Source: Crystallibacter degradans (lineage in GTDB: Bacteria; Actinomycetota; Actinomycetes; Actinomycetales; Micrococcaceae). From it: a DNA stretch of 59,640 nt. Where the stretch lies: assembly GCF_012952295.1 (NCBI RefSeq), contig NZ_JABBCH010000021.1, forward strand, positions 1-59,640, in the 5' to 3' direction. Under the pieces are notes generated by a model, which saw nothing but the letters and a program-made list of their open reading frames with translations, had not been told where the DNA came from and searched no databases. The position numbers and the translations under genes were made by a program. Every line of letters starts with the position of its first letter. Within the stretch, counting starts at the first letter, position 1. This document shows, one piece after another, positions 1 through 59,640 of the stretch.

Positions 1-184
1 CGAATCATGAAAATATGTCGAGAATCGTTCCGGAGGAAAAACCAGCCAGATCGCCCAATGTCCGCGCGGAATAAGGAGTCAGCGCTCTCAATACGAACTG
101 ACGGGATTCGAGATAGCGACCGTCCACTGCGCACAACAGGCCACCAACCAAAGCGCCGATGAGCCGGCAGGCGAGGCCGCAGGT

Positions 185-418
185 GTGCATCCGGTGGACC
201 TGCTGCCGATCAGCCCGCGCTCATACGCGGACGAAGACGCCTGGTTCGGGAAAATCGCCAACCCCGAGGGCCGGGGCAAACCGGCCTCGCGGGAGGGCGG
301 GCACGCGCCGGCAGAAGAGCCGGTGTTTAAAGGACTGGCACTGCCGCCGGGCATGCTGACCGGAAACGTGCAAACCGCCGGCCCGACAACCCCGGCACCG
401 GTCGGGAACGTGGACTGA
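185..418 (+). CDS. Hypothetical protein, C-terminal part of an open frame
   Basis: The frame is open from about base 11, and the GTG at 185 is only one possible start. The protein would be about 77 residues, polar and rich in Gly, Pro and Glu, with no domain I recognise. It ends just before the hairpin region that precedes the ParB-like gene, so it may be the tail of a plasmid-backbone gene. No good ribosome site supports this start. Codon use is GC-rich at third positions like its neighbours. Treat as tentative. Confidence 0.3.
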   Translation: MHPVDLLPISPRSYADEDAWFGKIANPEGRGKPASREGGHAPAEEPVFKGLALPPGMLTGNVQTAGPTTPAPVGNVD

Positions 419-445
419 ACCTCTTCCCAGGAAGGGTGAAAGTAA

Positions 446-499
446 GGCTCTGGCCGCGCGGAACATCGTTGGGGGGAATGTGTCCGTGCGGCCAGAGCC
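446..499. repeat. Perfect 12-bp inverted repeat with G-rich loop
   Basis: GGCTCTGGCCGC at 446-457 is exactly reverse-complementary to 488-499. The 30-base loop contains GTTGGGGGGAA. It lies about 80 bases upstream of the ParB-like start and is followed by a second hairpin of similar design. It could be an RNA element, a protein-binding site or a terminator, but no T-tract follows. Confidence 0.6.
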
Positions 500-509
500 A
501 ACAAGAAGC

Positions 510-561
510 TCCGGGGCCGGATAAAACCAGTTTGGGGGAAACCATCATCAACAGCCCCGGA
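510..561. repeat. Second inverted repeat with G-rich loop
   Basis: TCCGGGGC at 510-517 pairs with GCCCCGGA at 554-561. The loop contains GTTTGGGGGAA, much like the loop of the hairpin at 446-499. The right arm ends about 10 bases before the AAGGAGG ribosome site of the ParB-like gene, so folding could affect its translation. The role is an inference. Confidence 0.5.
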
Positions 562-578
562 ACCATCAAGGAGGATAC

Positions 579-824
579 ATGAGTAAGGGGAAACCTTCAT
601 CTTTCACCCCGTACTTCACTGAGGACGACGCCGGACAGGTCCGCGCGGCCTTCCTCGCGGCGGGCCACTGGGAAGGCTACGCCTCCATTTCGGAACTCAT
701 CGAAGCAGCCACCCTGCGCGAAGTCCGCCGGTTGGCACGTAAATACAATCACAACAGGACATGGGAACCTGCCCCGCCCGGAACCCTGCGGCCAGGACAA
801 CGAACACGGGAAGAACAACGATGA
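579..824 (+). CDS. ParB-like ribbon-helix-helix centromere-binding protein
   Basis: An 81-residue basic protein. Residues about 35-55 (a GYxSISELIEAATLREVRRL-type stretch, then KYNHN) match the C-terminal DNA-binding module of small ParB-type partition proteins on actinobacterial plasmids, where a GYRSL..F...AL..EV.RLE..HN pattern is usual. The ATG has a strong AAGGAGG site 6-7 bases upstream. Its TGA overlaps the ATG of the next gene (ATGA), so the two are translationally coupled. No ParA is visible; it may lie left of the window. The family call is by pattern recognition only, so a non-partition regulator of the same fold remains possible. Confidence 0.6.
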   Translation: MSKGKPSSFTPYFTEDDAGQVRAAFLAAGHWEGYASISELIEAATLREVRRLARKYNHNRTWEPAPPGTLRPGQRTREEQR

Positions 825-1066
825 CCGACACCCCCGCCCAACGCAGATTCCTCAAACTCGACGACGTGATGGACATCCTCAACATCTCCCGAGCCCAGAC
901 CTACGCCCTGGTCCGCTCCGGAGACCTCGAAGGAATCCAGATCGGGGGCCGGAACATCTGGCGGGTCGAGGAAACAAAACTCCAGGAATTCATCGACGAG
1001 TCCTACCGCAAGACCGCCCAAGCCATCGCCAAGGGCGAGATCGACGACGAACCGGCAGAAGACTGA
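821..1066 (+). CDS. Helix-turn-helix (excisionase/BldC-type) DNA-binding protein
   Basis: An 81-residue protein starting at the ATG that overlaps the stop of the ParB-like gene. Residues about 11-60 follow the MerR/excisionase-like HTH_17 layout: a helix-turn-helix (LKLDDVMDILNISRAQTYAL), then a short wing with a GxxIWRVEE pattern, then an acidic C-terminus. Such proteins act as small regulators or excisionases. The overlap with the upstream gene and the plasmid setting suggest a role in copy number or partition control rather than phage excision, but that is inferred. An upstream in-frame start at 761 exists and is less likely because it would run deep into the preceding gene. Confidence 0.65.
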   Translation: MTDTPAQRRFLKLDDVMDILNISRAQTYALVRSGDLEGIQIGGRNIWRVEETKLQEFIDESYRKTAQAIAKGEIDDEPAED

Positions 1067-1167
1067 CCCACCACCAGGCCCCACGCAAGAAGACCAGCAA
1101 TCAGGGTGATCAGTAGCGAAGCCGTCAGCCCTCGGCCGGCCACCGGCTTTAGGCCGCTGTCCAACTT

Positions 1168-1180
1168 GGGGGCCGCCCCC
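1168..1180 (+). terminator. Short GC hairpin after the two-gene operon
   Basis: GGGGG, loop CCG, CCCCC, about 100 bases after the HTH gene stop. No T-run follows, so termination is uncertain. Confidence 0.3.
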
Positions 1181-1221
1181 ACTCGGCGGCAAGGGACAGC
1201 AAGCCTCTGCGCTTGTCGCCA

Positions 1222-1258
1222 AGTAGTAGTAGGATTAGTACTACTACTACTACTACTA
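1222..1258. promoter_or_regulatory. CTA-triplet palindrome upstream of kfrA
   Basis: AGTAGTAGTAG (1222-1232) is the exact reverse complement of CTACTACTACT (1241-1251), with an 8-base spacer, and the CTA triplet runs on for six units to 1258. It ends 22 bases before the KfrA ATG. KfrA proteins are known to bind their own promoter, so this is the natural candidate operator or centromere-like site. Confidence 0.6.
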
Positions 1259-1280
1259 TGTTGCGAGGAAGGCTCTCCGA

Positions 1281-1883
1281 ATGGCCGAGACGTCCGTGAA
1301 GGACCGCGTGTACGCCGCCGCGGAGCAGATCAGCGGCGAACGCAATCCCACCGTGTCCAGCGTCCGGCAGGCCGCCGGGGTCTCCAGCGCCGACGCCACC
1401 AGGTTCCTGAAGGAATGGCGGGAGGAGAAAGCCGCGGCCGGTACGCAGATCGCCGCGACGCCGCAGGCTGTCCTGGAACACGCCGCCCGGCTGGCGGGCA
1501 CGGTCTGGGCCGAAGCCGCCAAACTGGCCGATGAACGCCATGCCGGCCTTGAGGCCCAATGGTCACGCGAACGCCAGGAAAAAGACCACGAACTCGCCGA
1601 GCTCGGCGCCGACCTCGACCGGACCGCCGCCGAAAAAGACGCCGTCACCGCCGACCTCACCGCCCAGCTCCAAGCCGCTGCGGCACAGCTGGAAAGTGCC
1701 GAAAAGAACGCCGCAGACGCGCTCAAAGCCGCGGACGCCGCACGCGCCGAAGCCATCCGCCTGAACATCGACCTCTCCGCGGCCGAAGCGCGGGCAGAGA
1801 CCCTCCAGCAGGCCCTCGACGCACTGCTCCAACGCGTCACCCCCGAAGCACAGCAACCACAGGCCGGCGACACAAAGGACTGA
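1281..1883 (+). CDS. kfrA: KfrA-like plasmid DNA-binding coiled-coil protein
   Basis: A 200-residue protein. Residues 1-60 form a helix-turn-helix with the KfrA_N pattern (VYAAAEQISGERNPTVSSVR, then a second helix and FLKEWREEK). Residues about 90-185 are an Ala/Glu/Lys/Leu-rich heptad region that should make a long alpha-helical coiled coil. KfrA proteins of broad-host-range plasmids bind DNA, repress their own promoter and help stable inheritance. The site GGAAGG upstream supports the ATG at 1281. The CTA palindrome directly upstream is the likely binding site. A chromosomal homologue role cannot be excluded, but this gene is typical of plasmid backbones. Confidence 0.8.
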   Translation: MAETSVKDRVYAAAEQISGERNPTVSSVRQAAGVSSADATRFLKEWREEKAAAGTQIAATPQAVLEHAARLAGTVWAEAAKLADERHAGLEAQWSRERQEKDHELAELGADLDRTAAEKDAVTADLTAQLQAAAAQLESAEKNAADALKAADAARAEAIRLNIDLSAAEARAETLQQALDALLQRVTPEAQQPQAGDTKD

Positions 1884-2098
1884 AACAGGCAACCCACCCA
1901 GGGAGGGCGACTCCGCCGCCCCCATGCCAGCCAAAACCCGATCCAGGGACGGCGCCTCGTCGGGGGTGGGTCGAACCCGTTCGGGTGAAGACGTCCCGGG
2001 GGACCGGAGCCCCCCATGCAGCGCCTATCAAAATCCGGCCTACCCTAAAACGTCAGGAGGTCTTGACTTGTGTTTGCTTTGTCACGTTGACTTGACGC

Positions 2099-2506
2099 AT
2101 GACAAACGCGGACACGCACAATCTCCCGCCCGATCTTCGTGAATACATCAAAACTTGGGATGCATACGGGGCGCGGCACATGTGGAACCGGGTGCTCGAG
2201 CTGGGCGGTGACGCGGCGGTGGCGCGGGCAGCGCTCGAAGAACTTCCCGAGGTCGACGCACTTGAAGCACTTGCCGCGAACGCGGCAGCCGTTAACCTCC
2301 TCGTTGGCCGGCGCTGGTACATCATGCAGGAGGCGCGGGAAGCCGGCGCGACGTGGGAAGCGATCGGGAAGGCGCTGGGGATCACCAAACAGGGCGCCCA
2401 GGACTACTATCGCCGCCAGATCGAGAACCAGGAAAAGTACGTCGCGGACCTCCATGATGCCGCCCGGGCGCGAGCCGCACTCGACGGGAACGACGACCCT
2501 CAGTAG
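2099..2506 (+). CDS. Small helix-turn-helix protein of unknown role
   Basis: A 135-residue protein. The stretch at residues about 82-107 (AGATWEAIGKALGITKQGAQ) is a clear sigma-region-4/MarR-like helix-turn-helix seen in many actinobacterial and plasmid hypothetical proteins. The N-terminal half is helical and acidic with no recognised domain. It stands alone, about 215 bases after kfrA, so it probably has its own promoter. A likely DNA-binding regulator, but the target is unknown. Confidence 0.6.
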   Translation: MTNADTHNLPPDLREYIKTWDAYGARHMWNRVLELGGDAAVARAALEELPEVDALEALAANAAAVNLLVGRRWYIMQEAREAGATWEAIGKALGITKQGAQDYYRRQIENQEKYVADLHDAARARAALDGNDDPQ

Positions 2507-2684
2507 CGGACCTACCGTGCGCTGCCCGGTGACGCCCAGGATGAGCTGCGTTCCGACTGGAAGTACCGGACCGGGCCCACGTCGGAAAAGCTGAGGCTCC
2601 GGGTGAAGCGCGTACCGGCTATCTGCGCAAGCAGTAAAGCGCTGGATCGGGCAGCAGGCCAATAACCTGCGGGAGTAACCAGCT
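2507..2684 (+). other. Possible coding remnant
   Basis: After the HTH gene one frame stays open for about 50 codons (R-T-Y-R-A-L-P-G-D then DELRSDWKYRTG) with no start codon or ribosome site. It looks like a leftover piece of a gene, perhaps the tail of a longer relative of the upstream protein. No function is proposed. Confidence 0.25.
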
Positions 2685-3188
2685 TCAAAAGCTTCCGGCC
2701 ACAAAGAGCCAGGCCGGCGCACGATCCCTTTTGGCGAGGGGAAACAGGAAGGCCCGCACGCGGCGGGCCTTCCGCCTTGAACCTCTTAGCTCTTGGTTAT
2801 CCGCGCCGGGTCTGCCCGCGGCCGGCCAGGACCGGCCGGCGTGTTCGGCCACCTCGAACCAGATCTTGTCCTCAAGAGTGAGCGCGTTGGCCCTGATGGC
2901 CTCAATAACTTCGATTGGCGTCGTCGTTGTCATGATGATGCGATTGATGACCACGGCAGATGCGGTCCGCTGTGCCAGGAACTCCAGCTGCTCTACCGTG
3001 ACATCCCGGCGTTCGGTGATCACGAGCTGAACCTGTTCGTGCAGCCCGGGCTGGTTCAGGATCGCAGCCAGCACCGCGGGGTCCACAATCGGCCGGGTGA
3101 TCACGGCGATCTGGGCGCGCCAGTCTCCCTCCAAAGCGCGTTGCTCGCTTCGGGCGGCGTCGTAGAAACCCCACCGGTTGTCACTCAT
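2685..3188 (-). CDS. Hypothetical protein with HEAT-like/helical N-terminus
   Basis: A 167-residue protein with no confident domain. Its first 110 residues alternate short hydrophobic helices (AVLAAILNQPGLHEQVQLVI; VEQLEFLAQRTASAVVINRI), as in leucine-rich or HEAT-like variant repeats of actinobacterial proteins. The last 45 residues are Arg-rich and low in order, so the true stop region may be extended. The ATG overlaps the stop of a small upstream frame (ATGA), which argues that this start is used. It converges on the plus-strand backbone genes. Confidence 0.5.
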   Translation of the reverse strand: MSDNRWGFYDAARSEQRALEGDWRAQIAVITRPIVDPAVLAAILNQPGLHEQVQLVITERRDVTVEQLEFLAQRTASAVVINRIIMTTTTPIEVIEAIRANALTLEDKIWFEVAEHAGRSWPAAGRPGADNQELRGSRRKARRVRAFLFPLAKRDRAPAWLFVAGSF

Positions 3189-3381
3189 CGCAGACCCGCG
3201 TCAGGTGCCAGCCTTCCCAACCGGGATGCTTCCGCAACCTGGCTTCGTCCAGGGGATCTATAGCGGCGGTATGCCAGGAACGCGCGGTAAGTTGCTTGAT
3301 CACTGATGGCGCCCGCACATCAGAACGACTCTCCCGGAGGGGCAGGACTCGCCGGGCACTTTCTGTGGACGGTTTATCCAC
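3181..3381 (-). CDS. Small hypothetical protein coupled to the next gene
   Basis: A 66-codon frame whose TGA overlaps the ATG of the downstream 167-residue gene. Its C-terminus (LRKHPGWEGWHLTRVCDE) looks protein-like rather than random, with Trp, Cys and charged residues. The start is unclear: the frame may begin at an internal GTG/ATG nearer 3300. Stop/start coupling is the main evidence. Unknown function. Confidence 0.35.
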   Translation of the reverse strand: MDKPSTESARRVLPLRESRSDVRAPSVIKQLTARSWHTAAIDPLDEARLRKHPGWEGWHLTRVCDE

Positions 3382-3521
3382 TGTCCGGCGAGCCTTTGCA
3401 CCTATACGAGGGCGGTCGGTGTGGACACTCTGTGGAGGGGTGGTTTAGTGCGGGAAAGCGCAGGGCGGGCCTTTGTGCTGGCGGGCCTAGGATTGTTCCT
3501 CCCTAATGAGAGGAGCCGCCC

Positions 3522-3653
3522 GTGTCCCTGGACCAGGACCGCCGCAATAATTCGTACCGGCTGCAGGTCGCCGGTGTATGGATCGGCGGTGCGGGACTTG
3601 TCGTTGCCCTGTTCCGGGCCGTCTTCGACCTTTGGAACGCCGCTGGGCGTTGA
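3522..3653 (+). CDS. 43-residue small membrane protein
   Basis: GTG start with an AGAGGAG ribosome site 6 bases upstream, then 43 codons to TGA. The N-terminus is polar (SLDQDRRNNSYR) and residues about 15-37 form one hydrophobic helix (GVWIGGAGLVVALFRAVFDLW), long enough to cross the membrane once. It resembles the small single-span proteins common on actinobacterial plasmids. No family is recognised. Confidence 0.45.
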   Translation: MSLDQDRRNNSYRLQVAGVWIGGAGLVVALFRAVFDLWNAAGR

Positions 3654-4244
3654 CGGAGGATGCCGTTTTTTGGAAAACTCCAGACGCAAGCGCTACATCG
3701 TTGTCTTGAGCAAATCTTGAGATAATCCTGCGGCAGTCTTGAGCTGGTTCGGTCACGCTTGGAGCAGCAGATGGCGAGAGTTGAAGCCGGAGTCCAGCTA
3801 CTGGGGAGTGCACGGACTGTCAGCGGCCGGCTCGTCTCGGCTCATCGGGTGCGGGGCACGGGCAGGACTTTGGGGAGGCCTGCCGGCCCCGGCACTCGGA
3901 TTCAAGCTGTGGGCACCGACCACACGTGACCTGTACGGACTCATTGCAAGCGGAACCACCTGAACCCGATCCTGCAGAGCGTTCTGAGCTCGAGTGAGAG
4001 CTGACCAACAGCGTCATCTGTGCAGTTATTGGTTTTCTAGCCATGACATAGATGCGCAGTTTGTGGACGTAACGTCGGACCGAACGCTGGCTCTTCCGTA
4101 TCCAGCAGCGAGGGTTTGAACATTGCCGCAGTCGGGATCTGGTGGAACGTTGCCGGAAACTTCCTCCAAGGGCAGCTTGCTGTTTATGTTCGGCCGCAGA
4201 TTTGAAGCTGCAATCAGTTGGTTGGTTTCCCTGTTCGGGGCTGG
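3654..4244. other. Gene-free stretch
   Basis: I see no supportable gene here. Open frames on both strands (for example a 267-codon minus-strand frame across 3820-4623) lack ribosome sites and look like chance frames in GC-rich DNA. This is the boundary between plasmid backbone and the sulfur cluster. Confidence 0.4.
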
Positions 4245-5042
4245 TTAGCGGAGGGGGCGTGATGGTGCTGGATGTTGCGGTTTTGTGGCTGTATACCACT
4301 GGGTGAAGAAGGCGATGATCAGGGCGATCTCGATTAGATCGCCCCCGTAGTACATCAGTAGTCCGCTCCTCTCTGCGTCCAAGGGCGACGTTCCCGGTGG
4401 AGGGTGAATGTAGATGTACTTGGCAAGGATCGAATGAGCGGCGACCACGAGAATGAGCACAGTCATTCGGAGCCGGAAACTTGCCCGGTGCGGTGCGGGG
4501 TCGATACTGACGATCGAAACAGTGAAGAGATATCCAGCTGCAAAGAAGTGGGCCAAAAGCAGGTAATGCAGTATTGGGTTGGCAAGCATTGCCTGGCTGA
4601 GCGGGGTGGTGTAGAGCACCCACAGCGAGCCGACGTTAAGGGCCGCAGCCGGGATCGGATGGGTCAGGAACCGGGCCAGACGGCTGTTGAGGAGATGCGA
4701 CAGGCGGCGGGCGGACTCGACATGGATGGTGCGAAGAGCCAGGGTGATGGGGGCGGAGAGCGCGAGAAGCAGCGGGGCGAGCATTCCGGCCAGCAGGTGG
4801 GCGGCCATGTGTGCGGCAAAATCGGTGTGGGCGCGTTCTGCGAGGTGCCCGGCGAGCGTTGCCGCGATCACTGCCAGTCCGAGCAGCCAAAGAAGGCTGC
4901 GGTGGGCCGGCCAGGTCCTGTTGCCGCGGCGGTTCTCGGATAAAGCAGCCCCGAGGTACAACAAGGCCGCAAGGCCGAGCGGGATGAGCAACAACATACC
5001 CGGATCGAGAGTAATTTGTCCGTGTCCCTTGTGCCCGTCCAT
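4245..5042 (-). CDS. CtaG-like cytochrome c oxidase assembly membrane protein
   Basis: A 265-residue polytopic protein with about six or seven hydrophobic segments. The pattern HMAAHLLAGMLAPLLLALSAPITLALR and a later LLAHFFAAGYLF / YYGGDLIEIAL matches the caa3_CtaG family (PF09678). Family members help assemble heme-copper oxidases, probably by handling copper at the outer membrane face, and His residues in these helices are the expected ligands. Its ATG is only three bases after the stop of the DUF2243 gene, so both belong to one operon. Placement beside sulfide genes suggests a link to oxidase protection or replacement, which is inferred. Confidence 0.8.
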   Translation of the reverse strand: MDGHKGHGQITLDPGMLLLIPLGLAALLYLGAALSENRRGNRTWPAHRSLLWLLGLAVIAATLAGHLAERAHTDFAAHMAAHLLAGMLAPLLLALSAPITLALRTIHVESARRLSHLLNSRLARFLTHPIPAAALNVGSLWVLYTTPLSQAMLANPILHYLLLAHFFAAGYLFTVSIVSIDPAPHRASFRLRMTVLILVVAAHSILAKYIYIHPPPGTSPLDAERSGLLMYYGGDLIEIALIIAFFTQWYTATKPQHPAPSRPLR

Positions 5043-5045
5043 GCC

Positions 5046-5525
5046 CTAGCCACCCGTGCGGTGGCGGCGGAGCGCTACCGCCGTCAGCAATATGCCTGCG
5101 GTGAGAAGGGCTAGACCGAAGGCGTTCCAAGCGAGGTCGTAGGGGAGAATCTCAACGTCGTAGCGCACTTGGTGCAGGCGCAGGACCTTGTGATCGATGA
5201 TGCCGTCCCAAAGTTGGAATGCCCCCAGGCCGATGAAGAATCCGGCCCATGCCGTAATGGGGGAGAACGAGTTCCGGCGCCGTGCGTCTGCCAGCAGGAA
5301 GAAGCCTGCAACGAGAGCGACGAGTTCAGCGGCGTGCAGCAGGCCGTCGGAGAGCAGGCCTATCTGCAGCGTGGCGTTGTCATAGAAGTGATGCCAGGCG
5401 AGTACTTGATGAAACACGATTTCATCGACCCCGGCCATCACCGCGAGACCAATGAGAAACGTTGACCAGTATGACTTGTTGCGCAATACCGACGCTCGGT
5501 CGGTGCCCGAGGTGGGCGGTGTCAT
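5046..5525 (-). CDS. DUF2243 family membrane protein
   Basis: A 159-residue protein with four hydrophobic helices. The conserved stretch GVDEIVFHQVLAWHHFYD and later GAFQLWDGIIDHKVLRLHQ is diagnostic of DUF2243 as I know it. I chose the ATG at 5525 because AGGGGAG lies 6 bases upstream, inside the slightly longer frame that starts at 5543. The His- and Asp-rich motifs suggest metal or heme contact, but the function is unknown. In actinobacteria this gene is often next to the CtaG-like gene, as here, which suggests a shared role in respiratory copper/heme biology. Confidence 0.8.
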   Translation of the reverse strand: MTPPTSGTDRASVLRNKSYWSTFLIGLAVMAGVDEIVFHQVLAWHHFYDNATLQIGLLSDGLLHAAELVALVAGFFLLADARRRNSFSPITAWAGFFIGLGAFQLWDGIIDHKVLRLHQVRYDVEILPYDLAWNAFGLALLTAGILLTAVALRRHRTGG

Positions 5526-5610
5526 TGTGTTCTCCCCTTTCATTTCCCCGGAACAGGTGTGCCGTTACCAGCGGTTACGGTCCCTCCGCGGGGGTTTGTT
5601 CGGCTAACGC

Positions 5611-6018
5611 CTATCGGGAGAGGGTCTTCAAGGCCGCTGTCAGCCGGCTGTCCGCGTCGTCGGCCACCTCGCGGACGGCCTCGCTGTCGGCAAGCTGGAC
5701 CATGGTTTGGGGGTCGACGGTTTCCACCGTGGTCTCCGAGGCGTCGGGGGCGCGGCGGACGACGACGTTGCACGGCAGCAGCGCGCCGAGCTGGGGCTCG
5801 GCGGTAATGCCGCGCTGGGCAAGTTGGGGGTTGCAAGCGCCCAGGATGATGTAGTCACCGATCTGATCGCCGGCGTCCTGACCGAGCTTCTGGGTGAAGG
5901 TGGCACGGACGTCGATTTCGGTGAGGACGCCGAAGCCTTGGCCGGCCAGGGCTTCACGGGTGCGGGCGACGGCGTCGTCCCAGGCGAGCGGGACCGTGAT
6001 GGAGTGTGTGTAGGCCAT
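5611..6018 (-). CDS. DUF302 family protein
   Basis: A 135-residue soluble protein with the DUF302 layout: a start region WDDAVARTREALAGQGFGVLTEIDV, a middle LGACNPQLAQRGI, and an end LLPCNVVVRR. The Cys in GACNP and LPCN are typical and could bind a metal or sulfane sulfur. The gene begins 21 bases after the stop of the metallo-hydrolase/rhodanese gene, so it is co-transcribed with it. DUF302 genes recur in sulfide and arsenic clusters. The biochemical role is unknown. Confidence 0.8.
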   Translation of the reverse strand: MAYTHSITVPLAWDDAVARTREALAGQGFGVLTEIDVRATFTQKLGQDAGDQIGDYIILGACNPQLAQRGITAEPQLGALLPCNVVVRRAPDASETTVETVDPQTMVQLADSEAVREVADDADSRLTAALKTLSR

Positions 6019-6039
6019 GTTGTTCCTTCCGGTTGAGGC

Positions 6040-7398
6040 TCAGTGCCGGTTATCTGCCAGGTTAAGTCCGGCTTTCTCCGCATCGTTGAACTTGGCGTCA
6101 ATGTGGACGACGTCGTGGCCGGCGCGCTGCAGCAGGCTCGCCGCGACGGACGCGCGGTAGCCCGAGCCGCAGTGCACCCACAGCCGTCCGGCGGGCACTT
6201 CCCCCATACGCCGGAGCAGTTCGTGGAGCGGGATGTTGACCGCTCCTTCGATGCGGGAGTCCTCGAATTCGTCGGTGCGGCGGACGTCGAGGATGGTGTC
6301 CTGGGCAGGTTTGTGCAGTACTTCGTCCCATACGACGCTGTCGTAAGAGGAGGTGGCTGCCGTCGGTGCCAGGTCGGCCGGTCCGGTGCCGATGGCAGCG
6401 TCGGGGTTGTCGATGCCGATGCGCGAGAGGTCCCGGATGGCGTTTTCGACGTCCTGGCGTTCTCCAACGAGGGTCAGCTGTTCGTCCCAGGGCAGGACCC
6501 ATCCGAGGAAGGCGGTGAATTTCGTGCCGTCGCCGTACTCGAAGCTGACGCTGCCGCTGAGGTGGTTGCTGGCAAAGGCGACCCGGTTCCGCAGGTCCAC
6601 GACCCACTCGCCCTGCTGCAGCCGGGAGCCTAGTTCGTCCGGGTCCAGGGAGGCGGGCACGTCCAGGTTCGGCGGGGTGGGGCCGGCCATGTTGATTGGC
6701 GCCATGTGGGCGTAGTAGGAGGGGTACGCGGTGAGGTTGTCGATGAGCTCGCGGACGAAGTGGTCTTCATCCTCATCGGTCAGGGCGTGGTTGTCCCGCA
6801 ACTGCTCGCCGATGGTGGAGGAGTCCGCACCGCTGGCCGGACCTGAGGAGCAGAACGACCCGAAGCCGTGCGTGGGGTAGAGTCCCGCGTCTTCTTTTGT
6901 TTCGTGGACGAGCCGCCGCACCGAGGCGTACTGGTGGCGGGTGAGCGGGACGGTGTCCTCTTCGCTGACCAGGTCGGTGCGGCCTACCGAGCCGTAGAGC
7001 AGGCTGCCGCCGGAGAACACCGCCTGCCGGTCGCCGTGCGTGACGATGTAGGACAGGTGGTGGTGGGTGTGCCCGGGGGTGGCGACAGCTTTGAGGGTCA
7101 GCTTCCCGACCTGGACCGTTTCCCCGTCCGAGATCGGCTGGTGGCTGTAGGGGACGTCGTCGGCCGCGTTGACCAGGTACACCGCGTCGTGGTCCTTGGA
7201 CAGCTGCAGCCCGCCGGTGACGTAGTCATTGTGGATGTGGGTCTCGGCGACGTGGGTGATCCTCACACCGGCGTCCGCGACGGCTTTCTCCACCCGGTCG
7301 GTGTCCCGCTGCGGGTCGATGACCACACCGGCCACGCCGTCGTGGACCAGATAGGTGCGGTCGCCGAGCTGGGGGGTTTCGATCGTGATGACTTCCAT
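6040..7398 (-). CDS. MBL-fold/rhodanese fusion, persulfide dioxygenase-sulfurtransferase-like
   Basis: A 452-residue protein. Residues 1-240 are a metallo-beta-lactamase fold of the ETHE1/CstB type, with THIHND at 53-58 and GHTHHH further on. Residues about 255-345 and 360-450 are two rhodanese-like domains. The first lacks an active Cys and the second has HCGSGYR. CstB-type enzymes turn thiol persulfides into thiosulfate. One oddity: the TGD of ETHE1, whose Asp binds iron, reads SGGS here, so a metal ligand seems to be missing. A CstR-type operator lies 65 bases upstream, and DUF302 follows in the same operon. A GGAGGA site supports the ATG. Confidence 0.8.
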   Translation of the reverse strand: MEVITIETPQLGDRTYLVHDGVAGVVIDPQRDTDRVEKAVADAGVRITHVAETHIHNDYVTGGLQLSKDHDAVYLVNAADDVPYSHQPISDGETVQVGKLTLKAVATPGHTHHHLSYIVTHGDRQAVFSGGSLLYGSVGRTDLVSEEDTVPLTRHQYASVRRLVHETKEDAGLYPTHGFGSFCSSGPASGADSSTIGEQLRDNHALTDEDEDHFVRELIDNLTAYPSYYAHMAPINMAGPTPPNLDVPASLDPDELGSRLQQGEWVVDLRNRVAFASNHLSGSVSFEYGDGTKFTAFLGWVLPWDEQLTLVGERQDVENAIRDLSRIGIDNPDAAIGTGPADLAPTAATSSYDSVVWDEVLHKPAQDTILDVRRTDEFEDSRIEGAVNIPLHELLRRMGEVPAGRLWVHCGSGYRASVAASLLQRAGHDVVHIDAKFNDAEKAGLNLADNRH

Positions 7399-7462
7399 GG
7401 CCGGATTCCTCCTTGATGGCGGTTGATCTGATTCCCACGTTACCGCCCCGGACTCCCGCCCG

Positions 7463-7478
7463 GTACCCCCAGGGGTGT
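7463..7478. promoter_or_regulatory. Candidate CstR operator, degenerate
   Basis: GTACCCCCAGGGGTGT is a near-palindrome matching the ATACCC-N4-GGGTAT sites at the cstR promoter. It is upstream of the MBL/rhodanese gene on the minus strand. The match is weaker than the other sites. Confidence 0.5.
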
Positions 7479-7683
7479 CTTCACCGGGGGGCGGCCCCTG
7501 GCTGTGCAGGAGGCCGGCCGCAGGAGCAGGACAGCGCCGGCTTCGGCGAGAAGCGGGTCAGGCCGGTGATCCCGAGGGCGTCCGACGAGTTGACGTAGAA
7601 AGACAGTCATCACCGCGCTAAGCCGTCAGATGCGCCGCTGATTGGTTTTTGCCCGGAATCCACGATGTCTGCGTGCGCGGGGG

Positions 7684-8952
7684 TCAGCGCTGCGCTGCGG
7701 TCAGGCGCAGCAGGGCGACGGCTGCGGCGGTGATGAGCAGTGCTGCCATGGCGCTGAGGCCTGGGTATCCGATGGCGCCCATGGCGGGTCCGGCTGCTGC
7801 GCTGCCGGCGGCGCCGGCCAGGGACATGGTGGCGTCGGAGAAGCCTTGGGCGGGTACGCGCTGGACGGGGGTCAGGGAGGAGACCAGCAGGGTGGAGCCG
7901 GCGACGGTGACCGCGGACCAGCCCAGTCCGAGCAGGATCAGCCCGGCGGTGACGGCGGTCATGTTCGAAGGCAGCAGCCCGGTCAGCGCCACCGCGGTGA
8001 TCAGTGTTCCCATTCCGGCCAGGACGGTTGTTGCGGCGCCGGTGCGGTCGGTGAGCCAGCCCATGAGCGGGGAGAGGGCGTACATGCCGGCGATGTGCAG
8101 GGAGATGGTGAAGCCGATCAGTGCGACGGTGTCCGGGTGCGCGGCGGGTTCCCCGGCGTGGTGCTGCATATGCAGCGGGGTCATTGACATCACCGCGACC
8201 ATGACCGCGTGGGCGGCCAGCACGGCCGTTACCGCGGCCCGCGCGGTGGGATGTTCGCGGATGACCTGCCAGCCGGCGCGCCAGGGGCTGCGGTCGCGGG
8301 CGGCAGGCCGGGGGTCGTGTCCGTCGAGGGCGCGGCGGGTCAGCAGCGGGTCCGGGCGCAGGAAGAGGCCGATGATGGCGGCCCCGATGAGCATCCCTGC
8401 CGCTGAGATCAGGAACGGTCCGGCCTGGGCCGGGATGCCCAGCCACCGTGCCAGCACGGCGCCGGGGCCGACCATGTTCGGTCCCGCGACCGCGCCGATC
8501 GTGATGGCCCAGACCACCAGGGACAGGTCCCGTCCGCGGCGGGCCGGCTCGGCCAGGTCCGTGACCGCGAAGCGGGCCTGCAGGTTTACCGCGGAGGCCA
8601 GCCCCACCAGGAACGCCCCGGCGAGCAGCACGGGGAACAGCCCGGTGATGACGGCAGCGACCATTGCCGCGGTGCCGGCAATGGCCGCGGCCAGTCCGGC
8701 GGCCAGCGCGATGCGCCGCCCACGGGCCAGGGCCAGTTGGGACAGCGGGATCGCCGTGGCAGCGGTGCCAAGGGTCAGGGCAGTGTTCACGGACCCGGCC
8801 CAGGCCTCGGAGCCGGAGAGGTCCACGGCCAGGATCGAGCCCAGGGCAAGGGTGGAGCCCGTGCCCAGCCCGGAGAAGATCTGGGCGCTCGACAGCGTCC
8901 ACACGATGCGGCGCTGGGCGGACCGGGCAGTTGACGTTGCAGCGTTGTTCAC
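7684..8952 (-). CDS. MFS transporter
   Basis: A 422-residue protein with about 12 hydrophobic segments and an MFS loop (RFAVTDLAEPARRGRDLSL, then GWLTDRTGAATT in the second half). The N-terminal helix region GLGTGSTLALGSILAVDLSGSEAWAG matches actinobacterial drug/metabolite exporters. It is the last gene of a run of five minus-strand genes that starts at 11345, all with short gaps. The cluster suggests export of a sulfur oxyanion, but the sequence does not show the substrate. Confidence 0.8.
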   Translation of the reverse strand: MNNAATSTARSAQRRIVWTLSSAQIFSGLGTGSTLALGSILAVDLSGSEAWAGSVNTALTLGTAATAIPLSQLALARGRRIALAAGLAAAIAGTAAMVAAVITGLFPVLLAGAFLVGLASAVNLQARFAVTDLAEPARRGRDLSLVVWAITIGAVAGPNMVGPGAVLARWLGIPAQAGPFLISAAGMLIGAAIIGLFLRPDPLLTRRALDGHDPRPAARDRSPWRAGWQVIREHPTARAAVTAVLAAHAVMVAVMSMTPLHMQHHAGEPAAHPDTVALIGFTISLHIAGMYALSPLMGWLTDRTGAATTVLAGMGTLITAVALTGLLPSNMTAVTAGLILLGLGWSAVTVAGSTLLVSSLTPVQRVPAQGFSDATMSLAGAAGSAAAGPAMGAIGYPGLSAMAALLITAAAVALLRLTAAQR

Positions 8953-9035
8953 GGTCGGGGCCTTCCGGAGGCGAGGGCGGACGGCGGCTGCCGCACGGAT
9001 CGAGCCGGCCGCAGGGGCCGGGGGCAGGCGGTGCT

Positions 9036-9407
9036 TTAGGCCCGATGCCCGGCCCGGTGGGCGGTCCCGGTCGAAAGTTGGGTCATGTCCAGGTTTCGGA
9101 CGGCCGTGATGACCCCGTCGAGGCCGGCTGCCGGCAGTGCTCCGGGCTCGGAGAAAACGAGCACTCCGTCGCGGAAGGCCATCAGCGTGGGGATCGAGCT
9201 GATGCCGGCCGCGGCAGCCAGGGCCTGCTCGGCTTCGGTGTCGACCTTGGCGAAGACGATGTCGGGGTGCTTTCGCGAGGCGGCCTCATAGACGGGTGCG
9301 AACATCCGGCAGGGGCCGCACCAGCCGGCCCAGAAGTCGACCAGGACGATGTCGTTCTCCTGGATGATCGGGGCGAAGTCGTGTTCGGTGATGTCGATGG
9401 TGGTCAT
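9036..9407 (-). CDS. trxA: Thioredoxin
   Basis: A 123-residue thioredoxin with the active site WCGPC at residues 29-33 and cis-Pro in SSIPTLMAF. It is the usual length apart from a 15-residue polar tail. Thioredoxin reduces protein disulfides and also releases sulfide from protein persulfides and thiosulfate carriers, which fits its place between the TauE exporter and an MFS gene in a rhodanese operon. A GGAGAAATCC-like site precedes the ATG. Confidence 0.9.
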   Translation of the reverse strand: MTTIDITEHDFAPIIQENDIVLVDFWAGWCGPCRMFAPVYEAASRKHPDIVFAKVDTEAEQALAAAAGISSIPTLMAFRDGVLVFSEPGALPAAGLDGVITAVRNLDMTQLSTGTAHRAGHRA

Positions 9408-9431
9408 GGATTTCTCCGTTTGATGGGTTGA

Positions 9432-11732
<2,301 letters not shown>

Positions 11733-11758
11733 GCCGGCGTCCACCAGGCCGGACAAGG

Positions 11759-11806
11759 GCGGCCCCGCGCGTTGGTGAACTGAACTGCTCGCGGGGCCGC
11801 TTTTTT
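11759..11806 (+). terminator. Strong rho-independent terminator after cstR
   Basis: GCGGCCCCGC (11759-11768) pairs with GCGGGGCCGC (11791-11800), followed by six T. It separates cstR from the convergent MFS gene. Confidence 0.85.
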
Positions 11807-11842
11807 GCGTGCGCGGGCGTCCGTGGTGTTGGTGTGCCGGGT

Positions 11843-13126
11843 CTACCCGGTGCGGGGCGGAAGCGTCTCGTACATCCTGGCTGCCACCACTACCGCGGTG
11901 GCCGCGCTGAGGACCGCTGCTGCCCAGACTGCGGCGTGCAGCCCCAGCAGGTCAGCGGTGATTCCGCCCAGGACGGCGCCGAAGGCGTAGCCGAGGTCGC
12001 GCCAGACCCGGTAGATCCCGACCGCCCGGCCGCGCCACGCCGGGTGGGCGACGTCGCCGACCACGGCGAGCAGCGTCGGGTAGACCATCGCCGTGCCGGC
12101 GCCCAGCAGTACCGTTCCCGCGGCCCAGCCGGCGAAGCCGTCGGAGGCGGCGATGACGGCGATGACGGCGAGGGCGGCGGCCTGCAGTGCCATGCCCGCG
12201 GTGATCAGGTGCTTCCGCCCGATCCGGTCCGACAGTGCGCCGGTGACCAGCTGGCCCGCTCCCCAGACGCCGGGGTAGAGCGCGAACAGCAGTCCGATCT
12301 GCGCCGCCGGCAGGCCGGCGGTGGCGAAAAGCAGCGGGAACAGGCCCCAGGACAGGCCGAAGTTCAGGTTGTTGACCAGCCCGGCCAGGCTGGCCGAGGA
12401 CAGTGCCGGTTCACGCAGGCTGGCCTGGGCCAGGATCTGCCGGCCGGTCAGGTCCTGATGCAGGTGGTCGTGGATCCCGTCCCGGCGCGGAACGTGGGTC
12501 CCTGATTCCAGGCGTGCGTGGCCGCGTGTTTCCCGCACGAAGAGCCCGGAGAGCAGCAGCGCCAGCGCCGTGTAGGAGAGTCCGAGCAGGAACGGGGCCG
12601 GGCGCAGGCCGTACTGCCCGGCCAGGTAGCCGGCCAGCAGGGAGGACACGGCGACGGCGCCGTAACCGGCCGCCTCGTTCAGTCCCATGGCCAAGCCTCG
12701 CTGCCGCGGTCCCACGAGGTCGATTTTCATCACCACGGTGGTGGACCAGGTCAGGCCCTGGTTGATGCCCAGCAGCACGTTGGCGGCAATGACCCAGCCC
12801 CAGTCCGGGGCGAAGATCAGCATCAGCGGCACCGGCACCGCGAAGAACCAGCCGCCCAGCAGCACCGGTTTGCGCCCGTAGCGGTCCGAGAGCATGCCGG
12901 CGAAGTAGTTGGCCGCGGCCTTCGTGACCCCGAAGGCGGCCACGTAGGTGAAGATGAAAGTGAACCCGGTCAGGCCGAATTCTTCGGTGGCCAGCAGCGG
13001 CAGGACGGTCTGTTGCTGGCCCACCATGCCGCCGACCAGTGCGTTCACGGCCACCAGCAGGCTGAACTGGGCCGCGTTGGCCCGCAGGCCAAGGGCAGGC
13101 GGAATGTTCCTGGCATGTTTGGTCAT
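11843..13126 (-). CDS. MFS transporter
   Basis: A 427-residue transporter with about 12 membrane helices. The loop GMLSDRYGRKPVLLGG after helix 2 and the second-half copy GALSDRIGRKHLI are clear MFS signatures. It starts 87 bases after the stop of the MBL/rhodanese gene and probably shares its CstR-controlled promoter. A sulfur-compound efflux role is inferred from position. It is not closely similar to the other MFS protein of this cluster. Confidence 0.85.
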   Translation of the reverse strand: MTKHARNIPPALGLRANAAQFSLLVAVNALVGGMVGQQQTVLPLLATEEFGLTGFTFIFTYVAAFGVTKAAANYFAGMLSDRYGRKPVLLGGWFFAVPVPLMLIFAPDWGWVIAANVLLGINQGLTWSTTVVMKIDLVGPRQRGLAMGLNEAAGYGAVAVSSLLAGYLAGQYGLRPAPFLLGLSYTALALLLSGLFVRETRGHARLESGTHVPRRDGIHDHLHQDLTGRQILAQASLREPALSSASLAGLVNNLNFGLSWGLFPLLFATAGLPAAQIGLLFALYPGVWGAGQLVTGALSDRIGRKHLITAGMALQAAALAVIAVIAASDGFAGWAAGTVLLGAGTAMVYPTLLAVVGDVAHPAWRGRAVGIYRVWRDLGYAFGAVLGGITADLLGLHAAVWAAAVLSAATAVVVAARMYETLPPRTG

Positions 13127-13213
13127 GGATGCCTCAATAGCGTGGAGTGATCATAACGCCGAAACGGGCCCGCACTCTCTCGTGCGGACCCGTCCGGATT
13201 GGGCGTGCAGCGG

Positions 13214-14623
13214 TTAGCGGGCCGGGGCGCTCTCCCGGGAGTTCTGCCAGTTCTCCCAGCCGGCGTAGCTGCCGTCGAGTTCGACGACGTTGTAGCCCGC
13301 GCGGCGCAGGGTGCTGGCGGCGACGGAGTTGCGGACCCCGCTCTGGCAGTACGTCACGATGGGGCCGTCGGCCGGAAGCCGGTCCAGGTTCCAGAGCACC
13401 CGGCCGGCGCTGAGCTGCCCGGAACCGGGGATGTGCCCGGCCGTGTGTTCGGTCTTGTTCCGCACGTCCAGCACCAGGGCGGCGTCGAAGCCGTCGAGTT
13501 CCTCTGGCTGAATCAGGGCCGGAACCGTGATCGGCAGCCCGTCCAGGTCCGGGGTATAGCCGGCGACATTGTCAATCCCGACCCGGATCAGGTGGTCCCA
13601 CATGATGCGGGCCTGTTCCTGATTCGGCGCGAGCAGGACCAGCGGGCGGTCGTCCGTCTCCGGGTCGTAGGCCCAGGCGCCGAAACTGGCGGCCTTGTTC
13701 CCGGCCGGGATATTCAGGGCGCCGGCCACGGTTCCTTCGTGGACCTGCCCGTTGGGGCGGGTATCGACAAAGGTTACCTTGCCGGCGGCCAGGTCCGCGG
13801 CGACGGCCTGGTTGTCCAGCTCGGGCAGGGGTGCGCGTTCGCCCAGCACCTCCGGGCCGAGGCGGTTCTGGCGCTTCATCCGGCCGAAGTAGGCGTGCGC
13901 GTCGGGCTGGCCGTCGAGCAGTTCATCGATGAAGCCCTGCTCGTCGTTCGCTTCCAGGTATTTGCCCCACCAGGCGTACAGCCGCTCATAGCCGACGGTG
14001 GTGGACGGGATGGCGCCCAGGGCCTTGCCGCAGGCACTGCCGGAACCATGGCCCGGGTAGACCTGGACGTGGTCCGGCAGGGTCAGGAACTTGGTCCGCA
14101 GGCTGGCGAAGAGCTGCTTCGCGCCCTCGAAGCGGGTGTCGATGCCGCCGGCAGCCTCGTCCAGCAGGTCCGGGCGGCCCAGGTCGCCGGCGAAGACGAA
14201 GTCGCCGGAGAGCAGGTAGCCGGGCTGGTCGCTGAACGCCCCGTCGGTGACCAGGAACGAGAGGTGCTCGGGGGTGTGTCCGGGCGTGTGGAGGGCCTGG
14301 ACGCTGATGTTGCCGATCGAGATCGTATCGCCGTCGTGCAGGCGCTCGGCGTCGAACCCGTACTGCCAGTCCGCCCCGCCCTCGCCGGAAACATGGATCC
14401 CGGCGCCGGTGGCCGCGGCCAGTTCCCGGGTGCCGGAGAGGTAGTCGGCATGGATATGGGTCTCGGTCACGGCCACGATCTTCATCCCGTTGGCCTTCGC
14501 CAGGTCGAGGTAAACGCCGATGTCGCGGCGGGCATCGACCACCACGGCCTCGCCCTTGCGCTGGCAGCCGATGAAGTAGCCGGCCTGGGCCAGGTCCTCG
14601 TCATAGATCCGCTCGAGCAGCAT
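13214..14623 (-). CDS. MBL-fold/rhodanese fusion, CstB/BlhA-like persulfide dioxygenase
   Basis: A 469-residue protein. Residues 1-250 are an ETHE1-like metallo-beta-lactamase domain with ETHIHADY, PGHTPEH, SGDFVFAGDLGRPD and a PGHGSGSACG loop, so the iron ligands, including the Asp that the other copy lacks, are present. Residues about 265-365 are a rhodanese-like domain without Cys, and 370-469 a rhodanese with CQSGVRN. The enzyme should oxidise low-molecular-weight persulfides and pass sulfur to thiosulfate. An AGGAGACG site supports the ATG. Two CstR-type palindromes lie 25-75 bases upstream. The MFS gene downstream is probably co-transcribed. Confidence 0.87.
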   Translation of the reverse strand: MLLERIYDEDLAQAGYFIGCQRKGEAVVVDARRDIGVYLDLAKANGMKIVAVTETHIHADYLSGTRELAAATGAGIHVSGEGGADWQYGFDAERLHDGDTISIGNISVQALHTPGHTPEHLSFLVTDGAFSDQPGYLLSGDFVFAGDLGRPDLLDEAAGGIDTRFEGAKQLFASLRTKFLTLPDHVQVYPGHGSGSACGKALGAIPSTTVGYERLYAWWGKYLEANDEQGFIDELLDGQPDAHAYFGRMKRQNRLGPEVLGERAPLPELDNQAVAADLAAGKVTFVDTRPNGQVHEGTVAGALNIPAGNKAASFGAWAYDPETDDRPLVLLAPNQEQARIMWDHLIRVGIDNVAGYTPDLDGLPITVPALIQPEELDGFDAALVLDVRNKTEHTAGHIPGSGQLSAGRVLWNLDRLPADGPIVTYCQSGVRNSVAASTLRRAGYNVVELDGSYAGWENWQNSRESAPAR

Positions 14624-14647
14624 ATCGTCTCCTTCTGATCGCTCTTA

Positions 14648-14663
14648 GTACCCCGGGGGGTAT
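14648..14663. promoter_or_regulatory. Candidate CstR operator
   Basis: GTACCCCGGGGGGTAT, 25 bases upstream of the MBL/rhodanese start at 14623. Confidence 0.65.
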
Positions 14664-14682
14664 CCCTTCGAGTACAACGATA

Positions 14683-14698
14683 ATACCTGTGGGGGTAT
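14683..14698. promoter_or_regulatory. Candidate CstR operator
   Basis: ATACCTGTGGGGGTAT, in the divergent promoter between the MBL/rhodanese operon and the small Cys-rich gene. Confidence 0.7.
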
Positions 14699-14725
14699 GC
14701 GCGCAAGTCTCGTTCCGGTGCTGAT

Positions 14726-14741
14726 ATACCCGAGGGGGTAT
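14726..14741. promoter_or_regulatory. Candidate CstR operator
   Basis: ATACCCGAGGGGGTAT, followed by TAGAATGG exactly as at the cstR promoter (TAGAATGG after 11431), so the two promoters share operator and downstream sequence. Confidence 0.75.
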
Positions 14742-14802
14742 GTAGAATGGTGGGGTGCCGCACGCAAGCGGCTATGAACCGAGACGTGATGGAGGAATGT
14801 GT

Positions 14803-14979
14803 ATGTGCCGGACGGCGACATGCCAGAAATGTACAAAGGCAACGTGGGCAGGCTGCGGCAACCATGTCGAGCAGGTGATGCGCAACGTTCCGCAGTCCCG
14901 CCGCTGCACCTGTGCAGCCGCTGCCGGCCGGCAGCCGGGCGCCGGGTTTGGCTGGCTCAGGAAGCTGTTCGGCCGTTAG
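14803..14979 (+). CDS. Small Cys-rich (zinc-ribbon-like) protein
   Basis: About 58 residues beginning MCRTATCQKC, then KATWAGCGNHVEQVM and RRCTC. The spaced CxxC, GCG.H and CxC sites are a well-known pattern of small conserved actinobacterial proteins and should bind zinc. I chose the ATG at 14803 because GGAGG lies 7 bases upstream; the frame itself extends to 14755. A CstR-type operator precedes it and the DsrE-like gene follows 28 bases later, so it belongs to the persulfide regulon. Function unknown; a redox or sulfur carrier role is possible. Confidence 0.75.
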   Translation: MCRTATCQKCTKATWAGCGNHVEQVMRNVPQSRRCTCAAAAGRQPGAGFGWLRKLFGR

Positions 14980-15007
14980 GCCGCAGGCACATGTTAAGGT
15001 GACGCGC

Positions 15008-15361
15008 ATGGAAACATCCGATTTGATCCTGCACCTCGCCGGCCCGGGGGCGCAGCCCTTTCCCGACCTTGCCGCAGCCCTGCGCGTCGCGGGCAACGCC
15101 CGGGCGGAACTGCCGGGCGTGCGCCTCGAAGTCGTCGTCCAGGGTCCGGTTGTCGCGCAGCTTGCCGGCGACGCGCACAATGCCGCGGAAGCTTCCGCCC
15201 TCGCGGCCGAAGACGGCGTGACAATAACCGCTTGCCGCAACAGCCTGCGCTCGGCAGGAATCGACGAAGCCTCCCTGGCGGCCGGAGTTGCCGTCGTTCC
15301 CGCAGCCGTCGCCCATATCGCCCGGCGTCAGTTCAACGGTGCCGCCTACATCCGCATCTAG
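15008..15361 (+). CDS. DsrE/DsrF-like sulfur-carrier family protein
   Basis: A 117-residue alpha/beta protein. The layout (LILHLAGPGA start, then LEVVVQGPVVAQLAGD, a Cys in VTITACRNSL, and a C-terminal AHIARRQFNGAAYIRI) fits the DsrE/DsrF-like fold (PF02635). In this family a Cys at the ACxNSL position carries sulfane sulfur, so the Cys in ACRNSL is the probable active residue. AAGG lies 8 bases before the ATG. It is co-transcribed with the Cys-rich gene and fits the persulfide theme. Confidence 0.75.
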   Translation: METSDLILHLAGPGAQPFPDLAAALRVAGNARAELPGVRLEVVVQGPVVAQLAGDAHNAAEASALAAEDGVTITACRNSLRSAGIDEASLAAGVAVVPAAVAHIARRQFNGAAYIRI

Positions 15362-15493
15362 GCGGGAATTGCGCCGGCCCCTGTCCGACCGGCGGCACGG
15401 GAGCCGGTACACGAAAAGCCCGGCAGGCCGGTTGCGTCCGGCCAGGGCAGTGGCGGCGGCATGAGCGGCGGCCGGTTCGGGCGGACTTGTCCG

Positions 15494-16267
15494 TTAGCGC
15501 GGCGTCCGGGTGCCGAACGTTGTGCTGACGGTGTAGTTCTCGGCCAGTACATAGCTGCGCCGGAACTCCACCGGCACGCCGTTGGAGCAGCCCAGGCGTT
15601 CTATGAACAGCAGCGCCGCTCCGGGCGTGCAGTTCAACGATGCTGAGAGCTCCGGGGTGGCTGCGACGGCAGTGAGTTTTTCTTCTCCGCCGTCGAGCCT
15701 GATCCCGCACCTGGTCTCGAGCTCCTCATACAAGGCGCTGTTGGAAAAATCCGCCGCCAGCAGGGGCCGGCACCGGCTCGCCTGCAGCCATACCTCGTCC
15801 ACGGCCAGCGGAACGCCCTGGGCGCAGCGCCTGCGGGCCAGGCGGAACAGCGGCTCCCCGGCCGGCAGGCCCAGGCGGGCTGCGGCGGCCGGGTTCTGTT
15901 CAATCTCCTGGGCCAGGATGTCGCTGGAATGTTCCAGCCCGGCCTCCTGCAGGGTGGCGAAAAGGCTGTAGACCGGCCCGTAGGCCTGGCTCTTTCCGGC
16001 GATCACCGGCGGCAGGGCCACCGGTTTGCGCCCGCGCTCGGCACTGACCAGTCCGGCTTCACGCAGCGGGCGCAACGCGGCGCGGATGCTGCCGCGGCTG
16101 GCGTTGTACTCACTGGCCAGGGAGAGCTCGCCGGGAAATCCGGCGGTGAATTCACCCTCCTGCAGCCGGCGGCGCAGATCCCGGCTGATCGATTCCCACA
16201 GCGGGACCCCGGTCCCGGCGGCACCGGATTCTCCCGCAGACGGTTTTACATGGTCCTGCCCGCTCAC
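15494..16267 (-). CDS. GntR-family (HutC-type) transcriptional regulator
   Basis: A 257-residue regulator: winged helix at about residues 22-85 (LWESISRDLRRRLQEGEFTAGFPGE, then SLASEYNASRGSIRAALRPL), then a UTRA ligand-binding domain to the end. HutC-type proteins bind small effectors and recognise GT-N-TA-N-AC sites. One such site (16284-16295) lies between its GTG start and the divergent DsbA-like gene, and another lies at the lipoprotein start, so it probably represses itself and both neighbours. The effector is unknown. Confidence 0.85.
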   Translation of the reverse strand: MSGQDHVKPSAGESGAAGTGVPLWESISRDLRRRLQEGEFTAGFPGELSLASEYNASRGSIRAALRPLREAGLVSAERGRKPVALPPVIAGKSQAYGPVYSLFATLQEAGLEHSSDILAQEIEQNPAAAARLGLPAGEPLFRLARRRCAQGVPLAVDEVWLQASRCRPLLAADFSNSALYEELETRCGIRLDGGEEKLTAVAATPELSASLNCTPGAALLFIERLGCSNGVPVEFRRSYVLAENYTVSTTFGTRTPR

Positions 16268-16281
16268 GTAGCCTCAATCAT

Positions 16282-16295
16282 AATGTATAGACATT
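16282..16295. promoter_or_regulatory. Predicted HutC-type operator 1
   Basis: AATGTATAGACATT has inverted arms AATGT/ACATT and contains GT-A-TA-G-AC, the HutC-subfamily consensus. It is 15 bases before the GntR start and 35 before the DsbA-like start. Confidence 0.75.
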
Positions 16296-16329
16296 TCGCG
16301 GCCCTGTGGGGCCGCAGCGAGGAGTACGC

Positions 16330-17061
16330 ATGCCATCCCAGCGATCCGATCCGGCCGGCACTTCCCGCCGCCGTAACCTTACCGTGGCTGCCACCGTGCT
16401 GGGAGTAGCGGTCCTGGTGCTGTTTGTGGGCATCTTCGCCTTTCAAGGCGGCAAATCGCAGCAGGCCGCGCAGGCAGGCCAGGACACGGCGCAGAGCGGG
16501 GCGGTGCTGGATATGTCCCGCCGGATCGCTGATGATCCGGCCGCGCTCGGGGCCGTGGACGCGCCGGTGGTCATGGTCGAATATGCCGATTACCGCTGTC
16601 CCTTCTGCGGCCTTTTCGCCCGGGATGTCCTGCCCCCGCTGGTGGAGAAGTATGTCGACAGCGGCCGGCTGCGCATTGAATGGCGCGATCTTCCGGTCTT
16701 CGGCGAGCAGTCCATGGAAGCGGCCGTGGCCGGGCGCGCGGCCGGCGAGCAGGGCAGGTTCTGGGAGTTCAACAAGGCGGTCTTCGCGGTTGCCCCGGAG
16801 CGGGGCCACGCCGAGCTGGACCGGGAGAGGCTGATGGACATCGCCAAGGAAGCCGGTGTCCCCGACCTGAAGAAATTCGAGCAGGACCTGGACTCGCCGG
16901 ACCTGCGCGAAGCCGTGGGGAAGGACGTGCGCGAAGCGGCGTCGCTCGGTGCCTCGGGAACACCGACGTTCCTGGTCAACGAGACCCCGTTCGTTGGGGC
17001 CCAGCCCTTGGAAGCCTTCGAAAAGGCCATCGATGAGGCCCTGGCCGAGGCGTCCCGCTGA
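16330..17061 (+). CDS. DsbA-family membrane-anchored thiol-disulfide oxidoreductase
   Basis: A 243-residue protein: one N-terminal membrane helix at about 17-39, a linker, then a thioredoxin-like DsbA domain with CPFC at residues 90-93 and cis-Pro in ASGTPTFLVN. It should face outside and oxidise or reduce Cys pairs of exported proteins. GAGGAG six bases upstream supports the ATG at 16330 over the longer frame. Its TGA overlaps the ATG of the CcdA-like gene, so the two are made together, as an electron-supply pair. Confidence 0.88.
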   Translation: MPSQRSDPAGTSRRRNLTVAATVLGVAVLVLFVGIFAFQGGKSQQAAQAGQDTAQSGAVLDMSRRIADDPAALGAVDAPVVMVEYADYRCPFCGLFARDVLPPLVEKYVDSGRLRIEWRDLPVFGEQSMEAAVAGRAAGEQGRFWEFNKAVFAVAPERGHAELDRERLMDIAKEAGVPDLKKFEQDLDSPDLREAVGKDVREAASLGASGTPTFLVNETPFVGAQPLEAFEKAIDEALAEASR

Positions 17062-17924
17062 TGGAAATAGGGTATGCCGGGGCGTTTCTGGGCGGGGTGC
17101 TGACGCTGCTCAGCCCCTGCTCGGCACTGCTGTTGCCGGCGTTCTTCGCCTATGCTTTCTCCACAAGGACCAGCCTCGTGGCCCGCACGGCGCTGTTCTA
17201 TGCCGGGCTGGGCTCCACGCTTCTGCCGCTGGGTATCTTCGCCGGCGCCCTGGGATCGCTGGTGACCGTGCACCGGAATTTTCTCGTCACGGGCGCGGCG
17301 GCGCTGGTCATCCTGCTCGGCGTGCTGCAGATCCTGGGCATCCGGATGCCGGCCCTGCTCCGGAACACAACACAGGCCGGTTCCTCCCGCCTGTCGGTGT
17401 TCGTCCTCGGCGCGGTGTACGGCGTCGCGGGCGTCTGCACCGGCCCGATCCTGGGATCGGTCCTGACCGTAGCCGCCGTCGGCTCCAGCGCCGTGTACGG
17501 TGCGGTCCTGCTGGCCATCTACGCGCTCGGCATGGCCCTGCCGCTCTTCGTGCTCGCCCTGTTCTGGGACCGGATGGGAATCACCCGCCGCCGCTGGCTG
17601 CGGCCGCGCCCGGTGAGCATCGGCCGCTGGTCCAACTCCTGGATCATGGTGATCTCCGGAATCCTCTCGGTCGCGATAGGCATCCTGCTGCTGCTCACGG
17701 ACGGTACCGCCGGCCTGGGTGGCGTACTCAGCGTCGGGGACCAGTTCCGGCTGGAAAGTTCCGTCAGCGCCGGGGCCGCCGGCATGTCCAACACGGTCTT
17801 CGCGCTGATCGCTCTGGCAGTGCTCGCCGCTGCCGCCGTGCTTTTCCTGAAGAACCAACGCACCACCAACCCAAGCCGCACTCCGGTCCCGGACCGGGTG
17901 CCGCCGAGCGATAAGGATTCCTGA
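17061..17924 (+). CDS. CcdA/DsbD-like membrane electron carrier
   Basis: A 287-residue protein with about seven hydrophobic helices. Helix 1 has the LSPC (C20) motif and helix 4 the VCTGP (C126) motif. These two Cys form the transmembrane redox pair of CcdA/DsbD proteins, which pass electrons from cytoplasmic thioredoxin to outer oxidoreductases. It overlaps the DsbA-like gene and the CPVC membrane gene by one base each, so three genes form a tight unit. The polar C-terminus is cytoplasmic. Confidence 0.87.
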   Translation: MEIGYAGAFLGGVLTLLSPCSALLLPAFFAYAFSTRTSLVARTALFYAGLGSTLLPLGIFAGALGSLVTVHRNFLVTGAAALVILLGVLQILGIRMPALLRNTTQAGSSRLSVFVLGAVYGVAGVCTGPILGSVLTVAAVGSSAVYGAVLLAIYALGMALPLFVLALFWDRMGITRRRWLRPRPVSIGRWSNSWIMVISGILSVAIGILLLLTDGTAGLGGVLSVGDQFRLESSVSAGAAGMSNTVFALIALAVLAAAAVLFLKNQRTTNPSRTPVPDRVPPSDKDS

Positions 17925-18499
17925 TGAGCGCAGACCGCGCCGCCGGACACCAACGGTTCCTCTCCGCCCTGGCGGCCTGGCCGCGACGGCGCTGGCTCGC
18001 GGCCGGCGCCGCGGCAGCCGGGGCCTGCCTGCTGATAGCGGTTCCGACCGATCTGATCGATACACCCTTTTTCAGCCGCGAGGTGCCGCCCACCTGGTGG
18101 TCCTTCCCCGTCCTGGCCGTCACCGCGGTCCTGGCCGGCCTCGTCACGGCAACCTACGTCTCCCGGATACCCTCACCCGCCGAAAGGAAAACACGACTGG
18201 GCGCGGCCGGAACCATCATGGCCTTCTTCGCCGTCGGCTGCCCCGTCTGCAACAAACTGGTCCTGCTGGCGTTGGGAACCTCGGGAGCGATGCAGTACTT
18301 CGAACCCCTCCAGCCGCTGCTCGCCGCACTGTCGATCGGACTGCTCGGCTGGGCGCTCTATAAGCGCACGACGTCGGAAGACCGCTGCGCAGTACCGGCC
18401 AAACCGGCCCAAGCTGCCGTACCTGTCGAGCCGGGCGGGTCGCCGGTCCAGGACCCGCCCGTCAACACCACAGACCGCTTCCCGACAGCCGGCCCGTAA
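17924..18499 (+). CDS. Membrane protein with CPVC motif
   Basis: A 191-residue protein with four hydrophobic segments (about 25-40, 60-80, 93-118, 120-145). A thioredoxin-like CPVC (C106-C109) lies inside the third, in the stretch AVGCPVCNKLVLLALG. The combination is known from actinobacterial proteins near CcdA and suggests that it handles electrons or sulfur from the CcdA-like protein. The tail is Pro/Ala rich and disordered. No catalytic proof can be read from sequence. Confidence 0.7.
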   Translation: MSADRAAGHQRFLSALAAWPRRRWLAAGAAAAGACLLIAVPTDLIDTPFFSREVPPTWWSFPVLAVTAVLAGLVTATYVSRIPSPAERKTRLGAAGTIMAFFAVGCPVCNKLVLLALGTSGAMQYFEPLQPLLAALSIGLLGWALYKRTTSEDRCAVPAKPAQAAVPVEPGGSPVQDPPVNTTDRFPTAGP

Positions 18500-18582
18500 C
18501 GCACGCCCTCCTGCCGTCTGCCACCGGGGTCCGGCTCGACCCCGCTAAGCCGCCTGCTCTGATACCGGCGGACGTTGCGTCG

Positions 18583-19800
18583 TCAGCCGTTGCCCGCCGG
18601 CCCGTCGGGTACGGCCAGGGCAAACGTGCTCTGCTTCCGGGTGGGAAACAGGGCCGTGCCGTTCGGGAGGACGGACACCGGAAGCCTGGCATCACCGGTG
18701 TCAAGGATGGCCCCGGACTCAACATCGATTCGGGCTGCCACGCCGTTGAGCAGAGCAAAGACGGCGCCGCCGCCGATGGAGGAGACGCGGGCCTCGTCAA
18801 AGGATTTCCGCCAAAGCAGGCCGGCGCCGGGCCTGAAGGCCCGGAGGACGCGGGACCCGTTCCGGGCCTCCGAGGTCAGCAGCACCGTGCCCGTTGCCTC
18901 ATCCACGGCGGCCGCCGCGGCCGGCTCGCCCGGAACCTGCCCCAGTTCTTCTCCGGAGCGCAGACTGTACGCCACCGGCACCGGTTCCGCGTCCCCTGCG
19001 TCCCATTCCAGGACGACGATTCCGCCTGTCGAGGGGCCGTACGCGCCGGTAAAGCGGACCGTGGCTTCCGGATCTGCCCCTGCCGGCCGGCGCAGATCGG
19101 CGGACGACCACAGGATGTTGCCGGAACCGGTATCGAAGGCCGAAAATGATGTTTCGCTGCCAGCCAGGGCAGTGCCATGATGCTCATAGAGCGCCGTTCC
19201 GGTGCCGACCTCAACGACGGCACCGGTATCGGCATCAAGCAGGACACCCGGGGGCGGGTCGGCCGTGAGCGCCTTGGGGGTATCGGCAAAAATCAGCCCG
19301 GATCCAGCAGACGGACCGGGCACCCGGGTCGGCCCCCACAGCACCTCCGCATCATCCGCGGCGAACGCCGTCGCCACGACGACGCTTACCGGGCCCTGTC
19401 CGTCCGTCCTGGCATCGGAATCCAAAATGACGACGGCCGGCTCGCCGTTAACCTCGGTCACCACCGTGCCCACGCAGGACGGGTTCGTGTCCACCCGCCA
19501 AGCGGTCTTCGCGGCATTGAACCCGTAGAAGCTCAGGTCCGCCCTGCCGTTGCCGGGGAAAACAGAGCCAAGGAAAACCGTTCCGGCCTCCGCAGGGGCG
19601 CTGTCGACCGACACACCGGACACGGGGCGGAACCCCGGAAAATACTGTGTGTCCCCGGCGGGTGCGGAAGACCCCGCCAGCGGTCCGCCTGTTTCAACGC
19701 GTTCGGCGCCCGGGGAGTCCGGGGCCAGGGTACAGGAGCTCACACCCAACAGCACTGTCAGGGAAAAGCCCAGAAATTTCAGCCGGTAATGTTTAGACAT
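18583..19800 (-). CDS. Lipoprotein with PQQ-like beta-propeller repeats
   Basis: A 405-residue exported protein. The signal peptide MSKHYRLKFLGFSLTVLLGV runs to a lipobox with Cys at 23 (VSSC). The rest is a chain of short WD/PQQ-like repeats (VEVGTGTALYEHHGTALAGS; AFDTGSGNILWSSADL; LRSGEELGQVPG; VDEATGTVLL), as in beta-propellers. Outside the cell it may bind a ligand or scaffold the thiol-disulfide enzymes. The HutC-type operator covers the start codon, so binding would block initiation. Start choice: ATG at 19800, although no ribosome site is clear and a GTG 12 bases earlier is possible. Confidence 0.7.
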   Translation of the reverse strand: MSKHYRLKFLGFSLTVLLGVSSCTLAPDSPGAERVETGGPLAGSSAPAGDTQYFPGFRPVSGVSVDSAPAEAGTVFLGSVFPGNGRADLSFYGFNAAKTAWRVDTNPSCVGTVVTEVNGEPAVVILDSDARTDGQGPVSVVVATAFAADDAEVLWGPTRVPGPSAGSGLIFADTPKALTADPPPGVLLDADTGAVVEVGTGTALYEHHGTALAGSETSFSAFDTGSGNILWSSADLRRPAGADPEATVRFTGAYGPSTGGIVVLEWDAGDAEPVPVAYSLRSGEELGQVPGEPAAAAAVDEATGTVLLTSEARNGSRVLRAFRPGAGLLWRKSFDEARVSSIGGGAVFALLNGVAARIDVESGAILDTGDARLPVSVLPNGTALFPTRKQSTFALAVPDGPAGNG

Positions 19801-19801
19801 T
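19788..19801. promoter_or_regulatory. Predicted HutC-type operator 2
   Basis: AATGTTTAGACATT differs from operator 1 by one base and is followed by TTCG/TCG as there. It overlaps the ATG of the lipoprotein gene on the minus strand. Confidence 0.7.
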
Positions 19802-20211
19802 TCGTGTGCCACGTTACCACGCAGACCCAGCCCGTTCCGCGGATAACCCGTCTGACCAATCAATAAGAGGGGAGTCCCAAGAGGTGCATGGGCGCGGCAA
19901 CTTCATGCCGACGAGGGTCCGGGGGCGAAAACGGCAGTATCAGCTGCAAACCCGACCGCTGTGTTCAAAAGGCACCCCGGCAGAACCATTCAGGCCGTCC
20001 TGATCTTCATGGGCATCAATGGGGGTCCGCTACCTGCTCACCGGCGGTTGCCTCATCGGCTACACGATGGTGAATATGCTTGGAACGGCCATGACGTGGG
20101 CAAGCGCACTCCGGCCGGCTGTACTTTGTCAGCTTGTGGGGTGTCCTTCAAACTGGAGACTGCCTTGGCGCCGGTAATTTTTGGTCATGTTGCTGGACGA
20201 GCGCCGGGGCA

Positions 20212-20346
20212 ATTACTAGAGTCTCTGACTACGTAAACCGGCAGGGTGCGCACAGCGCCCAGGGAGGAGGAGCGCATCACCGCTGACCAATACCAAACGT
20301 CAACTGCCCAACCCGCTGAAAGCCCCTCCCGAGGGGCTTTCCCTAT
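20212..20346 (+). ncRNA. Candidate small RNA, copy A
   Basis: The core contains a 6-bp hairpin (GGGTGC 20244-20249, loop GCACA, GCGCCC 20255-20260), a G-rich single strand GGGAGGAGGAG, and a terminator hairpin. The other copy has C for T in the stem (GGGCGC), so pairing is kept by a G-U wobble. This supports structure, but transcription is not shown. Confidence 0.45.
20319..20340. terminator. Terminator in copy A
   Basis: AAAGCCCCTCCCGAGGGGCTTT is near-symmetric, so it can work on both strands. It ends the candidate RNA on the plus strand and the small frame on the minus strand. Confidence 0.75.
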
Positions 20347-20657
20347 TTATCCGCCGGTATAAGCCGACACAGTCCTCGGTCCGGCACCTCAGCCGTTTCA
20401 CGATAAATGCCTGGAGTTGCATGGGGGCATGTGTTGGTCAGGAGTGCATATCTGTTTCCAGGGACTGCAGCGTATTTGCCGCGGTTGAAACCGCCGGCTG
20501 CTTGACGGCTCCAACGGAGCCCGGACCGGTGTTTAGGTGGCCGGTGGCCTGGTATTGCGCGGGAACCGCCGGTTACGGAAACTTTCGGATTCAATCTTCC
20601 GGCTGTTCTTCTGATCAGCAGCGCTTTTACCGGCGCGATTGCCAACTGCCCCGGCAT
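20343..20657 (-). CDS. Hypothetical small protein, copy A of a repeated frame
   Basis: A 104-codon frame ending at the terminator. Its end (GNRYALLTNTCPH... VPDRGLCRLIP) matches the end of the 87-codon frame at 35118-35381 (WNRYALLND... CPDRGLCPF), which shows that the frame, or the underlying DNA, is conserved. No family is recognised and no ribosome site is clear, so it may be a decayed gene. Confidence 0.3.
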   Translation of the reverse strand: MPGQLAIAPVKALLIRRTAGRLNPKVSVTGGSRAIPGHRPPKHRSGLRWSRQAAGGFNRGKYAAVPGNRYALLTNTCPHATPGIYRETAEVPDRGLCRLIPADK

Positions 20658-20804
20658 GCGCCAAAGTGTCCGCTGGAGGACCGCCTAACGCGACAGCGGG
20701 AAGGTCTGCGAGGTCCTGGGCAGACCGGGGGAGGTAAGGCAGGTGCTGCCACTGGCGAGGGGCTGCCGGCGCCCGAAGCTGCACAGGCAGAGATCAATGG
20801 GGTC

Positions 20805-21065
20805 TTAGTTGATAGGGGGTGCGGCAGGCCTGTGTTCCTTAGAGAATTTCCAAGTGCACTCCGCCTGGTCTGCGGTCGTATGGGCTGTCTGGACCTGTGA
20901 AGGGCTCCTGAGATGTTCAACGCAGCGGCGGGTTAGGCTCTTGCTCAAGCCAGCACTTCGGGCGAGGTCTTCGTTGCTCCAGTACTTCTTTCCGACCCGC
21001 TCCTCTGCGGTGAGGAGGGCCGCTACGCGTTGAATGGCCCATCGTGGCAATGTCGAGTTGGTCAA
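20805..21065 (-). CDS. Small winged-helix-like protein, possibly partial
   Basis: An 86-residue frame from a TTG start. Residues 1-55 (LPRWAIQRVAALLTAEERVG, then YWSNEDLARSAGLSKSLTRR) look like a helix-turn-helix regulator. It overlaps the end of another minus-strand frame (21062-21259, ending MRNGELN), which suggests one older gene split by a frameshift. Function unknown. Confidence 0.4.
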   Translation of the reverse strand: MTNSTLPRWAIQRVAALLTAEERVGKKYWSNEDLARSAGLSKSLTRRCVEHLRSPSQVQTAHTTADQAECTWKFSKEHRPAAPPIN

Positions 21066-21464
21066 TTCAATTCTCCGTTCCGCATGAATCTCAAGATCTG
21101 CGCGTCTCGTTCCCCGATCAATAATCTGCAGGGAAACTTCTCCTTGCCTTCGAGCCAGATGAGCTGTATGGATGTGGGCAGTGGTCGTCTATTCAGGCAT
21201 TGAGCGGCTCCTGGATAGGCGCGACAAGCGGAGAGGGGATGCAAAGAAGAAGTCAACAAGTGGAAGGTTTATCGTGGTTAACAAGCGGCCCAGGCGCCGG
21301 CGGTTTGTTGACCCTTCGCCTATCCCCGTCTCGCCCACCCCGTCGATCCTCAGCAGATAGCGCGAAGGCCGGTCCTTCGATGAGGGACAGGTTCGGGTGG
21401 TGACATCACCGACGTCAGTGAGGCTTTGGCCCCCGGGTACTTTGCTTGTCAGATGTGTCCGGGC
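21066..21464. other. Gene-poor stretch
   Basis: Contains only a short minus-strand frame (21062-21259) that reads into the HTH fragment. I see no promoter, repeat or other gene. Confidence 0.35.
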
Positions 21465-21965
21465 CTATGACTGCACAGTGGTTAGGCAACGCCCATGGAA
21501 CACGAGCGGTGCTCGTTCCTCATCACTTTGCGCGGACTCGAGTTCGACGACGACGAAGTCGTGGTCGCCGACCCGGGTGACAGAGCGGATGGGTCCAGTC
21601 ATATGGGTGATTCCACCCCGCACGAGCATTTCCCCTCGGGGGCCTGACGCCCAATTATCCTCATCGAAACGTCCCGCGTGCTTCTTGGTGATCGCCCGCA
21701 CCAGCTCATGGTGCTCGTTGCTGAGCACCGAAATGCCAAGCCGGGAGCAGGCTTGAAGATGTGGCCAGCTCGTGGACTCGAGACCGACGAAAAACCCGAT
21801 CAACGGGGGGTCGAGGGAGATGGACACAAACGAGCCGACTACGATAGCGGCCGGAGTGCTGGTGCGGTCACCGGCGACTACGGACACGCTTGTAGGAATC
21901 GCTGCCATTGCTGTGCGCATCTGCGCGGGATCCAGGATCCGGGCCTCGCTGTGAACGATGGTCAT
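21465..21965 (-). CDS. Flavin reductase (HpaC/DIM6-NTAB family)
   Basis: A 166-residue flavin reductase domain protein. The N-terminal MAAIPTSVSVVAGDRT...AAIVVGSFVSISLDPPLIGFFVG stretch binds flavin, and the GDHDFVVVELESAQ with final PLVFHGRCL is typical. Such proteins use NAD(P)H to make free FMNH2 for two-component monooxygenases; the SsuD-like enzyme at 27401-28519 is a natural partner. I chose the ATG at 21965 because AAGGAG lies six bases upstream; the longer frame from 22283 has no site. It lies 5.4 kb from that partner, past a decayed recombinase, so the link is inferred. Confidence 0.8.
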   Translation of the reverse strand: MTIVHSEARILDPAQMRTAMAAIPTSVSVVAGDRTSTPAAIVVGSFVSISLDPPLIGFFVGLESTSWPHLQACSRLGISVLSNEHHELVRAITKKHAGRFDEDNWASGPRGEMLVRGGITHMTGPIRSVTRVGDHDFVVVELESAQSDEERAPLVFHGRCLTTVQS

Positions 21966-22385
21966 CATGCACTCCTTAGTAATCCGTGAAACAGGATGTG
22001 ATCTGTTGCACTTCACGCTACGAGCGTGCTTGCAGGGGTGTCCAAGTCGCGTTTCCGAACCCCGGCATAGGCTCCTCCTATCGACAGGCTGCAGTCGTCC
22101 TCCTCGTCGCGGAACCACGCTGCTCGGATTACTTGCTCCGGCAGCTCGTGCTGCCATGTGAAGACGGGCATCTGCCGTCGTAACCGGTAGATCAGGCGTA
22201 GCGGCCTTCGCCGGTGCCCTGGCTACCAGAATCATGCAGCTGAAGCTCAGCTCGGCAAACAAAGGCATTGTGGAACCCCTCAAGAGCTAATTGGAGACCT
22301 CCTTCCTTCTCCGGAGGTCCTACACGTCGAGCCGCACGATTTCAACGTCCAGCTGGCCGTCTGGCTGCCTAAGGCCAACAGTAGA
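21966..22385. other. Gene-poor stretch upstream of a recombinase remnant
   Basis: No complete gene. It includes the flavin reductase promoter region (right side) and probably the lost N-terminal part of the recombinase, which is not readable. Confidence 0.35.
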
Positions 22386-23208
22386 GTGGTTCGGAACTCC
22401 GGTTGCCGCCCGGTAGCTTCGAATGGTAGGGACCATGCCGCGACGCTGCCGCAACCGGATTGGGACGACCTGGACGCGACCAGGATCTCCGGGTTATTTA
22501 TCCATCTGGAGCACGAACGGCACAAAGCGTCAGGACCCGCAATGTCCGTCTCACGGCAATATGCTCGCTGTTCTTCTCCGGGGTGCCGCGCCACCCCGAA
22601 CATGCTCTGCTGATCCAGCGCGTGCTCGCCATCCCGCCGAAGCGGTTCGACGAGCGCACCGTGACGTTTCTGACACCACCCGAGATCAACGCCCTCGTCG
22701 CCGCGCCGGATCAGTCCAGATGGGAAGCCCTGCGGGACAAGGCCCTGATGCTTCTGGCCATCCAGTCCGGCCTGCGGGGTTTCCGGACTCGCGAACCTGG
22801 GCTACCGCGACATCACGCTGGGTTCCAGGGCAACGTCCCGCTGCGAAGGCAAAGGATGCAATCAACGCGAAGGTTCCGCTCGCCGGCCCGTCGAGGCGTT
22901 GCTGCGGGTCGCGCTACAGGCCAACACGCACGCGAGGACTGCTGCCCAACAATGTCCCTCACTGCTGGGAGGAGCATCCACACGCACGTGTTTCGTCGCA
23001 GCCGCGCCATGTCCCTTTTTCAAGCCGGCGTCGACACCTTGGTAATCGCATTCTGGCTCGGCCACGCAGACATCCGATCCACAGACGCCTACGTCCAGCC
23101 GACATCGCTATCAAGGAGAAGGCCCCGCCCTCACCAGACCCGCATCGGCAGCATCAGGTCGCTACTAAACAACGGACAAAGTCTTCGCGTTCCTCGAGAG
23201 CCTGTGAC
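22386..23208 (+). pseudogene. Decayed tyrosine recombinase (XerC-like integrase)
   Basis: Pieces of one integrase lie in different frames: LDATRISGLFIHLEHERHK (frame of 22386), then SVRTRNVRLTAI...HPEHALLIQRVLAIPPKRFDE, a break inside the stretch after IQSGLR, then HTHVFRRSRAMSLFQAGVDT with IAFWLGHADIRSTDAY, then a final KVFAFLESL ending at 23208. The HxxR region reads HVFRRS and the expected LRHS is altered. At least three frameshifts and a missing N-terminus make it inactive. Such integrases normally sit in groups of three in a transposon, so this is a scar of one. Confidence 0.8.
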
Positions 23209-23687
23209 TACGCCGAGGCTTGCCACAGCAGGACGCTGAAGACCAGCCCGAACTGGCAGCTGCTCGGTATAGTCGGGGGCGCGGCAAGGTCGACCTATGC
23301 GGAGCCAACGCCTGGCCTCAAGCGCAATAGAACAACAGCCGTGGCCATTTTCAGCTGGCGGAAATGGTCCTATTTTTCGGAGCTAACATTCAGGAAGGGC
23401 GTTCATTGATTCCCAACCTCTTTAGCTGCAGGTTATTGACGTCCGGCAGCTCAATCATGACATTGTTCAGGGAGCGCTGGACCAGCCATGACGAGACTCC
23501 GAATCATCCATCCGGTGACCGTGGCGAAATGAACTGGTGACTACGCTGGGTGGCACCAGTTCGGAAGCGGTGGCAGTGGGTTTATTCCTTTTCCCTGTGG
23601 GCGCAAGAGCACGACGATCGAGGCCTCGGTCCGGAAGACGCCGGCGGCCAGATGCGGCGGTAATTTCGCGTTTCAATCTAACCGGCG
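23209..23687. other. Gene-free stretch
   Basis: Short open frames only. Just after the recombinase remnant is GACTACGCCGAGG, which also occurs at 45416-45428 next to the serine recombinase. Nothing else recognised. Confidence 0.3.
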
Positions 23688-24455
23688 TCATGCTTGAAGG
23701 AACCGGGTAGCGCTGGCCATGTATCCGCCGTCGATCAGGAGATCATGGCCAGTGATATAGGAGGACGCTTCCGAAGCCAGGAACACCACCCCATCGGCAA
23801 TTTCTCTTGGCTGGCATGCGCGACCAATGGGCGCCAAGGACGAGAACGACTGGACGAGCGCGGGAGCGTCTTGAGTCAGAGGCGTCTCCACAAAGCCGGG
23901 GCAAACGGTGTTGACTCGAATCCCTGCTGGAGCCAATTCGTTCGCAGCTGCCTTGCTCAGTCCACGTACAGCCCACTTGCTTGCTGTATAGGCTGCCGCC
24001 TCATAACCCGTGAACGCTGCGAAGGAACAAATGTTAACCACGGCGCCTCCGCCGGAATCTCGCATGACCGGCGTTGCGTGTTTCATACCAAGGAAAACAC
24101 CGGTCTGGTTAACCGCAATCACCCGCGACCAATCCTCGACTCTGGTGTCCAGCACCCCGGCTCGGTTGGTCACGCCCGCATTGTTGACCAGGACGTCAAG
24201 GCCGCCGAGTGTGGATGACACCTCTTTCATCGCGCCGTGCCATGATGCTTCGTCACTTACGTCCAACGCAATCCCAAACACGTCCAGCTCGGGCTGGCGC
24301 AACCGCCCGACGGCCGTAGCCACACGTTCGGAGGTAACATCGGCAACAATCACCGCCGCCGCACCCTCGGCGATCGCGGCATCCACCACCGCTGTTCCGA
24401 TCCCCCCTGCCGCGCCTGTGACCAGGACCCGCAACCCATCCAGTTTTCCATTCAT
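23688..24455 (-). CDS. Short-chain dehydrogenase/reductase
   Basis: A 255-residue SDR: cofactor motif TGAAGGIG at residues 13-20, the NNAG motif in VLVNNAGVTN, and catalytic Tyr and Lys in YTASK. The Asp in VIVADVTSE suggests NAD(H). It ends with the usual GGYMASATRF tail. I placed the start at 24455 (MNGKLDGLRVL) because it fits the family start; the longer frame to 24599 adds an unlikely 48 residues. The GAAAGAG site upstream is weak. Substrate unknown; the neighbours suggest an aldehyde or ketone formed by the flavin monooxygenase route. Confidence 0.8.
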   Translation of the reverse strand: MNGKLDGLRVLVTGAAGGIGTAVVDAAIAEGAAAVIVADVTSERVATAVGRLRQPELDVFGIALDVSDEASWHGAMKEVSSTLGGLDVLVNNAGVTNRAGVLDTRVEDWSRVIAVNQTGVFLGMKHATPVMRDSGGGAVVNICSFAAFTGYEAAAYTASKWAVRGLSKAAANELAPAGIRVNTVCPGFVETPLTQDAPALVQSFSSLAPIGRACQPREIADGVVFLASEASSYITGHDLLIDGGYMASATRFLQA

Positions 24456-24695
24456 GCGTATCGCTCTTTCGTGATGAGGACAATTTCGGATTTGATTTCT
24501 GCCAGTGCGCAGGTTGGCGCTGCTCGTGCTTGAAACCGCCCCCGAGTGTGCGTGGCTGCTCGATCCGGGCCTGCGTTTCCGCCCTTCGCTGGACAACATC
24601 GGCGGCGATCCAGCACGCCCGAGGTCCTGGTTCAGATAGGGGTCCGGCAGCCAGACCCGCCGACGCCGCTTACAGCGGTGTTTCGCAGGACGAAT

Positions 24696-24733
24696 GATGG
24701 CCCCGCTTGAGCGCGCGCTCGAACGGGGCCATC
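24696..24733 (-). terminator. Terminator after the aldehyde dehydrogenase
   Basis: GATGGCCCCG (24696-24705) pairs with CGGGGCCATC (24724-24733), with GAGCGCGCGCTC forming the upper stem. It lies 20 bases after the stop of the aldehyde dehydrogenase. Confidence 0.8.
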
Positions 24734-24751
24734 ACGCCTGTATGGGCAGAC

Positions 24752-26176
24752 TCAGTACTGCAGTGACTTGATCTCCAGGAATTCCTCGAGACCGTGGACC
24801 CCGAACTCACGGCCGTTTCCTGATTGCTTGTACCCCCCGAACGGTGCATTCATGCTGAAGTCTCCGCCATTGATGGCGATCTGGCCGGTTCGCACTTGCC
24901 CAGCGATCGTACGCGCCCTGTCGGTGTCCTTCGACCAGACAGCGCCTGCGAGGCCGTAGGGCGTGTCATTGGCGATACGAACGGCGTCCTCGTCCGTGTC
25001 ATAGGGAACGATCGACAGTACCGGCCCGAAGATTTCCTCGCGATGGATGGTCATCTCAGGCGTTACTTCTGAGAACACCGTCGGCTTCACGTAGTAGCCG
25101 CTCTCGAGGCCAGGTACCGGTTCGCTGCCGCCAGTAATTAGCTTGGCACCTTCCTTGACGCCCTGCTCGATATAGCTGCGCACCCGGTCCTGCTGAACCT
25201 TTGAGACAAGCGGGCCGAGCTGGACACCTGGGGTTGTCGGGTCGCCAACCTGGAGGGACTCCGCTGCGTCCTTCGCCGCCTTCTCAGCGCGGCCCAGCAT
25301 CTGCCTTGGAACAACGAGCCGGGTCAAAGCGGCGCAGGCCTGGCCGCCGTTGAGATATGCCCACTGCATCGCGTGCGGCATCAGTTCATCGATGTCAGCG
25401 TCGTCGAGCACGACGTTAGCGCTCTTTCCACCGAGCTCGAGCGAAACCCGCTTGATCGTCTCTCCCGCAAGCGCGGTCACACGCTTGCCGGCACGGGTGG
25501 AACCGGTGAAGGAGACCATATCCACGTCAGGGTGGGAAACCAGGGGCTCGCCGGCCTCGGCTCCAGTACCCGTTAGCAGGTTGAAGACTCCCTCGGGCAG
25601 CCCGGTAGAGTCGATAATCTCGGCTAAAAGACAGGCAGACAACGGCGCAATTTCGCTGGACTTGACGACGATGGTGCTGCCACCGGCGAGAGCGTAGGCG
25701 ACCTTCCCTGCGATCTGGTGGAGTGGGAAGTTCCAGGGAGTGATGGCTCCAACGACTCCGACCGGCTCGCGGATAATGGTTGAGGAGCCCTCGTTGCGTT
25801 CGAATTGATAGGCCTCTGCGATATCTGCGGCCAGAGCGAAGCTTTGGATTGCCATGGGGACCTGCATTGCTGAGGCGAAGTCGATGGTAGTCCCCATCTC
25901 ACTGGTAATGGTGTGTGCCAGTTCGTCTGAACGTTCCTTCATCCCGGAAGCGATCGCCCGCAAGTAGGCAGCGCGCTTGTCCACGGAGGTACTTGCCCAC
26001 TGTGGGAAGGCTTCACTTGCTGCGGCAACGGCAGCGTTGACATCATCGGCGTTGCCGGCAGGAACGGAGGCAATTACGTCCTCGGTGACGGGGCTGATCA
26101 CATCAATCTGGCCACTACCGCGGGCGGGGACCCACGATCCGTTGATGTAGAACTTGGAGTAGTGTTCATTTGTCAT
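24752..26176 (-). CDS. Aldehyde dehydrogenase (NAD(P)+-dependent)
   Basis: A 474-residue enzyme of the ALDH superfamily: TPWNFP at 146-151 with N149, the general base E247 in LELGGKSAN, and catalytic Cys C281 in NGGQACAAL. The FTGSTRAGK cofactor stretch and the EEIFGPVL end are also typical. It oxidises an aldehyde to a carboxylic acid. The ATG at 26176 has AAGGAG seven bases upstream; the frame up to 26350 is extra. It follows an SDR gene on the same strand with a 203-base gap. The terminator at 24696-24733 closes the unit. A role after the monooxygenase is inferred. Confidence 0.9.
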   Translation of the reverse strand: MTNEHYSKFYINGSWVPARGSGQIDVISPVTEDVIASVPAGNADDVNAAVAAASEAFPQWASTSVDKRAAYLRAIASGMKERSDELAHTITSEMGTTIDFASAMQVPMAIQSFALAADIAEAYQFERNEGSSTIIREPVGVVGAITPWNFPLHQIAGKVAYALAGGSTIVVKSSEIAPLSACLLAEIIDSTGLPEGVFNLLTGTGAEAGEPLVSHPDVDMVSFTGSTRAGKRVTALAGETIKRVSLELGGKSANVVLDDADIDELMPHAMQWAYLNGGQACAALTRLVVPRQMLGRAEKAAKDAAESLQVGDPTTPGVQLGPLVSKVQQDRVRSYIEQGVKEGAKLITGGSEPVPGLESGYYVKPTVFSEVTPEMTIHREEIFGPVLSIVPYDTDEDAVRIANDTPYGLAGAVWSKDTDRARTIAGQVRTGQIAINGGDFSMNAPFGGYKQSGNGREFGVHGLEEFLEIKSLQY

Positions 26177-26379
26177 TGCTGACTCCTTAGTAGTTTCGGC
26201 TACAAAATAATCAAAACTGTTTGATGTTGGCGGATGTGTGGATGTGTGGATGTTGAGCTGTTCGGGCATTCTGGCGGTGATACTCGGCGAATCGAAGATT
26301 TCCTTATCAAGCTCCGGCGCACGATTGTTTGAAACGACTCCGGAATTCATCTTGAAGGAATCCGGAAGAGTGCAATTTG

Positions 26380-27144
26380 TCAGAAAGATCCCGTCACGTG
26401 GAATCCTCCGCCGCTGATATCAAGGTGTGCGCCGCTGATCCAGGAAGCCTTGTCCGACATCAACCACATAATCGCCTCTGACACTTCGTGTGCTCGACCC
26501 ACGCGACCTATAGGGATCGACTCTTCGATGGATTTTTTCCGGCGAGGATCATTGAGTATCTCGCTGGTCATGCCTGTATCAATTAATCCAGGACGTACCG
26601 CATTCACTCGTATATTCCATTTTGCTACCTCTTTTGCCATTCCCGTGGTAAAAGAATCTACTGCAGCTTTCGACGCTGCATAACATGCACCGCGGGCGCG
26701 CCCACCGATAGTTGCCCCCATGGAAGAAACGTTGACAATACTTCCGCCATTGTTTTCGTTTCCCATCATGGAACGGGCGGCTTCCCTTGAGCACAGCATG
26801 AGTCCGGTTACATTCACAGCCATTAATGCCGCAACCTTATCCGCCTCCAATTCGGTGCAGTCGGCGGAGTAAATAAGGCCGGCAGCGTTTACGAGACCGG
26901 AAACTGGTCCGAGGTCCGCTTCTGCCCGCCGGAAAAACTCTACGACTTCCTCCTCGACGGTGATGTCTGTAGTCAGCGCCACGGCCTTCGACCCCTGCGC
27001 TTGCAGCTCATCTACCAGGGTATTTGCTTCATCCATCGTGTCAGCGAGACTTGCGATTGCTACATGATATCCATTGCCAGCAGCAATTCTGGCTGTGGCC
27101 ATACCAATTCCAGTCGCACCACCGGTAATTACAATCGTAGACAT
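26380..27144 (-). CDS. Short-chain dehydrogenase/reductase
   Basis: A 254-residue SDR with TGGATGIG at 7-14, the active-site stretch CYAASKAAV, and the usual NVSSMG and RVNAVRPGLIDT strands. Its last residues ISGAHLDISGGGF fit the family. The DNA here is visibly more AT-rich than the surroundings (many ATT/AAT codons), suggesting recent transfer. It could reduce or oxidise the product of the SsuD-like enzyme. A TGTCTACG region at the ATG has no strong ribosome site. Confidence 0.82.
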   Translation of the reverse strand: MSTIVITGGATGIGMATARIAAGNGYHVAIASLADTMDEANTLVDELQAQGSKAVALTTDITVEEEVVEFFRRAEADLGPVSGLVNAAGLIYSADCTELEADKVAALMAVNVTGLMLCSREAARSMMGNENNGGSIVNVSSMGATIGGRARGACYAASKAAVDSFTTGMAKEVAKWNIRVNAVRPGLIDTGMTSEILNDPRRKKSIEESIPIGRVGRAHEVSEAIMWLMSDKASWISGAHLDISGGGFHVTGSF

Positions 27145-27361
27145 AATTTCCTGTTCAATCGGTCGAAATTCGACGAGGGTGGGGTTGGGTTTTCAGTGAA
27201 TGCAAGTCGCGATTTAATATGCCGCTGGGAATGGACATCTACTCGAGACGCAAGTCGCAACAAGAGCAAAACCATCGTCAGCAGACATCACGAGTGATGT
27301 GTGGTCGAAGTGAAACACCCGGGAAATCAAGAAACCCGCGTTGTGCTTGGCGCCGCGGTCC

Positions 27362-27393
27362 GGCACCGGCTCTTATATAGAAGAGTCGGTGCC
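27362..27393 (-). terminator. Terminator after the monooxygenase
   Basis: GGCACCGGCTCTT (27362-27374) pairs with AAGAGTCGGTGCC (27381-27393), one wobble pair. It lies 8 bases after the monooxygenase stop. Confidence 0.85.
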
Positions 27394-27400
27394 AGACCAC

Positions 27401-28519
27401 TCAACCCTGGACGGGCTCCAGTTCCTGAATCAATGAGGTAGCGTGCTCGACATTGGCATTCTGTTTCGCAAGGTCATCTGCGAACAATGGCATGACCAGT
27501 CTGCCGAAACGCTCCGCTTCCTCCGCATGGGGGTAACCACTCAGGCAGAAGCTTGAGCAACCAGCATCCATGAATCGACGGATTGTCCCTGCAACCTGCT
27601 CGGGGTTACCTACAATTGCGACTCCAGCTCCTTCACGCACGGTCGCAATGCCGCTCCAGAGATGCTGATCGATCATATGGTTCTCGACTTTGGCAAGCTC
27701 TTTCATGCGGTCATTCGCTACCGACTGATCGCCTAGCGCTGCGCGTTCCTGCTGGAGTTTAGGAGTAGCGTGGGCAATGAGCGCCCGCGCCGCCGCCCAG
27801 GCCTCGTCTTCGGTCTCGCGGACGATGATGTGCAACCGCATGCCGTAACGCAATGTACGCCCTACAGTCGCGGCACGCGCGTTCATCTCAGCGACGCGCT
27901 CTGCGATTGTGTCAGGTGTATCCCCCCAGAACAGATGCACGTCTGCATGCTTCGCGCAGAGGTTCTTGGCAGCTTCCGACAGTCCTCCGAGGTAGATGGG
28001 AGGGAAAGGCTTCTGATAGGGCTTGGGCTTGACCAGAATCTGGTTGGCCTTGAAGTACTTGCCGGCAAAGTCGAAGGGTTCTTCTTCAGTCCAGGCCCGT
28101 TTCATGACATCGAGCGCCTCGTCAAACAACTCATAGCGCTCGTCATGGCTGTGGAACGATCCGTCGGCTTCGCATTCGCTGGAGGTTCCTCCAGCGATTA
28201 GATTGACGCGCACCCGTCCCTCGGTCAGCTGGTCGAATGTCGATAGCATTTTTGCCATGACCGTGGGCGCGATAAAACCGGGTCGCGCCGCGACCAGGGG
28301 AATGATTTTCTCCGTCTTTGCGGCGATCATGGCACATGTGATGTATGCGTCCCAGCAGTTAGTTTGCACGGGGACTAGGATGTACTCGAAACCGGCCTTT
28401 TCTGCGGATTGAGCAACTCCGGAGAAAAGCTCCATGCTGGGCGCCGCTTCAGCTTCGGGGACTCCAAATGCGGCAGTATCTCCCCAAGTGGGAATGAACC
28501 ATCCAAACTCGACCGTCAT
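27401..28519 (-). CDS. SsuD-type LLM class flavin-dependent monooxygenase
   Basis: A 372-residue enzyme of the luciferase-like family. The start (FGWFIPTWGD), the middle (SHDERYELFDEAL, FPPIYLGGLSEAAKNLC) and the end (CSSFCLSGYPHAEEAERFG) closely follow SsuD alkanesulfonate monooxygenase, including the IVRETEDEAW and VNLIAGG stretches. SsuD uses FMNH2 from a flavin reductase and O2 to split alkanesulfonates to sulfite and aldehyde. The aldehyde dehydrogenase and two SDRs nearby fit that chemistry. An organosulfur compound is likely, but its identity is unknown. A LysR regulator is divergent. Confidence 0.85.
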   Translation of the reverse strand: MTVEFGWFIPTWGDTAAFGVPEAEAAPSMELFSGVAQSAEKAGFEYILVPVQTNCWDAYITCAMIAAKTEKIIPLVAARPGFIAPTVMAKMLSTFDQLTEGRVRVNLIAGGTSSECEADGSFHSHDERYELFDEALDVMKRAWTEEEPFDFAGKYFKANQILVKPKPYQKPFPPIYLGGLSEAAKNLCAKHADVHLFWGDTPDTIAERVAEMNARAATVGRTLRYGMRLHIIVRETEDEAWAAARALIAHATPKLQQERAALGDQSVANDRMKELAKVENHMIDQHLWSGIATVREGAGVAIVGNPEQVAGTIRRFMDAGCSSFCLSGYPHAEEAERFGRLVMPLFADDLAKQNANVEHATSLIQELEPVQG

Positions 28520-29081
28520 GGCCGCCTCCTGCGATTTGATCGGTTGTCGAGGATCTGCCTCGAATAAATTTCATTGGCAGTGACTTTGAAGAGCTATTTG
28601 CTCTTGCTATCTGCCCTTCCCAAGCTATGGAATGAATCACACCGCGGCTAAGTCGTTTCTCTTCTGCCCTCTATACGGTGGGCTTATCGCCGTGGCCCTC
28701 GTCCTTGGTGGAGACGTGGAGGGAGCGCACACTTGTAACAGCAGTACTCGGACTTCAAGAGTCGATGGTTTCGTGCAGGGAAGTTGGCCACGTGCGACCT
28801 CATCACCGGACCCGACACTTTACGCATCGACGCGGGGGACAGCGTCAGTACAAGGGAATTACCTCGACCAACGCGAGGATGTGGGCGTGAGGTCCCTGTA
28901 AGGGTTCTAGTATCGTAAGGGTTCCCTCCCGGTAGATCTGCACAAGGGTACGGGTACAGGTCACGGCGGGTACAAGGTTTAATACTGTGAACGGCAGGTC
29001 CACAGCGACAGGCCACAACAGATCGTTATTGCGCTTTGCTCGCGATCTTAGATAGCGCGACCGAAGACGAAGGAGTCCACC
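28520..29081. promoter_or_regulatory. Divergent promoter region with repeats
   Basis: This 562-base gap lies between the monooxygenase and LysR starts. It holds a direct repeat GTAAGGGTTC at 28898 and 28915 (17-base spacing) and three GGGTAC copies at 28946, 28952 and 28968. LysR proteins bind such arrays, so these are the candidate sites. Confidence 0.45.
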
Positions 29082-29975
29082 GTGGAAGTTCGCCAGGCAC
29101 GGCACTTCCTGGCAATCGTCGATCATGGAACTACCGGACGCGCTGCCGCGGAATTGCATATGACCCAACCGGCTTTGTCTCAATCCATAGTGAGTTTAGA
29201 AAGAGTGCTGCGGGTAAAACTGTTCCAACGTTCGACACGGGGGATGCAATTGACACCCTCCGGGGAGGCGCTGGTATGGCCGGCTCGGCGACTGGTTGAA
29301 TCCGCTATCCGAGCCGTTGCTGCAGTTGACGAGAGTAGAGACGTACCCCGCGGGACTTTGAATATATCCGCAATGCCTGCATTGGCAGCGACGCCCGTAG
29401 CTGTCTGGGTCGCCCGATTCCGGGAGCGCTATCCGCAGGTATCGGTACATCTTGATTCTTATTTTGGGGAGGATAATATTGTCAAGCATTTCGACAAGAA
29501 CCCTGTCGAAATACTTGTTTCGTTTTCCGACGAAGAGGTGTCGGGAAGTGTAAGGCGTCGGAAAATAGGCTCTCAAGATATGGTGATCGCGTTACCTCCC
29601 GGAACGGTGGTTAACGACGGGCCAACGGTGCAATTCAGGGAACTTGCTCAGCAAAATTTTGTTGTCGCACCTCCTCGCACATCAATGCGTCGCATCCTCG
29701 ATCAAGAGTTCGCACGGGCCGGGGAGGAATTGAAGATTTCCATCGAGTCACCCTTTATGGACACGCTTCCCATACTGGTCGCGGGTGGCGCAGGCTGCGC
29801 TTTAGTTCCAGCCCAAGGGGCGGAGGTAGCACGTGAACTCGGTGCACTCATAAAGTATCCGGACCCTCCCATAGAACGGCCTTTCTATATCTATTACCAC
29901 ACCCAACGGTTGTCCTACGCGGCGCAAGCATTTATTAGAATGGCGAAAGACGATCAGCACCAAATCACAGATTAA
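29082..29975 (+). CDS. LysR-family transcriptional regulator
   Basis: A 297-residue LysR: N-terminal helix-turn-helix (HFLAIVDHGTTGRAAAELHM, TQPALSQSI) at residues 8-50, then the periplasmic-binding-like effector domain. Divergent from the SsuD-like gene, so it is the likely activator. In this family sulfur-starvation regulators (Cbl/CysB-like) have similar size, but this protein is not close to them. AAGGAG lies upstream of the ATG. The DNA is somewhat AT-richer than average. Confidence 0.85.
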   Translation: MEVRQARHFLAIVDHGTTGRAAAELHMTQPALSQSIVSLERVLRVKLFQRSTRGMQLTPSGEALVWPARRLVESAIRAVAAVDESRDVPRGTLNISAMPALAATPVAVWVARFRERYPQVSVHLDSYFGEDNIVKHFDKNPVEILVSFSDEEVSGSVRRRKIGSQDMVIALPPGTVVNDGPTVQFRELAQQNFVVAPPRTSMRRILDQEFARAGEELKISIESPFMDTLPILVAGGAGCALVPAQGAEVARELGALIKYPDPPIERPFYIYYHTQRLSYAAQAFIRMAKDDQHQITD

Positions 29976-30600
29976 GTGAATCGTGCGCTCTTCGAAAACT
30001 GCCACTGAATCCAACTGAACCTTGGCATTTCACGCTGGCTCGCGCCTTGCGTGATCATGTTTGAAATCACTCGCTAGCACCGATCTCTTCTCTTTCGGGG
30101 GAAACACGTATCCAAGAGACTGTGGGGCGATTCGAACCATTCAAGGTCTGCTATCCGGCTATCCGTCCCACCTGATGGCCCATTGCCCGGCACCGTGGTT
30201 GGCTTCGCCCCCCCGTTACCCCCATGTGAGAGGGCGCCAAACTGGAGCGCTCCAGTCCCGGAATTGCATTTAAAGACCCTCATGATCCGAAGTGGCCAGG
30301 TAGGCCGTCATAAGTGGCATCTATGACCTGGGAAGGAAAAACCGATTTGATCCACGTCACATCGCCAGTCACTATGAACAGACCGCGGACAGCAGATATG
30401 AGCGTGTATCAATTCGGGGCACCGCACCATTGGCGAACCCCCGCACGGTAGTCATCGACGGGGTCGTGTTGGGGCGCGAGGGTTATGAAAGACGGTTTTC
30501 GGGCTTCCGCACGCATCAGCATCGACGCCATTTCCAAGAGCTCATCATTACTGCAGGGTCCTCAGCACAGTTATGTCATTCCAACCGAAGGAGTCACAAA
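29976..30600. other. Promoter region with no gene
   Basis: No supportable gene. A frame from 30430 runs into the transporter gene, but its first 57 codons lack protein character and the GTG at 30601 has the ribosome site. No clear palindrome. Confidence 0.35.
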
Positions 30601-31935
30601 GTGGACAAAACTACTGATCTGGTGCGGCCTGATCCCGACGGAGGGACGTCGTCGCCGAAGACCGAGCAGAAGAACGGGATCCGAAAGGTCATCGCAGCGA
30701 GCACGGTCGGAACCTCCATTGAATATTACGACTACTTCATCTTTGGAACCGCTGCAGCAACTGTCTTCCCGCAACTCTTCTTTCCGCAGTTCAGCCCCCT
30801 TGCGGGCACACTTGCAGCTTTCGCAACCTTCGGTGCCGGATTCTTCGCTCGACCTCTCGGCGCGGCTATAGCTGGCCACTTCGGAGACCGTATCGGCCGC
30901 AAATCCATGCTGGTCATGACTCTCCTCGTCATGGGCGTCGCGACGTTCGCCATCGGCCTTTTACCAGGCTACGACACCATCGGCATATGGGCCCCGATCC
31001 TCCTAGTGGTACTTCGTCTGATTCAAGGATTCGGAGTGGGCGGCGAACTTCCCGGAGCTCAGTTGATGTGCGTGGAGCACGCGCCAGCGAACCGGCGAGG
31101 ATTTTTCGGCAGCTGGCCGCAAAGCGCCTCGCCGATCGGTCTCGCTCTTGCTACCGGGGCGTTCGTGGTCATCGGCAATATTGTGGATGAAGAACAGTTC
31201 ATGGCATGGGGATGGCGGATCCCGTTCCTCTTCAGCGGTGTACTCGTTTTGGTGGGGATCTTCGTACGACTGTCAACTCACGAGAGCCCTGTATTCAAGG
31301 AGGCTCAGAAGCTCGGTCAAAAGAGTGCCCTACCTATCGGAGAATACTTCAGCAAGAACCGTGTTCAGGCACTCCGTGGTATCGGCATGTACCTCGGCGT
31401 TACAGTCATTTACTACATTGTGACGACATTCATGATGTCTTACACCACAGGGCAACTGGAGATGAACCGTTCAGACGTACTGAACGTCGTCCTCCTGGCC
31501 CAACCTGTCTTCTTCGTTTGTTGTCTCGTCGGCGGCGCGCTCTCGGACAGGATTCCACGTCACCGTGTTTATGCACTCAGCTCATTGGGTGTAGGAGTTG
31601 TCGCTTTCCCCTCCTTCGCGCTGATTGATCTTGGCACTCCGGTAATGCTCTTTCTCGGGGTAGTACTCCTGGGAGGGTTCTTGTTCCTTTACTGCGGCGT
31701 CCAAGGGGCTCTTTTCGCCGAGATGTTCGACGTTCGTATCCGGTACACGGGGATGTCGTTGTCTATTGCGCTAGCGACCCTGATTGGCGGCGCGTTCACA
31801 CCGGCCTTGGGCACACTTCTTGTTGAATGGTTCGGCGGACGAAGCTACGGCGTGTCTCTCTTGGTGATAGCGATCGCCCTGATCGCTGCGGCATCGGCGC
31901 ACAGTAGCCGAAAAGCACAGGCGTTCAGCAAGTAG
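30601..31935 (+). CDS. MHS-family MFS transporter
   Basis: A 444-residue metabolite:H+ symporter of the ProP/ShiA type. The start ASTVGTSIEYYDYFIFGTAA, the loop GHFGDRIGRKSMLV, and the motif RLIQGFGVGGELPGAQL are family signatures. The GTG at 30601 is preceded by AAGGAG with good spacing. Substrates of the family include shikimate, citrate, proline and alpha-ketoglutarate. Here it may import the organosulfur compound or its carbon product. The hairpin at 31941-31960 follows its stop. Confidence 0.87.
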   Translation: MDKTTDLVRPDPDGGTSSPKTEQKNGIRKVIAASTVGTSIEYYDYFIFGTAAATVFPQLFFPQFSPLAGTLAAFATFGAGFFARPLGAAIAGHFGDRIGRKSMLVMTLLVMGVATFAIGLLPGYDTIGIWAPILLVVLRLIQGFGVGGELPGAQLMCVEHAPANRRGFFGSWPQSASPIGLALATGAFVVIGNIVDEEQFMAWGWRIPFLFSGVLVLVGIFVRLSTHESPVFKEAQKLGQKSALPIGEYFSKNRVQALRGIGMYLGVTVIYYIVTTFMMSYTTGQLEMNRSDVLNVVLLAQPVFFVCCLVGGALSDRIPRHRVYALSSLGVGVVAFPSFALIDLGTPVMLFLGVVLLGGFLFLYCGVQGALFAEMFDVRIRYTGMSLSIALATLIGGAFTPALGTLLVEWFGGRSYGVSLLVIAIALIAAASAHSSRKAQAFSK

Positions 31936-31940
31936 AAACA

Positions 31941-31960
31941 GGGCAGATAGAAAGCTGCCC
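31941..31960 (+). terminator. Hairpin after the MHS transporter
   Basis: GGGCAG, 8-base loop, CTGCCC, starting 6 bases after the stop. A further pair AAAGCGGG / CCCGCTTT spans the next 60 bases. Confidence 0.5.
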
Positions 31961-32129
31961 GAAAGCGGGTCTCCTCGACACTGGTGTTCTCGGACTCATC
32001 ACCAGTTGGGCAGAGGGGGCCCGCTTTTCTGCCCTGGCGTAGGAAGAGCCGACAAAGGCCGTCCTGCAATCAGGACGACCGCGGGACGACCCAGACCATC
32101 TCGGCGTTTCCAGATGATTACCTGTGGTG

Positions 32130-32345
32130 CCCTACAAGTGTCGGTTGTTGACCACTCGATCCATTCGAAGGTCACGTATTCAACGTCCTGGACGGCTTGC
32201 AGCGACCGGCGTGAAAGGGGCCGAGCCGGATGCATTCTCGTAGAGGCTGACCAGAGTCTCGGCAAGCGCGTTGTCGTAGCATCGCCGACGTGCCGATGGA
32301 AGCGGTCAGGCCTCCGAGCAGCAGATGATCGGTGACGGCCCCCCA
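32130..32345 (-). pseudogene. IS3-type transposase remnant
   Basis: On the minus strand, CYDNALAETLVSLYENASGS and then, in another frame, LQAVQDVEYVTFEWIEW match the C-terminal catalytic core of IS3-family OrfB transposases (YDNALAE...; VE.VE.AT..WV.WFN). The two parts are in different frames, so it is broken. Residue of an insertion sequence between the transporter and the YeiH locus. Confidence 0.7.
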
Positions 32346-32645
32346 TTTGAATGATGATCAGGATGCCCGCTGGTCAACGTGGTTGAACAGCGGGCCCAAA
32401 CACAGGGAGGGATTGACGGAACTGAGCGCCCGGCGCGAGGTGAACCCGCAATCGATGTCACAGAGTTCCGTGACCCCGCTCGGGCCGGACCGGCCACCAG
32501 GCACCGGTTCGAACCTGCTCCACGTGGATGTCGAGAGACACTTGGCAGGATTCCCAACGGTGGCGGCTGGCGCGCACGGACTTCGTCTCGCACGTCCCGG
32601 TTGGCTATCTGCTTCAGAGCGCCGTGGGGCAGCTTGTGGACCGGG
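32346..32645. other. Gene-free stretch
   Basis: Between the IS remnant and the LysR stop. I see only chance frames; it may be part of the same decayed element. Confidence 0.3.
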
Positions 32646-33566
32646 CTATGGCGTGGGCGTGGCCTGCATGGCGATGTCGAGGAAATGTCCGGCGGCCCCG
32701 GTTGGCCGGCGGCCGCCGAACCAGATTGCCCGCAGGTCGCGCTCCATCGTTCCGCCGGTAACCGGGACCTGGAGCAGCCGCCCGGCTCGGAGGGCTCCCT
32801 GCACTGCCAGATTGCTCAGCACCGTAGGTCCCAGTCCGGCGATGACGCTCTGGCAGATCGCCGAGTTGCTGTTCAGCTCGGCGATGGGCTGGGCCCTGTT
32901 GGAGCCGATAACCGCGTCAAGCGCGGCGCGGGTGCCCGAACCTTCCTCACGCTCCACCAGCGGGGTGCCCGCCAGCTCTGCAGGCGTAAGCGGTGCCGTG
33001 CGAGCGGCCCAGGGATGGTCCGGGGCGATGACGACAACGAGGCAGTCGGTTACTATACGCACACTCCGGATGTCGCCGGGGATGTCGGGGGTTTCAATGA
33101 AGCCGAGTGCCACTCCTCCGGAGCGCACCCCGTCGATCACGTGCCGGGAGTTGTGGATGCGTAGGGTCGTACGGACGTCCGGGCATTCGTGGCGGAAGGT
33201 GCTGATCCAGCCCGGCACCAGGTACTCCGCGACGGTCATGCTTGCCCCGACCACCAGTTCAGGGGCCGAGGTGGCCCCCAGTGCCTCGGCCCCAGCGGAG
33301 AGGCGGTCGACGGCGTCGAGCACCTCGCGCGCCCATTCGACGGTCAGTGCCCCTTCGGTGGTTAGCCGGGACCCTTGTGCGGAGCGGTTCAGCAACGGGT
33401 AGCCCAGACGTCGCTCGAGCGTCGCGAGTGTGCGGCTGGCATTGGACTGGGCCATGCCGATCGAGCGAGCCCCCGCACTCAGGCTACCGGCATCGGCCAC
33501 GGCAACCAGTACGCGGATCGCCGGCAGCTGTAGCCACTGATGGACCGGCGAATTAGGGAACGACAT
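32646..33566 (-). CDS. LysR-family regulator (YeiE/CysL-like)
   Basis: A 306-residue LysR: helix-turn-helix at about residues 15-65 (RVLVAVADAGSLSAGARSIG, AQSNASRTLATLERRLG), then the effector domain ending with ERDLRAIWFGGRRPTGAAG. It is divergent from the YeiH gene with a 72-base gap. LysR proteins of the YeiE/CysL type often sit next to YeiH and respond to sulfite. I chose the ATG at 33566; the longer frame reads into the YeiH gene region. No clear ribosome site is visible. Confidence 0.8.
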   Translation of the reverse strand: MSFPNSPVHQWLQLPAIRVLVAVADAGSLSAGARSIGMAQSNASRTLATLERRLGYPLLNRSAQGSRLTTEGALTVEWAREVLDAVDRLSAGAEALGATSAPELVVGASMTVAEYLVPGWISTFRHECPDVRTTLRIHNSRHVIDGVRSGGVALGFIETPDIPGDIRSVRIVTDCLVVVIAPDHPWAARTAPLTPAELAGTPLVEREEGSGTRAALDAVIGSNRAQPIAELNSNSAICQSVIAGLGPTVLSNLAVQGALRAGRLLQVPVTGGTMERDLRAIWFGGRRPTGAAGHFLDIAMQATPTP

Positions 33567-33638
33567 ATCAGAATTATATGCCTGGCATGGCGCGAAGACG
33601 GCTATTGCCTGCAGGGCCCCCATGACACGGTACAAGGT

Positions 33639-34700
33639 ATGAACCCCCAGAATCCCACTTCCGCCCCGCCGGCAACGCAACCGGAGGCTTCCAAAGCGCC
33701 GGTACGAGGGACAAGCTGGACCCGGATCCTGCCGGGGCTGGCCGCCTGCGTGGCTGCGGCCGCTGCCGTCCTGGCCGCCGCCCAGTTGCTGCCCGGGATC
33801 AGCCCCCTGTTGCTTGCCATCCTACTCGGCGTGGTCTGGCGGAACCTGGTCGGCGTGCCGGCGTCCTGGGCTGCGGGGGTGCAGCTCTCGGCCAAGAAGC
33901 TGCTGCGGACCGGCATCGTGCTGTTGGGGCTGCAACTGTCGCTGGCCGAGATACTCGGTTTGGGCGCTGGCGCCCTGCTGGTGGTGGTCGCGGCCGTCGG
34001 CCTCACCTTCGGCGCCACCATGTGGATCGGCCAGATACTGGGCATCAGTCTGACTCAGCGGCTGCTGATCGCCTCGGGCTTTTCCATCTGTGGGGCAGCC
34101 GCCGTCGCCGCAGTTGAAAGCGCCACCGACGCCGAAGAGCAGGAAACGGTTACCGCGATCGGATTAGTGGTGCTGTTCGGCACTTTGATGATCCCGCTGG
34201 TGCCCTTCCTCGGCGCGCTCCTGGGCTTGCCCGACCAGTCCTTGGGCATGTGGATCGGGGCCTCGACTCACGAGGTCGCCCAGGTGGTCGCTGCTGGCGG
34301 CGCCGTCGGCGGGGCGGCCCTGACCGTGGCTGTAACCGTGAAGCTGGCGCGCGTGCTCATGCTCGCGCCCATCATTGCAGGCATCAGTTGGCACCGTCGC
34401 CGTACGCAGCCCGGGGGTGCCGTGGCTAAACGCCCGCCGATCGTCCCGCTGTTCATACTCGGCTTCATCGCGGCCATGCTGCTGCGCACCACTGGCGTCC
34501 TCCCTGTCTCCGTCCTAGATGCTGCGCAGTGGCTGCAGGCAGCCCTGTTGACTGCGGCCATGTTCGCCCTGGGACTGGGTGTACATTTCCGCGGACTGGT
34601 GACAGTGGGCGGCAAACCCGTGCTGCTGGCCGCAGCCTCCACGCTGGTCATCCTGGCCGTCGCACTGGCCGGCACGCTCGCCTTCCCGCCTGCGGACTGA
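33639..34700 (+). CDS. YeiH-family putative sulfate exporter
   Basis: A 353-residue membrane protein with about ten helices, family PF03601. The stretch LLAILLGVVWRN, the GIVLLGLQLSLAEI region and FSICGAAAVAAVESAT are diagnostic, and the THEVAQVVAAG motif lies in the second half. Members are thought to export sulfate or sulfite; the transport substrate is not firmly known. With the LysR partner it may handle the sulfite from the SsuD-like enzyme 5 kb away, which is inferred. Start: ATG at 33639, ribosome site poor. Confidence 0.8.
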   Translation: MNPQNPTSAPPATQPEASKAPVRGTSWTRILPGLAACVAAAAAVLAAAQLLPGISPLLLAILLGVVWRNLVGVPASWAAGVQLSAKKLLRTGIVLLGLQLSLAEILGLGAGALLVVVAAVGLTFGATMWIGQILGISLTQRLLIASGFSICGAAAVAAVESATDAEEQETVTAIGLVVLFGTLMIPLVPFLGALLGLPDQSLGMWIGASTHEVAQVVAAGGAVGGAALTVAVTVKLARVLMLAPIIAGISWHRRRTQPGGAVAKRPPIVPLFILGFIAAMLLRTTGVLPVSVLDAAQWLQAALLTAAMFALGLGVHFRGLVTVGGKPVLLAAASTLVILAVALAGTLAFPPAD

Positions 34701-34910
34701 GCCCGCGCCGGCGCCTGAACAGAGGGACCCGGACGGGGGCCCTGCACGCGGCCAGCTTCCCGTGTCGGTCCGGAACCGGAGCATCAACACCGGTGCCGAA
34801 TGGCTCCGCGATGCGGCTCTGGCAGTCGTCCTTTGTGCCTCCCATTCGAGAAAGCGCCCGCTCAAGGGGGTCGGTAGATGCAACATAGGAAATCCGAGTG
34901 GGGCCGGGTT
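34701..34910. other. Gene-poor stretch
   Basis: A minus-strand frame here (from an ATG at 34959, MTKNYRRKA..., reading TDPLERALSRMGG) looks partly protein-like. Copy A of the repeat has a similar start (MTKNYRR) followed by a stop after 19 codons. No ribosome site, and it runs into the YeiH gene, so I do not call it. Confidence 0.3.
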
Positions 34911-34981
34911 GGGGTGTACTTGAACTGGAGGCTGCCTTGCGCCGGTAATTCTTGGTCATGTTGCTGGAAGGACAGCCGGGC

Positions 34982-35117
34982 AATTATTAGAGTCTCTGAC
35001 TACGGAAACCGGCAGGGCGCGCACAGCGCCCAGGGAGGAGGAGCGCATCACCGCTGATCAATACCAAACGTCAACTGCCCAACCCGAGGAAAGCCCCTCC
35101 CGAGGGGCTTTCCCTAT
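34982..35117 (+). ncRNA. Candidate small RNA, copy B
   Basis: Hairpin GGGCGC (35015-35020), loop GCACA, GCGCCC (35026-35031), then GGGAGGAGGAG and the terminator. The stem differs from copy A by a C/T change that keeps pairing. Confidence 0.45.
35090..35111. terminator. Terminator in copy B
   Basis: Identical to that in copy A: AAAGCCCC and GGGGCTTT arms. Confidence 0.75.
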
Positions 35118-35381
35118 TTAACCGCCGGTATGAAACGGACACAGTCCTCTGTCCGGGCACTTCAGCTGGTCCACGATGAAGACTCGCAGCTGGTTTGCGG
35201 ATGCGTCGTTCAGGAGTGCATATCTGTTCCAGGGCTGCGGCGTGTTCCCGCCGTCGAACCGCTGGCTGCCTGGCGGCTCCAACGGAGCCCCGACCGGTGT
35301 TTCGGCGGCCACGACACAGGCGCCGTTATCGGCGTCTACAGCTCTTTTTCTGGATGCCTTACGAGACCAAAATGCTCGCAT
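35118..35381 (-). CDS. Hypothetical small protein, copy B of a repeated frame
   Basis: An 87-codon frame, C-terminus similar to the frame at 20343-20657 (NRYALL... and PDRGLC). The middle part (DADNGACVVAAETPVGAPLE) is unlike copy A. No ribosome site is clear. It may be a decayed gene carried by the duplicated element. Confidence 0.3.
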   Translation of the reverse strand: MRAFWSRKASRKRAVDADNGACVVAAETPVGAPLEPPGSQRFDGGNTPQPWNRYALLNDASANQLRVFIVDQLKCPDRGLCPFHTGG

Positions 35382-35465
35382 AGCTGTGAAGGGGGCAACG
35401 GATATGCGTTGCTAAGGTGTTGATTTTATGTTGCTTATCGAAGCTCAAGATGGAATCATTGGCTT

Positions 35466-35846
35466 ATGGAGGCCACTACACGCAACGAGATTTATCTGGA
35501 TGCTACGCGGATGAACATCCACGACTTGGTCCGGGAGCTGAACGAGAACGTTGGCGCTACAGTCGTGCAGACTATGGCAGGGGTGAAGGACCGGACCTCT
35601 CCCTATAAGTGGGCCAAGCCTGACGGACCTGAGCCCCGGGCTGAAATTGAGGCCCGCCTGCGGCTCGGCTACCGGGTTTGGAAGACGCTTGAGATGGCCG
35701 AGGGTAAGCATGTGGCCTTGGCGTGGCTGATGGGTGCTAACCCGCGCCTGGATGAGAACCTGCCGGTGCTCTATGTCCAGCAGCAGCACAGCCGCGAAGT
35801 CATCGGCGCTGCAGAGGCGTTCATTAGCGATACCTACGCCGCGTGA
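35466..35846 (+). CDS. Xre/MbcA-type antitoxin
   Basis: A 126-residue protein. The C-terminal half (GKHVALAWLMGANPRLDENLPVLYV...EVIGAAEAFI) is the MbcA/ParS/Xre C-terminal antitoxin domain. The pattern AWL..NP.L....P is diagnostic. The N-terminal half (NIHDLVRELNENVGATVVQTM) is the helix-turn-helix. It neutralises the RES toxin encoded next, with which it overlaps (GTGA). It probably also represses its own promoter. Order antitoxin-toxin is usual for this class. Confidence 0.75.
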   Translation: MEATTRNEIYLDATRMNIHDLVRELNENVGATVVQTMAGVKDRTSPYKWAKPDGPEPRAEIEARLRLGYRVWKTLEMAEGKHVALAWLMGANPRLDENLPVLYVQQQHSREVIGAAEAFISDTYAA

Positions 35847-36649
35847 GTGCAATCGTCGCAGAGCGCACGTGCGAAGTAACCGGTTTCCGCGTCGTGGCTG
35901 CGGGCGCCGAGAGGTCGTTCCGCGTGGCCAAGGACCGGCGCGGTGCGCTGACTGTTCACCGCAACTCCATTGTTGGGCCGTTTCCTTTCAGCTCCGATCC
36001 CGCGGACCGGAGGGGCCGTTTCGACACGATCGGATCTACGATCTATTTGGCGGATTCCCGCAGGTGCGCATATGCCGAGGTCTTGCTTGGCTTTCGCAAG
36101 AACCGGGCCGCGATCGCCAAGGCGGCAGAGTCTATTGGCTGGGACGCCAACAGGTATATCGAGCAGGTGCTCGCGGACGCCAGGACCAACGGGGTCGATG
36201 CGCCCTGGACCATCGCGATTGATTGGCAAATGGACCGGTCGATATACGAGATTAAGCTGCCGGGCGAGGGCTGGTGGGTCAGGATCGACCATGTGGACAC
36301 CATTGCCGCATTGGAAAGGCTTACCCCGACTGTGGCCGGGATGACCGAGCAGGTCAAGCTTCTGACTTCCGGAGCAGTGGAGAGTGAGAACCGCGACCTG
36401 ACGACTTTGCTTGCCCAAGTCATCCGGCAGCAGCACCTTTTCGATGGGTCTGAGCCGCTGGGAATCTCGTACCAGTCAAAAACACTTATGGGGCGATGCT
36501 GGGCTTACTGGGATCGCCGCGCCGACGCCGGCATCGCACCGGGAAGTAACGACCTCGTACAACTCATCTCCGAGAACGTCGGCCCCGATCCGGAATTCCA
36601 CCGGGTAGCTGACCACTACCAGCTGCCACGAATGGGCGCCCGCTGCTGA
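35843..36649 (+). CDS. RES-domain toxin
   Basis: A 268-residue protein. Residues about 55-105 carry the RES-domain core: RGRFDTIGSTIYLADSRRCAYAEVLLGF, with the Arg, the Tyr and the Glu of the YAEVL strand at the expected places. RES toxins such as MbcT break down NAD+. This one is longer than usual because of a C-terminal extension of about 100 residues whose role is unknown. GTG start overlapping the antitoxin stop. The pair likely stabilises this replicon or island. Confidence 0.72.
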   Translation: MSAIVAERTCEVTGFRVVAAGAERSFRVAKDRRGALTVHRNSIVGPFPFSSDPADRRGRFDTIGSTIYLADSRRCAYAEVLLGFRKNRAAIAKAAESIGWDANRYIEQVLADARTNGVDAPWTIAIDWQMDRSIYEIKLPGEGWWVRIDHVDTIAALERLTPTVAGMTEQVKLLTSGAVESENRDLTTLLAQVIRQQHLFDGSEPLGISYQSKTLMGRCWAYWDRRADAGIAPGSNDLVQLISENVGPDPEFHRVADHYQLPRMGARC

Positions 36650-36814
36650 GAAGATATGCTTCACATCCAGTCGGGTGGGCGGCCCGCCGTGCCCCGGCAA
36701 ACCTCGAACGGGGAATGGAAGAGCCGGATCGGGTCGGCTGTAGGGGTAGCCAGAAGCCCAAACACACCTGTGTGGGTTTTGCTGTCGTGCGGACAGCCTC
36801 CGCGATGGAGTTGC

Positions 36815-37048
36815 TCAGGATTCAGTAAGGTCCGTAACAGCTTCTTCTGTGATGCCGTACGGCACGTTTTCGCTTAGTTCCACGGTGGATTGGCCCGGGC
36901 CGGTCTTGGTGACCAGGATGCCATGCGTTCCCTCGCTAACGGCAAGGTGCCGAAGTTCTTGCACCACGATATCGAGCAACCTCTGTGCTTCCTCCGCCGT
37001 GGTGGCCGTGACCTTCTTCCGGGCATGCGTCGTGGTCATGGAATCCAT
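36815..37048 (-). CDS. Small hypothetical protein
   Basis: A 77-residue (or 74, from MTTTHARKK) protein that looks real: an AEEAQRLLDIVVQELRHLA helix, then beta-like GTHGILVTKTGPGQSTVEL. No recognised family. It stands alone between the toxin gene and the membrane protein gene, in low-density DNA. Confidence 0.5.
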   Translation of the reverse strand: MDSMTTTHARKKVTATTAEEAQRLLDIVVQELRHLAVSEGTHGILVTKTGPGQSTVELSENVPYGITEEAVTDLTES

Positions 37049-37494
37049 TTTCCCTCAAAATTTCTAGGTCAGAGGTCCCCGGCCGGATGCAATTTCATCC
37101 CGTGTTCCTGCGTGCCGCAACGAAAAGCTTCACGAGAGGGGAGTGGCCAGGGCCGGTAATGGCTGAAGCCATCTGCTTGACCCAGCTCCCACCATGGTCT
37201 CTGCTTCCGCCGATCAAACCGAATCGATGGAGACTTCCACGGCGAGAGCCCGTCATATGCGCCGTTATCGGCGTTGATGAACTTCAAGCGCAGCATTGGC
37301 TTGGGGTGGGAAACGCGGAATCCTGCGTAATTCCGGGCTTTGCACTGTTGGCTGTAGCGGGCGGAACCGGGCCGTTTGCGGATTTGCTGCGGAATTTTTT
37401 GCGGACTGGCGGACAACGGCACCTGTCACAGGTTGCTAGCGTGGCGTCGGGGCGACCTCTCATCTGAAGGCTGGTCCTGCCTTATCGGGTGATG
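37049..37494. other. Gene-poor stretch with a doubtful minus-strand frame
   Basis: A 117-codon minus-strand frame (37069-37422) includes FINADNGAYDGL, which recalls DADNGAC in the copy B frame at 35118-35381. It lacks a ribosome site. Probably decayed DNA of the same origin. Confidence 0.3.
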
Positions 37495-38229
37495 CTAGTC
37501 CTGTACTGGGCGTTCCTCATTCTGCTCTTGAGCCATTCGACGGGCTAACCGGCTTGGAAGATTCGTCCCGTCATAGACATCTCCGGCCGGCACATCCCGC
37601 CGCGGAGCCGCATAAACCGTTCGTCGCACTTCCGTCAAGGCGGCGTCAACAGCCCTGAGAACCGCCGCCCGCTCTCCCTTCTTGGGCGGGGACGCAAATA
37701 TCGCCGCTTCGTCACGATCGAGCTTTCCGGCGTTCACTATGAAGGGCCACATCTCGTCCTCCAGGACCTCGGCTGCCCGCCGCACGTCAGGATCAGGATG
37801 GCCGAATCTGACGAGTCTCGTACGGCGCAGCAGGTCGCCTTCCCACGTCTCCGAGATTTCCGCTTTCGTGCTCTCCAGTTCGTCGGGCTTTGGCCCGACT
37901 AAGGTGCGGGCGCGCATCTGCCGCACGAACAAGTCAAGGTCTGCTACCCACGCCACTGTCTCTGGGTGCATGGCTCTGATAAAGTCCCGCAACTCCTCAC
38001 GGACTTTGGCCTGTGTCTGAAACGAGAGCATTAGCCGCTGCCCTGCCAGGGTGAAGACCGCCGCTGCCAATGCCAGAAGGAATCCAGTAGCCAAGTCGCT
38101 AAAGGTCACGTCGTAAGCCCTTTCGGCCCGTTCTCGGGACCAATCGAATAGCGGTGACAAAATGAAAGCGACCACGCCCAGAACTATGGCGCTCCAAATG
38201 AGCGCGACAGTGATCCGTGATGAGGTCAT
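37495..38229 (-). CDS. Hypothetical membrane protein
   Basis: A 244-residue protein with two N-terminal hydrophobic helices (TVALIWSAIVLGVVAFILSP and FLLALAAAVFTLAGQ) separated by a short loop, then a long charged helical domain with many Arg/Glu, likely cytoplasmic. No family is recognised. The frame extends upstream to 38397, but the ATG at 38229 fits a membrane-protein start. It lies next to the methylase island but on its own promoter; membership in the defence system is possible but unproven. Confidence 0.55.
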   Translation of the reverse strand: MTSSRITVALIWSAIVLGVVAFILSPLFDWSRERAERAYDVTFSDLATGFLLALAAAVFTLAGQRLMLSFQTQAKVREELRDFIRAMHPETVAWVADLDLFVRQMRARTLVGPKPDELESTKAEISETWEGDLLRRTRLVRFGHPDPDVRRAAEVLEDEMWPFIVNAGKLDRDEAAIFASPPKKGERAAVLRAVDAALTEVRRTVYAAPRRDVPAGDVYDGTNLPSRLARRMAQEQNEERPVQD

Positions 38230-38428
38230 GGGCCGTAGTCTTCCATAAGGAATGAGGCGTCCTGTACAGAGCGGAGAGGAGCGTGTTCCGGCGGTCGCCG
38301 TAGCTTCTGACGCAGACAGGACCGGCCGAGAGACCGTCAGCGCGGACAAATGCACCGCGCCATAAAGTCCTCTAAATACTGCCTTTTCCCCGGCCATTCT
38401 TATTGGGAAACAGTGATACTGCGACGAT

Positions 38429-38460
38429 ACCCATGATGATGGGTGGCCATCGCCATGGCC
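38429..38460 (-). terminator. Two adjacent hairpins after the methylase operon
   Basis: ACCCAT-GATG-ATGGGT (38429-38444) and GGCCAT-CGCC-ATGGCC (38445-38460) stand side by side 37 bases after the XRE stop. Likely end of the operon, although no T-run is seen. Confidence 0.5.
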
Positions 38461-38496
38461 TTCATGATCAGGGACGGAACCGGCACTCGTTGGCGA

Positions 38497-38718
38497 TCAG
38501 TGCTTGTCGCCCTCGTTGATCTCCACCGTCAGCCCGAGGGCTGACGCGACCTTCACGAGTGTCGCCGTCGAGACGTCATCACCTCGCTCGATGCGGGCGA
38601 TGGTCGGGCGCGACACGTCGGCGCGTGCGCCCAGCTCCTCCTGAGACCAGCCGCGCGATTGGCGTGCTTGACGGATCCGAGTGCCAAAGCCTCGGTTGTC
38701 CATAGGACGCATTGCCAT
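38497..38718 (-). CDS. XRE-family helix-turn-helix regulator
   Basis: A 73-residue protein with a clean XRE domain (RIRQARQSRGWSQEELGARA, then VSRPTIARIERG). It is the third gene of the methylase operon and starts 5 bases after the nuclease stop; the RBS TAGGA overlaps that stop. ATGs at 38718, 38712 and 38703 are possible, and the second has the best spacing. Small XRE proteins in restriction-modification loci act as controller (C) proteins that delay nuclease expression, so this may control the two upstream genes. Confidence 0.78.
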   Translation of the reverse strand: MAMRPMDNRGFGTRIRQARQSRGWSQEELGARADVSRPTIARIERGDDVSTATLVKVASALGLTVEINEGDKH

Positions 38719-38723
38719 GAGTC

Positions 38724-39890
38724 CTACCGGTTGCCCTTGGCACGGTTATGCATCTGACACAGCATGGTGAGGTTCGACAGGTCCGTCGAGCCGCCCTTCG
38801 ACCATGCGGTGACGTGGTCGGCGTCCATCTCCTTGAGCTGGTAGATGCGCGAGTTGTTGTTGTCGTTGCCGAGCGCGCACAACGGGCAGTTTGACGTGCC
38901 GTCGACCTTCGCCTTCTGCGTCTGCTTCTCGTAGCCGGCCCGCTTGGTGCTCTCGTCGAAGATCCGGATGTCGAGCAATTGGGTCCGGGTCTTGCCGTCG
39001 AGCAGGTACTCGTAGATGCCCTTGGCGTTCTTGACAGCGTGGTCAGCCCGCAGCCTGTTGACGTCGACCTCGACCTGGGCGGTGTCGTAGGCCGTGGTGT
39101 GGTGTTCCTCGTAGAGTCGGCCCCATTCGAGCCCGCGCATCTCCCTGTCGGGTGGACGGACGAATACGCTGCTCACCCAGTCGATGACAGAGGTGAAGTA
39201 GTTCTTCAGTTCGGTGATCTCGGTATCGCGACGGTGGTGGGCTAGGTAGGCGTCGATGGTCTTTCCCTGGGCTGAGGAGACCCAGTGCAGAGCCTCTTCG
39301 AGGATCTCCTGACGTTTGGGGTCACCTTTCACATAAGCGGACCACTTCTGCATATTGGCGTTGTTCGAGTTGGAGAACTCGGCTTTGGCCTTGGTGACGA
39401 ATGAACCGGAGTAGATCGCGTTGAGCATCTCCTGTTTGTTGAGCGGGACGCCGGCGATGTTGATGGTGCGGAACCACTCTTTGATCTCGGTCTCGGTGCC
39501 CTCGCACTGATAGACCAGGAGAGTGCTCTCGCGGATCTTCTGCTGATCCTCCGGAGGCAACGAGCTGAAGGTATGCTCCTTGCCGTCGACCTTGATGGCG
39601 AACTTGCCGGTGACGAACCGGCCGACGCTCGTGATGCGCTGCTGGCCGTCCAAGACCTCGAGCTTGTCACCCGCCACGTTGAAGTAGATGAGCCCGATCG
39701 GGTAACCCTTGAGCAGGGAGTCGATAACGGCGACGTCCTTCTTGCCGTCGTTGTAGATGTAGTGGCGCTGGAACTCGGGCTGGATCACGAGCTTGCCAGA
39801 CAGGCCAAAGAGCCCCTTGCCTTCGAGTTCGTTGTAGACGAAGCCCTCGGTAATCTTCTCGGCCGAGTAGTGCTGGAGAGTGGTTTTCAC
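38724..39890 (-). CDS. DUF262-HNH nuclease
   Basis: A 388-residue protein: an N-terminal DUF262 (ParB/sulfiredoxin-like) domain with IQPEFQR at 36-42 and DGQQR at 81-85, and a C-terminal HNH domain at about 337-388 with CPLC, then [13 protein letters not shown], then [12 protein letters not shown]262 in GmrS-type enzymes binds nucleotide and controls DNA cleavage; here the cutting domain is HNH (PF01844-like), not the DUF1524 of GmrD. It overlaps the methylase stop (GTGA), which points to one restriction-modification-like unit. The start is GTG 39890. Specificity unknown. Confidence 0.75.
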
Positions 39891-41077
39891 GACTGTGCCT
39901 TCCGGTGGCGGATGAAGATTCGCTTGTAGATGCGCCTGACGGGATAACCGACGTCGAAGTAGTTCCCGGGGCCGAACGACTCGCTGCGGATGTAGCACCC
40001 TTTCGAACCGGTGTTGGACTTGGACGGGACCCCGTTCACGACCTTGCGCTTGGATTTGTAGGTTTTCGTCGGCGGGTAGTCGGACTCGTCGGTGCCAAGT
40101 ATCTCGAACTGATCGGGGTTGTACTTTGCGAGCCAGGTGATGGGCACGCCCATCACGCCGTCGTAGTCAGAGGGAATCGCGTCCGTGAAAGGGACTTCAA
40201 TCGCGTCGAAGTTGTCGTACTGCTGGTACTCGGCTTTGCCGTCAAGTGTGCCGATGAGCTTCTTGTTGTACCGCAGGTTATCCGCCATGGTCATGAGCTG
40301 AAGTGGCTCGTGCCGGCGTCCGTGCTCTATGTTCGTGAACCACTGGACACCCGGAACCCTGACGATGCCCTCACCCTTCTGCTCGACCCACGGACTGTGG
40401 ACGGAATATGGGGTGTGGAAGTGAGCCATGTTGCGCGGAAACCCCTTCCCGAGCCACATGCGATTTTCCTTGATCAGTCGGAAAATTTCCTTGTAAGCGA
40501 TCGCGTTCTGATTGCCGATAATTGAGAACGCCACGTCGCCCTGGACGACCCAGTCGATGAACTCGCGAAACAGCGAGAAGGGCGGATTCGTGATCACCAG
40601 GTCGGCCTCGTCGCGCAGCGCGGTGACCTCGAAGTTGCGGAAGTCGCCGTCGTGCTCGAGGTACTCCCACTTGAGGTCGTCAATGTTGACGACGCCGTCG
40701 CCGTTGACGTCGTCGCGCTCGAGGACGAACTTCTTGCCGTTTTGGCGGGTCTTCGTCGCGTCGAACCGCGGGTCGCCCATCTCGAAGAGCGTCGGTGTGT
40801 AGTAGGAGCCCGCAGGATTCTTGTCCGGAGCGTATGACGTCGAGATGAGTTTCTTGAGTCCGTAATCGACGAAGTGCAGGGCAAAGAATTTCGTGAAGTT
40901 TGACCACTCGGGGTCGTCGCAGGGGAGCAGGACGACCTTGTCTCGGAACACGTCGGCGTCGTACTCGAGGTAGGCGTTCATCTCCCGCTCGATGTCGACC
41001 CACTGGGTGTAGAACTCGTCGTTTTTCGCTGCCTTGGCGGCGTTCAAGATCGAAGATCCACTGGTGGTCGTAGTCAT
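39887..41077 (-). CDS. EcoRI-type adenine-specific DNA methyltransferase
   Basis: A 396-residue protein of the EcoRI methylase family (PF13651). DLVITNPPF at about 159-167 is the catalytic NPPF motif; [18 protein letters not shown] near the N-terminus, DGDF before it and [14 protein letters not shown] after it are family landmarks. It should methylate adenine and protect the site from the neighbouring nuclease. A calcium-loop-like [12 protein letters not shown] lies at about 123-134. The second ATG (41077) is spaced 7 bases from GGAG, so I use it. This is the first gene of a three-gene operon. Confidence 0.82.
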
Positions 41078-41360
41078 GCTCATGCTCCGTGTGCCGGTCG
41101 TCGGGTTGTATCAGAAACTTTACAGGGCTGACCTGCGCGATCTCGCACGACGCGGCGGGCCGCGCTCTCGGGCTGGAACTCATCGGTACAGCGGGGGTAC
41201 CGAAACTCCTAGGCTGGCGGAGAATTCCTTTGGGGGGAGTACCTTGGCTAAGCAATTATCGATCTGAGCGAAGTGGGGTCCTCCAGCTGGCTCCTTCCTT
41301 CAGCGGTCGTTCACGACGCGACTACCCGTCGCGAAGACCTCATCAACTAGATTGGTGAAC
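41078..41360. promoter_or_regulatory. Divergent promoter of the defence island
   Basis: It separates the methylase and ATPase operons. It holds two inverted repeats: CGGTAC/GTACCG at 41184-41202 (7-base spacer) and CGCGAC/GTCGCG at 41317-41333 (5-base spacer). The second lies 28 bases before the ATPase ATG. Either could bind the XRE protein. Confidence 0.5.
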
Positions 41361-43550
41361 ATGGAGAAACTGAATGTTGCGCTGAGAAACTGCCACGGGA
41401 TTCGAGAACTCAACGCGACCTTCACATTCGAGAAGGGTAACGCCGTCGCGATATATGCGCCGAACGGCACGATGAAGACCTCTCTTGCTCGAACACTGGG
41501 GGATCTGTCTTCAGGCGAAGAGACAACAGATCGCATGTTTCCGAGTCGGGACACCGAACGCAGCGTTACCGATGAGGCGGGTAATTCCCTCGACCCGAAC
41601 GATGTGGTCGTTGTGTTGTCGTACGACGAGGAATTCGGGCCGACGGAATCCACGTCAACTCTCCTCGTCAACCCCGAGCTGAGGAAGGAGTACGAAGCGC
41701 TTCAGGTCGACCTCTTCCAGGCGCGGGAGCAGCTCGTGAGTGCGCTTCGGGCTCAGTCGGGAACGAAGCAAGATGTAGTTCGCACCATCTCGCGGGTATT
41801 CACACGACAGGACGATAACTTCTTTACGGCACTGGTCCGTATTAGCTATGAGGTCGAACAGCAGGAGGACGCCCCCTTCGCTGAGCTGCCCTATGACGTG
41901 CTGTTTAACGACAAAGTCGATGTGATCCTGCGTTCGCCCGCTCTTCAATCGGCCCTCGCACAGTACGTGACACGGCTGAACGAGCTTCTCGACGAGTCAA
42001 CGTTTTTCAGTCGTAATTCTTTCAACTTCTACAACGCCACCAACATTACGAAGAGCCTCGGCGACAACGGATTCTTCGCCGCGAATCACTCCCTACTGCT
42101 GCACGGCAATGGCGAATCCCACCCTGTCACAAGCCGGGACGATCTGGATGCTCTGATCGCCGAGGAGAGGGGACGCATCACGGACGACAAGGCCCTGCGA
42201 AAAAAGCTCGACGCGGTTGAGAAGGCTTTACAAAAGAACGTCGACACTAAGAGGTTCTTCGAGTACATCAGCAGCCATGAGGAACTCCTGCCCGAGTTCG
42301 CGAACGTCGATTCCTTCCAGCAGGCTGTGTGGAAGTCATATCTCAAGACGCATGAGGAAGCATTTCAGCACGCGGTGAAATGCTACAAAGACACCGAGGT
42401 CCGCCGGAAGGCCATTGAACAACAGGCTGCTGCCGAGAGTACGCAGTGGGAGAAGGTCATAAAGATCTTTAACGATCGATTCTTTGTCCCATTCAGGCTG
42501 AGCGCTGAGAACAAGCACAAGGTGATGCTAGGCCAAGAGACAATGCTCAAATTGGTCTTCCAGTTCGAGGATGGAGGCGACTCTCGAGGAGTCGAGCGGG
42601 ACGATCTTCTTCAGGTGCTCAGCAACGGTGAGAAGAAGGCGCTCTATATCCTCAACGTGCTCTTCGAGATGGAGGCGCGCAAGGCGGCCGGCCGCGAGAC
42701 CCTTTTCGTTATCGACGATCTTGCCGACTCGTTTGACTATAAGAACAAGTACGCCATCATTCAGTACCTCAAGGAAATGGCGGATCACACGAACTTTAAG
42801 TTGGTCCTGCTTACGCACAACTTCGATTTTTTCCGAACATTAAGGAGTCGCGGCATCGTCGGTTACGACCGATGCTTCATGGCTCAGAAGGGGGAGTCAA
42901 AGGTCATACTGAGCAAAGCCCAGCACATCAACAACCCCTTTATCCACGGCTTCAAGAACAATTTCTTCGCTGACGGAATGCAGAGGGTGGCGTCCATTCC
43001 CTTCGTACGAAACATCCTCGAGTACACCAAAGGCACCGACGACGATGACTACATCAAGCTGACCTCCCTCCTTCATTGGAAGAGCGATTCACGTCTCATC
43101 ACGCAGGCTAACTTGGACCGGATCTTCATTGACACGTTCCGTGGTTTCGACAGTAAGGCCTGGGGGACGCCGAACGGTTCCGTCATCGATCTGTTGATCG
43201 AGCAAGCCGACCTCGCCGTTCAGGCACCTGAAGGAGTGAACTTTGAGAACAAGATCGTGCTAGCTATAGCTACTCGACTACTCGCAGAAAGTTACATGGT
43301 GGCGGAGCTAGCTGACCCGGATTTCACAGACGCCATCACGGGGTTACAGACCCAGAAATTATTCCAAGCATTCAAGAGCCGCGATCTTGGCACGGCTGAG
43401 TCACGGGACATCCTCGACAGTGTCGTACTTATGACGCCTGAGAATATTCATGTGAACTCGTTCATGTACGAGCCCATCATCGACATGTCAGACGCGGCAC
43501 TACGCGGACTGTACTCCGAGGTCAAGCGACTCAGCCCTGGCTTGAGCTGA
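41361..43550 (+). CDS. AAA/ABC-type ATPase of the PrrC/RloC-like (AAA_13) group
   Basis: A protein of about 729 residues. Walker A APNGTMKT lies at residues 33-40, near the N-terminus; after a long helical middle come LSNGEKKAL (ABC signature), LFVIDDLADSFDY (Walker B) and LLTHNFDFF (switch His). The order fits RloC, PrrC and other AAA_13 proteins. A C-terminal R550-x3-E554-x17-H572 resembles the anticodon-nuclease triad of PrrC (Arg, Glu, His), with a shorter Glu-His gap. A DNA-damage or phage sensor role is likely. No zinc hook (CxxC) is visible, unlike RloC. Start: ATG 41361; TTG and GTG just upstream are possible. Confidence 0.7.
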   Translation: MEKLNVALRNCHGIRELNATFTFEKGNAVAIYAPNGTMKTSLARTLGDLSSGEETTDRMFPSRDTERSVTDEAGNSLDPNDVVVVLSYDEEFGPTESTSTLLVNPELRKEYEALQVDLFQAREQLVSALRAQSGTKQDVVRTISRVFTRQDDNFFTALVRISYEVEQQEDAPFAELPYDVLFNDKVDVILRSPALQSALAQYVTRLNELLDESTFFSRNSFNFYNATNITKSLGDNGFFAANHSLLLHGNGESHPVTSRDDLDALIAEERGRITDDKALRKKLDAVEKALQKNVDTKRFFEYISSHEELLPEFANVDSFQQAVWKSYLKTHEEAFQHAVKCYKDTEVRRKAIEQQAAAESTQWEKVIKIFNDRFFVPFRLSAENKHKVMLGQETMLKLVFQFEDGGDSRGVERDDLLQVLSNGEKKALYILNVLFEMEARKAAGRETLFVIDDLADSFDYKNKYAIIQYLKEMADHTNFKLVLLTHNFDFFRTLRSRGIVGYDRCFMAQKGESKVILSKAQHINNPFIHGFKNNFFADGMQRVASIPFVRNILEYTKGTDDDDYIKLTSLLHWKSDSRLITQANLDRIFIDTFRGFDSKAWGTPNGSVIDLLIEQADLAVQAPEGVNFENKIVLAIATRLLAESYMVAELADPDFTDAITGLQTQKLFQAFKSRDLGTAESRDILDSVVLMTPENIHVNSFMYEPIIDMSDAALRGLYSEVKRLSPGLS

Positions 43551-43566
43551 CCAGCGGAGAACATGG

Positions 43567-44436
43567 ATGAGTGATCGAGAGACATATTTTCAGCAGTTGA
43601 CCCAGCGCGACTCCGAATTGGCGGGGGCGGGCATGAGATTCGATTTCAAACGAATCGAAGAGTGGCACCGATCTGGCCAGAAAGCTTGGAACGTCGGCTC
43701 TGGATCAGTCCTAGATATTGCGGACGCCCTGACTGAGCCACACCAGGTCTCGCACCTTATCGGCTACCTGCTCCATACTGCAGTGGACCATCTGCATGCG
43801 CTGAAGGCTCTGTTGGCTGATGCCGAAGCCCAACATACATTCGCGCCGTACACCCTAATTCGAGGCTCTATTGAAGCAGCCTCAACTGCTCTGTGGATCC
43901 TTCGAGATGCTGATCCGCGACTCGTTACGCGAAGGGCTCTGCATCTGGAGTACCAGAATTTGTGGGATCAAAGGCGCGCCACAAGGTTGGTCGATAAAGA
44001 CGCCGATTTTGACGAGGAACGCTCAGCTCTTCTTAAGAAGGTCCTCGATCGAAACAATTTGACCACCGCAGTGGTCAAGAAGCCGCTCCACGTCAGCGAA
44101 GTAATAGCGACTGCGGCCGAAGTCTTCGCCCTGCCAGCTTCCCGTTTGACCTGGCAGATGTGCTCAGCTGCAGCCCATGGACGCCCGTGGGCTAAGCAGT
44201 TCCTTACCCTTTTTGAAGCCCACGATGACGACGGAATTTCCAAGACCCTCAGCGGACAGCTCACTTCCAATCAGCTAGCCATGGCGATTTCCCTCAATAA
44301 TGCCTGCGAGGTCTTCGATAAAGCACGAATCGTCCGCAACAAACACTCACGCAATCCCAACCACACTGGCTCAAGCTTCACCAATCCATCGCCTGGGCTG
44401 CATCTTGTAACCAAGAGGCTGTTCACACCGAGATAG
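43567..44436 (+). CDS. Unknown protein encoded with the ATPase
   Basis: A 289-residue, mostly helical protein that starts 16 bases after the ATPase stop, with GGAG 7 bases before its ATG. It includes PYTLIRGSIEAASTALWILR, a long charged helix, and MCSAAAHGRPW. The SxxxHG pattern after a helix recalls HEPN-like and DUF5677-like proteins, but I cannot assign it. Co-transcription with the ATPase suggests one functional pair. Candidate effector or helper. Confidence 0.55.
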   Translation: MSDRETYFQQLTQRDSELAGAGMRFDFKRIEEWHRSGQKAWNVGSGSVLDIADALTEPHQVSHLIGYLLHTAVDHLHALKALLADAEAQHTFAPYTLIRGSIEAASTALWILRDADPRLVTRRALHLEYQNLWDQRRATRLVDKDADFDEERSALLKKVLDRNNLTTAVVKKPLHVSEVIATAAEVFALPASRLTWQMCSAAAHGRPWAKQFLTLFEAHDDDGISKTLSGQLTSNQLAMAISLNNACEVFDKARIVRNKHSRNPNHTGSSFTNPSPGLHLVTKRLFTPR

Positions 44437-44803
44437 CCGCTGACCTGGCGCTTCCGGCGCTCTAGTTCTCGCCATCCGTCAAGCGCTAACCCATGAACCC
44501 AGATGCGCTCCTGCGCCGCCCAATTTTCAGTGAATGCATCAATACTGCTGTTCGGTTCCCTGAACCGACACTCGCAACTATCGATGAAAACTAACCCGAA
44601 TACCGGTGCAACTCACAAATCGATGGCCCCCGAACCGCAGGTCCGGGTCTCGCCAAAGGATCGTTTGTTATGATGACGGGCGGTGACCCTCAAACACCAC
44701 TCGAAGTCCCGAAATCTCGGAACCTGCCTCGTCTCATTAATATGTCTCACTTCTGATACTCTCAGGAAAAGGAAAAATAACCTTTAATGCGACGGGGGGC
44801 GGC
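44437..44803. other. Gene-free stretch before the recombinase
   Basis: No gene. It may hold the recombination sites of the serine recombinase. CTAACCCG at 44591-44598 is inverted at 45377-45384 just after the recombinase gene. Confidence 0.35.
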
Positions 44804-45367
44804 ATGGCAAGCATCGGATACGCCAGGGTCAGCACCCTGGACCAGAACGCAGATCTGCAGCACACGGCGCTGAGAGCTGCGGGCTGCAAGAAAATCTTCA
44901 CGGATCATGGCGTTAGCGGAACGAGAGCCAGCCGGCCCGAACTGGACAAGCTACTCGATCACCTGCGCGACGGTGACGAGGTCGTGGTCTGGAAGCTGGA
45001 CCGGCTGGGTCGGAACACCCGAAACCTGCTGGCCCTCATCGATGATTTGGAAGGACGTGGCGTGCACTTCCGCAGCGTCACGGAAGGCATCACCACGACA
45101 GGGCCCATGGGCAAGGCCATGCTCACTGTGATGTCCGCATTCGCCCAGCTGGAACGTGACCAGCTGGCCGAGCGCACCAAAGCAGGCATGGCCGCAGCCG
45201 CCGCCAACGGACGCAGGGCAGGACGGCGCGAAATCAGTGCTGGGGACCGCAACGTCAAGCGCGCCCGCGAGCTGAAAGCGCAAGGCCTTAAGCCTGCCGA
45301 TATTGGCAAGATCATCGGAACCAGCCGCGCCACCGTCTATCGGTATCTGAGCCTGGATGCCGACTAG
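44804..45367 (+). CDS. Serine recombinase (resolvase/invertase family)
   Basis: A 187-residue protein with the catalytic start IGYARVSTLDQNADLQ (the Ser in RVS), the DEVVVWKLDRLGR stretch, and a C-terminal helix-turn-helix (KAQGLKPADIGKIIGTSRATVYRYL). Its length is normal for Tn3-type resolvases and invertases. No transposase is visible nearby, so it may be the leftover of a transposon or the maintenance resolvase of the plasmid. It marks the right edge of the defence island. Confidence 0.87.
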   Translation: MASIGYARVSTLDQNADLQHTALRAAGCKKIFTDHGVSGTRASRPELDKLLDHLRDGDEVVVWKLDRLGRNTRNLLALIDDLEGRGVHFRSVTEGITTTGPMGKAMLTVMSAFAQLERDQLAERTKAGMAAAAANGRRAGRREISAGDRNVKRARELKAQGLKPADIGKIIGTSRATVYRYLSLDAD

Positions 45368-45579
45368 TGCGAAATCCGGGTTAGCAGTGAATGTCACGTG
45401 GACGACGCTTGCTGAGACTACGCCGAGGAATTATTACCGTGACGCTGATCAGCTAACGGACCCGATCCGGCTCTCCAGGGGAATTGACCAATGGAAAGCT
45501 GCGTGGGCGCGGGGATTGTGCTGCCGCGGGTACCTTTAGCCTGACTTGGTTCTTCCCTGGGCTGATCGTCTGGCTGTGG
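45368..45579. other. Gene-free stretch
   Basis: Holds the inverted copy CGGGTTAG (45377-45384), then GACTACGCCGAGG, also seen after the recombinase remnant near 23208. These may be transposon ends. Confidence 0.3.
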
Positions 45580-46557
45580 CTAGGCGTCTAGGACCAGCTT
45601 CGGGCACTTGGAGCGGCTGACGCATATGAACATGGTGTCGTTCTTCGCCCGTTCCTTTTCGGACAGGATGGTGTCGCGGTGCTCGACTTCGCCCTCGAGG
45701 ACTTTTGTTTCGCACGTACCGCAGAATCCTTCTTCGCAGGAGGACATAAAGGAGGGGTTCACTTCGAGCACGACGTCCAGTACAGACTTGTCGGATGGAA
45801 CTGTCAGCGTGCAGCCGGACTGCCGCAACTCAATTTCAAAGGGCGCATCTGTAGCCGTATCCGCTGTACCCGTGGTGCTGGCGGGCGGCGTTGCGGAGGC
45901 GAAGTGTTCGGCGTGGAAGGCGTCCGCACCCAAGGTATCTACCGTGATTTGTTGAAGGTCGGCGAGGAGCCGCTCCGGTCCGCACGCATAGACGGCCGTT
46001 CCGGTGGGTGCATCCTTGATTTCGGTGAGTAAGTCGGCCCTGCCGCGCTCGTCCTTCGGATAGACCGCGAGGGAATCTCCCATGATCTCCTGGAGTTCAT
46101 CGATGAACGCCATTGTCTGGCGGCTGGACCCGCAGTAGACAAGCCGGGTGCTCTTGCCTGCGGCCACGAGTTGACGTGCCATGGCCAGGATGGGTGTGAT
46201 GCCGATGCCGCCCGCGACCAGGAGGTAGTGCGCTGCGCCATCCTCGATTTTGAAATGGTTGCGTGGTCCGCGCGCCATCAGTGTTGTCCCTAGCCTGGTC
46301 TGTGAGTGAATTTCCTCGGACCCGCCCCGCCCGTTGGTTTCGCGCAGAACGGCTAGACGGTACCGCTGCAGATCACCCGGGTCGGAGCACAGGCTGTACT
46401 GCCGCACCGTGCCTGAAGGCAGGACGATGTCCAGGTGGGCGCCGGGCTGCCACTCGGGAAGTGCGCGGCCGTCGGGAAGGGCCAGTTCGAGGGACATGAC
46501 GCTGCTGGATTCCTGGCGCAGGCCGCGGACGACAAGGTCAAACGACTCGGTGGACAT
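45580..46557 (-). CDS. VanB/phthalate-dioxygenase-reductase-type ferredoxin oxidoreductase
   Basis: A 325-residue reductase: an FMN domain with VRQYSL at 51-56, an NAD domain with GGIGITP at 116-122, and a C-terminal plant-type [2Fe-2S] ferredoxin with C274, C279, C282 and C312. It takes electrons from NADH and hands them to a Rieske oxygenase; the oxygenase is the first gene of this operon. The stop and the next start leave only 2 bases, so it is co-transcribed. Confidence 0.9.
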   Translation of the reverse strand: MSTESFDLVVRGLRQESSSVMSLELALPDGRALPEWQPGAHLDIVLPSGTVRQYSLCSDPGDLQRYRLAVLRETNGRGGSEEIHSQTRLGTTLMARGPRNHFKIEDGAAHYLLVAGGIGITPILAMARQLVAAGKSTRLVYCGSSRQTMAFIDELQEIMGDSLAVYPKDERGRADLLTEIKDAPTGTAVYACGPERLLADLQQITVDTLGADAFHAEHFASATPPASTTGTADTATDAPFEIELRQSGCTLTVPSDKSVLDVVLEVNPSFMSSCEEGFCGTCETKVLEGEVEHRDTILSEKERAKNDTMFICVSRSKCPKLVLDA

Positions 46558-46559
46558 GA

Positions 46560-47075
46560 TTAGACTCCGGGAGTGGGAAGTTGGAAGAGTTTGCCGGGAA
46601 CGGCGTCCTTGGTTCCGCCCTTGAGGACCTCGATGAAGTCGCGTGCGAGGTCGGCTTTCCTCACCGTGACGAGCATGTCGAGCTCGCGGCGGAGCACCAT
46701 CATGGAAGTGGAGCCGGGTTCGGAATCCCAGCCGCCGACGCCGACCAGGACACCTGCGAGGAGTGTTCCCTGGTTCCGTCCTGCGGTAGCCATGACTTCC
46801 ACGAAATCGTCGGGAGTCTCCTCGAGCCGGGATCCGAGGAACACCATCATGTCCGTGGTCGCGGCGAGGTCGCTGACGGTTTCCGTGGAGGGATGGGCCG
46901 CCGGCGAATCGATTTCGCGGAGGAGGACTGCGTCGGGATGGCTGGCCGGTGCCGCGACCAGAACTTCCCGCAGGCCGGCGTCTGACATGGACGAGACGAG
47001 TGCGGCGCCGGAAGGTCCCAAAGGGACAAGAAGGATGCGGGCCTTGTAATAGGCGCGCGACGTCAGATAAGTCAT
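46560..47075 (-). CDS. Unknown protein in the Rieske operon
   Basis: A 171-residue protein that I do not recognise. It alternates hydrophobic strands with acidic helices (ARILLVPLGPSGAALV; LAATTDMMVFLGSR; GVLVGVGGW), suggesting an alpha/beta fold. Residues about 77-101 look like FtsZ/GTPase-like strands, but no P-loop is present. It sits between the dehydrogenase and the reductase of the same operon, so it should help the same pathway. It has no Cys. Confidence 0.6.
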   Translation of the reverse strand: MTYLTSRAYYKARILLVPLGPSGAALVSSMSDAGLREVLVAAPASHPDAVLLREIDSPAAHPSTETVSDLAATTDMMVFLGSRLEETPDDFVEVMATAGRNQGTLLAGVLVGVGGWDSEPGSTSMMVLRRELDMLVTVRKADLARDFIEVLKGGTKDAVPGKLFQLPTPGV

Positions 47076-47105
47076 GGTCTTTCCTTAGATTGGGGTTGTC
47101 GCAGG

Positions 47106-48275
47106 TTAGAGCGCCGGCCGGACGACGACATGCGGACTGCTGGGCCCTGAGCGGTCCAGCAGGGTGCGGAACAGGTCGTCAACGCCGTCCAGGCCGACGT
47201 CGATGCTGGGTACGTGCTCCAGACCCGTATTTCCGGCGGCAAGAAGTTCGATGCTCCTGGTAACGGCTTCCGGTGAACGCCCCCGCACGCCGACGACTCC
47301 GGACGCGCCCCGCACGAGGGTTTTCAGGTTCACTTCGGCGACGGGAGTATCTCCCAAGCCGGCCAGGACTAGACGTCCCAGCTTCCTCAGATGCTCCGTG
47401 GTTTCGAGAGCAGGTCCTCCAAGACCGACGGTATCAACGATGACGTCGAATCCGTTGCCCTTGCCATGCCTGCCCAGCGCCGCCGAAGTTGACTTGGCGT
47501 CGTCGTTAGTGACGATGGAGGCGCCCATGGCCTCGGCAATCTCCAGGCGGTCCCGACTGGTGCGGGAGTTGCGGCCCAGCACCACGATCTCCTCGGCGCC
47601 GACCGCCGTGGCTGCGGCTACCGCGGCGACACCGTGGTAGCCGGGTCCGATGACGGCCACGCGCGATCCGCTCTTGGCACCACCAATGTTGATGACCCAG
47701 TCGACTGCGTTTGCAAAGGGCTGGGTCCAGGCAGCGAGGTTCGAGTCAAGGTCCCGGGGCAGTTTGTGCAGCACCGTCCGGGTCGATAGCTCCAGGTATT
47801 CCGCGTTGCCGCCGTGAAGGCCGGAGCCCTCGTGGAGGCCGAGCATTCCGACGCGGCGCTGTCCGCCCCATAAATCCGCCTCCGGGCAAAACCGGTATAC
47901 GTCGGGCCGTGAACAAGCTTCACAGCTGGCACGTCCGCAGGGCAGGTATTCCTCGAGCGCTACTCTGTCGCCGACTTCAACGTCCCACGACCACTGCATG
48001 GCAGGACTGAGAGAGACGATTTCGCCGACGACGTGGTGGCCCATGACCGTGGGATGGCCGAGGCCCTGCTGGTAGAGATCCAGATCTGTCCCGCACAGGG
48101 CCGAAGATTCTACCTTGAGCCAGCCGGCGGCGGTGGTCGCCAGGGCCGGATCGAGCGTCTCGACCGCCGTCGTTGAATCAGGCAACGAGACGGCGGCCCT
48201 GACAGCAGCGGGGAGGGGTGCGCCCAGTGCCAGAGCCGTTTCGAGAAAGGCGACGGGGGAAGCCTGGTCCTTCAT
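47106..48275 (-). CDS. Zinc-dependent medium-chain dehydrogenase
   Basis: A 389-residue MDR protein: catalytic zinc ligands in SSALCGTD and GHHVVGE, the structural zinc loop CGRASCEACSRPDVYRFC, and a Rossmann stretch SRVAVIGPGYHGVAA. It oxidises an alcohol or diol with NAD(P)+. In a Rieske operon it probably acts on the hydroxylated product or the side chain. A single-base shift in the ring substrate cannot be read. Confidence 0.85.
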   Translation of the reverse strand: MKDQASPVAFLETALALGAPLPAAVRAAVSLPDSTTAVETLDPALATTAAGWLKVESSALCGTDLDLYQQGLGHPTVMGHHVVGEIVSLSPAMQWSWDVEVGDRVALEEYLPCGRASCEACSRPDVYRFCPEADLWGGQRRVGMLGLHEGSGLHGGNAEYLELSTRTVLHKLPRDLDSNLAAWTQPFANAVDWVINIGGAKSGSRVAVIGPGYHGVAAVAAATAVGAEEIVVLGRNSRTSRDRLEIAEAMGASIVTNDDAKSTSAALGRHGKGNGFDVIVDTVGLGGPALETTEHLRKLGRLVLAGLGDTPVAEVNLKTLVRGASGVVGVRGRSPEAVTRSIELLAAGNTGLEHVPSIDVGLDGVDDLFRTLLDRSGPSSPHVVVRPAL

Positions 48276-48299
48276 GCGGAACTCCTGTCGGTCTCGGAT

Positions 48300-49583
48300 C
48301 TAGATGGAAACGAAGTCGGTTCCGGGGACCACTTGGATGGCCTTGTTCGCACCTTCATGGAACGGGATGTCTTTGGGCAGCAGCATTGACGTTGAGCGGA
48401 CACGCTGGTCCGCAGTATCGATGCCGGGGAGGGCCTCGTCTTCCATGCTGTCCAATGCTGCGAGCAGGCGGCGCCGGGCCAGGATGATGGCAGCGTCCGA
48501 AGTGCCCAGACGCTCCTTGGTGCGGTCCGCGATATCGCCCATGCTCTCCTGAAGGGAGAAGTCCTGCGCGGCGATGCCCTCAATGCCGGAGAAGGTCTTG
48601 TTCTGCTTCTGAGCCTCCCGGTCCATGAGGTAGTCGTTGCTCTTATTGGCAAGGGTCCGGTACGTTCCCGGGATGTACTTGGCGTGGATGCCGTCGCCGT
48701 TGCGCATCTGCTCGAGTTCGTCCTCCCGCAGGTCCCGGGTCGGGTGGTAGTTCCACGACCAGGCCCAGCAGGTGGTTTCGTCGATCGGGACCCAGGCGTG
48801 GCCGCCCATGGGGTTGTGCGTGCCGAAGGGGGGAATGATCGTGTAGAAAGGCATAATCCACTGCGTGATGCGCCAGTAGAACTCTTCCTCGTTCGCGTTG
48901 CGGCGGGCGCCGATCAGCAGCCCGCCGTCGCTTTCGGCGACCTCGAATTTCGGGCGGGTGTCAGCCTTGATGTAGTCGTTACCGGCCGTGCCGGAGTGCA
49001 TGGGGTCATCGTCCAGATTGAAACGGTGGGCGAATGAAACGTGGCTGGAATCAATGCCTCCCTCCATGGCCTGGAGGTAATTGGTCTCCTGGAGGCGTTT
49101 GGAAATGAATCGCTGCCCCTCGCCGAGTAGGGCCCACTCGAGCTCCGGGAGTTCTGGCATGTGTTCGGCAGGTCCCATGTATGCCCACAGCACGCCGCCC
49201 CGTTCCACCAGGGGGTACGACTTCTGCTTGATCCGGCACTTGAACTTGGAGTCCTCCGGCTCTGAAGGCATGTCCGTCAGGTTGCCCTCCACGTCGTACT
49301 TCCACCCGTGATAGGCGCAGCGCAGTCCGTTTTCCTCGTTTCGTCCGAAGTAGAGGGAGGCCGTCCGGTGTGCACAGAACTCGTCCAGGAGGCCCAGCCG
49401 GCCAGAGGTATCACGGAACGCGATGAGCTTCTCGCCCAAGAGCTGGACGCGGACCGGGGGGCAGTCGGCTTCGGGCAGCTCCTCGGCAAGGAGCGCGGGG
49501 AACCAATACCGCCGGAACAACCGCCCCATGGGCGTTTCCGGTCCTGTCTGGGTCAACAAAACGTTCTGTTCTGAAGTAAGCAC
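48300..49583 (-). CDS. Rieske non-heme iron oxygenase, phthalate-4,5-dioxygenase/VanA-like
   Basis: A 427-residue oxygenase. The Rieske centre is C70-x-H72 and C89-x2-H92 (in CAHR and CAYHGW); the mononuclear iron site is in EGGIDSSHVSFAHR, with DSSH and AH. The start LLTQTGPETPMGRLFRRYWFP is shared by phthalate and vanillate-type oxygenases. It hydroxylates or demethylates an aromatic acid. I chose GTG 49583 because GGAAGG lies 8 bases upstream. It is first in a four-gene operon, and one of the shared regulatory motifs lies 44 bases upstream. Confidence 0.87.
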   Translation of the reverse strand: MLTSEQNVLLTQTGPETPMGRLFRRYWFPALLAEELPEADCPPVRVQLLGEKLIAFRDTSGRLGLLDEFCAHRTASLYFGRNEENGLRCAYHGWKYDVEGNLTDMPSEPEDSKFKCRIKQKSYPLVERGGVLWAYMGPAEHMPELPELEWALLGEGQRFISKRLQETNYLQAMEGGIDSSHVSFAHRFNLDDDPMHSGTAGNDYIKADTRPKFEVAESDGGLLIGARRNANEEEFYWRITQWIMPFYTIIPPFGTHNPMGGHAWVPIDETTCWAWSWNYHPTRDLREDELEQMRNGDGIHAKYIPGTYRTLANKSNDYLMDREAQKQNKTFSGIEGIAAQDFSLQESMGDIADRTKERLGTSDAAIILARRRLLAALDSMEDEALPGIDTADQRVRSTSMLLPKDIPFHEGANKAIQVVPGTDFVSI

Positions 49584-49626
49584 TGTGCGGGCCTTCCGGT
49601 ACGAGTCAAAATCAAATGTCCGTTGT

Positions 49627-49652
49627 GCGCGCAATTGCGCGTTATGCGGTTT
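49627..49652. promoter_or_regulatory. Shared catabolic operator, site 1
   Basis: GCGCGCA-N12-GCGG; its left part is a perfect 14-bp palindrome (49628-49641, CGCGCAATTGCGCG). It lies between the Rieske operon and the double-IclR gene. Confidence 0.65.
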
Positions 49653-49756
49653 GACTAGTGTTGCATGGGTCTCTTTTGCCCGTCAAGGAGGACGCTGACG
49701 GACGGGCGGACAGTCGTCCGGGGCAATGGTCTAGATTCAAGATTGTGAATTCATCA

Positions 49757-51340
49757 ATGCCTTCCGCCGCAGAGGCCGCAGTCAAGGACCCCGACCATGT
49801 CGACTCCCTGGAGCGGGGACTGAGCGTCCTCGGGGCGTTCAGCATGCAGGAAGGGGCGCTCTCGGTCGCCGACTTGGCGGCTCGCGTGGGCATCACACGT
49901 ACAGCGGCCCGCAGATTTGCCCTGACCTTGGAGTACCTGGGCTACGCACACCAGTCGGCGGAGGGTTACTCGCTGGCGCCCGGCGTGCTCGAGATCGGTG
50001 ATGCATACCTTCGCAGCAATCCGCTGCCGGACGCCGCGCATCCCCATCTGGAAGAACTTGTCCGGCTGGTGGGTGAAACGGCTTCCTTGACCGTCCTGCA
50101 CAAGAGGCGCGTCTACTACACGGCCCGCGTAGCCGCCGACAGGATCATCACGGCAAACATCACCCTTGGAACCAACGTCCCCGCCTACAGCACGGCCACA
50201 GGGCGGGTTCTGCTGGGCGGCCTTGATCCGGACGAACTGGAGGACTACCTGTCAACCATCGAAGCCGCCTCCGGCTTCGACCCGGACTACGTGCGGGCGA
50301 GGATCGTCGAAGCCCGCGAGCAAGGCTGGGCCGTGGCCGATCAGGAGATGACGACTGGAATCCGGTCCGTAGCCGTCCCTCTGCGGAATCCGGAGCAGCG
50401 GATCATTGCCGCACTGAACATTTCCGCTCACGCGACGCGCGTGCACACCGCGGTGCTCGAGACCGACTTCGTTCCGCTGCTCCAGTCTGCCGCGCAACAT
50501 ACTGCGGACACGCTCTGGCCGAGTGCCGGGTTAGCTCCCGGCCGACCAACCATGCCTCCCGCACACGTCGCGCGTCCGATTGCTCGCCCGACCGATGCCA
50601 TCCAGTCAGTAGAGCGCGGATTGTGCATCCTCACCGCTTTCGACGAGGGCCACCCGACTATGAATCTGGCACAGATATCCGAACGGTGCCGACTCCCGCG
50701 CTCGGCTGCACGCCGCTTTGTACGGACCTTGGCCTCGCTCGGCTACCTTGAACCGCAAGGGCGCAGCTTCGTCCCAACTCCCCAGCTCCTGGAACTGGGA
50801 TACTCCCTGCTTCCCAAGCTTTCCCTTGCGGACGTGGCCAAACCACGCCTCGAAGCGCTGGCACGAAAACTCGGGGCATCCGTTTCGATCGGTGTCCTCG
50901 ACGGCAAGGACCTGCGGTATGTAGCCAGGGTGAGTGCGCCCAGCCCTCTGACCGTAAACATTCGCGCGGGCAGCCGCGTCCCCGCGCACCGGACGGCGAT
51001 GGGCCAGGTTCTACTGTCCCTGCAGCCGCCCGGGACCTTGCAAGACTTGCCGCGCTCCTCGGGCGGGGACAACACCAGTGGCGGCCTGGCCGAACTGGCC
51101 GACACGCTGGCACTGGTCCGAGAGCAGGACTGGAGCTACGTAGACCAGCTGCTCGAAGTGGGAATCCGCGCCGTGGCGGTCCCTCTTCGCAACCGCCGAG
51201 GAGAGGTGGTGGCCGCTTTGAGCGCCTCTCTACACGACGCATCCACCCCGGATCAGGACATGACCAACACGTTCCTGCCAGCGTTGCGGACCGCCGCCGA
51301 CGATTTCGTCATGGATCTCAGAGACGGCCTCGACATCTAA
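49757..51340 (+). CDS. Tandem double IclR regulator
   Basis: A 527-residue protein with two full IclR units in one chain. HTH 1 is at about 15-75 (SVLGAFSMQEGALSVADLAA; RTAARRFALTLEYLG), effector domain 1 at 80-260 (NVPAYSTATGRVLL; GIRSVAVPLRN). HTH 2 is at about 275-340 (SAARRFVRTLASLG) and effector domain 2 follows (RVPAHRTAMGQVLL; GIRAVAVPLRN). A normal IclR protein has about 260-280 residues, so this is a fusion. It is divergent from the Rieske operon with site 1 between. GTG 49745 is another possible start; no clear ribosome site. Confidence 0.82.
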   Translation: MPSAAEAAVKDPDHVDSLERGLSVLGAFSMQEGALSVADLAARVGITRTAARRFALTLEYLGYAHQSAEGYSLAPGVLEIGDAYLRSNPLPDAAHPHLEELVRLVGETASLTVLHKRRVYYTARVAADRIITANITLGTNVPAYSTATGRVLLGGLDPDELEDYLSTIEAASGFDPDYVRARIVEAREQGWAVADQEMTTGIRSVAVPLRNPEQRIIAALNISAHATRVHTAVLETDFVPLLQSAAQHTADTLWPSAGLAPGRPTMPPAHVARPIARPTDAIQSVERGLCILTAFDEGHPTMNLAQISERCRLPRSAARRFVRTLASLGYLEPQGRSFVPTPQLLELGYSLLPKLSLADVAKPRLEALARKLGASVSIGVLDGKDLRYVARVSAPSPLTVNIRAGSRVPAHRTAMGQVLLSLQPPGTLQDLPRSSGGDNTSGGLAELADTLALVREQDWSYVDQLLEVGIRAVAVPLRNRRGEVVAALSASLHDASTPDQDMTNTFLPALRTAADDFVMDLRDGLDI

Positions 51341-51356
51341 ATAGAGTGTCCGTCTA

Positions 51357-51382
51357 GCGCGCAGTGTTACACTAAGCGGACG
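51357..51382. promoter_or_regulatory. Shared catabolic operator, site 2
   Basis: GCGCGCA-N12-GCGGACG, followed by AAAA. It lies 100 bases before the MFS start at 51483 and just after the double-IclR stop. Confidence 0.6.
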
Positions 51383-51482
51383 AAAAACTTGTCTGCGGTG
51401 GTGCTGGTTGTTATATTCATCACCTAACTCTCAGCGGTTGCGCGATGTCCCCCGGCAACCATGCCCCTCAGATGGAATACAC

Positions 51483-52745
51483 ATGACTACACTTGCCCCT
51501 GCAAAAACTGCCACCGAGGCTGATCCTTCCAAGCGGCCTTATCGGTGGCTTGTCCTCGTGCTTTGCTGGCTCGCTTTCACCATGACCTCCGTTGACCGTT
51601 CGACGTGGGGCCCTGCGTCGATCTTCATTGGCGAAGACCTCGGTGTACCGTTGGCAAGTTTGGGGCTTTTCGCCACCTTCTACTACATCGGGTACGTCGT
51701 CTCGAACGCCGGCAGCGGATTCCTCACCGACAAAGTGGGCGGACGTCTTCTCATTACGGTGTCCCTCGTCGGTGCCGGCGCTTCCATGATGTTCTTCGGG
51801 TCAACGACCTCGGCGGCAATCGGGATGACCGTCCAGGCGGCCATCGGACTCTTCGCCGGAGCTGAATATGCCGCAGGCATCAAGCTAATCTCCAGCTGGT
51901 TCCGTCCCGAAGAACTCGGCAAGGCCATGGGGATCTACACTTCAGCAACATCACTCGGCGTCGTCGTGGCTAACACCGCCGTCCCCTACCTCATCGAGCA
52001 TTACTCCTGGCACGCCTCCTATTTGCTTTTCGGAGGCATTTCCATTGTGGCGGGTTTTGTTTGCTACACCATGCTGAGGCCCGGCCCCGTCGTGTCCAGG
52101 AAGACCCGCAGTGCTGAAGGCCGGTCTGCCCTTCGCGAACTGGCACGCAATAAGAACCTTCTGCTCCTGGCCCTGGCAGGATTTGGCGGTTTCTGGGGAA
52201 CCTATGGATTCATCACGTGGTCCAACGCCCTCATGATCAAAGGGCACGGCATCGACCCGGTGGTCGCCGGAGGCATTGTGGCAATCTACGCAGCCCTCGG
52301 CGTCCTCGGCAAGCCCCTCATCGGCTGGATCGCCGACAAGTTCAACGGCGCACGCAGGATTCCTGCCATGGTGGTCCTTGGCTGCTTCTCCGTCATGCTC
52401 GTCATCTTCGGCCTGCTGGACAACGCCCTGGCCTTTTTCATCGCTGCCCCATTACTGGGGCTAGGAGCCTACTGTTACCTTCCGCTCATCGTTGCCCTCG
52501 TGCCCCGGCTCGTCAGCAGCAGCGTTGTCGGCAGCGCCGCCGGAATGACCAACGCCATGTGGCAAATCGGCAGCGTTCTAGTTCCATTGGCAGTTGGCGC
52601 CGTTTTCGCCGCTACCGACAATTCCTTCATGGCCGCCCTGATCACACTTGCAGCCGGCCCCTTCCTTGGCATGATCATCATGTACTTCGTCAACGAGCGC
52701 CCAGATGATGTTGAAATCGCTGTGAAGGCGGAAGGAAAGGCTTAA
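51483..52745 (+). CDS. MFS transporter (ACS-type, aromatic-acid uptake likely)
   Basis: A 420-residue transporter with about 12 helices and the anion:cation symporter start TSVDRSTWGPASIFIGEDLG; the loop SGFLTDKVGGRLL and the mid region GWIADKFNGARRIP are family features. It lies downstream of the double IclR and of a shared operator, so it probably imports the substrate of the Rieske pathway. Confidence 0.82.
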   Translation: MTTLAPAKTATEADPSKRPYRWLVLVLCWLAFTMTSVDRSTWGPASIFIGEDLGVPLASLGLFATFYYIGYVVSNAGSGFLTDKVGGRLLITVSLVGAGASMMFFGSTTSAAIGMTVQAAIGLFAGAEYAAGIKLISSWFRPEELGKAMGIYTSATSLGVVVANTAVPYLIEHYSWHASYLLFGGISIVAGFVCYTMLRPGPVVSRKTRSAEGRSALRELARNKNLLLLALAGFGGFWGTYGFITWSNALMIKGHGIDPVVAGGIVAIYAALGVLGKPLIGWIADKFNGARRIPAMVVLGCFSVMLVIFGLLDNALAFFIAAPLLGLGAYCYLPLIVALVPRLVSSSVVGSAAGMTNAMWQIGSVLVPLAVGAVFAATDNSFMAALITLAAGPFLGMIIMYFVNERPDDVEIAVKAEGKA

Positions 52746-53904
52746 AACACCAAAGACCGGCTACTCCCTACCTACCCGGACCAATCGGCCCGGACTCAAG
52801 GCCGCCCGGAGGACCCGGGAGCGGAACGAGCGGCCTGGGGAAGGAATATCTCCTCCGCTTGCTCAAACGGGGGCCGGGCCAGGTCTGGTTTCCTCGAATG
52901 CGCCTTGTCCGTTCTGCGGTACGAAGGATCGGTCGCGCTCTGCGCGACTCAACTGGCTGAGAATACCGGCCTCGCACGGAACAGCCGCACGCCGCATTGT
53001 CTGACCCTCCAGGACCTTACCTCTGCGTCTCGGCCGGCTTGCCTGTGCCGCAGCATGGTGATTCCAGCACAGGGACCCGGCTCCGCGCACTTACCCATCA
53101 GCATCTTTTCATCCCTTATGAGGCGGTGGTGGGGGAGGGGAGACTGCCGCACTGACTGTTCTGCGCCATCGGTGTGTGTCGCCGATAGCGGTCCGTGCCG
53201 CGGCTGAACGCGTGGGGACCGCCAAATAGCTGGGCGCTGTCAGTTTAGGGACTCACTCGGTCGTATCGATTGCCATTCCGGCTCCTGAAATGGCAGCCGA
53301 CGTCGTAGCAGAATTCATGGGTCATCCCCGGCCGCTCAACGAACGGTCCTGCCCATGCTGGAGAAGTGCCACCCGCTCCACCGAATCGGGCACAGGAAAG
53401 TGGCTTCGAAACGGCCGAGACGGGCGCAATAGGAACCGACAATGCCGACACCTCTTGGCACAGGCTCGATGGCCGGCGTTCCACGGCACGAGGGGAGGTG
53501 CAATTGCAGGGCAAGGCCTGCCCGGGGTTTCCTGCGCAACTTGCATTACTTTCGACATATCGGGTGACAGTGTGTGCTTCCAACTGTCACCCGCGGTCTT
53601 GGCACCTATACAATGGGTGTTCAATTTTTCGTGGCCATGCTGGATGGGTGGACGTCATTACCTTGGGCCGAGTGGTGCCCCCCAAATGATCTGGGAGGAT
53701 CCACTGGACTGATCGGCACGAAGAGGCCAGGGGAGAAACATCGGAGAGGATTCGGGTTGAGGATTGGAGCTGTCTGCTTTGGAGGGGAGGGGCTGCTGCC
53801 GAATGACCCCGCGAATATTAGCTGAACTAGTATTTGCTCCTCTGCACAGCAGGAATCGCGGCCAAATGCTCGGATACATCTTGTGCTGGTACTCGTGCGA
53901 GCAG
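52746..53904. other. Large gene-free region
   Basis: About 1.15 kb without a supportable gene. Many short frames occur in both directions, but none has a ribosome site with protein-like sequence. It contains the inverted repeat at 53561-53593. It may be decayed DNA. Confidence 0.4.
53561..53593. repeat. Perfect 11-bp inverted repeat
   Basis: CGGGTGACAGT (53561-53571) and ACTGTCACCCG (53583-53593) with an 11-base spacer. No gene is near. A regulatory site, an attachment site or a hairpin. Confidence 0.6.
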
Positions 53905-53940
53905 AAGGGCGCGCCGGCTCGTGTATGCCGGCGCGCCCTT
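53905..53940 (-). terminator. Terminator of the ABC operon
   Basis: AAGGGCGCGCCGGC (53905-53918) is the exact reverse complement of 53927-53940, loop 8. It lies 40 bases after the ATPase stop. Confidence 0.85.
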
Positions 53941-53980
53941 CCTCATGCATTGATCGGTTACTGGTCCTTAGCCACGGTGG

Positions 53981-54868
53981 TCAGTGTGATCTGGCTGCCT
54001 TGGAAACAGCCCTTTCCTTGGCCTTTTCCGCGCTGTCATTGACCTCCTGCTTGAGCTGTTGCCAGATGTCGTAGACCACCTCGCCGTATTCCGGGCGGTG
54101 CCGGAGTTCGAGTACGTCCCGGGGGCGTTCGAATGGAACGTCCACAAACGCCTTGACCCGGCCAGGCTGCGAGGTCATGATCATGATCCTGTCGCCCAGG
54201 GTCACTGCTTCATCAACGCTGTGGGTGATGAAGAGAACTGTTTTGCGGGTTTCATCCCAGATGCGCAGGAGCTCCTCATGCAGAAGTGTCTTGTTCTGCT
54301 CGTCAAGGGCCGAGAACGGTTCATCCATGAGCAGGATATCCGGGTCGTTGGAAAAGGCACGGGCAATGGAGACACGCTGGCGCATGCCGCCTGAGAGCTG
54401 GTGCGGATAGGCATCCGCAAATGCAGTCAGACCGGTCTTACTCAGGTAATGGCCCACGGTGTCCTTGATTTCAGACTTGGGCACATTCCGCATATTCAGG
54501 CCGTAGGCAGCGTTCTCCCACACGGTCATCCACGGGAAAATGGAATCTCCCTGGAACACCATGGAATTCTCCGGACGGTTACTTGCAGCTTCTTTGATGG
54601 AGAAGGACCCGGAAGTCGGTTTTTCCAGGCCGGCCAGAATGCGGAGCAGCGTTGTTTTACCGCATCCGCTGGGGCCGACGATCACGAAAAACTGCCCTTT
54701 GTCGATGGTGATGTTTATATCGTCAAGGGCCGTGAATGTCTTGCCTTTGGAATCAAACTGTTTGGTCAGATGGTCAACGGAGATTTTGACTTCACTGGTC
54801 ATCGTGCTGCTTTCGTTTTGAGCCCCGCGGCTGTTCAGATGCGCGCGGTCGGCTTTAACAGTTGTCAT
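53981..54868 (-). CDS. ABC transporter ATPase (SsuB/TauB/NrtD type)
   Basis: A 295-residue (or 273, from the ATG at 54802) ATPase: Walker A GPSGCGKTT, Q-loop MVFQGDSIFPWMTV, signature LSGGMRQR, Walker B LLMDEPFSALD and switch His FITHSVDEA. It powers the permease encoded upstream. The class carries sulfonates, taurine, nitrate and aromatic acids. It is the last of three minus-strand genes, and the terminator follows. Confidence 0.9.
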   Translation of the reverse strand: MTTVKADRAHLNSRGAQNESSTMTSEVKISVDHLTKQFDSKGKTFTALDDINITIDKGQFFVIVGPSGCGKTTLLRILAGLEKPTSGSFSIKEAASNRPENSMVFQGDSIFPWMTVWENAAYGLNMRNVPKSEIKDTVGHYLSKTGLTAFADAYPHQLSGGMRQRVSIARAFSNDPDILLMDEPFSALDEQNKTLLHEELLRIWDETRKTVLFITHSVDEAVTLGDRIMIMTSQPGRVKAFVDVPFERPRDVLELRHRPEYGEVVYDIWQQLKQEVNDSAEKAKERAVSKAARSH

Positions 54869-54929
54869 GGTCTGCCCTGTCTGTCAGCGGAGACAGCGTA
54901 TGTCCCCGTGCTCGAATGTGGAATGAGTT

Positions 54930-55751
54930 TCATCGTTTCCACGGCATGACCCACTTTGCGACTTCGGCCAGGAAGAGCGCGATGATGTACCCCATGACTG
55001 CGATGACGAAGATCCCGACATACATGGTTTCGACCGAGAACAGTTGCCAAGCGTTCCAGATCATAAAGCCGAGGCCTTCTTGTGCGCCCATCATTTCGGC
55101 AATGGCAATGAGGATCAGGCCCAGGCCGGCGCCGAGCTCGATACCAGTCATGATGCTTGGCATGGCACCCGGAATGGCGACGGTTTTGAAGACCTTCCAC
55201 TTGCTGGCTCCGTAATTCTTGGAAACGTCGTAGTAGATGGGGGCAACCTGGACGACACCGGACATGGTGTTCATGACGACCGGATAGAACACGCCGATGG
55301 CAACCATTACGACCTTGGACATTTCGCCCAGACCGAAGATCAGCAGGATCAAGGGCAACAACGCGCTTTTGGGGATCGGGTACGTACCGGACACCAGCGG
55401 CGACAACGCGGACCTGATGGGGCGGCTGAGCCCCATCAGTACGCCGAGCACGATGGCGGGGACAAGCCCCAGCCAGAATCCGTAGAAGAGGCGCTGAATG
55501 CTGGCCCACATGTGCATCCACAGTTCACCGGAGGCAATCAGTTCCCCCATCCGCATGAAGATGCTGGACGGTGCAGGGAAGAACCGGGCATCGATGGCGC
55601 CGAGATGAACAAAAGCTTCCCAAATGAGGAGCAGGACGACCGGCGTGCCGATTGCCAGGACCCGGTCTGAAACCCCGAATTTGTTTTTCTTGGGACTCCG
55701 TCGGGCAGGGTTAACCACCTGGGCGGCCAGCGGAGCTGATGTTTGTGTCAC
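54930..55751 (-). CDS. ABC transporter permease
   Basis: A 273-residue membrane protein with about six helices and the cytoplasmic EAA-type loop (NYGASKWKVFKTVAIPGAMPSI). It belongs to the BPD_transp_1 family of nitrate/sulfonate/taurine-type importers. Located between the binding protein and the ATPase genes, both with short gaps. Confidence 0.9.
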   Translation of the reverse strand: MTQTSAPLAAQVVNPARRSPKKNKFGVSDRVLAIGTPVVLLLIWEAFVHLGAIDARFFPAPSSIFMRMGELIASGELWMHMWASIQRLFYGFWLGLVPAIVLGVLMGLSRPIRSALSPLVSGTYPIPKSALLPLILLIFGLGEMSKVVMVAIGVFYPVVMNTMSGVVQVAPIYYDVSKNYGASKWKVFKTVAIPGAMPSIMTGIELGAGLGLILIAIAEMMGAQEGLGFMIWNAWQLFSVETMYVGIFVIAVMGYIIALFLAEVAKWVMPWKR

Positions 55752-55778
55752 GATAATGTCTTTCTCGTAGCGGCCGGG

Positions 55779-56858
55779 CTAACCGGCGAATTCGCCGAGT
55801 TCGGCCGCGGCGGTCTCGGCGAAGGAAGTGTCGATGATGGAACTCAGCTCGATTGGCTCGCCTTCGATGACTCCTTGGCCAATGAAGAAGTCGTAGTCCT
55901 TCTGAAGACTCGCCTGGTCAAGCTTGCCGTCGGGATCGATGTAGTTGGGAACAATTTGACGGTAGAGGTCCGGCTTGATGCCGGTGGCTTCGGTAACGAT
56001 ATCGACAACAGCATCGGCCTTTCCGCTATCCAAGCGGCCATCTTCGAAGGCGCCGACATAGTCGCGCACACCCTTGAGGTAGCCCTTCATAAAGCAGTTG
56101 CCTACCTCGGTGTTTTCAGCGAAAGCGGCACTGTAGAGGATGACCGCCAGCTGCTGGGAGCCGTAGGACTCGGACGGGGATGCGAAGCGCACGGCGACTC
56201 CTTCCTCTTCCATGAGGGTGGCATTGGGCTCTGTGGTCAGACTGGCGTCGATGCCGCCGTTGGCGAAGGCAGCCAGATGCTCGCCGAAGCCGAGGTAGGA
56301 GTGCTCAACGTCGTCATAGCCCAGACCTGCGGACTCGAGCATGGAGGAGAGCGAAGAAGCGGTCGCGGTTGCCTGCGCCGGTTCAGCAATCGCCAAGCCC
56401 TTCAGATCTTCCAGGCTTGAAACCTTGCCGTCCTCAACCAAGTCCGTGCGCACCATCATCGGCATGTACGTGTGTTCTTCGTTCATGGTGCCCTTATCCG
56501 CGACGATCTTTAGACTGACGTCACGGGCAACGGCGTTGTAGAAGCCGGCGGAGGGGGCTCCGCCTCCAACATCCAAATCGCCCGAGCCCAGGGGCGCAAT
56601 CATTTTCGCCGCGGAGTCAAAGCTTTGAAAATTAACCTCCAGACCTTCTTCCTTGAAGTAGCCCTTGGAGTCGGCGATGAACATCGGCGCGTCACTGGCG
56701 GAGGTCACCACGCCCACATTGACGCTGGTTCCTTCACACGTTCCCTCAGCGGAAGCGCCCGCTGAATCGCCGCCACCACTGCCGCAACCCGTTGCGAGCA
56801 GGGCTATCGGGATCGATGCGGCAAATACGCGGGCAAGGGTGGATCGGGATCGACGCAT
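55779..56858 (-). CDS. ABC transporter substrate-binding lipoprotein (NMT1/SsuA-like)
   Basis: A 359-residue protein: signal peptide with lipobox LLATGC (Cys 25), then a domain with the start VNVGVVTSASDAPMFIADSKGYFKEEGL, typical of NMT1/SsuA/ThiY solute-binding proteins. The GGAGG site 8 bases before the ATG at 56858 supports the start. Upstream is shared operator site 3. In catabolic clusters such systems import aromatic acids such as phthalates, which fits here but is not proof. Confidence 0.88.
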   Translation of the reverse strand: MRRSRSTLARVFAASIPIALLATGCGSGGGDSAGASAEGTCEGTSVNVGVVTSASDAPMFIADSKGYFKEEGLEVNFQSFDSAAKMIAPLGSGDLDVGGGAPSAGFYNAVARDVSLKIVADKGTMNEEHTYMPMMVRTDLVEDGKVSSLEDLKGLAIAEPAQATATASSLSSMLESAGLGYDDVEHSYLGFGEHLAAFANGGIDASLTTEPNATLMEEEGVAVRFASPSESYGSQQLAVILYSAAFAENTEVGNCFMKGYLKGVRDYVGAFEDGRLDSGKADAVVDIVTEATGIKPDLYRQIVPNYIDPDGKLDQASLQKDYDFFIGQGVIEGEPIELSSIIDTSFAETAAAELGEFAG

Positions 56859-56989
56859 GTGTAATGCCTCCTGTTGAAAAGAACGGAAAATTAAAGGACC
56901 TGCCCCAATGCTGCGTGGCCCCGGCTTTGCCCCTTTGCGGGGCGCCTCAGGAAGAGTGTGACACACATCATCACCAAAATGCACGCATT

Positions 56990-57015
56990 CTGCGCAACTG
57001 CGCGCCATGCGGACG
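56990..57015. promoter_or_regulatory. Shared catabolic operator, site 3
   Basis: CTGCGCA-N12-GCGGACG, then AAAAT as at site 2. It lies between the binding-protein gene and the divergent IclR gene. Confidence 0.65.
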
Positions 57016-57077
57016 AAAATAGAGGGTTTGCCGTACGGGGCGGTCTCGTATGCCTCTCCAGAAATGGTCGATGCGCT

Positions 57078-57911
57078 ATGGTTCCGGATATGGAGCCAGA
57101 CGAGAAACGTTCGCAGGCGGGGTTTGCGCAGGCCCGGACGAACCTCTCAAATTCAGACCCCGGAAGCAGTGTCAAGGCGCTGGATCGGGGGCTCAAGGTC
57201 CTTGCTGCCATCTCTGATGCAGGCCGGCCAAGTAGCGTCTCGGAAATAGCCCTTGCCGTCGGCATGACCCGAACCGCGGCCCGTCGTTTTATCCTTACCT
57301 TGGAGCACTTGGGCTATGTCGCATCCCAAGGGCAGGGGTACGTCCTCCAGCCGCGGGTACTTGAGCTGGGCGAAGCGTACTTGAGCAGCCAGCCGTTGGC
57401 GGCCGCGGCTCACCCGCACCTGAAGGAGCTTGCGGCAGCAGTTGCCGAGACAGTGTCGCTGACTGTGCTCCATCAGGGCCTCGTTACCTATGTGGACCGC
57501 GTCCAGGCATCGCGCATCCTGTCCATCAATATAGTGGTTGGCTCCCGCGTCCCGGCCTATGCCACGGCCACCGGGAGGGTTCTGCTGGCCGGCCTGGAAG
57601 AGGCCGCACTGGTTTCTTACTTCTCGGCCCTGCAGGCGCAGTGTTACACGGCAAACACCGAAACCGACGCCGGGGAAATACGCAAAAAGGTATTCGAGGC
57701 CAGGGATCAGGGCTGGTTCCTGGCCGACCAGCAGTTCAGGTCCGGAATACGCTCCCTGGCTGTGCCGGTCAAGGATGGCCGAGGTGCCACGTTGGCCGCC
57801 ATCAATATTTCAGCATCCGCCTCCCGGGTTACTGCTGAGGACCTCAAAAACCAGTATCTGGAACCACTGCGCCAGACCGCGGAGGAGATTGCAGCCGCCG
57901 TCACCGGCTGA
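57078..57911 (+). CDS. IclR-family regulator
   Basis: A 277-residue IclR: helix-turn-helix at about 30-90 (LKVLAAISDAGRPSSVSEIA; TRTAARRFILTLEHLG), then the effector domain with SRVPAYATATGRVLLAG and FRSGIRSLAVPV. It is most similar to the first half of the double IclR. Divergent from the ABC operon, with site 3 between. ATG 57078 or 57090; ribosome site weak. Confidence 0.82.
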   Translation: MVPDMEPDEKRSQAGFAQARTNLSNSDPGSSVKALDRGLKVLAAISDAGRPSSVSEIALAVGMTRTAARRFILTLEHLGYVASQGQGYVLQPRVLELGEAYLSSQPLAAAAHPHLKELAAAVAETVSLTVLHQGLVTYVDRVQASRILSINIVVGSRVPAYATATGRVLLAGLEEAALVSYFSALQAQCYTANTETDAGEIRKKVFEARDQGWFLADQQFRSGIRSLAVPVKDGRGATLAAINISASASRVTAEDLKNQYLEPLRQTAEEIAAAVTG

Positions 57912-57933
57912 CTCCAGCGTCGGTGGCGTGAGC

Positions 57934-58830
57934 TTATCCCACAGGCGTATCCGGAGTCAGCTCCACTCCTATCCGTCGTGCGGTTTCTTCGACATGGGGC
58001 AGCGAATCGCGGACGAATGCCTGAATCGGGCCAGCGGCATTATTAGTTGCGGTGCTCAACGCTGCAACGATGTTCCCGTCACGATTCCGCAGCGGAACAG
58101 AGACGGCTTGGATGCCGACCTCCATTAGCTGGTCCACGGCATTCCAGCCGCGAGAGCGGGTCAGCTCAATGTCCTGCCGGAAATTCGCCAGCCACAAACC
58201 CCCGGGCAAACTCCCCGCCCGGACATACTCCTCGAACATGTCCGTCTCGAGCTGGGCCAGGAGGACGCGCCCCAAGCTGGTCTGGTGTGCAGGCAGCCGC
58301 GTTCCTTCGGTTACAGTCGGCGCAAATTCACTAGCTGCCATGACACGGCAGATATACCGAACGTCCGCCCCTTCAAGGACGGCTATCGAGGAAGAAGTTC
58401 CGAGATGCCGCGCCAGAGTCTGTAGGTGCGGACGACAAATGTCCCTCACCGTTACATGCTGCTTGTGAGTGTATCCAAGCCAAAGCACGCTGGGTGCCAG
58501 CTGATACCGTTTGCCAGCGGTTTGGACATAGCCCAGATCCACCAGTGTCATCAGCAACCGCCGCACCGCAGATCGGGAGAGCGCCGTACGCTCCGAGATT
58601 TGAGCCAAATTCATCGAAGGGGACTCACCGAAGGCCCGAATGATTGCCAGACCGCGTTCCAATGATTGGACAGCATCGACCGGCCGGGGAGGTTTGCGTT
58701 CTTCCGGCAACCGCGTCGAATGAGATATCAAGCAGGTGCTCCTGGCGTTTAGTACCCGGCGTGGATCTGGCGTGTTGTAAGCGACGGTCGCCGGTACGTT
58801 CACTTTGCACCGAAGGGTGTCCCATGCCAC
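57934..58830 (-). CDS. IclR-family regulator
   Basis: A 298-residue frame; the IclR part starts at about residue 50 (VDAVQSLERGLAIIRAFGES). The helix-turn-helix (MNLAQISERTALSRSAVRRL) resembles the second half of the double IclR (MNLAQISERCRLPRSAARRF). The effector domain has TRLPAHQTSLGRVLLAQ. The N-terminal 40 residues may be overcalled; a later start is possible. It converges with the other IclR gene. Site 4 is immediately upstream. Confidence 0.78.
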   Translation of the reverse strand: MAWDTLRCKVNVPATVAYNTPDPRRVLNARSTCLISHSTRLPEERKPPRPVDAVQSLERGLAIIRAFGESPSMNLAQISERTALSRSAVRRLLMTLVDLGYVQTAGKRYQLAPSVLWLGYTHKQHVTVRDICRPHLQTLARHLGTSSSIAVLEGADVRYICRVMAASEFAPTVTEGTRLPAHQTSLGRVLLAQLETDMFEEYVRAGSLPGGLWLANFRQDIELTRSRGWNAVDQLMEVGIQAVSVPLRNRDGNIVAALSTATNNAAGPIQAFVRDSLPHVEETARRIGVELTPDTPVG

Positions 58831-58841
58831 AATCTTACTCA

Positions 58842-58867
58842 GCGCGCAGTTGCACGCAATGCGGACG
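58842..58867. promoter_or_regulatory. Shared catabolic operator, site 4
   Basis: GCGCGCA-N12-GCGGACG, 12 bases upstream of the IclR start and 54 before the truncated MFS gene. Confidence 0.65.
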
Positions 58868-58920
58868 CCCGAGGTCCAAGGCGGGAAGCCGCGAGTTCGC
58901 TGGAATTACGTTCGCCAGAT

Positions 58921-59517
58921 GTGGAATCGGCAGACGTCATGTCACCGTCGCTGCCTGCTGAAGACCTGATTCCGAGGGCCGGTCCCGACAGCGGAAAAGC
59001 CGGTGCGTCCCCACCCACGTCCGACCCTGACTTTAGGAGCCCATACTCGATGGTCGCAAGACGGGCAGATCGAGCGCCGGCCGGAGGTCTGCTCGTGGTT
59101 TTGGCGTGCGCAATGGGGGTAGGTCCTCTCATCATGTACGGCCTGAGTGCAGTTAGCAGCGTAGTCATTGACGACCTGAAGATCAGTGCCGCCCAGTTCG
59201 GCTGGCTGGCTACAGTCTGCTTTATTGCTGCCACCGCTTCTTCCGTGGGATTGGGCAGGATCAGCGACCGTACGGATGGCCGGACGCTGATCCTCATTAT
59301 TTTTGGCGGCGCGGCGGTCGCATTAGCAGTAGCAGGACTGTCCACCGGCTATGCCTGGTTGCTGGTTGCAGTCGGCCTTTCCGGAGCAGCGCAGGCTATG
59401 TCCAATCCGGCCACAAACCGGTTGGTGAGCACCCACGTGGATCCGGGAAAACAATCCAAGTGGATTGGGATCAAGCAATCAGGTGTGCAGGGCAGCCAAT
59501 TCATCGCGGGGCTGTAA
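58921..59517 (+). pseudogene. MFS transporter truncated at the window edge
   Basis: A 198-residue piece with the MFS first-half signatures (GLSAVSSVVIDDLKISAAQF; LGRISDRTDGRTLI). MFS proteins have about 400 residues, so it ends halfway. The break at about 59510 coincides with the start of a different frame on the other strand, which suggests insertion of a mobile element. The cut part would lie beyond the element, outside the window. Confidence 0.72.
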
Positions 59518-59640
59518 CTATTCAGGTAGTGGTTGGAGTCCGAGTGGTGGGCAGCGGATTTGGCCGGTGGTGAAGCGGCCGGTGGGTTCGTCGAGTTGGA
59601 TGACGGCGCTTTGACCGGCCCAGCCGGTAACGGTGCCGGT
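59518..59640 (-). mobile_element. End of an insertion element with 3' end of a gene
   Basis: A minus-strand frame of 40 codons enters from the right edge and stops at 59518 (TGTVTGWAGQSAVIQLDEPT...GLQPLPE). It begins exactly where the MFS gene is broken, so it is probably the C-terminus of a transposase or passenger gene of an inserted element. I do not recognise the family. No target duplication can be seen, since only one side is in the window. Confidence 0.45.

Follow-up and report, generated by a model that had tools for sequence, protein, structure and literature searches.

Genes of the cluster and predicted substrate

The window, by which we mean the whole 59,640-nucleotide stretch of DNA that was analysed, contains a cluster in which a Rieske operon, transporter genes and IclR regulator genes are found side by side. 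The operon lies on the minus strand and encodes a Rieske oxygenase with a LigXa_C domain that resembles isophthalate dioxygenase (48300-49583, the start being taken from an annotated orthologue), a zinc-type dehydrogenase (47106-48275), a 171-aa protein that matches no Pfam or NCBIfam model (46560-47075) and a PDR/VanB-type reductase (45580-46557). A hypothetical protein that is like the 171-aa protein in size and place is found in related operons. On the plus strand, a fused double IclR regulator that consists of an N-type half, a linker and a C-type half (49745-51340) is followed by the gene for MFS transporter 1 (51483-52745). The ABC importer genes on the minus strand encode an NMT1/SsuA-like substrate-binding protein (55779-56858), a permease (54930-55751) and an ATPase (53981-54868); no tandem repeats were found in the region from 52.7 to 54.0 kb. 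A single N-type IclR gene (57090-57911, plus strand) and a single C-type IclR gene (57934-58731, minus strand, with a start at 58731 or 58830) are placed tail to tail, and the gene for MFS transporter 2 (59050-59517, plus strand) is truncated next to a repeated element, close to where the contig ends.

The Rieske protein shares 216 of 389 aligned residues (56%) with the isophthalate dioxygenase IPDO_KF1. According to the available text of PMC12445078, R234 and H257 of IPDO bind the two carboxylates, and both residues are kept in the window protein as are the Fe ligands. Of the other pocket residues, five of eight are kept (G172, V178, I246, F249 and I294), while T175 is replaced by Ser, L198 by Asn and F333 by Ile, and because of these changes the substrate may differ from isophthalate. 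The predicted substrate is an aromatic dicarboxylic acid, with isophthalate as the most likely candidate. In R. fascians, the ABC importer genes lie inside the Rieske operon and terephthalate-type and pca genes adjoin the cluster; in genome G480, a relative of the ABC substrate-binding protein adjoins the Rieske gene.

The 36-bp dyad and its specificity

The original prediction described a 26-bp pattern, GCGCGCA-N12-GCGG, in four promoter regions, and the pattern is indeed found at all four places, exactly at 49627, 51357 and 58842 and with two mismatches at 56990. Against an expectation of 0.20, the window has three exact matches, a number reached by none of 100 shuffles. Genome-wide, however, there are 13 exact matches (7 forward and 6 reverse) versus 16 for the reversed control, and with up to two mismatches the window holds 62 matches versus 77 expected, which makes the 26-bp pattern alone unspecific, and it was rejected as a query for genome scans. 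Of the matches with one mismatch in 15 other genomes, the one in the same genus (L042) was followed up, and the 26-bp matrix gave it a score of just 12.8. One remote locus from a search for related loci was left out of the comparison. The 14-bp palindrome described in site 1, CGCGCAATTGCGCG, and the sequence common to sites 2 and 3, GCGGACGAAAA, are both present.

The 26-bp motif proved to be real but only part of each site. In full, the feature spans 36 bp and is a dyad made up of four boxes, cGTCCG-N5-CGCGCA-NN-TGCGCG-N5-CGGACg, that is present at all four sites with a 6-5-6-2-6-5-6 layout. The dyad symmetry summed over the four sites is 37/72 pairs (p ~3e-5 against random window positions, with the centre picked from the sites themselves). 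Because the shorter motif sits inside this dyad, its constant N12 spacing and common strand are explained; the plus-strand orientation was correctly described but carries little information since the site is a dyad, to which no strand is assigned, and profile R1 (see below) matches all four sites on both strands.

Site 1 (49617-49652) lies in the gap that separates the Rieske operon from the fused IclR gene and retains 12/12 inner and 8/10 outer box positions. Site 2 (51347-51382), upstream of MFS gene 1, retains 10/10 outer and 7/12 inner positions, with the right inner box lost. Site 3 (56980-57015) is flanked by the ABC importer operon and the gene for the single N-type IclR regulator, and site 4 (58832-58867), without the left outer box, by the gene for the single C-type regulator and MFS gene 2. 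Sites 3 and 4 are alike in that the right outer box is intact and the left outer box is weak. About three good boxes of four are kept per window copy, and the outer boxes (TGTCCG/CGGACA) are unlike the inner ones (CGCGCA/TGCGCG) in sequence; which of the two is kept varies from promoter to promoter. All four sites are intergenic, as predicted, given the gene starts adopted here; some longest ORFs with upstream starts overrun sites 1 and 3. An element at 51389-51417 on the plus strand is probably the promoter of MFS gene 1, with the TTG of a -35 box from 51389 and a TATATT -10 box at 51412-51417; it is kept in four aligned loci (the window and three relatives) except for one -10 base in one locus. 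Since site 2 is upstream of this conserved promoter-like element, its placing is activator-like. Taken as a whole, the comparison supports the reading of the four sites as copies of one mirror-symmetric predicted operator, i.e., two back-to-back TGT-11-ACA-type palindromes (TGTCCG-N5-CGCGCA-NN-TGCGCG-N5-CGGACA).

Scanning the genome, for which the 26-bp pattern had failed at control level, ranked the four sites first when the wider dyad was used. Profile R2 (38 positions) was built in both orientations from 13 sites of relatives only, none from the window, and its scan of the 4.96-Mb genome placed exactly the four window sites on top, with E values of 9e-6, 9e-5, 3e-4 and 0.048, the last being site 2, which is only marginal; the best other match had an E value of ~0.11 (0.109). 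Profile R1, which includes the window sites and is partly circular, gave E values from 6.0e-6 to 0.0023 for the four sites and 0.149 for the next match. With 35-bp leave-one-out matrices, the left-out site ranked directly after the three training sites in each of the four runs, except that the reverse strand of site 1 also ranked ahead when site 1 was left out. A simplified dyad pattern with up to three mismatches had no matches in the whole genome besides sites 1 and 3, and the control gave 0. R1 matches in three other genomes (G118, G247 and G783) were rejected: they are single sites with E values of 0.004-0.009, at E 0.01, a set of 395 genomes would yield about four such matches by chance, and no N- or C-type IclR gene was found with tblastn in the 10-15 kb examined around each.

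Conservation of the dyad and the IclR pair

Copies of the predicted operator also occur at the corresponding promoters in Rhodococcus and on other plasmids of Arthrobacter. A matrix derived from nothing but the window's four sites placed both known sites on top in 7/7 related loci (14/14 sites, scores 19.8-29.7) versus maxima of 8.6-19.0 in nine comparison loci, and leaving out one locus at a time, with Rhodococcus counted as one lineage, had the same outcome for 18/18 sites; these loci share a plasmid-borne history, those from Rhodococcus being three near-copies and G002 evidently being plasmid NZ_CP018865. In the alignment of the Rieske/IclR gap (five loci) both inner boxes are almost invariant, and in that of the MFS gap (four loci) the left inner box is kept together with the greater part of both outer boxes, while much of the flanks varies in both. 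Near Rieske relatives without the N/C pair (56-75% identity in five genomes of the class, 55 and 47% in two of the family), no comparable operator was found in the 18-19 kb examined, the best score being 19.4 in G480. Similarly, the pB locus of P. defluvii, which has an N-type gene but no close partner of the C-type, has no operator in the 16.7 kb examined. These observations support a predicted operator that tracks the regulator pair and not the oxygenase.

Pfam HTH_IclR and IclR_C domains are above their cut-offs in the fused and both single proteins. The best NCBIfam match of each of the four IclR units is TIGR02431 (PcaR/PcaU/PobR), with scores of 244.6 for the fused N half, 228.7 for the fused C half, 258.3 for the single N-type and 201.4 for the single C-type protein, all below the curated cut-off of 284.75; the whole fused protein exceeds it (467.6) only because the scores of its two halves add up. 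Membership was therefore rejected, and the units are called PcaR/PobR-like. In all eight clusters with these operators, the N- and C-types occur one-to-one, fused in Arthrobacter and separate in Rhodococcus, and their trees are parallel. The mirror-tree correlation was r 0.969 for ten partner pairs (reached by 0/20,000 permutations) and r 0.781 for the six most divergent pairs (4/720 permutations). The single pair of the window forms its own subclades in both trees.

The AlphaFold model of the fused protein, based on a three-row alignment, was too poor to judge the pairing (mean pLDDT 65, pTM 0.36), and the recognition-helix residues did not separate N- from C-type cleanly, as TRT is found in 8/10 N rows and R-S in 10/10 C rows but also in one N row. 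The same four-box layout, with other boxes, is found upstream of C30 quinate/shikimate-type genes and at a tph operon, with single IclR genes nearby; the layout is thus not particular to this cluster and was rejected as evidence for a mixed tetramer.

The proposed regulon and known IclR systems

We consider it very probable that the four sites are copies of one IclR-family operator and define one regulon, by which an aromatic dicarboxylic acid, in all likelihood isophthalate, is taken up and undergoes its first oxidation. The PcaR/PobR-like N-type and C-type IclR proteins of the same cluster, encoded fused in one gene and apart in two others, are the likely readers of these sites. In the presence of inducer, these proteins would alter transcription at the cluster's promoter gaps, and they would also autoregulate their own genes. 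That IclR proteins bind the 36-bp site, what the inducer is and which sign the regulation has, we infer. The proposal that one motif links the oxygenase operon, the MFS genes, the ABC importer and the IclR genes as a regulon gains support from specificity, conservation and the tracking of the regulator pair.

A chance or coding-composition effect of GC-rich DNA could be suspected from the control-level counts of the 26-bp pattern (13 versus 16), but it is highly improbable, as the independent profile R2 is specific, matrices cross-predict between genera and the dyad pattern finds only sites 1 and 3 genome-wide with none in the control. Two regulons, one with the fused IclR protein acting on sites 1 and 2 and a second in which the single pair would act on sites 3 and 4 for another acid that is taken up by the ABC importer and MFS transporter 2, would agree with the separate subclades of the single pair and the common box make-up of sites 3 and 4. 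We find this division rather unlikely, since all four sites agree with profiles and matrices built on sites of the site 1 and site 2 types and on other relatives, and in both R. fascians and G480 ABC genes are found together with the Rieske gene.

How the proteins read the boxes can be seen in two ways. A two-specificity regulator could be obligate for the cluster, i.e., a mixed N/C tetramer in which one type would read the outer TGTCCG and the other the inner TGCGCG, the retention or loss of boxes tuning the promoters; we propose this tentatively, and regard a paired regulator with two specificities as a plausible hypothesis. The chances are evenly balanced that each IclR protein (fused, N and C) is instead an ordinary, partner-free regulator with the same or overlapping operators, and that the pairing reflects only duplication and co-inheritance. 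Such partner-free action is favoured by the 6-5-6-2-6-5-6 layout at the C30 and tph loci with their single IclR genes, by the lone N-type gene of P. defluvii pB and by the fact that linked genes are expected to give parallel trees without protein contact, whereas both mirror-tree correlations, the distinct and separately kept outer and inner boxes and the absence of an operator from the N-type-only pB locus argue against it.

In the reading as one regulon, the predicted operator offers a precise, testable handle on a plasmid-borne actinobacterial isophthalate-type regulon, with uses in plastic-monomer breakdown and biosensors. If the paired regulator is real, this would be a mixed IclR regulator that recognises two types of box, of which no description was found in the open-access literature searched, and the fused gene of one lineage would be a mark of the partnership. 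The chain of PDB entry 5W1E (526 aa) has two IclR units like the fused window regulator, with a sequence match of only 206.9 bits; no paper on it was found in the open-access literature searched. PafBC, a regulator of the WYL family, is fused in Arthrobacter. In Mycobacterium smegmatis, the two HTH regulators PafB and PafC act as a heterodimer, which makes them a possible working model for the N/C pair, although they differ in protein family and in their DNA damage response function, as far as the available text of PMC5656591 describes them.

The PobR and PcaU proteins of Acinetobacter and the PcaR regulators have the same nearest family model as the window IclR units. In the accessible part of PMC8222616 they are single units of ~250 residues, while the window units are fused or paired and each falls below the TIGR02431 cut-off; the PobR site given there, TTGTCCGATSATCGGACAR, has an outer box and spacer equal to those of the window operator. 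IphR of Comamonas sp. E6 is also an IclR regulator of an isophthalate catabolic operon, and its site in the same text, GTCTCATCAGAC plus ATGGAC, is other than the window operator. In the portion of their paper available to us, Suvorova and Gelfand (2021, PMC8222616) describe an IclR group 1 subgroup, TGT-11-ACA, that includes tandem and three-box sites; the tandem operators have TGTYCR-type half-sites, an 11-nt TGT...ACA spacing and palindrome centres 18-22 nt apart. The outer boxes of the window (TGTCCG/CGGACA), with N5 to the inner boxes, fit TGT-11-ACA, while the inner GCA/TGC ends depart from ACA/TGT, and the palindrome centres are 19 nt apart, within the tandem range. The likeness to these operators extends to box sequence, the 11-nt spacer, alternating boxes, centre spacing and aromatic genes; the differences are that the inner TGCGCG departs systematically from the outer TGTCCG and that the cluster has two regulator types, and the terms "fused", "fusion", "heterodimer", "heterotetramer" and "four boxes" are absent from the portion of that text available to us. 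Measured against the tandem IclR operators described there, which its boxes and layout match, the predicted operator is another case of a known kind of operator.

Predicted operators and their specificity

The original prediction held that the pattern GCGCGCA-N12-GCGG in four promoter regions defines a catabolic regulon. The pattern does occur as claimed, exactly at 49627, 51357 and 58842 and with two mismatches at 56990, and its three exact matches in the window compare with 0.20 expected. As the definition of a regulon it failed: the whole genome contained 13 matches versus 16 for the reversed control, and thus the pattern as written is insufficient. An alignment of the four sites with those of relatives revealed a dyad that is centred on the NN of GCGCA-NN-TGCGC, with the outer arms TGTCCG and CGGACA; the symmetric consensus from 11 sites is cGTCCGCATAGCGCGCAATTGCGCGCTATGCGGACg. 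The box directions alternate in the spacing 6-5-6-2-6-5-6. Out of 18 possible dyad matches, sites 1-4 (49617-49652, 51347-51382, 56980-57015 and 58832-58867) had 10, 9, 11 and 7, compared with a mean of 4.8 across the window (summed symmetry p ~3e-5, with the dyad centre picked from the same sites).

The R1 profile, which was built from 17 sites in both orientations including the four in the window, placed the latter at E values of 6.0e-6 to 0.0023 in the organism's own genome, where the next match, C30:19398, had an E value of 0.149. When the profile consisted of 13 sites that all came from relatives (R2), the top four matches in the 4.96 Mb were again sites 1-4 (E 9.0e-6, 9.1e-5, 3.1e-4 and 0.048), followed by C30:19398 (E 0.109); site 2 is marginal in this independent test. 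Using R1 at E 0.01, matches were found in five of 395 family genomes (own, G002, G273, G118 and G247), where about four are expected by chance and where G002 and G273 were sources of training sites. Own, G002 and G273, three of the five Rieske-positive family genomes, were the only ones whose Rieske protein has 97% identity or more. Among 394 class genomes, two matched (own and G783); both scans used stricter filters, with which weak matches were lost.

Conservation and the regulator pair

A matrix that was based on the four window sites alone gave the two known sites as its two best matches in all seven related loci (L049, L050, L051, L064, L052, L059 and L061). These 14 sites scored 19.8-29.7, compared with maxima of 8.6-19.0 in nine comparison loci (L053, L060, L066, L067 and L095-L099), the margin being small in one case (L095, 19.0). 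Leaving out one locus at a time, with the three Rhodococcus loci treated as one lineage, recovered 18/18 sites above all else, and a matrix trained on Rhodococcus alone gave sites 1-4 as the top four in the window; the Arthrobacter loci are mutually related, and only the inter-genus step is far. In the aligned promoter gaps, the operator boxes were among the best-kept stretches, together with others.

The window encodes N-type and C-type IclR regulators, fused in one gene and separate in two others. No comparable operator was found in the stretches of 18-19 kb that were read around the Rieske relatives in the class genomes G478, G480, G497, G649 and G799 (56-75% identity), nor in G217 (55%) and G176 (47%), the best score being 19.4 (G480). 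Since tblastn detected no N/C pair in these seven loci, the operator follows the regulators and not the enzyme. The two IclR genes of G480 are closer to the organism's own C48 PcaR. In the IclR tree, the N clade (12 rows, 98/94) and the C clade (11 rows, 99/95), also seen in a 28-row version, have matching subgroups of fused, single tail-to-tail and Rhodococcus proteins. The N:C count is 2:2 in the window and 3:3 in pA58H3; it is 1:1 at three other loci with a fused gene and at the three from Rhodococcus. In R. fascians, each type is represented by a single outlying relative of uncertain tree placement, and there is no strong operator, the best scores being 21.4 and 19.1 at the pca and tph genes. 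Among the plasmid records listed (best 45 of 478 and 422), at least ten had an N-type (>=44% identity), at least nine a C-type (>=47%) and at least nine both, at cut-offs that were chosen after viewing the list; P. defluvii pB, which has an N-type without a listed C-type, had no operator in 16.7 kb. The N and C trees mirror each other (r = 0.969 for ten pairs, 0.781 for six divergent pairs), a correlation that could be explained by joint inheritance of linked genes alone. In pA58H3, a weak and divergent version of the operator (L051:9598-9633, scores 10.5-14.6) separates an SDR/aldehyde dehydrogenase operon from another N/C pair, as if it had changed along with its regulators.

Genes beside the sites and proposed regulation

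Sites 1-4 occupy every promoter gap that was recognised between the Rieske operon and the contig end: the divergent Rieske/fused-IclR gap, the gap of the first MFS gene (MFS1), the ABC importer/N-type IclR gap and the C-type IclR/MFS2 gap, respectively. The Rieske protein has a LigXa_C domain, and its closest solved relative is the isophthalate dioxygenase of Comamonas KF1 (9INA/9IOY; 216/389 residues identical, R234 and H257 kept, T175S, L198N and F333I changed). Isophthalate is our best guess for its substrate. In R. fascians the Rieske operon includes ABC importer genes, and in G480 the Rieske gene has a relative of the importer's binding protein as its neighbour; these arrangements support the inclusion of the importer in the regulon. 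All four IclR units had TIGR02431 (PcaR/PcaU/PobR) as their best NCBIfam match, and none reached its cut-off of 284.75 (244.6, 228.7, 258.3 and 201.4); they are PcaR/PobR-like but not members by this cut-off.

Given the observed sites, their conservation and the gene content, the IclR proteins would bind the predicted operators, isophthalate or its product may be the inducer, and the IclR genes are probably autoregulated. The centre of site 2 would lie near -60 if transcription starts ~7 nt beyond the conserved TTG-N20-TATATT element, a placement expected for an activator under that assumption. For site 1, the centre lies 51 nt upstream of the Rieske start, a position compatible with either repression or activation.

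Several other features were observed. The 171-aa product of 46560-47075, encoded between the dehydrogenase and reductase genes, matched neither Pfam nor NCBIfam, and each of the six annotated related operons (L049-L052, L060 and L061) has a hypothetical protein of ~171 aa at this position. A GC-rich inverted repeat (53909-53936, GCGCGCCGGC...GCCGGCGCGC) directly downstream of the ABC operon is perhaps its terminator. The 14-mer GCGCAGTGTTACAC of site 2 (51359) has one further window copy, at 57636 within the single N-type IclR gene. MFS2 is truncated close to the contig end (59515-59640), probably by a mobile element, since the final 121 bases are found again at the ends of contigs C55 and C58.

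Box types and known operators

At the Rieske/IclR gaps, the inner boxes (TGCGCG type) match 11-12 of 12 in 8/8 sites and the outer ones (TGTCCG type) 5-9 of 10, while at the MFS1 gaps the outer boxes match 9-10 of 10 in 7/7 sites and the inner ones 5-8 of 12, in a comparison that covers few lineages. The three Rhodococcus MFS1 sites were chosen by eye, in part because of their outer boxes, and have scores of only 14-18, with 3 Mb of random sequence reaching 16.3. N-type and C-type regulators might read different kinds of boxes, although we consider this rather doubtful. Three of the four boxes are alike in the L052 tph gap (TGTTCG) and at two sites on the organism's own contig C30 (TGTRCR), where the left outer box deviates; some box difference therefore arises with single regulators too. 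These C30 candidates (L082:9230-9265 and 9399-9434) have the four-box layout of the window with a CGTTCG outer box and lie upstream of quinate/shikimate-type genes that are close to an IclR gene; in the organism's own genome, the second candidate ranks directly below sites 1-4.

Among the open-access literature matches listed for 5W1E and for fused, heterodimeric or heterotetrameric IclR proteins, none showed such a pair, and fused or heterodimeric IclR proteins are not mentioned in the available part of PMC8222616. In the terms used there, the operator corresponds to two TGT-11-ACA palindromes whose centres are separated by 19 nt, as calculated from coordinates. Each window site has roughly three good boxes of four, and in this respect the sites resemble the three-box sites described in that part of the same source.
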